In this document: positions 1-64,000 of the stretch, piece after piece | How positions within the stretch are numbered: position 1 is the stretch's first letter | Layout of the letters: every line of letters begins with the position of its first letter | Assembly (NCBI GenBank): GCA_963971285.1 | Contig: OZ020256.1 | Span: 8,372,541-8,436,540 of the forward strand | Length of the DNA stretch: 64,000 nucleotides | Source of the DNA: Astropecten irregularis | Lineage: Eukaryota; Echinodermata; Asteroidea; Paxillosida; Astropectinidae | Direction: 5' to 3' | Made by a program: the position numbers and the translations under genes | Notes under the pieces: model-generated | Database searches by the model: none | Seen by the model: the letters and a program-made list of their open reading frames with translations, nothing else | What the model was told of the DNA's origin: nothing

Positions 1-2602
1 CAGAAACACTTGAAAATTTGCAGAAATCATCGCATGCGTACAATGTAAACAATTTGCAATTTGCACTGATGTACGTCATGTAATTACTGAATAAACAGTA
101 TTTGAATAATTACATCATGTTTCCTTTAAAAACGCATAACTTCCGGTTGAATGACGTCACAGATTTTAAACTTCGCACATATGTCAAAGTGCATTGGTGC
201 TTTAAACTCACTAAACCTTTCCGATTTTGAGTTATTTTGAGTCAAACTTCAACTTCCGGTAACACCGGAAGTGAAGGTCATTTTTACACAACATTGAATA
301 TATTAATTGTTCAGATTCACGTGGTGAGTAACATATGTCAATATCAAAATCGTAGGTCATGTGGTTCTCAAGTTATAAAGCACCAAAGTTTTTCCTAAAA
401 ACGCGTGTAATTTGATACCCGATGACGTCATCATGATGTCAATCTTCTAAATACAACTTGGCATCATGACCAAAGTTCCCACCAAGTTTCATGTCAATAT
501 CTTGTAACTGTCATATAGAAGTCCTGCAGACAATTAGTTTGGGAAGAAAAAAAATGGAAAAAACAACAAAAAACTAGACATTGTGGTTGTCGGAACAACC
601 ACTAGGTGTTCGGGGTCTCATTTCGTAGTGGAAATGTTATTTGAACGTATGTTGGAACGTACAGTATGTGATCAATCGTCCCTCATTCAATGGAATATTA
701 AAATACACTTCAACTGCGTGACTGAGCAAAATTAATACATGTACTACATGTACTGATTATGCTGATTGCAGTATTCGTACACTATGACTGATACCGTAAA
801 ATGACATCACCTTTAATATTGTATGGACAATAACTTCCGGTTAGTTCTTCACAACCAACTGAACATTTTCAGAAGTCATTGAATGCACACGATATAAATA
901 TATTGCAATTTTCACTGACGTGCGTCATGTAATTATCGAGTAAACAGTATTTGAATAATGATACGTCATCTTTCCTTTAAAAGCGCATAACTTCCGGTTG
1001 CATGACGTCACAAATTTCAAACTTCACACACGAAGTTCATTAGTAGTTCACAGTCACTAAATTTGGCGGAAATCCGTTGTTTACTTTTGGATTACGTAAT
1101 CACTGCATATCTTTAATCCACCGTAGAGGGCGCTATACAGCCCGTATGACGTCATCGTTTATATTTTCTGAAAGCCCAAGACCTTGTCTATCTTTGAACC
1201 ATTGAGTTTTTTTTTGCCTAAATCCTTCCGTTTTCGAGTTATTTTGAGTCAAACTTCAACTTCCGGTAACACCGGAAGTGAAGGTCATTTATACACAAGA
1301 CTGAATATATTAATTGTTAAGATTTACGTGTTGAGTAACATATGTCAATATCAAAATCGTAGGTCATGTGGTTCACAAGTTATAGAACACCAAAGTTTTT
1401 CCTAAAAACGCGTGTAATTTGATACCCGATGACGTCATCATGACGTCAATCTTCTAATAACAACTTGGCATCATGACCGAAGTTCCCACCAAGTTTCAAG
1501 TGAATATCTTGTAACCGTCATATAGAAGTCCTGCGGACAAATTTGGGAAGAAAAAAAATGGAAAAAAACAAAAAAAACTCGAACAACTAGACATTGTGGT
1601 TGTGGGAACAACCACTAGGTGTTCGGGGTCTCATTTCGTACAGGAACTGTTATGAGAATGTCTGTTGGAACGCATGTATGGCATACTGAAAAAGGCCTAC
1701 ACTTAAAACTGTGTGACTGAGCAAATACTGATCATGCTGGGTGCAGTGTATTCCTATTAGGGGCCTATATGTACACTGACTGATAGCGTATAGAAAATGG
1801 TGTCACGTTTAAATAATGTAAAATTGCCCGGACGATAACTTCCGGTAAGTTAATCACAAACAACTGAAAATTTGCAAAATTCATTGAATGCATACGATGT
1901 AAACAATTTGCAATTTGCACTGATGTACGTTATGTAATTACCGAATAAACAGTATTTGAATAATAACATCATGTTTCCTTTAAAAACACATAACTTCTGG
2001 TTGAATGACGTCACAGATTTCAAACTTCACACACATGTCAGGGTGCATTAGTGCTTCACACTCACCAAATTTGGCGAAAATCCGTTGTTTACTTTTGGAC
2101 TACGTAATCACTGTATATCTTTAATCCACCGTAGAGGGCGCTATACAGCGTGTATAACGTCATCATTTAGATTTTCCGAAAGCCCAAGACCTACTCTATC
2201 TTTTACCCAACGAGGTTTTATGTGCCCAAATCCTTCCGTTTTTGAGTTATTTTGAGTCAAGCTTCAACTTCCGGTAACACCGGAAGTGAAGGTCATTTGT
2301 ACACAACACTAAATATGTTAATTGTTGACATTCACGTGTTGAGTAACATATGTCAAAATCATAATTGTAGGTCATGTGGTTCTCAAGTTACAGAGCACCA
2401 AAGTTTTTCCTTAAAACGCATGTAATTTGATACCCGATGACGTCATCATGACGTCAATCTTCTAAATACAACTTGGCATCATGACCGAAGTTCCCACCAA
2501 GTTTCAAGTCAATATCTTGTAACTATCATCAAGAAGTCTTGCGGACAAGTTTGGGAAGAAGGAAAAAAAAAAAAAGAAAAAAAAAAACTCGAACAATAAC
2601 AA

Positions 2603-2667
2603 TAGGTGTTCGGCTTGAACCCGAACACCTAATTACAATAGGTGTTCGGCTTGAACCCGAACACCTA
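2603..2667 (+). repeat. Twin hairpins after the A-tract of a satellite unit
   Basis: Two adjacent copies (2603-2631 and 2639-2667) of a perfect 11-bp stem, TAGGTGTTCGG paired with CCGAACACCTA, with 7-nt loop CTTGAAC. The same hairpin occurs singly, doubly or triply after A-tracts near 4443, 5344, 7058, 7909, 7959, 9304, 24382, 24429, 24478, 24837, 25867, 28956, 29005, 29057, 29408, 32896, 33917, 36689, 36738, 39286 and 41019. Read on the minus strand it is a hairpin followed by a T-run. The duplication shows that the hairpin itself is a unit of copy-number change. Confidence 0.9.
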
Positions 2668-2732
2668 AAAACTAGACATTGTGGTTGTGGCAACAACCAC
2701 TAGGTGTTCGGGGTCTCATTTCGTACTGGAAC

Positions 2733-3636
2733 CAGGGTTGTTGATTTTTTTGATTTTTAAAAAAAAATCAAAAAAATCGGATTTATTTGATTTAAATCAG
2801 ATTTTTTTGATTTAAATCAGATTTTTTTGATTTTTTTAAATTAAAAATCATGGTTATACTTGACAGGTTGTAAACTATTATTAGACCGCATTTAGACCAA
2901 TGATAGTGGTCAAGCACACTTTTAAACATTGTTTATTGTTAAATTTGACAGAATAATCCACTAAAGAAAGGATTTTTTTTCTATAATTCGCTTTATAGCA
3001 GAATAATGATGAGCAGTTTATGGAAGCCCATATGCATACACTTCACTCAGAATTTTCTGCGCCAGTCAGATCAAAATACGAGGGGTTAGGCCTACTCCAT
3101 GACATAAATGGATTACGCAAAGTAGGGAATTCCCAAACTGCTCTCGGGAATTCCAGTTGGGAATTTCCAACTTTCACATGAGGGATTCCCAACTAACAGC
3201 TGAGCTGGGGATTTTCAAAAAAAGGGTTTTTGTAGTGTTTGTATTCCATTTCTTCCAGAAGTTTAGCTTTTTGTAAAAGTATCTTTAAAAGAGTTTATAA
3301 ATTGAACATTATTTATTTTCATTTTATTTTGGGAAATGTTTGTTATAAAATTTAAGGAGTTGCATTTTGCACATGAAAATAAAACATAAAAGATTCCTGT
3401 TAAATCAGACTTCAAGAGGGTGTGTAACATGCTTTTTAAGTGCCTCTGAAACACTTTTTATACAAATGAAAATGATTGGATTGAAAAAACAATGTAAAAA
3501 AGGAGAGGAAATAGAGAAAAACAATTTTTGTATAAAAGTTGATTTAAATCAGTGATTTTTATAAAAAAATCAAGTGATTTAAATCGCGATTTAAATCGGC
3601 GATTTAAATCAACGTGATTTAAATCAAACAACCCTG
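2733..3636. mobile_element. hAT-type MITE inside a satellite unit
   Basis: A 904-bp AT-rich element that begins CAGGGTTG and ends CAACCCTG, flanked by a perfect 8-bp target duplication ACTGGAAC (2725-2732 and 3637-3644). Intact units elsewhere read straight through a single ACTGGAAC. Both subterminal regions are packed with the self-complementary word GATTTAAATC, probably binding sites for a transposase supplied in trans. The 8-bp duplication and CAGGG terminus fit the hAT superfamily. The two opposing 62-63-codon open frames inside match no transposase and look incidental, so the element is non-autonomous. Confidence 0.9.
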
Positions 3637-5372
3637 ACTGGAACTGTTATGAGAATGTCTGTTGGAACGCATGTATGGCATATTGAAATACACTTAAACT
3701 GTGTGACTGAGCAAATACTGATCATGTTGATTGCACAGTGTATTCGTACATGTACACTGACTGATAGCGTATAGAAAATGGTGTCACCTTTAAATAATGT
3801 AAAATTGCCCGGACGATAACTTCCGTTTAGTTAATCACAAACAACTGAAAATATGCAGAAATCATTGAATGCACACATATGTCAAGGTGCATTAGTGCTT
3901 CACACTCACCAAATTTGGCGGAAATCTGTTGTTTACTTTTGGATTACGTAATCACTGTATATCTTTAATCCACCGTAGAGGGCGCTATACAGCCCGCATG
4001 ACGTTATCGTTTATATTTTCTGAAAGCTTAAGACCTACTCTATCTTTTACCCAGAGAGGTTTTATGTGCCAAAATCCTTCCGTTTTTGAGTTATTTTGAG
4101 TCAAACTTCAACTTCCGGTAACACTGGAAGTGAAGGTCATTTGTACACAAGACTGAATATATTAATTGTTAAGATTTACGTGTTGAGTAACATATGTCAA
4201 TATCAAAATCGTAGGTCATGTGGTTCACAAGTTATAGAACACCAAAGTTTTTCCTAAAAACGCGTGTAATTTGATACCCGATGACGTCATCATGACGTCA
4301 ATCTTCTAATAACAACTTGGCATCATGACCGAAGTTCCCACCAAGTTTCAAGTGAATATCTTGTAACCGTCATATAGAAGTCCTGCGGACAAATTTGGGA
4401 AGAAAAAAAATGGAAAAAAAAAAAAAAACTCGAACAATTACAATAGGTGTTCGGCTTGAACCCGAACACCTACAAACTAGACATTGTGGTTGTGGCAACA
4501 ACCACTAGGTGTTCGGGGTCTCATTTCGTACTGGAAGTCTGGAACTGTTATGAGAATGTCTGTTGGAACGCATGTATGGCATATTGAAATACACTTAAAC
4601 TGTGTGACTGAGCAAATACTGATCATGTTGATTGCACAGTGTATTCGTACATGTACACTGACTGATAGCGTATAGAAAATGGTGTCACCTTTAAATAATG
4701 TAAAATTGCCCGGACGATAACTTCCGTTTAGTTAATCACAAACAACTGAAAATATGCAGAAATCATTGAATGCACACATATGTCAAGGTGCATTAGTGCT
4801 TCACACTCACCAAATTTGGCGGAAATCTGTTGTTTACTTTTGGATTACGTAATCACTGTATATCTTTAATCCACCGTAGAGGGCGCTATACAGCCCGCAT
4901 GACGTTATCGTTTATATTTTCTGAAAGCTTAAGACCTACTCTATCTTTTACCCAGAGAGGTTTTATGTGCCCAAATCCTTCCGTTTTTGAGTTATTTTGA
5001 GTCAAACTTCAACTTCCGGTAACACTGGAAGTGAAGGTCATTTGAACACAAGACTGAATATATTAATTGTTAAGATTTACGTGTTGAGTAACATATGTCA
5101 ATATCAAAATCGTAGGTCATGTGGTTCACAAGTTATAGAACACCAAAGTTTTTCCTAAAAACGCGTGTAATTTGATACCCGATGACGTCATCATGACGTC
5201 AATCTTCTAATAACAACTTGGCATCATGACCGAAGTTCCCACCAAGTTTCAAGTGAATATCTTGTAACCGTCATATAGAAGTCCTGCGGACAAATTTGGG
5301 AAGAAAAAAAATGGGAAAAAAAAAAAAAACTCGAACAATTACAATAGGTGTTCGGCTTGAACCCGAACACCT

Positions 5373-6247
5373 AAAAAAATCAAAAAAATCGGATTTATTT
5401 GATTTAAATCAGATTTTTTTGATTTAAATCAGATTTTTTTGATTTTTTTAAATTAAAAATCATGGTTATACTTGACAGGTTGTAAACTATTATTAGACCG
5501 CATTTAGACCAATGATAGTGGTCAAGCACACTTTTAAACATTGTTTATTGTTAAATTTGACAGAATAATCCACTAAAGAAAGGATTTTTTTTCTATAATT
5601 CGCTTTATAGCAGAATAATGATGAGCAGTTTATGGAAGCCCATATGCATACACTTCACTCAGAATTTTCTGCGCCAGTCAGATCAAAATACGAGGGGTTA
5701 GGCCTACTCCATGACATAAATGGATTACGCAAAGTAGGGAATTCCCAAACTGCTCTCGGGAATTCCAGTTGGGAATTTCCAACTTTCACATGAGGGATTC
5801 CCAACTAACAGCTGAGCTGGGGATTTTCAATAAAGGGTTTTTGTAGTGTTTGTATTCCATTTCTTCCAGAAGTTTAGCTTTTTGTAAAAGTATCTTTAAA
5901 AGAGTTTATAAATTGAACATTATTTATTTTCATTTTATTTTGGGAAATGTTTGTTATAAAATTTAAGGAGTTGCATTTTGCACATGAAAATAAAACATAA
6001 AAGATTCCTGTTAAATCAGACTTCAAGAGGGTGTGTAACATGCTTTTTAAGTGCCTCTGAAACACTTTTTATACAAATGAAAATGATTGGATTGAAAAAA
6101 CAATGTAAAAAAGGAGAGGAAATAGAGAAAAACAATTTTTGTATAAAAGTTGATTTAAATCAGTGATTTTTATAAAAAAATCAAGTGATTTAAATCGCGA
6201 TTTAAATCGGCGATTTAAATCAACGTGATTTAAATCAAACAACCCTG
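5373..6247. mobile_element. Co-amplified, left-truncated copy of the hAT MITE
   Basis: Near-identical to 2733-3636 at a constant offset of 2,611 bp. The left terminus is missing: satellite hairpin plus A-run joins directly to the element's A-rich left part. The right end and right flank (ACTGGAAC) match copy 1. It therefore arose by duplication of a 2.6-kb array segment and not by a second transposition. The break probably used A-run microhomology. Confidence 0.88.
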
Positions 6248-7996
6248 ACTGGAACTGTTATGAGAATGTCTGTTGGAACGCATGTATGGCATATTGAAAT
6301 ACACTTAAACTGTGTGACTGAGCAAATACTGATCATGTTGATTGCACAGTGTATTTGTACATGTACACTGACTGATAGCGTATAGAAAATGGTGTCACCT
6401 TTAAATAATGTAAAATTGCCCGGACGATAACTTCCGTTTAGTTAATCACAAACAACTGAAAATATGCAGAAATCATTGAATGCACACATATGTCAAGGTG
6501 CATTAGTGCTTCACACTCACCAAATTTGGCGGAAATCTGTTGTTTACTTTTGGATTACGTAATCACTGTATATCTTTAATCCACCGTAGAGGGCGCTATA
6601 CAGCCCGCATGACGTTATCGTTTATATTTTCTGAAAGCTTAAGACCTACTCTATCTTTTACCCAGAGAGGTTTTATGTGCCAAAATCCTTCCGTTTTTGA
6701 GTTATTTTGAGTCAAACTTCAACTTCCGGTAACACTGGAAGTGAAGGTCATTTGTACACAAGACTGAATATATTAATTGTTAAGATTTACGTGATAAGTA
6801 ACATATGTCAATATCAAAATCGTAGGTTATGTGGCTCTCAAGTTACAGAGCACCAAAGTTTTTCCTAAAAACGCATGTAATTTGATACCCGATGACGTCA
6901 TCATGACGTCAATCTTCTAAATACAACTTGGCATCATGACCGAAGTTCCCACCAAGTTTCAAGTCAATATCTTGTAACTGTCATCAAGAAGTCTTGCGGA
7001 CAAGTTTGGGAAGAAGGAAAATAAAAAAAAGAAAAAAAAAAACTCGAACAATAACAATAGGTGTTCGGCTTGAACCCGAACACCTAACTATTACAAACAT
7101 ATAAAACAAAAACACAACTTACATTGTTAATTGTTTGGGCCTTATAGTGATCGCAATTTACACTTGAAAATTTGCAGAAATCATCGCATGCGTACAATGT
7201 AAACAATTTGCAATTTGCACTGATGTACGTCATGTAATTACTGAATAAACAGTATTTGAATAATTACATCATGTTTCCTTTAAAAACGCATAACTTCCGG
7301 TTGAATGACGTCACAGATTTTAAACTTCGCACATATGTCAAAGTGCATTTAATTAGTGCTTTAAACTCACTAAATTTGGCAGAAATCCGTTGTTTACTTT
7401 TGGATTACGTAATCACTGTATATCTTTAATCCACCGTAGAGGGCGCTATACAGCCCGTATGACGTCATCGTTTATATTTTCTGAAAGCCTAAGACCTACT
7501 CTATCTTTTTGCCAAGCAATTGTATGTGCCCAAAACCTTTCCGATTTTGAGTTATTTTGAGTCAAACTTCAACTTCCAGTAACACCGGAAGTGAAGGTCA
7601 TTTGTACACAACATTGAATATATTAATTGTTCAGATTCACGTGTTGAGTAACATATGTCAATATCAAAATCGTAGGTCATGTGGTTCTCAAGTTATAAAG
7701 CACCAAAGTTTTTCCTAAAAACGCGTGTAATTTGATACCCGATGACGTCATCATGACGTCATTGTTCTAGATACAACTTGGCATCACGACCGAAGTTCCC
7801 ACCAAGTTTCAGGTCAATATCTTGTAACAGTCATATAGAAGTCTTGCAGACAAATTTGGGAAGAAAAAAAAAAAAAAAAAAAGGAAAAAAAAAACTCGAA
7901 CAATAACAATAGGTGTTCGGCTTGAACCCGAACACCTAAAAAAACTCTAACAATAACAATAGGTGTTCGGCTTGAACCCGAACACCTAAAAAAAAA

Positions 7997-8300
7997 CGGA
8001 AGTGAAGGTCATTTGTACACAACATTGAATATATTAATTGTTCAGATTCACGTGGTGAGTTACATATGTCAATATCAAAATCGTAGGTCATGTGGTTCTC
8101 AAGTTATAAAGCACCAAAAGTTTTTCCTAAAAACGCGTGCAATTTGATACCCGATGACGTCATCATGACGTCAATCTTCTAAATACAACTTGACATCATG
8201 ACCAAAGTTCCCACCAAGTTTCATGTCAATTTCTTGTAACTGTCATATAGAAGTCCTGCAGACAAGTTTGGGAAGAAAAAAAATGGGAAAAAAAGAAAAA
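7997..8300 (+). repeat. Half-unit of the satellite
   Basis: After a hairpin and A-run the sequence restarts in mid-unit at the right half of the ETS palindrome (CGGAAGTGAAGG) and continues through the double CRE to the next A-tract. The 5' half of the unit is missing. The same breakpoint is used at 24518, 29094, 33954, 39322 and 39689. Confidence 0.85.
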
Positions 8301-8949
8301 GAACTAGACATTGTGGTTGTGGGAACAACCACTAGGTGTTCGGAGTCTCATTTCGTAGTGCACTTTTATGTGAACATATGTTGGAACGTATGTGATCAAT
8401 CGTCCCTCATAATAATGGCATATTGGAATACACTTAAACTGTGGGACTGAACAAATACTGATCATGCTGTACATGTACACTGACTGATGGAGAATATGGC
8501 GTCACCTTTAAATATATATATAACATTGTCTGGACAATAACTTCCGGTTAGTTCATCACAAGCAACTGAACATTTACAGACGTCATTGAATGCATACGAT
8601 GTAAATATTTTGCAATTTTCACTGATGTACGTCATGTATTACTGAGTAAACAGTATTTGAATAATTACGTCCTTGTCCCCTTTAAAAGAGCATAACTTCC
8701 GGTTGGATGACGTAACAGATTTCAAACTTCACAAACATGTTAAGATGTTTTAGTGCTTCACACTCACCAAATTTGGCGGAAATCCGCTGTTTACTTTTGG
8801 ATTACGTAATCACTGTATATCTTGAATCCACCGTAGAGGGCGCTATACAGCTCGTATGACGTCATCTTTTATATTTTCTGAAAGGCCAAGACCTCCTCTA
8901 TCTTTTACCCATATGAGGTTTTTTGTGCCCAAATCCTTCCGTTTTCGAG

Positions 8950-11327
8950 TTATTTTGAGTCAAACTTCAACTTCCGGTAACACCGGAAGTGAAGGTCATT
9001 TGTACACAACACTGAATATGTTAATTGTTGACATTCACGTGTTCAGTAACATATGTCAATATCAAAATCATAGGTCATGTGGTTCTCAAGTTATAAAGCA
9101 CCAAATTTTTTCCTAAAAACGCGTGTAATTTGATACCCGATGACGTCATCATGACGTCAATCTTCTAAATACAACTTGGCATCATGACCGAAGTTCCCAC
9201 CAAGTTTCAAGTCATTATCTTGTAACTATCATCAAGAAGTCTTGCAGACAAGTTTGGGAAGAAGGAAAATAAAAAAAAGAAAAAAAAAAACTCGAACAAT
9301 AACAATAGGTGTTCGGCTTGAACCCGAACACCTAAAAAGAAACTCTAACAATAACAAAACTATTACAAACATATAAAACAAAAACACAACTTACATTGTT
9401 AATTGTTTGGGCCTTATAGTGATCGCAATTTACACTTGAAAATTTGCAGAAATCATCGCATGTGTACAATGTAAACAATTTGCAATTTGCACTGATGTAC
9501 GTCATGTAATTACTGAATAAACAGTATTTGAATAATTACATCATGTTTCCTTTAAAAACGCATAACTTCCGGTTGAATGACGTCACAGATTTTAAACTTC
9601 GCACATATGTCAAAGTGCATTAGTGCTTTAAACTCACTAAATTTGGCAGAAATCCGTTGTTTACTTTTGGATTACGTAATCACTGTATATCTTTAATCCA
9701 CCGTAGAGGGCGCTATACAGCCCGTATGACGTCATCGTTTATATTTTCTGAAAGCCTAAGACCTACTCTATCTTTTTGCCAAGCAATTGTATGTGCCCAA
9801 AACCTTTCCGATTTTGAGTTATTTTGAGTCAAACTTCAACTTCCGGTAACACCGGAAGTGAAGGTCATTTGTACACAACATTGAATATATTAATTGTTCA
9901 GATTCACGTGGTGAGTAACATATGTCAATATCAAAATCGTAGGTCATGTGGTTCTCAAGTTACAGAGCACCAAAGTTTTTCCTAAAAACGCGTGTAATTT
10001 GATACCCGATGACGTCATCATGACGTCAATCTTCTAAATACAACTTGGCATCATGACCAAAGTTCCCACCAAGTTTCATGTCAATATCTTGTAACTGTCA
10101 TATAGAAGTCCTGCAGACAAGTTTGGGAAGAAAAAAAATGGAGAAAAAAAAAAAAAAACTAGACATTGTGGTTGTGGGAACAACCACTAGGTGTTCGGGG
10201 TCTCATTTCGTAGTGGAAATGTTAGTGAACGTATGTTGGAACGTACAGTATGTGATCAATCGTCCCCCATTCAATGGCATATATTAAAATACACTTCAAC
10301 TGCGTGACTCAGCAAAATTAATACATGTACCACATGTACTGTTTATGCTGATTGCAGTATTCGTACACTATGACTGATACCGTATAATGACATCACCTTT
10401 AATATTGTATGGACAATAACTTCCGGTTAGTTCTTCACAACCAACTGAACATTTTCAGAAGTCATTGAATGCATACGATATAAATATATTGCAATTTTCA
10501 ATGACGTGCGTCATGTAATTATCGAGTAAACAGTATTTGAATAATGACGTCATCTTTCCTTTAAAAGCGCATAACTTCCGGTTGCATGACGTCACAAATT
10601 TCAAACTTCACACACATGTCGAAGTTCATTAGTAGTTCACAGTCACCAAATTTGGCGGAAATCCGTTGTTTACTTTTGGATTACTTTATCACTGTATATC
10701 TTTAATCCACCGTAGAGGGCGCTATACAACCCGTATGACGTCATCGTTTATATTTTCTGAAAGCCCAAGACCTTGTCTATCTTTGAACCATTGAGGTTTT
10801 TTTTGCCTAAATCCTTCCGTTTTCGAGTTATTTTGAGTCAAACTTCAACTTCCGGTAACACCGGAAGTGAAGGTCATTTGTACACAATACTGAATATATT
10901 AATTGTTCAGATTTACGTGTTGAGTAACATATGTCAATATCAAAATCGTAGGTCATGTGGTTCACAAGTTATAGAACACCAAAGTTTTTCCTAAAAACGC
11001 GTGTAATTTGATACCTGATGACGTCATCATGACGTCAATCTTCTAAATACAACTTGGCATCATGACCGAAGTTCCCACCAAGTTTCAAGTCAATATCTTG
11101 TAACCGTCATATAGAAGTCCTGCGGACAAATTTGGGAAGAAAAAAAATGGAAAAAAAAAAAACTAGACTTTGTGGTTGTGGGAACAACCACTAGGTGTTC
11201 GGGGTCTCAGTTTCGTATTGGAAGTGTTATGAATGTTTGATGGAACGCATGTATGGCATATTGAAATACACTTAAACTGTGTGACTGAGCAAATACTGAT
11301 CATGCTGATTGCACAGTGTATTCGTAC
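8950..11327 (+). repeat. Segmental duplication block, copy 1 (left flank of the 12.2-kb element)
   Basis: Nearly identical to about 25,515-27,891 at a constant offset of 16,563 bp, with only scattered differences, for example near 9960 versus 26525. It ends exactly at the insertion point of the 12.2-kb element. The paralogue continues without interruption through the empty site. Confidence 0.88.
11324..11327. repeat. Target-site duplication GTAC, left
   Basis: GTAC directly precedes the AGATCTGAACG terminus; the second copy is at 23544-23547. The uninterrupted paralogue at 27888-27891 has a single GTAC. Confidence 0.9.
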
Positions 11328-11464
11328 AGATCTGAACGAAACAAACTAGACTCGCGCGTGAGGTGCGCGGAGGAAAAAAGTTAAATTATTAGTAGCTAGG
11401 GAGCGGGTGGCTAGCGCGCATTAGCGCGCGGGCTTTATTTTCTTTATAAAAAGCGGCCGAAATA
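11328..11464 (+). repeat. Left terminal inverted repeat of the 12.2-kb element
   Basis: Identical in reverse complement to 23,407-23,543. It runs from the AGATCT terminus through a CG-rich stretch of GCGCG words into the first 80-bp repeat. The lack of visible divergence implies recent insertion or arm homogenisation. Confidence 0.92.
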
Positions 11465-11790
11465 CTTAACACACAGGGCAGTCCCACGCACTCCACGCAC
11501 CTAGCGCGCGGGCTTTATTTTCTTTAAAAAAGCGGCCGCAATACTAAACACACAGGGCAGTCCCACGCGCTCCACGCACCTAGCGCGCGGGCTTTATTTT
11601 CTTTATAAAAAGCGGCCGAAATACTTAACACACAGGGCAGTCCCACGCACTCCACGCACCTAGCGCGCGGGCTTTATTTTCTTTATAAAAAGCGGCCCGA
11701 TACTTCACACACACAGAGCAGTCCCACGCACTCCACGCACCTAGCGCGCGGGCTTTATTTTCTTTATAAAAAGCGGCCACAATACTTCAC
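11422..11790 (+). repeat. 80-bp subterminal tandem repeats, left arm
   Basis: About 4.6 copies, starting near 11422, 11502, 11581, 11661 and 11742, each beginning TAGCGCGCGGGC and containing AAGCGGCC plus a CCCACGC/CCACGCACC segment. The same repeat, inverted, lies at 23,018-23,460. Iterated subterminal repeats often serve as transposase-binding arrays; that role is inferred here. Confidence 0.92.
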
Positions 11791-11796
11791 TTGTTG

Positions 11797-12639
11797 GATC
11801 GACGAACCAATCAACACCAGCGGAATGCATTGAGCTTTCTGTCTTCTACATGTTGGTCAGCCAATAGGCGACCTGTATAATCACGACAACAACATGCTTG
11901 GAGCGGCATCACAAAGGAATTCTTGTAGCTGCTCGAAACATTGCGACAGTAGTCACGCCCATTCAGACCGTGTTTTTCTCCCAGGCTAGTTTTATTTGAA
12001 ATTTTCTCCCCGACTATAGTTTTATTTTAACTTTTCTCCCCGACAATAGTTTTATTTCAACTTTTCTCCCAGACTATAGTTTTATTACAACTTTCAGTCT
12101 GCCGGAGAGAAGCTCCAGGATCTGAGGAAGCATTTATTTAGATCGTTTATTTCAGATGAATGTAGTAGAATAACTAATTCTTAAAGTTTTAATATTCTCT
12201 ATTTAAATTTTGGTTTGTAAAATTTGTTGACTATGCAATGTGCCGACTCCCGTCGTCATCAACCAAAAGGACAAACGATCATTACTATATTATGAAATAA
12301 TAAACTTCATGCACCTCGTGGTTATTAGATGCGGCACATATGCCTTTTCACACGACATTGAAAATCTCTCAACCATTGAGAAATTCTCTCATGGGTCTTG
12401 ACTCTGGACTTCGGTCAAAATCTCTCAAGGACTCACCGGGGTTCGGCGCAACGCTGGCACGCCTGTCTGGCATTCCAAACTCTTTATTTCAGATCGAGCC
12501 TCGGGCTTATTTCAGTTATTTGTTACACGATTACTATAGCAACACTGTTTCTAAGATACTGGAGCGTACCGTGCCAGTCAAGAGCGCCAAGGCCAACGCA
12601 AGATGAATATATCAATTTATGACTGGTCGTATCTGATCC
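11797..12639 (+). repeat. Composite module, left copy 1, with short 30-bp array
   Basis: Starts CTTGTTGGATCGACGAACC, then about 200 bp of non-repetitive module, then about four 30-bp repeats (11,989-12,105), then about 520 bp leading to the next module. The module recurs at 12,640 (same strand) and, inverted, near 18,680, 20,770 and 21,530. A 70-codon frame at 12398 also appears in the inverted copy at 18694-18915 (minus). It matches no family I know, and its survival probably reflects recent copying. Confidence 0.8.
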
Positions 12640-13915
12640 GCCCTTGTTGGATTGACGAACCAATCAACACCAGCGGAATGGATTGAGCTTTCTGTCATAA
12701 TAATAGGCCTACATGTTGGTCGGCCAATAGGCGACCTGTATAATCACGACAACAACATGCTTGGAGCGGCATCACAAAGGATTTCTTGTAGCTGCACGAA
12801 ACATTGCGGCAGTAATCACGCCCAGTCAACCGTGTTTTTCTCACAGGCTAGTTTTATTTTATCTTTTCTCCCCGACTATAGTTTTATTTTAACTTTTCTC
12901 CCGGACTTTATTTCAACTTTTCTCCCAGACTGTAGTTTTATTTCAACTTTTCTCCCAGACTGTATTATAGTTTTATTTCATCTTTTCTCCCAGACTATAG
13001 TTTTATTTTAACTTTTCTCCCAGACTATAGTTTTATTTTAACTTTTCTCCCAGACTTTAGTTTTATTTCAACTTTTCTCCCAGACTATAGTTTTATTTCA
13101 ACTTTTCTCCCCGACTATGTTTTATTTCAACTTTTCTCCAAGACTATAGTTTAATTTCAACTTTTCTCCCAGACTACAGTTTTATTTTAACTTTTCTCCC
13201 AGACTATAGTTCTATTTCAACTTTTCTCCCCGACTATAGTTTTATTTTAACTTTTCTCCCAGACTGTAGTTTTATTTCAACTTTTCTCCAAGATTTTAGT
13301 TTTATTTCAACTTTTCTCCCAGACTACAGTTTTATTTCAACTTTTCTCCCAGACTATAGTTTTATTTCAACTTTTCTCCCAGACTATAGTTTTATTTCAA
13401 CTTTTCTCCAAGACTATAGTTTTATTTCAACTTTTCTCCCAGACTACAGTTTTATTTTAACGTTTCTCCCAGACTACAGTTTTATTTCAACTTTTCTCCC
13501 AGACTATGGTTTTATTTCAACTTTTCTCCCAGACTGTTGTTTTATTTCAACTTTTCTCCCAGACTGTAGTTTTATTTTCACTTTTCTCCAAGACTATAGT
13601 TTTATTTAAACTTTTCTCCAAGACTAGTTTTATTTCAACTTTTCTCCCAGACTATGATTTTATTACAACTTTTCTCCCAGACTGTAGTTTTATTTCAACT
13701 TTTCTCCCAGACTGTAGTTTTATTTTCACCTTTCTCCAAGACTATAGTTTTATTTAAACTTTTCTCCCAGACTATGATTTTATTACAACTTTTCTCCCAG
13801 ACTAAAATTTTATTGCCACTTTTCTCTCAGACTATAGTTTTATTTCAACTTTTCTCCCAGACTATAATTGTATTGCAACTTTTCTCCCAGATTATAGTTT
13901 TATTACAACTTTCAG
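12640..13915 (+). repeat. Composite module, left copy 2, with long 30-bp minisatellite
   Basis: After the module head (12,640-12,842) come about 35 copies of a 30-bp repeat built on TTTTATTTCAACTTTTCTCC plus CAGACTATAG. The period is a multiple of three, so all frames give artificial 10-residue peptide repeats; these should not be called genes. Each copy contains a pyrimidine tract ending CCCAG, resembling a 3' splice site on the + strand. Confidence 0.93.
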
Positions 13916-14321
13916 TCTGCTGGAGAGAAGCTCCAGGAACTCAGGAAGCATGAATGTCGTAGAATAACTAAGGTTTAATATTCTCTATTTAAATTTTGGT
14001 TTGTAAAATGTGTTGACTATGCAATGTCCCGTCGTCATCAACCAAAAGGACAAGACGATCATTACTATTATGAAATAGTAAACTTCACCTCGTGGTTATA
14101 AAGATGCGGCACATAGCACTTTTCACATGAAATGCAAATCGGCTGTGTTATCTTTAGTTGGGAGAATTGAGATTTTGAGAATTGAGAATTAAGATTCCCA
14201 TATAATAGATTTATTCGTGGAGGAGATATATAATAATAATGCAAACAATTTATTACCCTTCCACCACGCCGATAAGCACTTCACTAAGTGCCTTTGAGCA
14301 CATTTTTATGAAAAAAGCATG

Positions 14322-14409
14322 CGCTAGCTCAGGTGGGATTCGAACTCACGACCTCCTGCTTACTAGTACAGTGCAGATGCCATACCTGCTAGGCACCAAG
14401 CTAGCTGGG
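14322..14409 (-). repeat. tRNA-like sequence in the left arm
   Basis: Read on the minus strand it has an A-box-like TGGTGCCTAGCAGG, a D-stem GTGCC/GGCAT, and a T-arm GTGAG-TTCGAAT-CCCAC with one mismatched pair. AGCTAGC words flank it. The anticodon arm does not fold cleanly, so it is a tRNA-derived (SINE-like) sequence and not a working tRNA gene. An inverted copy lies at 17,503-17,642. Confidence 0.6.
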
Positions 14410-15035
14410 GGTCAGTAGAGTGAATCGCAGAGTGGTGCTTTGTTATATTTTACGTGTGCAAAGGCACTTAATGAACTTATTGAAGTGCTTATCATAATCA
14501 ACGTGGTTTAAGAGCAATGTTGTATGCATTTATATTCCCATACATGTGCAACGTGTACTCAGTATGCAGTAGCATAGTCAAAGGCGCCTGAATAAAAAAT
14601 AGGTCAGCGCGTATTCACGCACAACGCGCTTCTTGGCCAGGTTCAGACCGTACCCTACATACAATGTACATGTTTTATATTGAAATTAGGGTTAGGGTTA
14701 GGTTAATTTAATATAGCTCCATGGGTAGTACATGGTTAAAGGCCTAATGGTGAAGTTCGCGCAGTATAGTAGTTCACACACGACGCGCTAGCGCTGTATA
14801 CACTAGCATCAGACAAGGTAGGCCAGGGCCGGCTGGCAGTAGGGGCCTAGCCTACGGCACACAAAATGTAGGCCTAAATATCATGACACAAAGTGCCTCG
14901 TGTACGTTTCATTTATTTAACTCAAATCCAGTTTTTATTCGGGAAATCAAATCAAATGTTTGATAAAACTTGCTTTATTTTCTCTCTTGAAGTCACGGTC
15001 CATTCATCGATTTACGTCCCAGATTTCGTAAATCC

Positions 15036-16830
15036 TTTTTAATTTTAGGGTAGCAGCGGCCTATGTATGTATCAAATACTTTGGGTAACAAATAATACGC
15101 TGAATTTCAACAAGACTATATTAATCATTATGGATCTTTCAACTTGTATATAAACGACCGAGCAAAACATACCCATACATTTTACGCCAAGATTCTCTCT
15201 AAATAAGAACAATTGCTTGTTAATCAATTATTTTTTCTGATACATGTAGTGATTGGATAAAGTAAAATTCGAACGATTATGTTGTGTTGTGTTCCCCCTT
15301 ATTGTACTAATTACGATCACAGTTAAGGAGTACTTGAGTCAAGATGATTCACCCTGCCTGATACATGTTTAAAAAATAATGCTATCCAACACAAGTAAGC
15401 TTATTCTTGTATGAATTTTCTATGATTGTCAAGTCTGACACACATACCAGAAAACTGCTACAATGTAATACATTTTAGGGCAGGAGAGCAGCTGGTTCTC
15501 CAAAAACAATATAATATAATGTCCACGCGGCTAGCGCGCGGGCGAGTTGTCAGGCCTACGTACTGGTGTAGCCTTCATTCAAGACGCGATAGCGAACAAA
15601 ATGTCTCGCTTACACAAGAAGTGGGTTGTCATCGGCCCGTCGGCTGTTTTGCTTTTCACCACGCTGAAGAAAAGTGACAAACTCATGACCTTATTCCAAT
15701 CCCCGATCAATAAGTAATATTAATTAATTCCTGTGGGATAGACGTTTAAAACATGACGAGACAATTCTCATACAAAAAAAAAAAAAGTGAGTCACCGTAT
15801 AACATTGACAGTCATTATTTTGGAGAAACTATACCACCGGTTCTTCTCATAAACACACTCTCACAAAAGAGGCTACACGGTCTCCGCAAACCTTCCTTAT
15901 TTTACTCCCAACTCTGCTTGGAGTTCTACTTCTTATATTGTTTCATTCAGATTTTAAACAATATTCAATTTGCCTCAGACCGAACAGAGGCGTACAATTG
16001 GAACCTCCTTCCCTTTTATAGGACTGTAGTAATTAACATTTGGATAGGTCTGTTTCGATCCGCTTCTATTTTTATTGGTGGTTGTAATTGCCAACAATTT
16101 TGTCCATGTGCTTATAAGTTTTGGGTCATCGGATCTTCAAAAAATTTCACGGCAATCCTTATGCTTAGAGGGAGTTAGAGCTGCAGTTTTGTAGTGTGCG
16201 AGCACAATATTCTTCATGCACTACATACGTAAGTGTAGGGTAGCCTACCCGTACCGTAGGCGCGGCCTATGCGCAAGGCCTGTGAACACCGGCCCGGTCA
16301 GCTAGCATGCAATGTACTTTACAGTGTACATTTGTGTACATGTTTATGGCGTATGTCGACATACTGTATCCATAGGACATGTACTGAACTTCCCTACAAA
16401 ATAAATGTAATACTATGTTGTCGCGTCTGACCTCTGAACTGTGGCAAGCCGGTAATAAATGACACGGTGCGCTGACCTTTTTGTCAACTGCTGAGCTGAG
16501 CTGAATAAAGTATATGTACACGGTTTAATAAGTATCACTATCGGTTCATAATCATCAATACTTGTACACTGTATATGTACATGTACATACATTACGGTAC
16601 ATATACAAATGAAGGGTATCCTATGGGTCATTAAGTAATGACATTTTCCGATTCACGAATAGGTGTATTTTCATTTGAGATCCAACAGAATAATTTGATA
16701 TTGAAGTATTTACATGAAAAAGTGTGAACAGAAGACAAAAGAGAAATTGGAATTAAAATCGAATTGGGACAAAAACATGAATGTAACTAAATTTCGGTAT
16801 GCATACTGAGCTTATCAATTCATTCATTTT
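15036..16830. other. Central loop of the 12.2-kb element, no recognised gene
   Basis: This is the only part without an inverted partner. The longest frame (15753-16178, 141 codons) starts with a low-complexity lysine stretch and shows no family motif. A coding role is not supported. If the element ever encoded its own enzyme, this is where a remnant would be expected, and I see none. Confidence 0.5.
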
Positions 16831-17502
16831 GATCTGGGACGTAAATCCATGAATGGACCGTGACTTCAAGAGAGAGAATAAAGCAAGTTTTAGCAAACAT
16901 TTGATTTGATTTCCCGAATGAAAACGGGATTTAAGTTAAATAAATGAACCATACACGAGGCACTTTGTGTCATGATATTTAGGCCTACATTTTGTGTGCC
17001 GTAGGCTAGGCCCCTATATACTGCCAGCCGGCCCTGGCCTACCTTGTCTGATGCTAGTGTATACAGCGCTAGCGCGTCGTGTGTGAACTACTATACTGCG
17101 CGTATTTCACCATTAGGCCTTAAACCGTGTACTACCGTAGAGCTATATTAAATTAACCTAACCCTAACCCTAATTTCAATATAAAACATGTACATTGTAT
17201 GTAGGGTACGGTCTGAACCTGGCCAAGAAGCGCGTTGTGCGTGAATACGCGCTGACCTATTTTTTATTCAGGCGCCTTTGACTATGCTACTGCATACTGA
17301 GTACACGTTGTATAATATGCACATGTACACATGTACATGTATGTGTATCATAATATAAATGCAAACAATATATTGCTCTTAAACCACGTTGATAATGATA
17401 AGCACTTCAATAAGTTCATTGCCTTTGAACACGTTAACAAATCAAGCGCTATTTCAATTGAAATAACAAAGCACCACTCTGCGATTCACTCTACTGACCC
17501 CC

Positions 17503-17642
17503 AGCTAGCTTGGTGCCTAGCAGGTATGGCATCTGCACTGTACTAGTAAGCAGGAGGTCGTGAGTTCGAATCCCACCTTATTTATTATTTATTTATTTCT
17601 TTCTTATTTTTTTATTTTTGGTTTACCTGAGCTAGCGCATGC
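17503..17642 (+). repeat. tRNA-like sequence in the right arm, split by AT-rich insert
   Basis: Inverted counterpart of 14,322-14,409 with the same A-box-like and TTCGAAT motifs. About 48 bp of T/A-rich sequence (17,579-17,626) is inserted just after CCCACCT. The left-arm copy lacks this insert, so it postdates arm formation. Confidence 0.6.
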
Positions 17643-18069
17643 TTTTTTCATATAAGCTCAAAGGCACTTAGTGAAGTGCTTATCAGCGTGGTTGAAGGGT
17701 AATAAATTGTTTGCATTATTATATATCTCCTCCGCGGATAAATCTATTACATGTATATGGGAATCTTAATTCTCAATTCTCAAAATCTCAATTCTCCCAA
17801 CTAAAAATAACAAAGCCTGCATTTCATATGAAAAGTCCTATGTCCCGCATCTTAGTAACCACAATGTGAAGTTTACTATTTCATAATAGTAATGATCGTC
17901 TTGTCCTTTTGGTTGATGACGACGGGAGTCGGGACATTGCATGGTCAACAAATTTTACAAACCAAAATTTAAATAGAGATTATTAAAACTCAGTTATTCT
18001 ACGACATTCATCTGTCCTAATAGGCGGGTGAAATAAACGATGTAAATAAATGCTTCCTGAGTTCCTGGA

Positions 18070-18680
18070 GCTTCTCTCCGGCAGACTGAAAGTGTAATAA
18101 TACTATATAGTCTGGGAGAAAAGTTGCAATAAAATTATAGTCTGGGAGAAAAGTTGAAATAAAACTATATTCTTGGAGAAAAGTGAAAATAAAACTATAT
18201 TCTGGGAGAAAAGTGAAAATAAGACTATATTCTGGGAGAAAAGTTGAAATAAAAATAAAGTCTGGGAGAAAAGTTGAAATAAAACTATAGTCTGGGAGAA
18301 AAGTTGAAATAAAACTATAGTCTGGGAGAAAAGTTGAAATAAAACAAGTCTGGGAGAAAAGTTAAAATAAAACTATAGTCTGGGAGAAAGTTTAAATAAA
18401 ACTAATGTCTGGGAGAAAAGTTAAAAAATAAAACTATAGTCGGGGAGAAAAGTTAAAATAAAACTAGCCTGGGAGAAAAACACGGTCTGACTGGGCGTGA
18501 CTACTGTCGCAATGTTTCGAGCAGCTACAAGAAATACTTTGTGATGCCGCTCCAAGCACGTTGTTGTCGTGATTATACAGGTCGCCTATTGGCTGACCAA
18601 CATGTAGGCCTATTATTATGACAGAAAGCTCAATCCATTCCGCTGGTGTTGATTGGTTCGTCAATCCAACAAGGGCGGAA
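18070..18680 (-). repeat. Composite module, right copy 1
   Basis: Inverted module with about 12 copies of the 30-bp repeat (18,100-18,483) and the module head ending near 18,680. The next part holds a 73-codon minus frame (18694-18915), homologous to that at 12398. Same layout as the left-arm modules, opposite orientation. Confidence 0.88.
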
Positions 18681-19169
18681 CAGACACGGCCAGTCATAAA
18701 TTGATATATTCATCTTGCGTTGGCCTTGGCGCTCTTGACTGGCATGGTACGCTCCAGTATCTTAGAAACAGTGTTGCTATAGTAATCGTGTAACAAATAA
18801 CTGAATGCCCGATGCTAGATCTGAAATAAAGAGTTTGGAATGCCAGACAGGCGTGCCAGCGTCGCCCAGAACCCCGGTGAATCCTTGACAGATTTTGACC
18901 GAAGTCCAGAGTCAAGACCCATGAGAGAATTTCTCAATGGTTGAGAGATGTCCTGTGAAAAGGCATTATGTGCCGCATCTTAATAACCACGAGTTGAAGT
19001 TTACTATTTCATCATAGTAATGATCGTTTTGTCCTTTAGGTTGATGACGACGGGACATTAAACCTTAGTTATTATTAAAGAATATTAAACCTTAGTTATT
19101 CTTCGACATTCATCCGTATAGGCGGGTGAAATAAACGATGTAAATGCTTCCTGAGTTCCTGGAGCTTCT

Positions 19170-20780
19170 CTCCGGCAGACTGAAAGTTGCAATAAAATTA
19201 TAGTCTGGGAGAAAAGTTGAAATAAAATTACAGTCTGGGAGAAAAGTTGAAATAAATCTATAGTCTGGGAGAAAAGTTTAAATAAAACAAGTCTGGAGAA
19301 AAGTTGAAATAAACACTATAGTCTGGGAGAAAAGTTGAAATAAAACAGGTCTGGAGAAAAGTTGAAATAAAAATATAGTCTGGGAGAAAAGTTGAAATAA
19401 GACAAGTCTGGAGAAAAGTTGAAATAAAACTATAGTCTGGGAGAAAAGTTAAAATAAAACTATAGTCCGGAGAAAAGTTGAAATAAAACTATAGTCTGGG
19501 AGAAAAGTTGAAATAAAACAAGTCTGGAGAAAAGTTGAAATAAAACTATAGGCTGGGAGAAAAGTTGAAATAAAACAGGTCTTGAGAAAAGTTGAAATAA
19601 AAATATAGTCTGGGAGAAAAGTTGAAATAAAACAAGTCTGGGAGAAAAGTTGAAATAAAACTATAGTCTGGGAGAAAAGTTGAAATAAAACAAGTCTGGA
19701 GAAAAGTTGAAATAAAACTATAGTCTGGGAGAAAAGTTGAAATAAAACTATAGTCTGGGAGAAAAGTTGAAATAAAACAAGTCTGGAGAAAAGTTGAAAT
19801 AAAACTATAGTCTGGGAGAAAAGTTGAAATAAAACAGGTCTTGAGAAAAGTTGAAATAAAAATATAGTCTGGGAGAAAAGTTGAAATAAAACAAGTCTGG
19901 AGAAAAGTTGAAATAAAACTATAGTCTGGGAGAAAAGTTAAAATAAAACTATAGTCCGGAGAAAAGTTGAAATAAAACTATAGTCTGGGAGAAAAGTTGA
20001 AATAAAACAGGTCTTGAGAAAAGTTGAAATAAAAATATAGTCTGGGAGAAAAGTTGAAATAAAACAAGTCTGGGAGAAAAGTTGAAATAAAACTATAGTC
20101 TGGGAGAAAAGTTGAAATAAAACAAGTCTGGGAGAAAAGTTGAAATAAAACTATAGTCTGGGAGAAAAGTTAAAATAAAACTATAGTCCGGAGAAAAGTT
20201 AAAATAAAACTATAGTCTGGGAGAAAAGTTGAAATAAAACAAGTCTGGAGAAAAGTTGAAATTAAACTATAGTCTGGGAGAAAAGTTGAAATAAAACAGG
20301 TCTTGAGAAAAGTTGAAATAAAAATATAGTCTGGGAGAAAAGTTGAAATAAAACAAGTCTGGGAGAAAAGTTGAAATAAAACAAGTCTGGAGAAAAGTTG
20401 AAATAAATCTATAGTCTGGGAGAAAAGTTGAAATAAAACAGGTCTTGAGAAAAGTTGAAATAAAACTATAGTCTGGGAGAAAAGTTGAAATAAAACAAGT
20501 CTGGGAGAAAAGTTGAAATAGTCGGGGAGAAAAGTTAAAATAAAACTAGCCTGGGAGAAAAACACGGTCTGACTGGGCCTGACTACTGCCGCAATGTTTG
20601 GTGCAGCTACAAGAAATCCTTTGTGATGCCGCTCCAAGCATGTTGTTGTCGTGATTATACAGGTCGCCTATTGGCCGACCAACATGTAGGCCTATTATTA
20701 TGACAGAAAAAGCAATCCATTCCGCTGGAGTTGATTGGTTCGTCAATCCAACAAGGCGGATCAGACACGGCCAGTCATAA
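19170..20780 (-). repeat. Composite module, right copy 2, expanded minisatellite
   Basis: About 1.4 kb of inverted minisatellite (19,185-20,563) in which the 30-bp form alternates with a shorter form lacking CTATAG (AACAAGTCTGGAG), giving a higher-order period of about 55-57 bp. This makes up much of the length difference between the arms. The head follows at 20,564-20,780. The segment after it contains a small local duplication at 20,886-20,915 (CCCGATGCTAGATCT twice). Confidence 0.88.
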
Positions 20781-21129
20781 ATTGATATATTCATCTTGCG
20801 TTGGCCTTGGCGCTCTTGACTGGCATGGTACGCTCCAGTATCTTAGAAACAGTGTTGCTATAGTAATCGTGTAACAAATAACTGAATGCCCGATGCTAGA
20901 TCTAGCCCGATGCTAGATCTGAAATAAAGAGTTTGGAATGCCAGACAGGCGTGCCAGCGTCGCCCAGAACCCCGGTGAATCCTTGACAGATTTTGACCGA
21001 AGTCCAGAGTCAAGACCCATGAGAGAATTTCTCAATGGTTGAGAGATTTTTAATGTCCTGTGAAAAGGCATTATGTGCCGCATCTTAATAACTACGAGGT
21101 GAAGTTAACTATTTCATAATAGTAATGAT

Positions 21130-21560
21130 CGTTTTGAGAAAAGTTTAAATAAAAGTATATAGTCTGGGAGAAAGGTTAAAATAAAACTATCTGGGAGAAA
21201 AGTTAAATAAAACTAAAGTCTGAGAGAAAAGTTGAAATAAAACTATAGTCTGGGAGAAAAGTGAAAATAAAACTATAGTCTGGGAGAAAAAAATAAATAA
21301 AACTATAGTCGGGGAGAAAATTTCAAATAAAACTAGCCTGGGAGAAAAACACGGTCTGACTAGGCGTGACTACTGCCGCAATGTTTCATGCAGCTACAAG
21401 AATTCCTCTGTGATGCCGCTCCAAGCACGTCGTCGTCCTGATTATACAGGTCGCCTATTGGCCGACCAACATGTAGAAGACAGAAAGCTCAATCCATTCC
21501 GCTGGTGTTGATTGGTTCGTCGATCCAACAAGGGCGGATCAGATACGACCAGTCATAATA
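21130..21560 (-). repeat. Composite module, right copy 3, short array
   Basis: About seven 30-bp repeats (21,133-21,345), then the module head ending near 21,535. It mirrors the short outermost module of the left arm (11,797-12,120), including the shorter TGTAGAAGACAG variant. Confidence 0.85.
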
Positions 21561-21776
21561 TATTCATCTTGCGTTGGCCTTGGCGCTCTTGACTGGCATG
21601 GTACGCTCCAGTATAAATAGGGGCTCCAACTCCGGATTTTTCGTCGAGGTTTACTCCTGAAGCCTTTTCCAAGAATAGATGAATTGCCGCAAGACAGCGG
21701 AGATTTTCTCCTAGAATTTGATGAGCGGCGTATCAAGGCTTACGACGTCCCATATCAACCTGAAGCAACCGTGGGC

Positions 21777-21880
21777 CCAATTTCATAAAGGTACTTAGCA
21801 CAAAAATTCGCTAAGCACATCTCTGTCATAGTAAAAACAGGATTAACAACCAACATCGCATTTGTAATGTAATCTAATGG
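21777..21880 (+). repeat. Short dispersed repeat (GGGCCCAATTTCATAAAG type)
   Basis: Starts GGGCCCAATTTCATAAAG and continues CTTAGCACAAAAATTCGC. A related start, GGGCTCAATTTCACGAAAG, occurs at 51,497. I associate this family with echinoderm genomes from memory; it needs a database match. Confidence 0.5.
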
Positions 21881-21999
21881 AATGACCTTTGTCCCTTTCT
21901 TAAGTAGGGAAAGCACTACTTTTTTTTTCTTAAGTCAAGGTATTTTTGGATCCAGGGTAGTGTAAGGAACAATCTGACAAGGGGTGTTGATCCGGGTGT

Positions 22000-22020
22000 G
22001 GGGGGGGGGGGGGGGGGGGG
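22000..22020 (+). repeat. Poly-G run
   Basis: Twenty-one consecutive G residues, which could form a G-quadruplex on the + strand. The run length is prone to sequencing or assembly error. C-rich runs follow near 22,286-22,306. Confidence 0.9.
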
Positions 22021-23017
22021 TTAGGTGTGCAGGCGTGCATTATCACCCCCTGCCCAATATTTCGAGGTTAAATGTCATTTAATATTGACAAAACATCTGA
22101 AGTACCAACAAAATAATGAGAAATAGCATGCTTGGAGTGTAGAAAGATTGGTTTTTGTTGTGTCTTCGAAGTGAATTTATACTATTTTTCTTCTGAATAT
22201 CATTTTTAAAAATTTAAATGCACTAAAATGCGACTTATTTTTTAAGTCCCTAGTGTTGGAAGGGGCTATCCTCCTCCCACAACTGCCCCCCCCCCCACCC
22301 CCACCCCGGTCGCTTCGCTCCCTCACGTACGACACAAAATCACCAATCAGCCCCCAATCATGAAAGAAATCGACACCAATGAATCTGACACTGTTGTTTC
22401 ATGCTTGCCCACGAAATTATGATTAAAGCGAATTTTTGGGTGACTTTAAGGGGCTGTCCCCTCCAAACGCATCACACGCGCAACTTAAGAAATCACTTTT
22501 TGCAGCCTTACACATCCCACACTTCAAACCTTTTGCACTCGAAATTATGGTTAAATCCTGCTGGACTAGACTCTCGCACTAATACATTTCGTTCGGACAG
22601 GTTAGTCAAATTTTCAATCCTCTTCGTCCCCAGTTTAAGAAAATCCAGCACGATATCTCAACTTCATTCATACCAGAATGTGGGTTTTATGGGGTTGGTT
22701 GGTGGAACCGGGAACCTTTTAAAAAAAGTGCCTATCGGCAATCATCTAAGAAAATTCGGCAACTGATTAAAATAAAATTGAGAGGGCCGGTTTGACAAAG
22801 ACTAGCCCATTCTTAAGAAGCAAAACCAACCGTATCGGTCTTCTTTTTCGTATATCAATTGGGTGGGGAAGTATCTGGGAGGATTGTGGATTGCCGGGAA
22901 CAGCCGAGAATAAAATAGTTTTCTTTTGTACAGAAAATAATACCCATAACAAGCGGGGAGAATCCGCAGCTGTTCTTAGCTGCTTCGTGGAACAGGCACG
23001 GCATAGGCATTGCTGCC

Positions 23018-23460
23018 AGTTTTATAAAGAAAATAAAGCCCGCGCGCTAGGTGCGTGGAGTGCGTGGGGCTGCTCTGTGTGTGAAGTATTGCGGCCGCTT
23101 TTTATAAAGAAAATAAAGCCCGCGCGCTAGGTGCGTGGAGTGCGTGGGGCTGCTCTGTTTGTGAAGTATTGCGGCCGCTTTTTATAAAGAAAATAAAGCC
23201 CGCGCGCTAGGTGTGTGGAGTGCGTGGGACTGCCCTGTGTGTTAAGTATTGCGGCCGCTTTTTATAAAGAAAATAAAGCCCGCGCGCTAGGTGCGTGGAG
23301 TGCGTGGGGCTGCTCTGTTTGTGAAGTATTGCGGCCGCTTTTTATAAAGAAAATAAAGCCCGCGCGCTAGGTGCGTGGAGTGCGTGGGACTGCCCTGTGT
23401 GTGAAGTATTTCGGCCGCTTTTTATAAAGAAAATAAAGCCCGCGCGCTAATGCGCGCTAG
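23018..23460 (-). repeat. 80-bp subterminal tandem repeats, right arm
   Basis: About 5.5 inverted copies (starts near 23018, 23098, 23178, 23258, 23338, 23418) of the left-arm 80-bp repeat. Copy number differs between arms (5.5 versus 4.6) while sequence is nearly the same, which fits unequal exchange after insertion. Confidence 0.92.
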
Positions 23461-23543
23461 CCACCCGCTCCCTAGCTACTAATAATTTAACTTTTTTCCT
23501 CCGCGCACCTCACGCGCGAGTCTAGTTTGTTTCGTTCAGATCT
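23407..23543 (-). repeat. Right terminal inverted repeat of the 12.2-kb element
   Basis: Exact reverse complement of 11,328-11,464, ending CGTTCAGATCT, followed by GTAC (23544-23547) and then normal satellite sequence. Confidence 0.92.
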
Positions 23544-24517
23544 GTACATGTACACTGACTGATAGCGTATAGAAAATCGTGTCACCTTTAAATAATGTAA
23601 AATTGCCCGGACGATAACTTCCGTTTAGTTAATCACAAACAACTGAAAATTTGGAGAAATCATCGAATGCATACGATGTTAACAATTTGCAATTTGCACT
23701 GATGTACGTCATGTAATTACCGAATAAACAGTATTTGAATAATAACATCATGTTTCCTTTAAAAACGCATAACTTCCGGTTGAATGACGTCACAGATTTC
23801 AAACTTCACACATATGTCAAGATGCCTTAGTGCTTTACACTTACTAAATTTGGCGGAAATCCGTTGTTTAGTTTTGGATTACGTAATCACTGTATATCTT
23901 TAATCCACCGTAGAGGGCGCTATACAGCCCGTATGACGTCATCATTTATATTTTCTGAAAGCTTAAGACCTACTCTATCTTTTACCCAGAGAGGTTTTAT
24001 GTGCCCAAAACCTTCAGTTTTCGAGTTATTTTGAGTCAAACTTAAACTTCCGGTAACACCGGAAGTGAAGGTCATTTGTACACAACACTAAATATGTTAA
24101 TTGTTGAGATTTACGTGTTGAGTAACATATGTCAATATCAAAATCGTAGGTTATGTGGCTCCCAAGTTACAGAGCACCAAAGTTTTTCCTAAAAACGCAT
24201 GTAATTTGATACCCGATGACGTCATCATGACGTCAATCTTCTAAATACAACTTGGCATCATGACCGAAGTTCCCACCAAGTTTCAAGTCAATATCTTGTA
24301 ACTGTCATCAAGAAGTCTTGCGGACAAGTTTGGGAAGAAGGAAAATAAAAAAAAGAAAAAAAAAAACTCGAACAATAACAATAGGTGTTCGGCTTGAACC
24401 CGAACACCTAAAAAACTCGAACAATTACAATAGGTGTTCGGCTTGAACCCGAACACCTAAAAAAACCTCTAACAATAACAATAGGTGTTCGGCTTGAACC
24501 CGAACACCTAAAAAAAA

Positions 24518-24815
24518 CCGGAAGTGAAGGTCAGTACACAACATTGAATATATTAATTGTTCAGATTCACGTGGTGAGTAACATATGTCAATATCAAAAT
24601 CGTAGGTCATGTGGTTCTCAAGTTATAAAGCACCAAAGTTTTTCCTAAAAACGCGTGTAATTTGATACCCGATGACGTCATCATGACGTCAATCTTCTAA
24701 ATACAACTTGGCATCATGACCAAAGTTCCCACCAAGTTTCATGTCAATATCTTGTAACCGTCATATAGAAGTCCTGCGGACAAATTTGGGAAGAAAAAAA
24801 ATGGAAAAAAAAAAA
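24518..24815 (+). repeat. Half-unit of the satellite
   Basis: Starts at CCGGAAGTGAAGG directly after hairpin plus A-run, and lacks the 5' half of the unit. It is preceded by three hairpins (24382, 24429, 24478). Confidence 0.85.
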
Positions 24816-25514
24816 AAAAACTCGAACAATTACAATAGGTGTTCGGCTTGAACCCGAACACCTAAAAACTAGACATTGTGGTTGTGGCAACAACCACTAG
24901 GTGTTCGGGGTCTCATTTCGTACTGGAACTGTTATGAGAATGTCTGTTGGAACGCATGTATGGCATATTGAAATACACTTAAACTGTGTGACTGAGCAAA
25001 TACTGATCATGTTGATTGCACAGTGTATTCGTACATGTACACTGACTGATAGCGTATAGAAAATGGTGTCACCTTTAAATAATGTAAAATTGCCCGGACG
25101 ATAACTTCCGTTTAGTTAATCACAAACAACTGAAAATATGCAGAAATCATTGAATGCGTACCATGTAAACAATTTTCAATTTGCACTGATGTACGTCATG
25201 TAATTACCGAATAATTAGTATTTGAATAATTACATCATGTTTCCTTTAAAAATGCATAACTTCCGGTTGAATGACGTCACAGATTTCAAACTTCACACAT
25301 ATGTCAAGGTGCATTAGTGCTTCACACTCACCAAATTTGGCGGAAATCTGTTGTTTACTTTTGGATTACGTAATCACTGTATATCTTTAATCCACCGTAG
25401 AGGGCGCTATACAGCCCGCATGACGTTATCGTTTATATTTTCTGAAAGCTTAAGACCTACTCTATCTTTTACCCAGAGAGGTTTTATGTGCCCAAATCCT
25501 TCCGTTTTTGAGTT

Positions 25515-27891
25515 ATTTTGAGTCAAACTTCAACTTCCGGTAACACCGGAAGTGAAGGTCATTTGTACACAACACTGAATATGTTAATTGTTGACATTCA
25601 CGTGTTCAGTAACATATGTCAATATCAAAATCATAGGTCATGTGGTTCTCAAGTTATAAAGCACCAAATTTTTTCCTAAAAACGCGTGTAATTTGATACC
25701 CGATGACGTCATCATGACGTCAATCTTCTAAATACAACTTGGCATCATGACCGAAGTTCCCACCAAGTTTCAAGTCATTATCTTGTAACTATCATCAAGA
25801 AGTCTTGCAGACAAGTTTGGGAAGAAGGAAAATAAAAAAAAGAAAAAAAAAAACTCGAACAATAACAATAGGTGTTCGGCTTGAACCCGAACACCTAAAA
25901 AGAAACTCTAACAATAACAAAACTATTACAAACATATAAAACAAAAACACAACTTACATTGTTAATTGTTTGGGCCTTATAGTGATCGCAATTTACACTT
26001 GAAAATTTGCAGAAATCATCGCATGTGTACAATGTAAACAATTTGCAATTTGCACTGATGTACGTCATGTAATTACTGAATAAACAGTATTTGAATAATT
26101 ACATCATGTTTCCTTTAAAAACGCATAACTTCCGGTTGAATGACGTCACAGATTTTAAACTTCGCACATATGTCAAAGTGCATTAGTGCTTTAAACTCAC
26201 TAAATTTGGCAGAAATCCGTTGTTTACTTTTGGATTACGTAATCACTGTATATCTTTAATCCACCGTAGAGGGCGCTATACAGCCCGTATGACGTCATCG
26301 TTTATATTTTCTGAAAGCCTAAGACCTACTCTATCTTTTTGCCAAGCAATTGTATGTGCCCAAAACCTTTCCGATTTTGAGTTATTTTGAGTCAAACTTC
26401 AACTTCCGGTAACACCGGAAGTGAAGGTCATTTGTACACAACATTGAATATATTAATTGTTCAGATTCACGTGGTGAGTAACATATGTCAATATCAAAAT
26501 CGTAGGTCATGTGGTTCTCAAGTTATAAGGCACCAAAGTTTTTCCTAAAAACGCGTGTAATTTGATACCCGATGACGTCATCATGACGTCAATCTTCTAA
26601 ATACAACTTGGCATCATGACCAAAGTTCCCACCAAGTTTCATGTCAATATCTTGTAACTGTCATATAGAAGTCCTGCAGACAAGTTTGGGAAGAAAAAAA
26701 ATGGAGAAAAAAAAAAAAAAACTAGACATTGTGGTTGTGGGAACAACCACTAGGTGTTCGGGGTCTCATTTCGTAGTGGAAATGTTAGTGAACGTATGTT
26801 GGAACGTACAGTATGTGATCAATCGTCCCCCATTCAATGGCATATATTAAAATACACTTCAACTGCGTGACTCAGCAAAATTAATACATGTACCACATGT
26901 ACTGTTTATGCTGATTGCAGTATTCGTACACTATGACTGATACCGTATAATGACATCACCTTTAATATTGTATGGACAATAACTTCCGGTTAGTTCTTCA
27001 CAACCAACTGAACATTTTCAGAAGTCATTGAATGCATACGATATAAATATATTGCAATTTTCAATGACGTGCGTCATGTAATTATCGAGTAAACAGTATT
27101 TGAATAATGACGTCATCTTTCCTTTAAAAGCGCATAACTTCCGGTTGCATGACGTCACAAATTTCAAACTTCACACACATGTCGAAGTTCATTAGTAGTT
27201 CACAGTCACCAAATTTGGCGGAAATCCGTTGTTTACTTTTGGATTACTTTATCACTGTATATCTTTAATCCACCGTAGAGGGCGCTATACAACCCGTATG
27301 ACGTCATCGTTTATATTTTCTGAAAGCCCAAGACCTTGTCTATCTTTGAACCATTGAGGTTTTTTTTTGCCTAAATCCTTCCGTTTTCGAGTTATTTTGA
27401 GTCAAACTTCAACTTCCGGTAACACCGGAAGTGAAGGTCATTTGTACACAATACTGAATATATTAATTGTTCAGATTTACGTGTTGAGTAACATATGTCA
27501 ATATCAAAATCGTAGGTCATGTGGTTCACAAGTTATAGAACACCAAAGTTTTTCCTAAAAACGCGTGTAATTTGATACCTGATGACGTCATCATGACGTC
27601 AATCTTCTAAATACAACTTGGCATCATGACCGAAGTTCCCACCAAGTTTCAAGTCAATATCTTGTAACCGTCATATAGAAGTCCTGCGGACAAATTTGGG
27701 AAGAAAAAAAATGGAAAAAAAAAAAACTAGACTTTGTGGTTGTGGGAACAACCACTAGGTGTTCGGGGTCTCAGTTTCGTATTGGAAGTGTTATGAATGT
27801 TTGATGGAACGCATGTATGGCATATTGAAATACACTTAAACTGTGTGACTGAGCAAATACTGATCATGCTGATTGCACAGTGTATTCGTAC
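25515..27891 (+). repeat. Segmental duplication block, copy 2
   Basis: Paralogue of 8,950-11,327 (offset 16,563 bp). It continues past 27,891 into sequence matching the right flank of the 12.2-kb element (23,544-23,690, offset 4,344 bp), so it is the uninterrupted version of the insertion site. Confidence 0.88.
27888..27891. other. Paralogous empty site of the 12.2-kb element
   Basis: A single GTAC sits between sequence identical to the element's left flank (…GTGTATTC) and right flank (ATGTACACTGACTG…). It defines the element's borders and the 4-bp target duplication without ambiguity. Confidence 0.9.
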
Positions 27892-28265
27892 ATGTACACT
27901 GACTGATAGCGTATAGAAAATCGTGTCACCTTTAAATAATGTAAAATTGCCCGGACGATAACTTCCGTTTAGTTAATCACAAACAACTGAAAATTTGGAG
28001 AAATCATCGAATGCATACGATGTTAACAATTTGCAATTTGCATGTAATTTGATACCCGATGACGTCATCATGACGTCAATCTTCTAAATACAACTTCGGC
28101 TTGAACCCGAACACCTAAAAAGAAACTCTAACAATAACAAAACTATTACAAACATATAAAACAAAAACACAACTTACATTGTTAATTGTTTGGGCCTTAT
28201 AGTGATCGCAATTTACACTTGAAAATTTGCAGAAATCATCGCATGTGTACAATGTAAACAATTTG

Positions 28266-30100
28266 CAATTTGCACTGATGTACGTCATGTAATTACCGAA
28301 TAAACAGTATTTGAATAATAACATCATGTTTCCTTTAAAAACGCATAACTTCCGGTTGAATGACGTCACAGATTTCAAACTTCACACATATGTCAAGATG
28401 CCTTAGTGCTTTACACTTACTAAATTTGGCGGAAATCCGTTGTTTAGTTTTGGATTACGTAATCACTGTATATCTTTAATCCACCGTAGAGGGCGCTATA
28501 CAGCCCGTATGACGTCATCATTTATATTTTCTGAAAGCTTAAGACCTACTCTATCTTTTACCCAGAGAGGTTTTATGTGCCCAAAACCTTCAGTTTTCGA
28601 GTTATTTTGAGTCAAACTTAAACTTCCGGTAACACCGGAAGTGAAGGTCATTTGTACACAACACTAAATATGTTAATTGTTGAGATTTACGTGTTGAGTA
28701 ACATATGTCAATATCAAAATCGTAGGTTATGTGGCTCCCAAGTTACAGAGCACCAAAGTTTTTCCTAAAAACGCATGTAATTTGATACCCGATGACGTCA
28801 TCATGACGTCAATCTTCTAAATACAACTTGGCATCATGACCGAAGTTCCCACCAAGTTTCAAGTCAATATCTTGTAACTGTCATCAAGAAGTCTTGCGGA
28901 CAAGTTTGGGAAGAAGGAAAATAAAAAAAAGAAAAAAAAAAACTCGAACAATAACAATAGGTGTTCGGCTTGAACCCGAACACCTAAAAAACTCGAACAA
29001 TTACAATAGGTGTTCGGCTTGAACCCGAACACCTAAAAAAACCTCTAACAATAACAATAGGTGTTCGGCTTGAACCCGAACACCTAAAAAAAACCGGAAG
29101 TGAAGGTCAGTACACAACATTGAATATATTAATTGTTCAGATTCACGTGGTGAGTAACATATGTCAATATCAAAATCGTAGGTCATGTGGTTCTCAAGTT
29201 ATAAAGCACCAAAGTTTTTCCTAAAAACGCGTGTAATTTGATACCCGATGACGTCATCATGACGTCAATCTTCTAAATACAACTTGGCATCATGACCAAA
29301 GTTCCCACCAAGTTTCATGTCAATATCTTGTAACCGTCATATAGAAGTCCTGCGGACAAATTTGGGAAGAAAAAAAATGGAAAAAAAAAAAAAAAACTCG
29401 AACAATTACAATAGGTGTTCGGCTTGAACCCGAACACCTAAAAACTAGACATTGTGGTTGTGGCAACAACCACTAGGTGTTCGGGGTCTCATTTCGTACT
29501 GGAACTGTTATGAGAATGTCTGTTGGAACGCATGTATGGCATATTGAAATACACTTAAACTGTGTGACTGAGCAAATACTGATCATGTTGATTGCACAGT
29601 GTATTCGTACATGTACACTGACTGATAGCGTATAGAAAATGGTGTCACCTTTAAATAATGTAAAATTGCCCGGACGATAACTTCCGTTTAGTTAATCACA
29701 AACAACTGAAAATATGCAGAAATCATTGAATGCGTACCATGTAAACAATTTTCAATTTGCACTGATGTACGTCATGTAATTACCGAATAATTAGTATTTG
29801 AATAATTACATCATGTTTCCTTTAAAAATGCATAACTTCCGGTTGAATGACGTCACAGATTTCAAACTTCACACATATGTCAAGGTGCATTAGTGCTTCA
29901 CACTCACCAAATTTGGCGGAAATCTGTTGTTTACTTTTGGATTACGTAATCACTGTATATCTTTAATCCACCGTAGAGGGCGCTATACAGCCCGCATGAC
30001 GTTATCGTTTATATTTTCTGAAAGCTTAAGACCTACTCTATCTTTTACCCAGAGAGGTTTTATGTGCCCAAATCCTTCCGTTTTTGAGTTATTTTGAGTC
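28266..30100 (+). repeat. Segmental duplication of 23,690-25,525
   Basis: Near-identical at a constant offset of 4,576 bp, including the three hairpins and the half-unit. The offset rises from 4,344 to 4,576 because about 232 bp of other array sequence (about 28,040-28,265) is spliced in. Confidence 0.88.
29094..29395 (+). repeat. Half-unit of the satellite
   Basis: Duplicate of the half-unit at 24,518, carried by the 4,576-bp-offset duplication. Confidence 0.85.
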
Positions 30101-30439
30101 AAACTTCAACTTCCGGTAACACTGGAAGTGAAGGTCATTTGTACACAACACTGCATATATGTTAATTGTTGAGATTTACGTGTTGAGTAACATATGTCAA
30201 TATCAAAATCGTAGGTCATGTGGTTCTCAAGTTATAAAGCACCAAAGTTTTTCCTAAAAACGCGTGTAATTTGATACCCGATGACGTAATCATGACGTCA
30301 TTGTTCTAGATACAACTTGGCATCACGACCGAAGTTCCCACCAAGTTTCAGGTCAATATCTTGTAACAGTCATATAGAAGTCTTGCAGACAAATTTGGGA
30401 AGAAAAAAAAAAAAAAACTAGACATGTGGTTGTGTTTAA

Positions 30440-31062
30440 CAACCACTAGGTGTTCGGGAACTGTTATGTGAACATAAAAATTATGTTGATTTACGTGCAA
30501 ATATCTATGGCAAGATGTATACAAAGTTTTGAGTCATGCAATTGGACATTACGTGTACGTATGTTCTACACAGTGAATTATGTACAATTTTTGTACATAA
30601 TATAGTGTATGGGAAATAGAGTCAATCGATCATCATAGTTTTTGTACATGACCATATTTTCACGTAACACATGTACACGTATGTGTACTAAGTTAATAGG
30701 CTAGTGTGACAAATATTTAAAAATTCATATTTCAAGAGATGGCGTACATGTTCACTTCACATCTACACTGTAGGAACTTTGTCGGGGCCTTTGTATGGTT
30801 TAAAATTGACTGTTTAAAAGTGTATGAGGTTTATCAAACTCCTGTGTTGAGGCTATCATGCGTTTCCACTGAGACAATCCAATGAAGCACATTCCAATCA
30901 CCTTGCAATGACTGCCATCTGGTACTAATCAGAGTCTCTTGTAATCCCATCAGCACTGAAGCAAGCAATTAGTTAATGATAGCTTACACACACTGTAAGT
31001 ATAGTTATAAGTACACAAATTGATTTACACCAGATAAGGAATTCCTGCCTACCATGGAGGTA
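30440..31062 (+). repeat. Long-unit insert, copy 1
   Basis: About 0.6 kb not found in standard units, including TTGTATGG near 30,790 and GAGTCTCTTGTAAT near 30,932. Diverged homologues lie at 34,316-35,078 and 37,640-38,465, so it is an older, stably inherited part of a long-unit subfamily. No terminal repeats or gene were seen. Confidence 0.8.
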
Positions 31063-33953
31063 TACATGGCATCACCTTTAAATATATATAACATTGTCTG
31101 AACAATAACTTCTGGTTAATTCATCACAAGTAACTAAACATTTCCAGACGTCATTGAATGGATACGATGTAAATATTTTGCAGTTTTCACTGATGTACGT
31201 CATGTAATGACTGAGTATTTTCACTGATGTACGTCATGTAATGACTGAGTAAACAGTATTTGAATAATTACACAATGTTCCTTTTAAAAGAACATAACTT
31301 CCGGTTGAATTACGTCACAGATTTCAAACTTCACAAACATGTCAAGATGTATTAGTGCTTTACACATACCAAATTTCGGAGAAATCCATTGTTTACTTTT
31401 GGATAACGTAATCACTGTATAACTTTAATCCACCGTAGAGGGCGCTATACAGCCCGTATGACGTCATAAGTTATATTTTCTGAAAGCTTAAGACCTGCTC
31501 TATCTTTTACCCAGAGAGGATTTTTGTGCCAAAATCCTTCTATTTTCGAGTTATTTTGGGTCAAAGTTTAACTTCCGGTAACACCGGAAGTGAAGGTCAT
31601 TTGTACACAACATTGAATATATTAATTGTTGAGATTTACATGCTGAGTAACATATGTCAATATCAAAATCAAAGGTCATGTGGTTCTGAAGTTATAAAGC
31701 ACCAAAGTTTTGCCTAAAAACGCATGTAATTTGATACCCGATGACGTCATCATGACGTCAATCTTCTAAATACAACTTGACATCACGATCTAAGTTCCCA
31801 CCAAGTTTCATGTCAATATCTTGTAACTGTCACCAAGAAGTCTTGCAGACAAGTTTGGGCAGAAAAAAAAGAAGAACTAGACATTGTGGTTGTGGAAACA
31901 ACCACTAGGTGTTCGGGGTCTCATTTCGTACTGGAAATGTTATGTGAACGTATGTTGGAACGTACAGTATGTGATCAATCGTCCCTCATTCAATTGCATA
32001 TTAAAATACACTTCAACTGCGTGACTGAGCAAAATTAATACATGTACCACATGTACTGTTTATGCTGATTGCAGTATTCGTACACTATGACTCTTACCGT
32101 ATAATAACATCACCTTTAATATTGTATGGACAATAACTTCCGGTTAGTTCTTCACAACCAACTGAACATTTTCAGAAGTCATTGAATACATACGATATAA
32201 ATATATTGCAATTTTCAATGACGTGCGTCATGTAATTATCGAGTAAACAGTATTTGAATAATGACGTCATCTTTCCTTTAAAAGCGCATAACTTCCGGTT
32301 GCATGACGTCACAAATTTCAAACTTCACACACATGTCGAAGTTCATTAGTAGTTTACAGGCACCAAATTTGGCAGAAATCCGTTGTTTACTTTTGGATTA
32401 CGTAATCACTGTATATCTTTAATCCACCGTAGAGGGCGCTATACAACCCGTATGACGTCATCGTTTATATTTTCTGAAAGCCCAAGACCTTGTCTATCTT
32501 TGAACCATTGAGGTTTTTTTGGCCTAAATCCTTCCGTTTTCGAGTTATTTTGAGTCAAACTTCAACTTCCGGTAACACCGGAAGTGAAGGTCATTTGTAC
32601 ACAACACTGAATATATTAATTATTAGGATTTACGTGTTGAGTAACATATGTCAATATCAAAATCGTAGGTCATGTGGTTCAGAAGTTATAGAACACCAAA
32701 GTTTTTCCTAAAAACGCGTGTAATTTGATACCTGATGACGTCATCATGACGTCAATCTTCTAAATACAACTTGGCATCATGACCGAAGTTCCCACCAAGT
32801 TTCAAGTCAATATCTTGTAACCGTCATATAGAAGTCCTGCGGACAAATTTGGAAAGAAAAAAAAAGAAAAAAAAAAAAAAAACTCGAACAATTACAATAG
32901 GTGTTCGGCTTGAACCCGAACACCTAAAAACTAGACATTGTGGTTGTGGGAACAACCACTAGGTGTTCGGGGTCTCGTACCGGGAACTGTTATGAGAATG
33001 TCTGTTGGAACGCATGTGTGGCATATTGAAATACACTTAAACTGTGTGACTGAGCAAATACTGATCATGCTGAGTGCAGTGTTTTCGTATTAGATGTACT
33101 GATAGCGTATAGAAAATGGTGTCACCTTTAAATAATGTAAAATTGCCCGGACGATAACTTCAGGTTAGTTAATCACAAACAAATGAAAATTTTCAAAAAT
33201 CATCAAATGCGTACGATGTAAACAATTTGCAATTTGCACTGATGTACGTCATGTAATTACCGAATAAACAGTCTTTGAATAATTACATCATGTTTCCTTT
33301 AAAAACGCATAACTTCCGGCTGAATGACGTCACAGATTTCAAACTTCACACATATGTCATGGTGCATTAGTGCTTCAAACTTACCAAATTTGGTGGGAAT
33401 CCGTTGTTCATTTTTGGATTACGTAATCACTGTATATCTTTAAGCCACCGCAGAGGGCGCTATACAGCCCGTATGACGTCATTGTTTATATTTTCTGAAA
33501 GCCCAAGCACTACTCTATCTTTTAGCCCTCTCGGTTTTATGTGCCCAAATCCTAACGTTTTCGAGTTATTTTGAGTCAAACTTCAACTTCCGGTAACACC
33601 GGAAGTGGAGGTCATTTGTACACAACACTAAATATACCAATTGTTGAGATTTGCGTGATAAGTAACATATGTCAATATCAAAATCATAAGTCATGTGGTT
33701 CTCAAGTTATAACGGTCCAAAGTTTTTCCTTAAAACGCGTGTAATTTGATACCCGATGACGTAATCATGACGTCAATCTTCTAGGTACAACTTGGCATCA
33801 CGACCAATGTTCCCACCAAGTTTCAGGTCAATATCCTGTAACAGTCATATAGAAGTCTTGCGGACAAATTTGGGAAGAAAAAAAGAAAAAAAAGAAATAA
33901 AACTCGAACAATAACAATAGGTGTTCGGCTTGAACCCGAACACCTAAAAAAAA

Positions 33954-34260
33954 CCAGAAGTGAAGGTCATTTGTACACAACATTGAATATATTAATTGTT
34001 CAGATTCACGTGGTGAGTAACATATGTCAATATCAAAATCGTAGGTCATGTGGTTCTCAAGTTATAAAGCACCAAAAGTTTTTCCTAAAAACGCGTGTAA
34101 TTTGATACCCGATGACGTCATCATGACGTCAATCTTCTAAATACAACTTGACATCATGACCAAAGTTCCCACCAAGTTTCATGTCAATATCTTGTAACTG
34201 TCATATAGAAGTCCTGCAGACAAGTTTGGGAAGAAAAAAAATGGGAAAAAAAGAAAAAGA
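33954..34260 (+). repeat. Half-unit of the satellite
   Basis: Begins CCAGAAGTGAAGG after hairpin plus A-run, at the same breakpoint as the other half-units but with one base change. It directly precedes a long-unit insert. Confidence 0.82.
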
Positions 34261-34315
34261 ACTAGACTTGTGGTTGTGTGAACAACCACTAGGTGTTCGG
34301 GGTCTCATTACGTAG

Positions 34316-35078
34316 TGGAACTGTTATGTGAACATAAACGTTATGTTGGAACGAATGTGGTCAATTGTCGCTCATCCTCATACAATGGCATATTGAAATA
34401 CACACTAACTTTTGAATATGATGTAAATATCTTGCAGTTTTTATTTTGTTTGATTAAAACATATGGTTTACAAGTGACCATATCTCAACGTAAAGAAACT
34501 TAATTTTAGCCCATGGAGTTTAGTTGCAGTGTTTATGGAACACATTGTCATTTGATAAAATGATGTACAATACTCCGCAACCTACATCGATAGCATTTCG
34601 ATTAAGATTTGGTGCTGGTATTTTATGATATATAATAAGATTTACGTGCAAATATATCTATAGCAAGATGTAAACAAAGTTTTGAGTCACACAATTGGAC
34701 ATTACATGTACATGTACATGTTCTACACAGTGAATTTTTGTACATATATAGTGTATGGGAAAAAGAGTCAATCGATCATCATTTTTTTTGTACATGACCA
34801 TATTTTCACGTAACACAATGTGAGAATAATTAAAAAATTCATATAAAATCAAGAGATGCCGTAAATGTTCATTTCAAATCTACGCTGTAAGAACTTTGTC
34901 TGGGCCTTTGTATGGTTAAAATTGACTGTTTAAAAGTGTATGAGGTGTATCAAACTCCTGTGTTGAGGCTATCATGTGTTTCCACTGAGACAATGTAATG
35001 AAGCACATTTCAATCACCTTGCAATGACTGCCATCTGGTACTAATCAGAGTCTCTTGTAATCACATTACAAGCAGTTT
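34316..35078 (+). repeat. Long-unit insert, copy 2
   Basis: Homologue of 30,440-31,062 with extra sequence near 34,400-34,640 (shared with copy 3 but not copy 1), so indels separate the three copies. Confidence 0.8.
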
Positions 35079-37639
35079 TCACTGGTGTACTCATGTAATT
35101 ACTGAGTAAACAGTATTGGAATAATTCAGTAATTTTCCCTTTAAAAGAGCATAACTTCCGGTTGAATGACGTCACAGATTTCAAACTTCACATACATGTC
35201 GAGGTACATTAGTGCTTTACACCTACCAAATTTGGCGGAAATTCATCGTTCACTTTCAGATTACGTAATCACTGTATGTCTTTAATCAACCGTAGAGGGC
35301 GCTATATAGCCCGCATGACGTCATTGTTTATATTTTCTGAAAGCCCAAGACCTTCTCTATCTTTTACCCATTGAGGTTTTTTGTGCCCAAATCCTTCCGT
35401 TTTCGAGTTATTTTGAGTCAAACTTCAACTTCCAGTAACACCGGAAGTGGAGGACATTTGTACACAACATTGAATATATTAATTGTTGAGATTTACGTGT
35501 TGAGTAACATATGTCAATCTCAAAATCATAGGTCATGTGGTTCTCAAGTTATAAAGCACCAAAGTTTTTCCTAAAAACGCGTGTAATTTGATACCCGATG
35601 ACGTCATCATGACGTCAATCTTCTAAATACAACTTGACATCATGACCAAAGTTCCCACCAAGTTTCATGTCATTATCTTGTTCCTGTGACCAAGAAGTCC
35701 TGCGGACAAGTTTGGGAAGAAAAAAATTAAAAAAAGGAAAAAAACTAGACGTTGTGGTTGTGGGAACAACCACTAGGTGTTCGGGGTTTCGTACTGTAAC
35801 ACTTAAACTGTGTGACTGAGCAAGTACTGATCATGCTGATTGCACAGTTCGTACATGTACACTGACTGATAGCGTATAGAAAATGGTGTCACCTTTAAAT
35901 AATGTTAAATTGCCCGGACGATAACGTCCGTTTAAATAATCACAAACAACTGAACATTTGCAGAAATCATCGAATGCGTACAATGTAAACAATTTGCAAT
36001 TTGCACTGATGTACGTCATGTAATTACTGAATAAACAGTATTTGAATAATTACATCATGTTTCCTTTAAAAACGCATAACTTCCGGTTGAATGACGTCAC
36101 AGATTTTAAACTTCACACATATGTCAAGGTGCAATAGTGCTTCAAACTCACCAAATTTGGCGGAAATCCGTCGTTTTCTTTTGGATTACGTAATCACTGT
36201 ATATCTTTAATCCACCGTAGAGGGCGCTATACAGCCCGTATGACGTCATCGTTTATATTTTCTGAAAGCCTAAGACCTACTCTATCTTTTTGCAAAGCAA
36301 TTGTATGTGCCCAAAACCTTTCCGATTTTGAGTTATTTTGCGTCAAACTTCAACTTCCGGTAACACCGGAAGTGAAGGTCATTTGTACACAACACTGAAT
36401 ATGTTAATTGTAGACATTTACGTGTTGAGTAACATATGTCAATATCAAAATCATAGGTCATGTGGTTCTCAAGTTATAAAGCACCAAAGTTTTTCCTAAA
36501 AACGCGTGTAATTTGATACCCGATGACGTTATCATGACGTCACTCTTCTAAATACAACTTGCCATCATGACCAAAGTTCCCACTAAGTTTCAACTCAATA
36601 TCTTGTACCTTTTACCAAGAAGTCCTGCAGACAAGTTTGGTCGGAAGGAGAAAAAAAAAAAAAAAAAAAAAAAACTCAAACAATAACAATAGGTGTTCGG
36701 CTTGAACCCGAACACCTAAAAACTCGTACAATTACAATAGGTGTTCGGCTTGAACCCGAACACCTAAAAAGAAACTCTAACAATAACAAAACTATTACAA
36801 ACATATAAAACAAAAACACAACTTACATTGTTAATTGTTTGGGCCTTATAGTGATCGCAATTTACACTTGAAAATTTGCAGAAATCATCGCATGCGTACA
36901 ATGTAAACAATTTGCAATTTGCACTGATGTACGTCATGTAATTACTGAATAAACAGTATTTGAATAATTGTACATCATGTTTCCTTTAAAAACGCATAAC
37001 TTCCGGTTGAATGACGTCACAGATTTTAAACTTCGCACATATGTCAAAGTGCATTAGTGCTTTAAACTCACTAAATTTGGCAGAAATCCGTTGTTTACTT
37101 TTGGATTACGTAATCACTGTATATCTTTAATCCACCGTAGAGGGCGCTATACAGCCCGTATGACGTCATCGTTTATATTTTCTGAAAGCCTAAGACCTAC
37201 TCTATCTTTTTGCCAAGCAATTGTATGTGCCCAAAACCTTTCCGATTTTGAGTTATTTTGAGTAACACCGGTAACACCGGAAGTGAAGGTCATTTGTACA
37301 CAACATTGAATATATTAATTGTTCAGATTCACGTGGTGAGTAACATATGTCAATATCAAAATCGTAGGTCATGTGGTTCTCAAGTTATAAAGCACCAAAG
37401 TTTTTCCTAAAAACGCGTGTAATTTGATACCCGATGACGTCATCATGACGTCAATCTTCTAAATACAACTTGGCATCATGACCAAAGTTCCCACCAAGTT
37501 TCATGTCAATATCTTGTAACTGTCATATAGAAGTCCTGCAGACAAGTTTGGGAAGAAAAAAAATGGGAAAAAAAAACAAAAAAAAAAACTAGACATTGTG
37601 ATTGTGGTAACAACCACTAGGTGTTCAGGGTCTCATTTC

Positions 37640-38465
37640 GTAGTGGAACTGTTATATGAACGTATGTTGGAATATATGTGATCAATCACCCTCATGTGAT
37701 GGCATATTGAAACACATGAACACATAAACTGCGTGACTGTACAAATACTTTGATCATGTTGATTGCTTATTTGTGCTGTACATTGACTGACTGATTATAG
37801 GATATGGCGTCACCTTTAAATATATATAATATTTTCTGGACAATATTTTTAAATATGATGTAAATATGTTGCAGTTTTATTTTGTTTGATTAAAAAAAGA
37901 CGTATGGTTTAAAAGTGACCATATCTCAACGTAAAAAAAACCTTAATTTTAGCCTACACGCAACCTACATCGATAGCATTTCGATTAAGATTTGGTGCTG
38001 GTAGTTAATGATATATAATAAGATTTACGTGCAAATATCTATGGCAAGATGTTAACAACTAAACAAAGTTTTGAGTCACGCAATTGGACATTACATGTAC
38101 ATATCTTATGTGTACAATGTTAACAGGCTAATGTGAGAAATATTTAAAAATTCATATAAAATCAAGAGATGCCGTAAATGTTCACTTCGCATCTACGATG
38201 TGGGAACTTTGTCTTGGCCTTTGTATGGTTAAAATTGACTGTTTAAAAGTGTATGAGGTGTATCAAACTTCTGTGTTGAGGCTATCATGGGTTTCCACTG
38301 AGACAACATAAATGAAGCACATTCCAATCTCCTTGCAGTGACTGCCATCTGGTACTAATCAGAGTCTCTTGTAATCACATCAGCATTGAAGCAAGCAATT
38401 AGTTAATGATACCTTAAGTGGTTGAGTAAACACATTGATTGAAAGATCAAATTAGAAGTTATATA
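37640..38465 (+). repeat. Long-unit insert, copy 3
   Basis: Third homologue of the long-unit insert, including the TTGTATGG and GAGTCTCTTGTAATC words. The junctions with flanking standard unit sequence are similar in all three. Confidence 0.8.
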
Positions 38466-39321
38466 CCATGGAGGTATATATACATGGCATCACCTTTAAA
38501 TATATGTAACATTGTCTGGACAATAACTTCCGGTTAATTCATCACAAGTAACTGAACATTTACAGACGTCATTGAATGCATGCAAGGTAAATACTTTCCA
38601 GTTTTCACTGATGTACATCATGTAATTACTGAGTAAACAGTATTTGAATAATTAAGTAATTTTCCCTTTAAAAGAGCATAACTTCCGGTTGAATGACGTC
38701 ACAAATTTCAAACTTCACATACATGTCAAGGTGCATTTGTGGTTCACACCCACAAAATTTGGCAGAAATCCATTGTTTACTTTCGGATTACGTAATCACT
38801 GTATATCTTTAACCAACCGCAGAGGGCTCTATATAGCTCGCATGACGTCATCGTTTATATTTTCTGAAAGCCCAAGACCTTCTCTATCTTTTCGCCAAAT
38901 ATACTTTATGTGCCCAAATCCTTCCGTTTTCGAGTTATTTTGAGTCAAACTCCAACTTCCGGTAACACCGGAAGTGAAGGTCATGTGTACACAAGACTGA
39001 ATATATTAATTGTTCAAATTTACGTGTTGAATAACATATGTCAATATCAAAATCGTAGGTCATGTGGTTCTCAAGTTATAGAGCACCAAAGTTTTTCCTT
39101 AAAACGCGTGTAATTAGATACCCGATGACCTCATCATGACGTCAATGTTCTAGGTACAACTTGACATCATGACCAAAGTTCCCACCAAGTTTCATGTCAA
39201 AATCTTGTAACTGTCATATAGAAGTCCTGCGGACAAGTTTGGGAAAAAAAAAACTGGAAAAAAAAAAAAACTCGAACAATAACAATAGGTGTTCGGCTTG
39301 AACCCGAACACCTAAAAAAAA

Positions 39322-39640
39322 CCGGAAGTGAAGGTCATTTGTACACAACATTGAATATATTAATTGTTCAGATTCACGTGGTGAGTAACATGTATGTCAA
39401 TATCAAAATCGTAGGTCATGTGGTTCTCAAGTTATAAAGCACCAAAGTTTTTCCTAAAAACGCGTGTAATTTGATACCCGATGACGTCATCATGACGTCA
39501 ATCTTCTAAATACAACTTGGCATCATGACCAAAGTTCCCACCAAGTTTCATGTCAATATCTTGTAACTGTCATATAGAAGTCCTGCAGACAAGTTTGGGA
39601 AGAAAAAAAATGGGAAAAAAAAAAAAAAAAAAAAAAACTC
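39322..39640 (+). repeat. Half-unit of the satellite
   Basis: First of two adjacent half-units in a 367-bp tandem pair; begins CCGGAAGTG after the hairpin at 39,286. Confidence 0.85.
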
Positions 39641-39688
39641 TAACAATAACAATAGGTGTTTGGCTTGAACCCGAACACCTAAAAAAAA

Positions 39689-39990
39689 CCGGAAGTGAAG
39701 GTCATTTGTACACAACATTGAATATATTAATTGCTCAGATTCAAGTGATGAGTAACATATGTCAATATCAAAATCGTAGGTCATGTGGTTCTCAAGTTAT
39801 AAAGCACCAAAGTTTTTCCTAAAAACGCGTGTAATTTGATACCCGATGACGTCATCATGACGTCAATCTTCTAAATACAACTTGACATCATGACCAAAGT
39901 TCCCACCAAGTTTCATGTCAATATCTTGTAACTGTCATATAGAAGTCCTGCAGACAAGTTTGGGAAGAAAAAAAATGGGAAAAAAAAACA
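39689..39990 (+). repeat. Half-unit of the satellite
   Basis: Second half-unit of the pair, offset by 367 bp. It shows that half-units can themselves be tandemly duplicated together with their hairpin. Confidence 0.85.
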
Positions 39991-41143
39991 AAAAAAACTA
40001 GACATTGTGGTTGTGGAACAACCACTAGGTGTTCGGGGTCTCATTTCGTAGTGGAAATGTTATTTGAACGTATGTTGGAACGTACAGTATGTGATCAATC
40101 GTCCCTCATTCAATGGAATATTAAAATACACTTCAACTGCGTGACTGAGCAAAATTAATACATGTACTACATGTACTGATTATGCTGATTGCAGTATTCG
40201 TACACTATGACTGATACCGTAAAATGACATCACCTTTAATATTGTATGGACAATAACTTCCGGTTAGTTCTTCACAACCAACTGAACATTTTCAGAAGTC
40301 ATTGAATGCACACGATATAAATATATTGCAATTTTCACTGACGTGCGTCATGTAATTATCGAGTAAACAGTATTTGAATAATGATACGTCATCTTTCCTT
40401 TAAAAGCGCACAACTTCCGGTTGCATGACGTCACAAATTTCAAACTTCACACACATGTCGAAGTTCATTAGTAGTTCACAGTCACCAAATTTGGCGGAAA
40501 TCCGTTGTTTACTTTTGGATTACGTAATCACTGCATATCTTTAATCCACCGAAGAGGGCGCTATACAGCCCGTATGACGTCATCGTTTATATTTTCTGAA
40601 AGCCCAAGACCTTGTCTATCTTTGAACCATTGAGGTTTTTTTTGCCTAAATCCTTCCGTTTTCGAGTTATTTTGAGTCAAACTTCAACTTCCGGTAACAC
40701 CGGAAGTGAAGGTCATTTATACACAACACTGAATATATCAATTGTTAGGATTTACGTGTTGAGTAACATATGTCAATATCAAAATCGTAGGTCATGTGGT
40801 TCACAAGTAATAGAACACCAAAGTTTTTCCTAAAAACGCGTGTAATTTGATACCCGATGACGTCATCATGACGTCAATCTTCTAATAACAACTTGGCATC
40901 ATGACCGAAGTTCCCACCAAGTTTCAAGTGAATATCTTGTAACCGTCATATAGAAGTCCTGCGGACAAATTTGGGAAGAAAAAAAATGGAAAAAAAAAAA
41001 AAAAACTCGAACAATTACAATAGGTGTTCGGCTTGAACCCGAACACCTAAAAAACTCTAACAATAACAAAACTATTACAAACATATAAAACAAAAACACA
41101 ACTTACATTGTTAATTGTTTGGGCCTTATAGTGATCGCAATTT

Positions 41144-41960
41144 AAATGTTCAATAATGAATTTTTAATAATGAATTGAAACACCTCATATTACTTTGAAT
41201 TTCGGGGAGCACACGCCTATGTAACGCTGATGTTAGCCTCCAACACATCTGTAAAAACTTGTTACGAAGTGCTTTTTGGTGTTCCTGTCATTGCAATTAA
41301 ATCCACCATCATAATAATCCTGCCATTTGCATTTTAGCACAAGCAAAATGGGCATCCAGGGTGACCGTGGGTTTTTGTATGTGTGTGCGCCTAACAGCTG
41401 CCACACTCTCATTTTCTCTCCTACTTTTCTGCTAATCTGTTGGGATATACTTTGGCATACTATGTGAATTTGTATGAGTTTGTTCATGATGTGTTGGTGA
41501 CTCGCCTGGACCATTTTGAAGAATATTTGTGTACTCAATGTCATGTATTTCGAACATCAAATTGTCAATGATTGTGAGTAGGTTCTGATAAGGAAGCCAT
41601 ACTTCTACCACAGTCAGTCTACATGGTGTATTTTGATGTTCACTCAGGCTTGAACATGAATTAAAAGACTTGGACCTGCACAATGCTAATGTGGAGCATC
41701 ACAACCTCTGCTTTTCTTCTTGTGTGCTGCTCTATCTCCCTCAATAGAACTGTTCTAAATGGACCTATTCAAAACCACAATAGACCAACCAAGAACCTTA
41801 GCAGACATCATGTTGGTGGGAGGATAATGTACAGTACTATCCAAATAATACAAGTTCTTTTCGTTTAGAACTTATTCAACATGGCGATATCCACCCGAAT
41901 CCAGGTCCTGTACCGGAAGAAAATAAGGGTTGTGAATGACATTCTTCTGTACCTTGATAA
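41144..41960. other. Unique DNA, no gene recognised
   Basis: The array ends at about 41,143. Two overlapping minus-strand frames (41233-41544 and 41432-41683) have ordinary composition and match no family I know. Neither has convincing splice borders, so neither is called. Confidence 0.5.
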
Positions 41961-42336
41961 GGTTCGAGTCATTGAGGTACAATCACTATGCATGTGAAGG
42001 TGTACTTGGTAATTCCATATAAAAATATTCTTTATGAAAATGTTGAGATATCTTGTTTCGTTCACTAGATATCTTTAAAAGAACTGTAATGACCAAAATT
42101 TCAATAAGTCATAAAAAAATCATCTCCATCTCCATTGTCTACAGCTGTAAAGCATCATTAACTACTTCGCGACGGTATCAAAAAATTAAAAAACAAGCCG
42201 GGTGGGCTTGTTTTTTAATTTTTAATATCTAGTGAACGAAACAAGATATCTCAACATTTTCATAAAGAATATTTTTATATGGAATTACCAAGTACACCTT
42301 CACATGCATAGTGATTGTACCTCAATGACTCGAACC
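41961..42336. mobile_element. Small foldback element with nested hairpin
   Basis: Arms of 112 bp (41,961-42,072 and 42,225-42,336) are near-perfect inverted repeats, beginning GGTTCGAGTC and ending GACTCGAACC. In the spacer is a second perfect 19-bp palindrome (42,181-42,199 with 42,205-42,223, loop GGGTG). Non-coding. The flanks show no clear target duplication. It is a MITE/foldback-like unit of unknown superfamily. Confidence 0.8.
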
Positions 42337-42439
42337 CCAAGGAATTGAATGTAAACTTTGAATCATCCAGATTTCAACTCGTGCATGGTTGAATTGTCAA
42401 GTCAAATTGTGCATAAATATAGAGTAGTAGGGGATCGAC

Positions 42440-43703
42440 TCACAATGGACTCACAGAGCTGGTCCATAACATGCTTTCGAACCGTAGATTCTTTGTAGAC
42501 CTTTGTGGTAAACGGAGCCGCTGGAGGACACAGAAAAACGGCCTCCCTCAAGGAAGTGTGCTCGCCCCTCTGTTGTTCAACATCTACACAAACGATCAAC
42601 CCATCCAACCAGACACAAGATGCTTCCTCTATGCTGATGACCTCTGCATCACATCGGAGAAGGATACTCATGAGGAAGTCGAAACATCCCTCACCAATGC
42701 CCTGGAAAAGCTTATCCCCTACTACGCCACCAACCACCTCAGAGCTAACCTGGACAAGACACAAATCAGCGCCTTCCAACTCAAGAACAGGGAAGCAAAT
42801 CACCAATTACGGATTAGCTGGTATGGGAAATGGCTGCAGCACACCACCAATCCAGTCTACCTAGGGGTGACACTTGACAGGTCCATCACATACAAGGATC
42901 ATACCATGAAGATTAAGGCAAAAGTGGGATCAAGGAATAATATCCTTAAGAAGCTCACCAACACTAAGTGGGGTGCCGATCCAAAGATAGTCCGTACGAC
43001 AGCACTGGCCTTATGTTACTCAGCTGCAGAGTATGCATCACCAGTCTTGAGTAGATCAGCCCATGCCATCAAGATCGACACTGCCTTGAACACCTCCTGC
43101 CTGGCAATTACTGGCTTCCTGAAGCCTACAAAGGTTGACGACCTGTACCTACTGAGCGGTATAGCCCCCCTAACATCCGGAGGGCAGTTGCATCTCTGAA
43201 GGAAAGGCTGAAACAGGAAACTGACTGTCGCCACCCTCTTTTCAACTATGAGCCATCGAGAAAGAGACTGAAATCTTGGCACAGCTTCATGCACTCCGTA
43301 GAGGCCTTGAACAACAGTCCTGAAAGACAGCGTTCGTCCCTGTGGGCTGAACATCTCTCCCTTTCACCTCATATGGTCCCCATAACAAACCCCAAGGAGG
43401 CCCTACCCCCAGGTGCCAGTGAATCGTGGCCTTTCTGGTCATGCCTCAACCGACTTAGAACTGCTGTCGGCCGTTGCAAAACCAATCTTGCAAAATGGGG
43501 GTACAGCGACACTGAAGAGACCAGCTGCCTGTGCGGAGAAGAGCAGACCTGCAACATCTTCTTGTCTGCTCACTTATGCCAGAGCCATGCACACCTGAGG
43601 ACCTGATGGCACTTACTCCCCCTGCCATGCAATGCACCCAACACTGAAGTGGACTTATCTATTGACTCAGTAACTAGCATAGTGACTCGAAAAGAAGAAG
43701 ACT
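42440..43703 (+). pseudogene. 5'-truncated LINE reverse transcriptase (I/Jockey-like)
   Basis: The 242-codon frame 42471-43199 has reverse transcriptase signatures: LPQGSVLAPLLFNIYTND (catalytic region B), then the YADD active site, then YLGVTLDRS and the thumb-like AEYASPVLSRSAH stretch. Endonuclease and RT finger domains are absent, as in a 5'-truncated insertion. A run of six C near 43,164-43,169, where seven are needed, shifts the frame; coding continues in the next frame through WAEH, a tract with LNRLRTAVGR, and a CLCG…H…C zinc-binding tail, with a second shift near 43,550. The 3' end near 43,703 (CGAAAAGAAGAAG) resembles LINE 3' tails. The clade is judged from motif style only; a dead copy. 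Confidence 0.88.
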
Positions 43704-45229
43704 CACAATGGAAGTGGCATGTAACATCGCCCAAATACACATACTGTACCTGATTTTCAAACATAATAATTTATCTGTATTAAATGATGAATAATAAATT
43801 GTATGAGTTTGGAAACATTTCCCACCTGAGAGTAGGTATTCTGCCAATATTTAGCGCCGTTATTTCTTTTTTCTTCTAAATTACGCGTTTCATATCTGCG
43901 CCGGGATAAAATCTAATCAATGGCCACGATCGCGTGAGGTATTTTACACAGACTCTTTTCCATTGACAAGACTGAGGACAAATTGGGTCCATGCCTTCTC
44001 ATCAGTAGCTCCACGGCTTTGCAATAGCGCTCCGCATTTGCGCTAAAAATAGCACCGGACCCCAGACAAACATTGCAACCATGACACATGTGTGGGTGTG
44101 CGCGTGCATGTACACTACGTGTGTGATCAATGTTTGTCTGACATCCGGGGATTTTTTGACGTCATTAGTGCGGAGCGATATTCACTCCCTCCTGCTCTCC
44201 AAAATATTACGGGACAGTCGGGACTTGAAAGCTTCATATCCGGCCTCAAAACCTACATGTACTTTTTTCAGCAATTTAGTGATAAATAACTGTTGGTGGA
44301 GCCGGCACCTTTGAATGTGTTCACAAAGATGAATGGCGCTATATAAATGCTGTGTATCATCATCATCATTATTTATGTACACAGAAGCCTATTCTTTCCC
44401 AGGAATAAAGCATCATGTCAAGTTACAGTAAGCGGACCTTCGTGTCATCCGAGGTTGGCTTTAATAACAAGGTTTTACTGTAGTAGTAGCAGACCTGCCA
44501 ACCAGTACGCATTTGGCGTATTTTGTATGCAAATTGATAGAAATACGCCATTATGCTTTTATCCCCATAAAATATGCACGGACACAAATTAAGAAACGGC
44601 TTTGTGAAGTCTAATCAAAAGCAAGATAAAAGCGGCATCACGAATGCGTAAAGTAGGGCGATCATGATTGGCGCACTCAATGGACACTGTGGACAGACTA
44701 CGTGGTTCAGCACAATCTGCCATTTTTGTTGTTGGATGATTTCACTGACATCGTAAAGACGTGAAACATGTAGAAAAATTGCATCACATTTTGCATGTCG
44801 CCGGACAAAAAATACCACTTGTATTGTGCAGACCAGCTTAGGCCAACCATGGAGATGAGTCAACAGACCTCAACTGCTTAAATGAATGAAAGAAACTGCC
44901 TCAATAGCAGGAATTTATATAATGTTCAAATCCATCATCAATATTTTATATACAAGTTCAATTGGTGCATAGCCACATAAAAACTCAAGCAAGCTCATGA
45001 ATCTTTCTTGTTTGTTCTATTAAAAAAATACACATTTTGGCATCTCTGAATACTGGATTCTCAATGTTGTCAGGTCTGTTGTAGTAGAATAGTCATAAGA
45101 GGCACTAAATGGGTCAATGATTAGACAATGGACATGCATTTTATTTATAGTCGCTGCCATTTTTGCGTACATTGTGTCAGCCATTTTAACGCTTTCTTTC
45201 TTCAACTTCATTTGTCATTTTACAAGCAG
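43704..45229. other. Intergenic or intronic DNA with repeat remnants
   Basis: No gene recognised. Holds a SINE/LINE-type 3' tail (44,283-44,376) and other AT-rich unique sequence. If 45,230-45,444 is a real internal exon, part of this stretch would be its upstream intron. Confidence 0.45.
44283..44376 (+). repeat. SINE/LINE 3'-tail remnant
   Basis: Contains GAATGGCGCTATATAAATGC followed by a degenerate (ATC)n run, a tail type shared by many animal SINEs and their CR1/L2-like LINE partners. No tRNA head is seen upstream, so it is a fragment. Confidence 0.55.
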
Positions 45230-45444
45230 AATTCTACCCGAAATCCCCTGATGATGTTCACAGTAAAACTTTTGGCCAGCTTTATGAGAAGAATGAGTGC
45301 TTTTTCTCTGAAAGTGCTTATCAAGAAATGCCTGCGAGCCCTTGGAATACCTCTGCAGCTGCCTATGAGGACATGCCAGTGGAAAAGATGGAAGCGATTC
45401 ATGATGTATTCACAGAATTGGCTGTCATCAACAAAAAGTTAAAG
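45230..45444 (+). CDS. Probable internal exon of an unidentified host gene
   Basis: A 215-nt stretch bounded by a good acceptor (TTTTACAAGCAG before 45,230) and a good donor (AAG followed by GTATTG at 45,445). One frame is open across it (two leading bases, then 71 codons ending exactly at the donor), starting FYPKSPDD, with SPWNTSAAAYEDMP in the middle and ending ELAVINKKLK. The composition (acidic, Ser/Pro-containing, then a likely amphipathic helix) looks protein-like, unlike the repeats around it. I recognise no domain. No neighbouring exon was identified, so the gene is not delimited; the exon could also be a relic. Longer frames overlapping it lack splice support and look like shadows. 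Confidence 0.45.
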
Positions 45445-45674
45445 GTATTGTAGACATTTCATACATAAGCATGATAAGAGTTCTTGTTGTGGATTCATGT
45501 AATCAGCCAAATTATATGACATCAGTTTTTCCTATGCCTATTAGATCAAGCAAATTTATTACACTGTATGGTGCTTTAAAGCTTGTTTTTGTGTACATGA
45601 TTTATGTTCAGCTTTGTGAACATACACATGAGAGTAAGGTCACATGAAGATATTCATGTAAAGTATAATTAACA
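45445..45674. other. Putative intron, nothing recognised
   Basis: AT-rich sequence after the candidate donor, leading to the TTAA MITE; no features seen. Confidence 0.4.
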
Positions 45675-45949
45675 TTAAGGTGACCATATTTTGTTGAGAT
45701 GATCCGGGGACAGTGATCCGTGTCCTGGGGGAGGGGTATAATTTTGAAAATTGTTTGAATCCAGATGGTGCCTACATGCAAAATGGTGGCATCTATGGAC
45801 ATCTTTTCCAGTTGACATGAGTGGGTTACATACTTATATGTCTTAGGTGGTTGTCTTCGTATACTTCTCTGAAGAATTGATCTTCTTCAGTACAAAATAT
45901 GTCAAATCGGGGACTGTCCCCGGAAATCTGGGACGTCTGGTCACCTTAA
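45675..45949. mobile_element. Small MITE with TTAA target duplication
   Basis: TTAA at 45,675-45,678 and 45,946-45,949 brackets 267 bp with inverted ends GGTGACCA/TGGTCACC. Inside are GGGGACTGTCCCC-type palindromic words. TTAA duplications fit piggyBac- or Kolobok-type elements. Non-coding. Confidence 0.7.
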
Positions 45950-46103
45950 TTTACATGTATTTTGTATATTTATTATTTCTTTTCTTTGTATATTTTTGTT
46001 TTGTAAATTTTGTCTGACTAAATAGTATTTGATATAATCATCAAATAACCACAAGGGAAACTGACTGACATTAAAGTCATTGAAAAGTAAACAAAGAAAA
46101 ATT

Positions 46104-46175
46104 GACTGGAGCGGGATTCGAACCGGCGACCTCCTGAACACCGTACAGGCGCTCTACCAACTGAGCTATCCAGCC
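46104..46175 (-). tRNA. tRNA-Thr-like sequence, SINE head
   Basis: A 72-nt cloverleaf: acceptor GGCTGGA/TCCAGTC (one G-T pair), D-arm GCTC/GAGC, anticodon arm CCTG/CAGG, T-arm GCCGG-TTCGAAT-CCCGC. Boxes A and B are good. The anticodon reads GGT (Thr), but the base before it is C where T is expected, and the arm has a T-T mismatch. It is repeated with a SINE body nearby, so it is probably a SINE head rather than a working tRNA gene. Confidence 0.6.
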
Positions 46176-46425
46176 CTACGTTGGTGGTGACCCCAATAGT
46201 CAATTATCTTTGTTCGTTTGGCAGTCAGAAGCCATGAAACCACGCACACACCGCCATGCCCCAGGGATCGTTTTAATGATACACGCAGCAATGGTGCAAC
46301 CTGGGAACGGTACATGGGGGATCACTCAAAGAGGATACAGCTTATAAATTAATATAATCATCAAATAACCACAAGGGAAACTGACTGAAATAATAAAGTC
46401 ATTGAAAAGTGAACAAAGAAAAATT

Positions 46426-46493
46426 GACTGGAGCGGGATTAGAACCGGCGACCTCCTGAACACCGTACAGGCGCTCTACCAACTGAGCTATCC
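46426..46493 (-). repeat. tRNA-like SINE head, second copy
   Basis: Same sequence as 46,104-46,175 but with one change in the T-loop (TTCTAAT on the coding strand) and the 5' acceptor cut short before GGATAGC. Not functional as a tRNA. Confidence 0.65.
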
Positions 46494-46592
46494 ATCTTTG
46501 AATAGATTCATCTGGATTGTAGATTGACAGATATTTTTGGAGATTCATTGTGTCAAATCCAGTGTAAAGGTGGAAAATTGTACTCACTATTT

Positions 46593-46631
46593 AGTGACGT
46601 TTCACTGATAAGCTTTCAGTTTCATCAGACT
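46593..46631 (-). ncRNA. Hammerhead-ribozyme-like motif, Penelope end
   Basis: On the minus strand: exact CTGATGA, then a 5-bp stem ACTGA/TCAGT with loop AAGCTTA, then GAAA and CGTC. Stem I is only three pairs (AGT/ACT), and one extra A lies between core and stem. It overlaps the 3' end of a Penelope-like reading frame. Hammerheads are an established feature of Penelope-like elements; activity here is uncertain. Confidence 0.45.
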
Positions 46632-47885
46632 GGCGACTCATACCACTGCTCACTGTCCTTTTATTGACGTTGGAGACTGCCGTAGAGGGCGTGGTAATGA
46701 GACCATCAAAGATGTTATATAACTTGTAGGCCCCCTCGTCCCTGTTGAGCACATGGTCACCTCTCCTCTAGACTTGCAGGCTAGTCGTTGTAAGTCGCGT
46801 TGATCGTCTCTTCTTTCACGCAATTCTCGCGAAACCGCGCGAGACTCATGGCTACGGCGAGAGTTCGGCTCTCGGCGTGGGACCACTCGAATACAACGAC
46901 TAGACAAACACGATTTCAGTTTGTACACGACCTATGGGCTCTTTAGCCGAAATCGTACGGACGTGTCTGATTGGCCAATATTTATTAAACAATGAATATT
47001 CAATAGGCCTATGTAGGCCTATGTTACATCGTGCAGCACAGCTACGTTGAATAGACAACCACAGGCATCGCACATCTAGATAGCCATAATAGTATGACCT
47101 TGACAGTGATACTTTTAACTCTAGTGCGTCGTGAATTTACATGTGCATATTTTGTTTTTATCTTCTTCGTGCATAAATAAAGAAATAAGTAATAGTCCGT
47201 CTTACTAACTGTAGTTATAGTGTAGACCACTTGCTATAGAGAAATCATTTACATGCATTTGCCATGGGCATTATTCATTTTTATGAAGTAATGCACACAT
47301 TTTAAGCTGATAGATATTACTTTTGTTCCAGTTTACTACAAACAATTATTTATTAAATCATTCAACTTAAAAAGGAATCGAACAAAAACCATAGTTTGAA
47401 AATGCAGTCTAATGTAACTAACTACAGTATAGTACTGTTGCCTTATTTGAAATTGTATATCACCCTCAAATAAAATGGACTCATCTTAACGGCCGTCTCT
47501 ATGGCAACCACGATGCAAAGCAGGCCCGTACGTGAATAAATGAATAATGTCTAAATCGTGTTTGGCTATTCGTTATTTTCGAGTGGTCCTGCGCCGAGAG
47601 CCGAACTCTCGCCGTAGCCATGAGTCTGGCGAGAAAGTAGAGCGGTTTCACGAGAGTAGCATGAAAGAAGAGACGATCAACGCGATGTACAACGACTAGC
47701 CTGCTAGTCTACCTCTCCTCCTGATCCAAATGGATTCTTTAAGCCATCTGGTGGTTTTGTCCGATTCTTGGTCTATGATTTTTGCATTGTCCCATTCAAT
47801 GTTGTGGTTGGTGTCTACGACATGGTCTGTGATGGCCGATTTGTACTGCTCCGTAGAAGACTCCTTGCTATCCTGCCCTACATTG
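46600..47885 (-). pseudogene. Penelope-like retroelement fragment
   Basis: On the minus strand, the part between about 47,885 and 47,712 reads in the style of a Penelope GIY-YIG region (YKSAITDHV, NIEWDNAKIID, LKESIWIR). After the MITE at 46,769-47,711 it resumes with NRDEGAYKL, a typical Penelope C-terminal signature. No reverse transcriptase domain is present in this piece. It is a broken, 5'-truncated copy, older than the MITE that splits it. Confidence 0.78.
46769..47711. mobile_element. 943-bp MITE with 9-bp target duplication (Mutator-like)
   Basis: Begins TAGACTTGCAGGC and ends GCCTGCTAGTCTA, flanked by CCTCTCCTC at 46,760-46,768 and 47,712-47,720. Inverted similarity extends about 140 bp inward (TCGTCTCTTC, GAGAGTTCGGCTCTCGG). 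The 9-bp duplication suggests the Mutator superfamily. No transposase. A related, right-truncated copy lies at 57,097-57,585. Confidence 0.85.
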
Positions 47886-47991
47886 GTTGTGACCCCAATA
47901 GTCAATTATCTTTGTTCGTTTGGCAGTCAGAAGCCAAACGCTTCTGACTGCCAAACGAACAAAGATAATTGACTATTGGGGTCACCACCAA
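47883..47991. repeat. Near-perfect 51-bp palindrome
   Basis: Arms 47,883-47,933 and 47,941-47,991 match at 50 of 51 positions around a 7-nt centre (CCAAACG). Each arm is the SINE leader sequence GACTGCCAAACGAAC plus CACCACCAA, so two leaders lie head to head, the right one leading into the tRNA-like head at 47,998. Confidence 0.85.
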
Positions 47992-47997
47992 CGTAGG

Positions 47998-48053
47998 GCT
48001 GGATAGCTCAGTACGGTGTTCAGGAGGTCGCCGGTTTGAATCCTGCTCCAGTC
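47998..48053 (+). repeat. tRNA-like SINE head, internally deleted copy
   Basis: Same family as 46,104-46,175 but lacking about 16-20 nt between GCTCAGT and ACGGTGTTC (part of the D-arm and the anticodon 5' strand). Box B reads GGTTTGAATCC. The short body TTTGCTTTGTTCAC follows. Confidence 0.7.
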
Positions 48054-48089
48054 AATTTTGCTTTGTTCACTTTTCAATAAATAGTATTT

Positions 48090-48900
48090 GCTTAAAGTTT
48101 GGAGGGCCTGACGCGTTTTGATCCTAACAGGATCTTTCTCAAAGGCAAACTGACTGAAGGACAAGAACATAGAAGTAAATAGAAACACAAATTTATGCAT
48201 GAGGGATTGAGGACAACGGGAGAGGGGATTGGTCAAACACAGTAAAGTAGCAGACTACAAAAGGGGTGGGTAAGAGTGGGATGGGGGATAGGGATTAACA
48301 AAGAAGGTAATTAGAGGACAAGATGGAGAAGTAGAGTACAAAAAGCAGGAGGGATAAGAGAACACCTGTAGATGAATGAAAAGGAGACAACCAAGCATTA
48401 ATATTAGTCATTTCCTTCCTGGAGATTAAGTCCATGAGGCTGAATGGTTCATAATTTCTTAATCCAAACTTTCTCCCTGCTCAGCCACACCAAGTCCCTG
48501 CGGTGGCCAAGTGATTCAATGCCCTGCAAGATCATATCAGAAATTGTGTGGTTAGGGAGATTGAAGTGGAAACCCACTGGGGTGTCAAGTTTCTGAGTTT
48601 TGACTGTAAATCTGTGACCATAGAAACGTTTCTTATTAAGGGTATTTTTCGTTTCACCGACATACTGAATGTTGCATACCCTGCAAGAGATGTAGTGCAG
48701 GTAATATTCCCTTTTGTCTTATGGGTGGAGCCATTGCCTGTGAAAGAATCAGACTCATGGATATGGTGCTGGCAGACTACGCATCTTGAATTACATTTGA
48801 ATGTGCCATGCTGGATGGGGGAGAGAAATGGGTGGGACCTCAGCCCTGACAATCAAGTCGCAGAGGTTGTCAAGGATACTAGCCTGAGCATGAGCCTTCT
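48090..48900 (-). pseudogene. Second Penelope-like retroelement fragment
   Basis: On the minus strand, a cysteine/histidine-rich stretch (FKCNSRCVVCQHHI) precedes a GIY-YIG-type segment with a YVGET motif, as in Penelope endonuclease domains; the tract then passes into a 3' region with a hammerhead-like motif at 48,106-48,146. The reverse transcriptase part is missing. The copy is broken and old; it differs from 46,600-47,885 and was not recently duplicated from it. Confidence 0.75.
48106..48146 (-). ncRNA. Degenerate hammerhead-like motif
   Basis: On the minus strand: stem I GCCT/AGGC; core TTGAGAA where CTGANGA is expected; stem II GATCC/GGATC with loop TGTTA; AAAA for GAAA; the palindrome ACGCGT for stem III; then the expected GTC cleavage triplet. 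The layout fits type I hammerheads of Penelope elements, but two core positions are changed and one base is extra, so it is probably inactive. Confidence 0.45.
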
Positions 48901-49884
48901 TGATAGGTCAATTGTAAATTAATTATGAGTAAAAAAGTGTGTCCACTACACATGGATTCTTGCTCAGTCCAGTATTGATTGTTTAAGTTTGCTCAAAAGT
49001 GAAAGATTAGTAGCTTTCTTTATTTTCCAAACCTGTTCATGATTCATTCCATGTTGGACCAATACACCTTCTCAATCTTAGGTCTTTTGATTTATTCAAA
49101 AATTGGTATCAATGATTTTATGAAGGCATGCCAATTTTAACGGGAGCATATATAGGATTTGAAAAGATGTGCGTTTTGGCTGAATTTGGTACTTAACCAG
49201 AAGTAGAGATCTTAAATTTCCTTACACCTTGTACCTTTTACGCTTTTTTCATCTGGGTAGCAGAAATACGGCCCAAATAATCTTGCCCCTACCCCTGAAT
49301 CCTTCACGGTTACACAACACTTTCGAAATGCTACTAAATCGTTTGGACGAACAAATAAAAAAAACACTATAAAATCGGGATATCCTTGAAAAACCCAGCA
49401 TCTGATGAACCAAGATTTCCCATGGTGACTGTTTGCACTGTTTACGAACTGTCAAGTCCATTTTCTGTCTCAAACTCAGTAAATTTGTTTTGGAGGCCTT
49501 GCAAATCCTGCCATAAAGAGGAATCCCCACCCTCATAGTTGGTGTGTTTTCACACCCTTGGCCATGTTTGCAACAGATACTGTTGCTATAAATTGCACGA
49601 TCTGATTCCCCGTTCCGCCTTTACGTTCAAATTTGATCCCACACGAAATATCTGAACCAGATCTGATCCTTACTGAGAGGTAGATCAGATCCTGGCATGA
49701 TCTAATGAATATCAAATTCTTTGACGTAGTATCTTGGAGAGCTAACTAGCGCTAGTGCGTGCTCCGCCTTTGTCAGTGTGTATACTTCGTGCGTGAAAGT
49801 AGCAATCTGTATCATGTATGTACTGTATACTGGACGTGTTACTACTATGTACAGCTTATTCATACATCGCAACTTTCGTTTACC
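48901..49884. other. Unique DNA, no gene recognised
   Basis: Nothing recognised. A minus frame at 49249-49536 has no family motif. A local inverted AGATCTGATCC/GATCAGATC pair occurs near 49,660-49,690. Confidence 0.45.
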
Positions 49885-52800
49885 ATGTATGGAAATCTAG
49901 GCATCTACTTCACTCATCTTACCTGTCGAGCCACTACTTATGCATATTTCCCTAGGCCATCAGGTATTCACGTTAAGAATTGATACAATAGTTTATAATA
50001 TTGACTGGCCTTGTGGGAGATACCACATATATTTCCCAAACAAGTCTCATATTGCCCCGAGTCGAAGACGAGGGCAATATGGAGGGGTGTATGAATATTA
50101 TGGTCACTCATCATTCAGCTGAGCCCTGACCGAGCCATTGTGACGTATTTTGCATTGAGTTAATCAATTAGACAGACAAAATATGCATTTATATCTTGTC
50201 TCCAAAATGCCTCATCCAGGTAATAATGACCTTATTGACCTACCCACAGTGCCCTGTGGCATGTGTGCCTCTTTGTACGTCCTCTTTTCTCTTAGTGTCA
50301 GGGCGGGTAGGACGTGTTAACGTTCCATACATGTGATTTCACGCAAAAAGAGTTTTCAGTATTAAAAGTATTTTTATTTTGTAAACGTTTGTAGAGTTTT
50401 TAGTGTGTCTTCGTGTTTAGTTTGTTGAGTTATGAAGTGTTTGGAGAGAGCTGGTCCCGCAGATCCTGGGGGAAATAACCATTTCCCAGGGCGGACCATT
50501 CTATCGTGTACGGACTCCGCCAGGTATACCATATTGAAGGGCTGTGCCTTTCCTTCATGCCCTAGGCTGTATCGGACTCATCTTTGGACACCCTGCGGGG
50601 CTGTACATCGAAAATAAGGGCAAGAAAAAGAAGTCGGACCGAAGATAGCGTGAATCTTCGCAGAGTTCGGTCGTTTCTTTCCCCAGAGCACCAAGCTCAA
50701 ATCCATCGAATTTGCACTCGTGACTACATGTAGCTGGAAATCTCATTTGTCATTGAAGTTTCGCGAATTCTTTTCACTTATTCTTCCCAAGATACGGTAT
50801 TTTAGATAAAGTTTCTTTATTCAAACTTCATTTTCGAAGATTGCTTGTACATCCACAACAAAAGTTGATATGCCACTTTTGACATTTTGAGGTATGTGCC
50901 ATGTAATAACTGTGGGGCTAATGCTTCAAGAGGCCGGTCAACGTTCAGTGCACATTTTGTGCTGCGTTACACGGAGTTGAACTTTTTTATTAACTAATAT
51001 GATAGCAAATGGTACTAAATTAAGATGTTAAAAATGAAATTAAGTGATAAATGAAATCTGGAAAGTGTAGTTTCACTTGTATTTTACTTTTAAAGACTCA
51101 CCTGAATAAAAATACGCACACACAAGGAGTTTAAGGTGGTATTTATTTCACATCTATTGTGTATGTATCAAGGTTTTATGGGGACTTGTCCAGGCCAAAA
51201 TTAATGGGGGATTAAGCATATTAAAAAAACCTTATTGTGTGGCCAAACAGCTATTCACACAGCGACAACAAAAGCAAGCCCCTTTTGGCCACCTCGGCCG
51301 GTACAGGCCTGTGGCTCGGCCGGTGAAGAGGGGATTGAAAGGTACCATCCCCAAACAAGCTGACCTGTAGACATACAGTGGAACAGTTCCCACCAAGGAG
51401 GAGCCTTTCCCTGTGGGACCAGTGGTCATTTATGTGCAGGATCCACAGGCCCAACGATGACCGGCGAAAATTTTTTCCCCGGCAATCCCATTGGACCAGG
51501 GCTCAATTTCACGAAAGGCTACTTAACAGATCACAACATGCATATCAATCTTAATTGCTAAGCAAAGTGTGATGTCACAATACTACTTACTAGCTGCTAT
51601 GCAAGCATGAAAAACTCATCTAAAAGATGAATCGCAAATATTTGTGAAATCGACCATAGGTGTGTCAAGTGAATTTCCGGGACCATGTCCACTGATTAAT
51701 GGCATGCTTACCAGATTCTGGAGTGCGATTATTATCGTTTATCCATGGCGGCAGATTTTGAGATTTTCCTCTCCACTCTTTCCTTCTCGAGGACAACAAA
51801 GGACAAGTAGGCAGCTGAATGAGAGGAGCTCGGTGTCCAAACGGCCCCTCATGAACAAGGTCCGCAGTACACTGGGGATACACTGGATAAGGTAGTCCCC
51901 CAGCCATTGTTTGGGCATCGCCTCCTCACTCCTCACGGAATATTGGGTTCCCGATTGTGAAGAGGAGTCAGTGATTCCTTGAATACGCTGATTGCCGTAT
52001 TTTCACTGCATTTTAACTGCCGTGTGTCCACACTTGCACCTCAGCCCGTCTGGGCAATTTGGTAGATTCTCCATCTCAGGGTGACCGCCATAGGCTCAAA
52101 GCCCTTCCCCTGCTGGGAACGTTCCCTTTGCAGGGAAGCTTGAAGATTTCAGGCTGGCTAAAGCCAAGCGTTTGAGGACTACCAAGGGGGTTTAACCTCA
52201 AAAGTCCTCCAGCCCTGGCAGTCCGGCACCCAATTCAGCACGGGGCAGAGGCAGGCCATCATTTGTGGATCCCCGACGTAGCCCACTCGGTTCTACTCGT
52301 GGTATTTTTGGAGAGCCAATAACCACCTCGTCTTGTGCCTACCCCTGGCAGCCCCAGCCTGCCACAGGGAAACATCAGCTGAGGCCAGGCTGTGTTTCTC
52401 CGCCCACCCGCGAGCTTAGCTCAGGCTGCTGGGCCTTCTTCCATTGGTGCATGCGTTTTCAGCGGCTCACCACCTGGGAGAGGAGAACATGGTTGCCGAT
52501 GCACTCTCAGGTGGGTGTATCCGGCCGACAGAGTGGTCTCTGCACCCGCAGATTATCTTGACCTTCGTCCGGCTATTAGATCGGCCCCATCATGTCGATC
52601 TATTTGCGCTTAGGGCTACCAATGGCTGCTGGTCTATCATGAGGGTCCACGACCCCCGGGCATGAGAGATACATGCACAGATGCTGTGAGACGGGCTGCT
52701 GGCTTATGCCTTCTGCCCTTTCCCTCATCCCTCGTGTGGTGACCAAGCTAGAACAGGAAACTCCTCCTGATAGCTTCCATTCTGGCCCTGCCAGCCATGG

Positions 52801-53960
52801 ATTACTAGGCTGCCCAGCCCCCTTATGCATCGGCCGGTCTTTCTTCCGCATAGAGCAGACATTCTGCTCCAGCTGAGCTTGGTTTTTTTCCCTCATCTGG
52901 CTCAGCAGGATCTCCACCTAACGTGCTGGGTGTTGTCAAGCATCCCCTTCACGCAGTTGGCCTTCCACATTGAGCTGCGGTTTTTGTAGCCTGCAGCCGC
53001 AGGACATCGACCAGGAAAATCTACGATAACGGATTCCGTCACCCTTCCCGAATGGTGCTGAATCTGATCTCTGCACCCCCTAAATGCTTCTGTAGGGGAG
53101 GTTGCAGATTTGCTGGTATAGCTCACCTGGTCGAAAACAACCACGCGGCCTCCACGATTAGGAATCATCATTCAACCATAGCAAGTGTTCTTAGAGGCCC
53201 TCTCGATCGGGTCCTCAGTGTTGGATAATCAGGCTCCCCACTTGTTGCTCAGGGGGATGTCTGTTTCGTACCCCTGACACCTATTGATCCATAGGACCTT
53301 TTCAGCGTGCTGGCCAGGTTTTCAAGGTTTCTGTTCGAGCCCTTCATCCCCTTATGATGGAGGCATGCCAGATCCAATGGGAACCAGGAGGTGTCTGCCT
53401 TACCCCGAGGTTGGGGTTCCTTGACCAAGGACATTTGACCTCCGGATATCTTTGTCCCGGTCATCAATTCCTTCTCGCATCTCGCATACCCACCGCCTAA
53501 TGTTGGTGCCAGTCTATGCATAAGTAGTGGCTCTCCAGGTAAGATGAGTGAAGTAGACTCCCCCCCCCCCCCTCCCCCACAGAAGTGTGGTAGGGTTCTA
53601 CAAACGAATACTTACCTGTAGAGCAACCCCCCTCCCCACTATTCTTGATGTATGAGCATTCCGCCCGAGTTCAACCGAGAAATGAGGACGCTTACTTGGC
53701 ATACATGCCATGGGGCACTGTGGGTAGGTCAATAGGGTGCCCTGTTGTATCGATTCTTAGTGTGAATACCCGACGGGAAATAAGTATTCATTCGTAGACC
53801 CCTAACACACTTCTGTTGGGGGGATTTTATGCCTGCGCTATATTGCATGGAGAAATTTACCTGATCACGTTGGGTGAATTTGTGGAAAGTTTTCAGAAAC
53901 TTGACAGAAACCGTACAGAATTCCTCGCCAAATAACACAAAATTCACACGCAAACCAAAC
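49885..53960 (+). mobile_element. DIRS-like tyrosine-recombinase retroelement, fossil
   Basis: The ends carry inverted matching segments. About 49,900-49,990 matches 53,512-53,560 and 53,745-53,790 in reverse, including TATGCATAAGTAGTGGCTC; about 50,237-50,265 matches 53,707-53,735 in reverse. Inside, near 52,450-52,620, is an RNase H-side stretch typical of DIRS (ADALS, then RPTEW, HPQI, HVDLFAL). Around 53,290-53,440 lies a weak recombinase-like stretch. Inverted terminal repeats with a recombinase instead of an integrase are known for DIRS. The copy is heavily broken, with many interruptions, and looks old. A short MITE-like repeat is inserted at about 51,497-51,656. Confidence 0.65.
51497..51656. 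repeat. MITE-like dispersed repeat inside the DIRS fossil
   Basis: Begins GGGCTCAATTTCACGAA and ends TTTGTGAAATCGACC, an imperfect inverted pair. Its start is related to the repeat at 21,777. No clear target duplication was seen. Confidence 0.45.
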
Positions 53961-54009
53961 ATTTCTTTTTATATCTGTATAATTTATTACATACTGAACA
54001 CAATGATAT

Positions 54010-55760
54010 ATGATTTTAAAAGAAATGAAATCGTTGAAGTTGATCTTTAAACCTTCAAAGAGGCACTTACTTCAAGAAGAAATAAAGTACCTTGGCCGTA
54101 TTGTGTCGGGCAAAGTCATTGCCATTGACCTATGGACAAGACCGCACAAGAGATCCGCAAAGAGCTTCAAAGTTTCCTTGGTTCACAGGGCTCGAATTTC
54201 GTGAATAAAAGCACTGGACAGCAGGTCTAGTAATTGAAGCATTTTACTACTTTTTACTAGACCTGAACTTTTTTCACTAGACCTGTAGCATTCATGTACA
54301 TAGGAAAACTGTGCTTGTACACAATATTGTGTCAAAAATCATAAATTTAGGAACCATTTTCATTTCAAAAATCAGGCTAGACAGCCGGACTAGTGCAGTA
54401 CACACTTTACTAGACTGACACTGAAATCACTAGACTCGGTCCACAGTCTAGTGCATATTTCAAGCCCTGGTTCACAATCACAGGCTACTATACAGACGGT
54501 TTATGAAAGGGTACACCCAGATAGTCTCTCCACTCAAGCTTATTTCCGTTGACCTAAAGAAGAGGGGAACCAAACAACAGTCTCCATTTGTAATGCTGGT
54601 CATTCATCTGGACTGATGACTGTCAGAAAGCCATGGATCTATTGAACATGTTGAAAGAGCACATGACTTCAATCCCCCACCATGCCCACCCCGTCGTACA
54701 CTGACTATGAACTCCCGCTCACACTGCAGACTGATACGTCAATAGTAGGATTAAGACCTGTCCTTAGCCAAGTGCAGAATGGAGCATGAAGAGTGATTGC
54801 TTATATCATTAAAAACCTCATCCCTGCAGAAAACCGCTACCCTGCACACAAACAAGACTTTCAAGTGATGAAGTGGGCCATAACTGATATATACATGCAA
54901 CATACAAGTTTACCATACTGACACAAAATAACCACACTCTACGTCACCACCTCACTGAAACTAGACGCAACAGGTCAAAGATGGTTTGCTGCCTAATCCC
55001 ACTTCAATTTCACTGTTTTTCACTGGGAAAAACTTCAGATGAGTGATGATATGCTGTATTAGCTGTTGAAGACACCAGTAGGCTCAACTGCACAACAACT
55101 CACTCTACCTCAAGTTTTGAGGACCATTGACTTTGTTATAAAGGCTCTTTACAATGATTTTGGCCACCTTGGTAATGACAGAACATTAGACATGGAGAGA
55201 AACCGTTTCTTCTGGCACTAGACATTAAACAATTGTGTGAACACTGCAGGAGATGGTGTCTTAGAAAGACCCCGTCCGTCAAAACTTGAGTCCCACTGGT
55301 CAACATTTACACCACTGACCTGATTGCATAGACTAACTCAAATTAGAGAGAAGCAAGGGCGGCTTTGAAAACATCTTGATAAGTAACAGATCATTTCAAA
55401 TACCAAGTATACACCTAGGCATTCCCGACTCGTGACAAGAAAGCAAATGTACTCTGGGACAAGATCATACAGAACTACAGCTGAATACTTGCTGATCAAG
55501 GTATGACACTTTGAAAGCCAGCTTATCGAGGAACTCCGCAAAATCTCAGCCATCAAAGAGTCATACCACCCCTTACCATCCTCAAGGAAACAGTGTCACT
55601 GAACTCTTCAACCACACACTACTCAACATGCATATACTTGAAGCAGATCAGATCAAAGGGAAGACTGGAAGCAATACATCAGAGTGATGACTCGTGCATA
55701 TAACTTAACTCGCCACAAGTCGAACTCGCCTAACACGAATACACAGAACAGCTCAGAAAC
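54010..55760 (+). mobile_element. Ty3/Gypsy-like LTR retrotransposon, fossil
   Basis: Starts with a reverse-transcriptase-end signature of Gypsy type (KPSKRHLLQEEIKYLGRIVS at 54,046-54,105), then RNase H-like words (YELPLTLQTD near 54,705) and an integrase-like tract including a zinc-binding-type HLGN region near 55,170. No LTRs or gag were found, so only the 3' part of pol survives. Many interruptions; old and inactive. A 282-bp MITE is inserted at 54,187-54,468. Confidence 0.75.
54187..54468. mobile_element. hAT-type MITE inserted in the Gypsy fossil
   Basis: Ends AGGGCTCGAATTTC and TTTCAAGCCCT are inverted. GGTTCAC (54,180-54,186 and 54,469-54,475) is duplicated, extendable to 8 bp depending on where the border is put. 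Inside, TAGACC/GGTCTAGT words repeat. 282 bp, non-coding. Confidence 0.75.
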
Positions 55761-56457
55761 ACTTCAAAGTAACCTACAAAAGAGCTAATGACCTGTTCGA
55801 TAACATCTGTATGGCTGTTTTCCTTTACTGTCTTTGTGACGATCCCATTTTTCTCTATTTTCTCTGTTCTCCCTTCACTTTGAGGCTTGTACATTTGATG
55901 TCTCAACTTCCATCTTGTCATCCTATTCCATGGGGAGAAACATGCATGGTGAAGAGATTTTGTGGTCGGTCAGGGGGTGAGTAGGCCTGGGGGCAAGTAC
56001 TACATGTATCACTATATTAAATGAGTAACAAATGAGAGTGCAAAGTGAATCCTCAATCACCTCAGCATCCATACCTTCATTGACATCAACCATCCTAAAG
56101 TTAGTTCTAACAGTCTGGGAGAAAACAATAACGAAACAAAGCAGACTTGTTCATCAAATAGCTAGCTGTGGTGATATCAAACACTAAGCAGTATATGATT
56201 ATGAGCGTCATGCTTGGCAGATACCGGCGCATTATAAGTGTCCATTATTATTATTATTATTATTATTATGCATAGGATCAATCGTACTCACTAGTGCGGA
56301 GGTTTTGGAGTGAGAGTAGACGTATAACGAGCTGTTTCATTGAATTAAATAGTGAAAATATAGCCTACCTGGTCGAAAGCAACCACATGGCCTCTACGAA
56401 AAACCACAGGCTTGCATGTAAAAAAAAAAAGAAAATGTGCATCCTGGCCTCGGCTTA
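55761..56457. other. Intergenic DNA, no gene; microsatellite and short matches
   Basis: No gene recognised. An (ATT)n microsatellite lies at 56,247-56,272, preceded by a SINE-tail-like word GGCGCATTATAAGTG. A roughly 42-bp stretch at 56,358-56,399 resembles 53,117-53,158 inside the DIRS fossil (shared CCTGGTCGAAA and CAACCAC words). Confidence 0.5.
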
Positions 56458-56760
56458 AAGGTTTTATTATTATTACATTAATAAAGCGCCTTTTTCTTAA
56501 GTGGCTACAATGTAATCGGGCTGTCAGTATTAGCACCCTCGGCTGCCAGCCACACCAGCAATCCATTATGATTACGAAGCCTGAGATCGAATGTGTTTGA
56601 TTTTTGTGGAGGGAGGAAAACCAGAGAACCCGGAGAAAAACCCTCGTAGCATAGAAGAAAACCAATGCACAACTGAACTCACATATGACCCAGGCCGGGA
56701 TCGAACCCGGGCCACATTGGTTAGAGATGAGTGCCTAAAGCACTTGCCACCTATGCCCCC
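56458..56760 (-). repeat. tRNA-derived SINE with conserved central domain
   Basis: On the minus strand a tRNA-like head begins at 56,760 (GGGGGCATAGGTGGCAAG, box B GGGTTCGATCCC), followed by a central region with TCTCCGGGTTCTCTGG and TTTTCCTCCC words, and a tail with GGCGCTTTATTAATG and (TAA)n. The central words belong to a domain shared by SINEs of very distant animals; I am not certain of its formal name. About 300 bp, apparently full length. Confidence 0.75.
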
Positions 56761-57096
56761 TTAATATAATACTTGACTGGTAAAGGACACAGAACTGCAC
56801 TCACAATTTATCTGATCAAACATGTACATAATAAACCTTTTAAAATTTGAGCTCAATCGGACAACTGAGTCATGAGAAAGTAGCGAAAACCCAACTCACT
56901 TTTTCTTATAAAACGTAAAGAATAGTTTGATCTTACCCCACTAATTTCTGGATAAATATACCTTTTCAGGCGGAAATATTTTAACGGTATGTTTCTACTA
57001 GCACTATCTTCATACCATGAAAGTTATGGGTACATTGTAGATCTGTTCACATTTCTGTTTTGGTATGTTACCAATCCCTATAATTAGCTTTAAAGG
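56761..57096. other. Unique DNA, nothing recognised
   Basis: AT-rich stretch between the SINE and the Mutator-like MITE copy; no repeats or frames of note. Confidence 0.45.
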
Positions 57097-57585
57097 TAGA
57101 CTTGGAGCAAGTCTTTCAAAGTCGCGGTGATTGTCTCTTCTTTCACGCAACTCTCGCGAAACCGTTCTACTTTCGTGAGACTCGTGGCTACGGTGAGAGT
57201 TAAGCTCTCGGCTCGGGACCGCTCAAATAGAAAGACTTGGGAATCCTGTTCTCAGTTTGTACACGGCCTATGGGCTCTTTAGCCGATTTCATACGGACGC
57301 GTCTGATTGGCGAATCTTGATGAAATATATAAATATTTAATATGTAGGCCTACGTTACATCCTGCACGTGTACACATGGCTGATTCACGTTGAATAGACA
57401 ATCACAGACGTCGCACGTATCTAGCTACCGTATATAGCTGCAGTATGACCTTGATACTTTTAACTCAAAGGGGGTTGTGAAATTAACATACATGTGCATG
57501 TTTGTTTTTATCATCTTCCTGTATATAGGAATAAGTTATAACTCCGTCTTACTAACTGTAGTGATAGTGTAGACCTACAATAGAG
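57097..57585. mobile_element. Right-truncated copy of the Mutator-like MITE
   Basis: Begins TAGACTTGGAG and follows the left half of 46,769-47,711 (TGTCTCTTCTTTCACGC, ACGGCCTATGGGCTC, GGACGCGTCTGATTGG) until about 57,585, where it stops at the start of the Harbinger-like element. The other half may lie beyond the window. Confidence 0.75.
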
Positions 57586-57825
57586 AGCTTTCGATAGTGC
57601 GCGGATAGTGCACACGCATACATTTAGCTAAACGTTACCCGTAACCGTTCGAGTGGCGCATTACGGGTTTCAGTCATAGCGCACGGTTAACTGTGCACAT
57701 GGCTTGGAATGAAGAGGGCGCAAGTTTCAAAATGGAAGTGCCAAGAACAAATTTGTTTTTAAACTTTCGCTGTTGAAGAGGATGACAACAATTTGATGTA
57801 TATACTTTTAAAAAATGCACCTGTA

Positions 57826-58108
57826 TATGGTGGCTTTAAAGGGACATCGCAAACAAATATTGACGCCAATATTCACGACTTTTACCCCAAGTCGCAAATA
57901 TTGACGCCAATATTGACACCAATATTCACGACTTGGGCCTCCAAGTCGCAAATATTGACGCCAATATTCACGACTTGGGCCCCAAGTCGCAAATATTGAC
58001 GCCAATATTCACGCCAATATTCACGACTTGAGCCCCAAGTCGCAAATATTGACGCCAATATTCACGACTTAGCCCAAGTTGTAAACCCACTCAGGCGTGA
58101 ATTTTTTT
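57826..58108 (+). repeat. Left terminal inverted repeat of the 4.27-kb element
   Basis: Contains reiterated, overlapping inverted words: GACGCCAATATT(C/G)ACGACTT and CCAAGTCGCAAATATTGACG, roughly every 40 bp, ending at the GGCGTGAATTTTTT inner border. Short iterated palindromic words such as these usually bind the element's own enzyme (inference). Confidence 0.88.
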
Positions 58109-60088
58109 TACAGCAACTTGGGGCGTCCGTTTCCCACACAGTCTGGCACCCAGACCCACCGATCTTAGACTATGGGACGAAGTGCAAAAAGTCTTCTAGA
58201 AAATGATTTTCTTGGCCACCACCGCGAGGGAGGGGCTGAATTTTGCACCAGTTGACCATTAGGACATGCTGAGCACATAATTGCTTGTTGATCCCCCTTG
58301 CAAAAGTGGCACGTTTGGGAGAAATTCGGGAAAAAAAGTTGGGGGCGAAAGCACTTGTAGACGCACATATGGGTGAGTTGGGTTTTTTCGCGTGCACTCT
58401 ATGAAGATTTAGCCCCAAGTCACTTCGCCACCGTGAATTTCCCCACCAATTTCATAGCGTATCAGACAAACTCGCCCATTGCACGTTAGGCTACTGTACG
58501 TAGTACAGCAACAGAAATCCTATTGTAATGTACATTCATGAGTCATCGAGAATGAACGTTTTAATATACGGGTTTCCTTCTCAAAACCCCACTTCCCAAT
58601 ACTTTAGTAGTCTTTTGGCTGATTAAAAAATCTGATTATTTTAATGATTGCCTCCCCAGTTTTGATAATTAACATGATTTGAAGAGTTTATTTATTGAAT
58701 AAAGATCGATGAAGATGTTTGAAAATACTGACTTCTTTTCTTGATAATCTTTCTGAAAGTGTAGCACTTTGTCTCTGAAATAGTGTGCTACTAAAAGATT
58801 TGTTTTTTTATAATTATTTTTTTCATAATAATTATATTGACACAAAAATTCAAGCATGAGTCACCAAAATCTTTATTTCTCATCAGGTAACATATAAAAT
58901 GTGCATGTATTTATTTTTTCTTTCAGGAACTGAGTACACTAACATTATACCTTAAAAATACCACTATTAACAAACTATCAAGCCTATACTTTACAGTGGC
59001 AATGAAGGTAACTGTCCTACTTAGATGCCCTAGATATTTGTCTTATGATACCTGTGTAGAATGTCAGACAAGAATGTCAGATTCGTTGGTGGACTGTCCT
59101 CATCACTACACGTGCCTCGTGTCATGATCAGCCACTGCATGAGAAGTCGGTGCTATGATTGGAGAAAAAGAAAAGAAAAGAAAAATGAAAAGTGGGTCTC
59201 GATAAGCTGTTAACATGGATTGCAAATATTGATGTAGATGGAGTTCGGAAGGACAAGCTTACAATATTCCAATTCAGGTAACAAATGGCATGACCATTTA
59301 TCTCCATGAACATTTAAAATAAAGTTATGTATTGTTCCTTCCAATTTGGTAACAACAATTTAACGAAGCTATGATTATCCACAACATGCCATGCTAATAC
59401 AATTTGATGATTAACATGACGATCATGAATTTTGTTACCTGTTTACATGGTTTACATAATTGCAAATCTGTTTTAATAACAGATATGATGAACAATTCCA
59501 TGTATGTAGTAGAAATCAAATGTTATAAATTGTGACTTTGTGAGTACAATGTAACACCTGTTATTAGACAACCAGTCATTGATGATAAAGTACCTGATGA
59601 TCACCATACAAAACAAAGTACGGAGAAAACTTTGTGCGATATGGCATGCATGGGGACAAAATTCAGGCATATTATGAACATCATGCATGTGTTTAAAGAA
59701 AACTTGACCCATAGCAAATACTTTTTGTAATTTGACATTCATATACATGCGAACCCAGCTTTTCATACAGGGCCTGAAATTGGAATTGAAATTTATAAGA
59801 CATAATGTAGTTAAGTTCTATTCCAAAATAAAAATATTTTAGCAAGCATTTGACAAATGGTTGTCCATATCAGGAAACCTTGAACATGATGATATTAATA
59901 AACCACCTGTATATGCCACACACGCAAACAACGCCCTCACTGAGGCAAAAACAAGCAGAACACTTAACCACAGCTGCCTGGTGTAAACAAGTGAACATGA
60001 TATCAGCATACCAACAGTGCTGCACATTATGCAAGGGTTATCCAAGGGGTCTATTGTCAAATATCCTTCTTCCTTGATGAAAACTCAC
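58109..60088. other. Interior of the 4.27-kb element, coding content unresolved
   Basis: Downstream part of the SAM gene is expected here on the minus strand. One exon-like interval, 59,052-59,152, has a good acceptor (TTTCTCCAATCATAG) and donor (CACAG, GTATCA) and is open in the frame that gives RGTCSDEDSPP, but it fits exon 3 only if the earlier donor GTAGGT is used. Minus frames at 58165-58418 and 59473-59766 have no recognised motif. Confidence 0.4.
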
Positions 60089-60194
60089 CTACAGCTTGGC
60101 ACTGTTTTTCTAATTCATAGCGATCACCAATCTTCGTTACTCCCAATGATTTCAACTCATCATCAGACATAGAGGGAAACATGGAGGAAGTCAC
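60089..60194 (-). CDS. SAM-domain gene, exon 3
   Basis: Minus-strand interval after acceptor ACTAAAG at 60,195, ending at a consensus donor GTGAGT (60,088). It encodes 35 residues plus one base: VTSSMFPSMSDDELKSLGV, then TKIGDRYELEKQC. The MSDDELKSLGV…GDR pattern is the C-terminal half of a SAM domain (helices 3-5). A second acceptor 11 nt upstream (TTAAAG) would break the frame, so the inner one was chosen. Confidence 0.7.
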
Positions 60195-60746
60195 CTTTAG
60201 TCACCTTTAAGAAAAACGAAATCTTTAGTAAACATGCTGAACACAAGCCACTGAAAAGGGGAATAGTAGTGAGAAGGGGATAGGAGGTAGAAAACTACAT
60301 GTATACTTCACTTAGTGCATCATGGGAACTGTCACTTGAGTCCAGGACTCGGCCTGAAGTTGCAATTTTGTTGACTTGCACTCGACTTAAGTCTTGAGTT
60401 ATGTTAGGCAAAAGACTCTGACTTGACAAGTATGACTCGAACTCAACACTAAGTGACATTTAAAATGTATTTGCCTTTTAAACAACAATCTTCAAATTTT
60501 GTCAATGATTTGACATCATTAAATTATATAAACAGTAAACAACTGTAGGATTGCAAATAATAACATTTCAGCATTGATACAAGTAAACTGCTTACAATGT
60601 ATAAGATAGCAACAGCAGCATTGTAAACATAACTATGACTTACGAGTACTGTACCTCGCACTGATCAAAATGGAACAACCTAAAACATATTGATGGGTTT
60701 ACGTAATTCAAGTCGGGGGCTGGGATGTCGTCCCCCGCTCGCCACC

Positions 60747-61020
60747 CCCCCCCCCCCCCTCCCCCCCCAGCAAGCTCGACCCCAACAAGAAGTTGCCCCC
60801 AACAAAGTCGCCTCCAAACCAGCTGGTTTGAGGGTGAATTTGTTACAGGCATATTTGTTGGGAGCAACTTTGTTGGGAGCAACTTTGTTGGGAGCAAGCT
60901 TGCTGGGGTGACATGGCCAGCATTCTTCAAGACAACATGTGTGTAAAAACATGGTTTTGGTAGTCCTAAAACTCATCATTATGACACACACACACACCCA
61001 CACACACCCACCCACACAAC
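60747..61020. repeat. Low-complexity tracts in intron 2
   Basis: C-runs (60,747-60,775), three repeats of TTTGTTGGGAGCAAC (60,858-60,900) and a (CA)n/(CCACA)n tract (60,985-61,020). The apparent frames here are translations of these tracts. Confidence 0.8.
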
Positions 61021-61030
61021 AATGACATAC

Positions 61031-61093
61031 ATTTTGCTCTTCAAACTCGTGTAGTATCTCCTCGAGACCCATTTGCAAAAGAATATCAGCAAT
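61031..61093 (-). CDS. SAM-domain gene, exon 2
   Basis: Sixty-three nt between acceptor TTTTTACGTAG and donor GTATGT. Twenty-one codons, phase 0 at both ends: IADILLQMGLEEILHEFEEQ plus N. This is the N-terminal half of a SAM domain (L-x-x-L-G-L-x-x-x-x-x-x-F pattern), continuing directly into exon 3. Confidence 0.72.
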
Positions 61094-61655
61094 CTACGTA
61101 AAAACAATAAAAAGAACATAGCTTAAAACAAGTTAGAAGCAAATCAAAAAAAAAAATCATAAGACAATTATAATTTGAAGAAACCAGCATGTAATTGATT
61201 TGGAGCAACTGAGTATTAAAAAAGTTCAGTTAGGTGAGGGGCTATTTTTACGAATATGATTATAATCGTCAGTGTGCCTTTTGTCGAGGTATCAAGTTTT
61301 CGAGGATTGACCTCCTATCATTAGTAGCGACTTGCAGGCCTGTGTATGTGTCACACAATCAGTTGATTTGTTTCCTTCCTCCATGGTTTTATGTACGGTA
61401 CGTGCTCCCCCGCAAGCCGAAACTAGGCCTACTGAACATGTCATCAACAGTTTACTTCTGTATGTGACTTTTTGTCTTGCTTGGAATAAATGCTTAGGGC
61501 CTACACCCTCGAAAACCGGTACATCGAGGAAATATTAGGGGGCCTAATTAGTAATATATATATCCCCAGGAAGACAACCGCAAGTGGAACAACTCATTTC
61601 GGGTCACTTTGATGACAAACAGAAATAAAGTAATAAGAAATACAATTATATTTAC

Positions 61656-61673
61656 CCAGTTTTCAGTCTCCAT
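61656..61673 (-). CDS. SAM-domain gene, exon 1 (start codon)
   Basis: ATG at 61,673-61,671 in a strong context (GCGAAAATGG). It encodes METENW, then donor GTAAAT. Joined to exons 2 and 3 it gives a 62-residue SAM module in one frame with phase-0 borders. The W sits where SAM domains usually have their N-terminal tryptophan. The upstream 140 bp to the right terminal repeat would hold the promoter. SAM domains mediate protein-protein or RNA contacts; what this protein does is unknown. Confidence 0.65.
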
Positions 61674-61815
61674 TTTCGCGAGGCGGAGTGGCAGCATATA
61701 TGCGTACAGCATAGCATGCACAGAGCTGGTACAACACCGCAGTTAAAGCGTGCGAGCGAGACGGCTGCACCAGAATATTTGATTACCTACCGAGCTACCT
61801 AGGTTGCTAAGAAAA

Positions 61816-62098
61816 AACAAAAATTCACGCCTGAGTGGGTTTACGACTTGGGGCCCAAGTCGTGAATATTGTCGTAAATATTGGCGTCAATATTTACGAC
61901 TTGGAGCCCAAGTCGTGAATATTGGCGTCAATATTTGCGACTTGATGCCATATCGTAAATATTGGCGTCAATATTGGCGTCAATATTTGCAACTTGAGGC
62001 CATGTCGTCAATATTGGCGTCAATATTTGCGACTTGGGGTAAAAGTCGTCAATATTGGCGTCAATATTTGTTTGCGATGTCCCTTTAAAGCCACCATA
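61816..62098 (-). repeat. Right terminal inverted repeat of the 4.27-kb element
   Basis: Inverted counterpart of 57,826-58,108, with the same reiterated words but several local differences, so it is older than the identical repeats of the 12.2-kb element. Confidence 0.88.
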
Positions 62099-62480
62099 CC
62101 TGTACCAAGGAGAGTTACATACAATCCTGAGTGGCCAAGGTTTGAGCTGTTTGAACTTTCAAATGATCAATGTTTGGACAAATTCAGATTTATTAAAGAT
62201 GACATATTTCGGTTGTCTGAATCGCTAGGTCTTCCCGATAAGATTGTCGTGAAGAATGGGTGTACTTGCAGTTGAGTTGATGCCCTTTGCATGGTTCTGA
62301 GGAGATTTGCCTACCCAAACCGTCTATCAGACTTGGAAGAGTTTTTTGGGAGACCAACATCCACCCTTTCACTGATTATCAAGAGCTCATCAACACCGCA
62401 TTCTATCTCTTGATAATCCATGGCTAGAACCTGCACAACTGCAAATTTATGCCGACTCTATTCACAATAAGGGGGCCCCC

Positions 62481-63059
62481 TTGAAAAACTGTATTGGCTT
62501 TGTGGATGGGACAGTTAGACCAATCTGTAGGCCAACTCGGCATCAGCAAGTTTGTTACAACGGTCACAAAAGAATCCATGCACTGAAGTTTCAGTCTGTG
62601 GTGATACCTTGCGGACTGATTGCTCATCTTTATGGTCCAGTAGAAGGGAGAAGACATGATTGTGCTCTTCTTCGAATGAGCAGACTTATGGAGGAATTCG
62701 AAAGAAGAGACCTGAATGACAGGGATGGTACCCCCTTCACACTTTATGGAGATCCTGCATATCCTGTCAGGCGTTACCTGCTTAGTCCATTCAGAGGGGC
62801 AAACCTAAGAGCGGAGGAACAAGAATTAAACTCCAGAATGTCATCAGTTCGAGAATGCGTGGAGTGGGAGTTCGGGAAGATGATGAAGATGTTTGCATTC
62901 CTTGATTTTCGCAAGAACTTGAAAGTCCTGTTATCCCCACTGGCCAAATACTACCTAGTTGGTGGGCTGCTTACTAATTGCCACACCTGTTTATATGGAA
63001 ACCAGACAAGCAGATACTTCCAGTTGGACCCACCCTCCCTGGAGAACTATCTAGCATGA
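62481..63059 (+). CDS. Harbinger transposase catalytic core, intact 192-codon frame
   Basis: Contains GFVDGTVRPICRPTRHQQ, the block CYNGHKRIHALKFQSV, the conserved GPVEGRRHDCALL, then LYGDPAYPV and RECVEWEFGKM. The catalytic triad is D9 (62,505), D91 (GDPAYP) and probably E128 (VEWE), giving 36 residues between the second D and E, the usual DDE spacing of PIF/Harbinger and HARBI1-type nucleases. The frame is the 3' part of the gene starting at 57,796; the ATG at 62,481 is an internal methionine, not the original start. All three catalytic residues survive, so decay is recent or incomplete. Confidence 0.85.
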   Translation: MKNCIGFVDGTVRPICRPTRHQQVCYNGHKRIHALKFQSVVIPCGLIAHLYGPVEGRRHDCALLRMSRLMEEFERRDLNDRDGTPFTLYGDPAYPVRRYLLSPFRGANLRAEEQELNSRMSSVRECVEWEFGKMMKMFAFLDFRKNLKVLLSPLAKYYLVGGLLTNCHTCLYGNQTSRYFQLDPPSLENYLA

Positions 63060-64000
63060 TTTGTAATGACACTAAAGATCCTTCTTTATGCAAATGTGCC
63101 CAGAAGTAATTATGAGCATGCACACTTTGGGTTTGGAAATAACATAGCTTAATAAATTAACAACACGTGGAGAAAGAATTAATGTCATAATCAAAACATG
63201 TATTGTATTTATTATTTGAGTATTATATCAGGAAATTTGGCTTAAATTATGGGTCAAAGATTTATGTTCACATTATGTTGTTCCTAATAGTGTCTTATTT
63301 ATACAGCTCAGAGGTGAACATGGTTGTGAATATTCTCATTGTCAAATTGGAAAATCCAGAAAAATGACTCTGTTCTGAACATTTTGTCTGCTCTTTTGTG
63401 GTTAGAAAATGGTCTAGCTAGTATCACAATCAATTCAAACCTCTCCCATCATACATGGGTCTTGGGACACATTTATGAACAACATAGTAGCATTGGGGCT
63501 GAATCATAAATTTTGTTTGGCTCAAAAAAGTGTACTGTGTAAGAAAAAGAAATTGATGACAATTTAAGCTTAAATGTTTTCAGTGTAAACACTAAATTTC
63601 TAAATTCAGCCCACAGAGAAATCTTTACTGGAAACTCGAGCATGATTAAACCAATGACTAGAATGATTAAACCTTTTTACAAGAGCAGATATCACCACTC
63701 TTCACTAAGTTCCCTGATGTCACTGTCTGAAAAGGCTAGTCACTATAAGCAAGCTTGTTACATGTAGCTCGATGGTTGAGTGATCAGAGATCAATACTTT
63801 ATCTGCCCTTATACTATCCATGGATATGAATCCTTCCTGGGTACTTGCAAAAAAACACCAAATGCTCAAAATAATTAAAGATTAAAAGCCAATCTTGATT
63901 TGTTGAACTGGACACAAACTATAATCCTAACAGTGTTTTTCTTAACAAGGTACTGTTGAAATAGTCAGTAATTTGAAACCAAACCACTTCGGGTACAACA
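63060..64000. other. Downstream of the transposase, nothing recognised
   Basis: AT-rich sequence without open frames of note, terminal repeats or known repeats. It should be the 3' part of the Harbinger element unless its right end is very short. Confidence 0.5.

What the first reader, a model, noticed from the sequence alone, without database searches (positions are those of the whole stretch)
11328..23543. A 12.2-kb foldback element with perfect ends, recent, and apparently undescribed
Identical 137-bp inverted ends, multi-kb complex inverted arms, and a clean GTAC duplication mark a mobile unit of unusual size and layout. It has no recognisable protein gene. Foldback TU elements are known from sea urchins, but their repeat lengths and target duplications as I remember them (15-bp outer repeats, 8-bp duplication) differ from the 80-bp repeats and 4-bp duplication here. 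It may be a new foldback family moved by an unknown enzyme.
Basis: partly seen in the sequence, partly recalled or inferred. Interest (0 to 1): 0.82.

Follow-up and report, generated by a model that had tools for sequence, protein, structure and literature searches.

The report
Giant gene-less foldback transposon family
This is a real family of roughly 10 to 12 kb jumping DNA elements in which no gene was recognised; they fold back on themselves and insert at the two-letter site TA, so they are probably moved by an enzyme made elsewhere in the genome.

Summary
The element is real, and it is a family. The same genome holds six complete long copies (10.4-12.2 kb), one near-identical copy cut by an assembly gap, one truncated older copy, a complete 205-bp derivative, and fragments.

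The 4-bp GTAC duplication is wrong. All 7 two-ended copies read TA|CAGATCTG...CAGATCTG|TA; only the window copy happens to have GTAC on both sides. The unit is window 11327-23544 with a TA duplication. Uninterrupted target sites were found for two copies. One is in this window: at 27591-28042, 452 of the 598 joined flank bases align, all identical.

No coding signal was found by Pfam on 19 of 49 ORFs or by substitution periodicity. A tree without support values suggests that the two arms exchange sequence within lineages.

TA duplication and CAG ends point to a transposase of the IS630/Tc1/mariner type acting in trans. The genome has pogo-type and Tc1-type genes; no matching ends were seen at the 5 of 72 matches whose flanks were read, so the driver is not identified. 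FB, Galileo, Tetris and Tc4 share the layout; size and TA duplication set this family apart.

The parts
11325..11326 (.). left copy of the 2-bp TA target duplication
   Evidence: TA on both sides in 7 of 7 two-ended copies
11327..23544 (.). complete foldback element, window copy (12,218 bp)
   Evidence: ends CAGATCTGAACG / CGTTCAGATCTG in 6 of 6 long copies
11327..11464 (+). left terminal inverted repeat, 138 bp identical to the right end
23407..23544 (-). right terminal inverted repeat
11422..11787 (+). 80-bp tandem repeats, 4.6 copies, left end
23020..23449 (-). 80-bp tandem repeats, 5.4 copies, right end
11987..12094 (+). 30-bp tandem repeat array, 3.6 copies
12095..12835 (+). arm module; inverted partner at 18480-19182 (85.9%, gaps counted); the 45 genome matches listed all lie in family members (40 of 1171 candidates were scored)
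12849..13912 (+). 30-bp tandem repeat array, 35.6 copies
13950..15024 (+). left inner arm; inverted partner 16832-18011 (85.1% with gaps counted; about 96% of bases alike without gaps over the part compared)
15025..16831 (.). unpaired centre, about 1.8 kb, shared by the family (C11 lacks part of it); no domain found in the ORFs searched
16832..18011 (-). right inner arm
18106..18479 (-). 30-bp tandem repeat array, 12.6 copies
18480..19182 (-). right-arm partner of module 12095-12835
19183..20520 (-). 30-bp tandem repeat array, 46.4 copies
20549..21134 (-). second right-arm copy of the module (89.0% to 12273-12848, gaps counted)
21136..21348 (-). 30-bp tandem repeat array, 7.2 copies
21887..22986 (.). 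right-arm stretch holding old nested repeats (22032-22381 and 22384-22567 match many other places); no left-arm partner found in this copy, while C11, C8a and C10 carry parts of it in both arms
23545..23546 (.). right copy of the TA target duplication
27591..28042 (+). paralogous empty insertion site: 452 of the 598 joined flank bases align here, all identical, across the junction

Best explanation
It is a gene-less DNA transposon family that inserts at TA. Shown here: defined ends, a TA target duplication, empty sites, several independent insertions, and a short derivative with the same ends. Inferred: a transposase of the IS630/Tc1/mariner type, encoded elsewhere, binds the outer ends (and perhaps the 80-bp repeats), excises the element and pastes it into TA. 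Also inferred, on weaker evidence: the two arms pair and now and then exchange sequence, which keeps them alike within a lineage and moves or deletes blocks.
For: Family: 17 of 78 matches run from query base 1 to at least base 124; these are 12 ends of six long copies plus five single ends. TA on both sides in 7 of 7 two-ended copies. Empty sites: for the window copy, 452 identical bases at 27591-28042; 5 of the 16 junction-spanning matches printed keep all 43 bases around the junction. For the C10 copy, 5 of 8 matches span all 200 bases of the joined flanks at 95-100%. C30 and C23 share 99.9% of the compared body: 639 bp at 100%, 754 bp at 99.867%, 2888 bp at 99.861%; their 20-bp left flanks differ and only short weak matches link the wider flanks, so they are separate insertions. 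Derivative C1a is 205 bp with both ends and TA, so the body seems not to be needed in cis. Arm exchange: in a tree of 11 inner-arm copies, both arms of C20 and C23 group together, as do those of C8b, and those of C8a with C10. Candidate enzymes exist: 61 DDE_1 (pogo-type) and 11 DDE_3 (Tc1-type) matches; one pogo-type pair is 99.4% identical over 3.3 kb with TA beside its ends.
Against: No transposase gene with these ends was found. Flanks were read at 5 of the 72 transposase matches: the ends visible in two families (TCGTCCGGTC/TCCTGCAGTC and CACTGGC) are different, and no clear ends were seen at the other two loci. A sixth match near a family member (C1:13591273) is not linked to it in the sequence read. 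A length of 10-12 kb is large for such enzymes (recalled; PMC3688188 passages say efficiency usually falls with length). The 12-base motif shared by the end and the 80-bp unit is only weakly beyond chance (36 of 1000 shuffles). Arm exchange: the tree has no support values; the C8a right end is nearer to the C10 ends (1 difference) than to its own left end (3), and the two C23 ends are no nearer to each other than to other copies. An apparent flip of the C8b centre is better read as the whole copy lying in the other orientation and is no evidence.
Confidence: 0.72

Rival explanations
1. The driver is a TA-duplicating enzyme of another superfamily (for example an ISL2EU-like or Mirage-like transposase) or a kind not yet described. 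The rest of the picture stays the same.
For: No Tc1/pogo element with matching ends was found in what was read; no other animal genome was available. That ISL2EU and Mirage duplicate 2 bp is recalled, not tested.
Against: Tc1- and pogo-type genes are present, and one pogo-type pair looks recent. Ends that begin CAG next to TA fit that group as recalled.
Confidence: 0.2
2. The element is autonomous or recently was: the centre or an arm encodes a fast-evolving or intron-split transposase that the searches missed.
For: Most of the centre (15025-16831) is kept in the long copies and has short ORFs shared between copies, such as an 83-aa frame. 30 of 49 ORFs were not searched.
Against: 19 of the 49 ORFs of 60 aa or more had no Pfam match over its cut-off. 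Variable sites show no 3-base periodicity: highest chi-square 6.06 in 64 windows, against a median maximum of 8.9 for random sites. The longest frame (142 aa) is broken in several other copies.
Confidence: 0.06
3. The inverted arms are an assembly artefact.
For: Long inverted repeats are a known hazard for assembly (recalled), and the C30 copy has a 200-base run of N. Raw reads could not be inspected.
Against: Six long copies lie in different flanks on five large contigs with the same plan. Inner arms of one copy differ by indels and by 1.5-4% of bases (82-90% identity with gaps counted in C20, C23 and C8b; 96-98.5% without gaps in C20, C23, C8a, C10 and C8b), which a mirror-image artefact would not show.
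Confidence: 0.02

Closest known systems
Tetris, Drosophila virilis foldback (PMC4079207, passages seen)
   Same: No conserved ORF, long inverted ends with internal tandem repeats, variable middle, no autonomous copy found, shares its ends with a short element (DAIBAM)
   Different: Duplication 8-10 bp (its authors suggest Mutator); ends up to 1,735 bp; here the duplication is TA and the whole element is 10-12 kb
Galileo, P superfamily, Drosophila (PMC3573991 and PMC3688188, passages seen)
   Same: Long internally repetitive ends, tandem repeats that vary in number, recruitment of inner sequence into the ends, extra transposase sites in the repeats
   Different: 7-bp duplication, a known transposase, ends of at most about 1.26 kb in D. 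mojavensis
Tc4, Caenorhabditis elegans fold-back element of the Tc1/mariner group (PMC11071193, passages seen; original paper only cited there)
   Same: Fold-back structure in the TcMar group; very short target duplication
   Different: Duplicates TNA within CTNAG; here TA is duplicated, and 1 of 7 target sites happens to hold CTNAG. Tc4 is about 1.6 kb (recalled)
Tc6, C. elegans (recalled only)
   Same: Recalled as a gene-less fold-back with TA duplication
   Different: Recalled as about 1.6 kb, without the multi-level arms seen here
TU elements, sea urchin (recalled; the passages of PMC4079207 name foldbacks in the sea urchin)
   Same: Foldback layout with repeats in the outer domain
   Different: Recalled 8-bp duplication and 15-bp outer repeats; here TA and 80-bp repeats

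Membership tests
Foldback-type elements (structural class) | Long inverted ends that contain tandem repeats, around a middle domain | tested here: met
   arms of several kb, 80-bp and 30-bp arrays, 1.8-kb centre
Foldback-type elements (structural class) | Target duplication shows transposition, multiple copies | tested here: met
IS630/Tc1/mariner superfamily | TA target duplication | tested here: met
   7 of 7 two-ended copies; empty sites for 2 copies
IS630/Tc1/mariner superfamily | DDE/D transposase of that superfamily encoded by the element or by a partner with the same ends | tested here: inconclusive
   None in 19 of 49 ORFs of the window copy; none seen beside other ends; flanks read at only 5 of 72 transposase matches
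Mutator-type foldbacks (Tetris; FB and Tm1 recalled) | 8-10 bp target duplication | tested here: not met
Galileo / P superfamily | 7-8 bp target duplication | tested here: not met
Tc4 clade | Insertion into CTNAG with TNA duplication | tested here: not met
   CTNAG at 1 of 7 target sites (C23, as CTTAG), and there too only TA is doubled
Sea urchin TU elements | 8-bp duplication (recalled) | tested here: not met
Sea urchin TU elements | Sequence similarity to TU | not testable with these tools
   No TU sequence and no animal sequence collection at hand

The most novel reading that the evidence does not exclude
A distinct lineage of giant TA-inserting foldback elements whose long arms are kept alike by repeated exchange, moved by a TA-inserting transposase not yet described, with arm pairing itself contributing to its mobility or copying. 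(Lowered from 0.10 when the flipped centre was withdrawn.)
Probability: 0.08. Interest if true: 0.65.

Novelty: new variant of a known kind. Interest (0 to 1): 0.35.

Why it matters
[quoted passage not shown] A 10-12 kb gene-less family with a TA duplication suggests that the foldback plan arose again on a TA-inserting system at unusual size. Because some copies are recent, with empty sites and a 205-bp derivative that kept only the ends, the enzyme and the need for the long arms can be tested. Galileo and DAIBAM, which share this build, are linked to chromosome inversions (PMC4079207, passages).

Tried and rejected
GTAC as a 4-bp duplication: rejected, it matches in 1 of 7 two-ended copies.

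Flipped centre in copy C8b as proof of recombination between arms: withdrawn. With arrays masked, C8b lines up with all five other long copies better when the whole copy is reversed (for C20, 6503 against 4776 identical bases in a collinear chain), so it simply lies in the other orientation.

The Tc1-type gene at C1:13591180-13592271 as part of copy C1b: rejected, because no element sequence lies between it and the centre of C1b, whose left arm is missing.

C14:11321462 (exact 18-base end) as an autonomous copy: rejected. About 10.5 kb inward shows no second end and no other element sequence.

C11:20271375, C18, C19, C22, C25 and C29 ends: short or old fragments; no second family end found by BLAST in the stretches read. 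C27 looks like a short old derivative. A search with the old C25 end brought only known members and short pieces.

Mariner family PF01359: no match, but the search's own controls were silent, so it shows nothing.

Motif GGTGCG[CT]GGAG in the ends and in the 80-bp units as transposase sites: kept only as a suggestion. It occurs 0 times in 51,782 bases of the window outside the element, but 36 of 1000 shuffles share as much with the end, and the motif was picked after looking. The C8b ends carry a variant that the pattern misses.

Species name: one paper search by assembly size gave only an aphid paper. Not pursued, host left unnamed.
Full report
OBSERVATION. The two ends of the reported unit are identical over 137 of 137 bases in inverted orientation. 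Adding the flanking C and G, which are invariant in the family, makes 138 bases and moves the boundaries to 11327-23544. Between the ends lie 80-bp repeats at both outer sides, five 30-bp arrays of 3.6 to 46.4 copies, and arm modules that pair in inverted order. Examples (element coordinates plus 11326; identities count gaps): 13950-15024 with 16832-18011 at 85.1%, and 12095-12835 with 18480-19182 at 85.9%. Most of that difference is indels: the inner arms of C20 agree at 96.2% of compared bases without gaps. The centre, 15025-16831, is unpaired.

FAMILY. The outer 137 bases were searched in the window's own assembly (475.7 Mb, 168 contigs). There were 78 matches, of which 17 run from query base 1 to at least base 124. 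Twelve are the two ends of six long copies: C20 (the window), C11, C8a, C23, C10 and C8b, of 12,218, 11,363, 11,625, 10,420, 11,543 and 10,357 bp. The other five are C30 (99.9% like C23, cut by a 200-base run of N), C1b (older, without a left arm), C1a (a complete 205-bp derivative), and fragments in C25 and C22. An 18-base pattern of TA plus the end has 18 exact hits; the only two outside these members are in C14 and C27. With up to 2 mismatches there are 45 hits against 34 for the reversed control, so most of the mismatched hits are probably chance.

TARGET DUPLICATION. In the seven two-ended copies (six long, and C1a) the left flank ends in TA followed by C, and the right flank begins with TA preceded by G. 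TA is doubled in 7 of 7; a matching 4-mer occurs in 1 of 7, the window copy. Joining the flanks and keeping one TA finds uninterrupted sites. For the window copy (598 joined bases), 16 matches across the junction were printed from the local repeat array; 5 keep all 43 bases around the junction, others have a mismatch or indels there, and the best aligns 452 bases, all identical, at 27591-28042. For the C10 copy, 5 of 8 genome matches span all 200 bases at 95-100%. The C10 flanks do not match as a 4-mer, so its empty sites fit TA and not GTAC. Among the fetched DNA no empty site was seen for the other four copies; the genome was not searched for them.

AGE AND LINEAGES. With the 30-bp arrays masked, the window copy differs from C23 at 186 of 8,429 aligned positions and from the other four at 352-442 of 8,305-8,658 (these are minima, since repeated modules may align to each other). 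C30 and C23 differ at about 5 of 4,281 compared positions (arrays left out) and have different left flanks. In the segment at 21887-22986, C20 and C23 are 97.8% alike and both are 92.3-92.8% like C11, C8a and C10, which are 98.7-99.7% like one another.

ARM EXCHANGE. In a tree of 11 inner-arm copies (one C11 arm did not pass the length filter; no support values), left and right arms of the same lineage group together: C20 with C23, C8b with itself, C8a with C10. The outer 1.7 kb of the two C8b arms are 97.8% alike, and its outermost 95 bases are 97.9% alike between ends but 93.7-94.7% like other copies. Against this: the two C23 ends are no nearer to each other than to other copies, the C8a right end is nearer to the C10 ends than to its own left end, and within C20/C23 left arms group with left and right with right. 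So exchange is occasional at most. An apparent flip of the C8b centre was withdrawn.

CODING. Pfam found nothing over its cut-off in 19 of the 49 stop-to-stop ORFs of 60 aa or more listed in and beside the element; the other 30, many of them in the 30-bp arrays, were not searched. Variable sites show no 3-base rhythm: highest chi-square 6.06 in 64 overlapping windows with at least 30 variable sites, random median maximum 8.9. Windows with fewer sites were dropped, so power is limited. Listed genome matches longer than 100 bases to the centre lie only in family members (40 of 553 candidates scored). The module at 12095-12835 has 45 listed matches, all in family members (40 of 1171 scored). The stretch 21887-22986 also matches many other places, as nested old repeats (40 of 1593 scored).

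DRIVER. The genome has 61 DDE_1 matches and 11 DDE_3 matches. The mariner model PF01359 gave nothing, but its controls were silent too. Flanks were read around 5 of these 72. A pogo-type pair is 99.4% identical over 3.3 kb with ends TCGTCCGGTC/TCCTGCAGTC next to TA. A Tc1-type locus in C23 has CACTGGC ends next to TA. The two remaining loci (C15, C10) gave no clear ends. None matches CAGATCTGAACG.

MECHANISM. Shown: insertion at TA, defined ends, several insertions, and a short derivative with little more than the ends. Inferred: movement in trans by a TA-inserting transposase, most likely IS630/Tc1/mariner-type, and occasional exchange between paired arms. The 80-bp repeats may hold extra enzyme sites, as shown for Galileo (PMC3688188, passages), but the shared motif here is weak evidence.

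COMPARISON. Layout and lack of a known partner are like Tetris, and layout is like Galileo; duplication length excludes both as family. Tc4 shows that fold-back forms exist in the Tc1/mariner group, with TNA duplication in CTNAG, which is not met here. The review of giant transposons has one foldback passage and no Tc1 or mariner mention (PMC6431247, passages). Six paper searches on foldbacks (listings only, apart from the papers named) showed no TA-duplicating foldback of this size; Repbase and Dfam were not available, so 'undescribed' is not proven.

VERDICT. A real, recent foldback family with TA duplication and no recognised gene: a new variant of a known kind, with its enzyme not identified.

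Noticed in passing
window 1-41000, element left out: Dense local array of direct duplications, for example 3.2 kb at 96.3% and 2.2 kb at 98.7% (coordinates with the element removed); the foldback element sits in one unit and other units are empty.
   Followed up: partly
window 42423-43199 (+): 258-aa ORF that reads like a non-LTR reverse transcriptase (recognised by eye, no search).
   Followed up: no
window 62376-63059 (+): 227-aa ORF that reads like a Harbinger-type transposase (recognised by eye, no search).
   Followed up: no
L042 and L043 (C18:20319501-20325000, C19:14788501-14794000): Two copies of a pogo-type element, 99.4% identical over 3.3 kb, TA beside the ends, 625-aa frame: apparently recent.
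   Followed up: partly
window 21887-22567: In several other places 21887-21979 directly adjoins 22384-22567, so the stretch between looks like an old insertion of another repeat nested inside the arm.
   Followed up: partly
L022, C1:15568253-15568457: 205-bp complete derivative of the family with both ends and TA: a candidate start of a short-element (MITE-like) series.
   Followed up: partly
G000 C10:9829894-9830022: Two inverted pieces of the end close together, perhaps another short derivative; not fetched.
   Followed up: no
L040, C1:13591180-13592271: Tc1-type transposase frames about 6 kb from the truncated copy C1b, not connected to it in the sequence read.
   Followed up: yes
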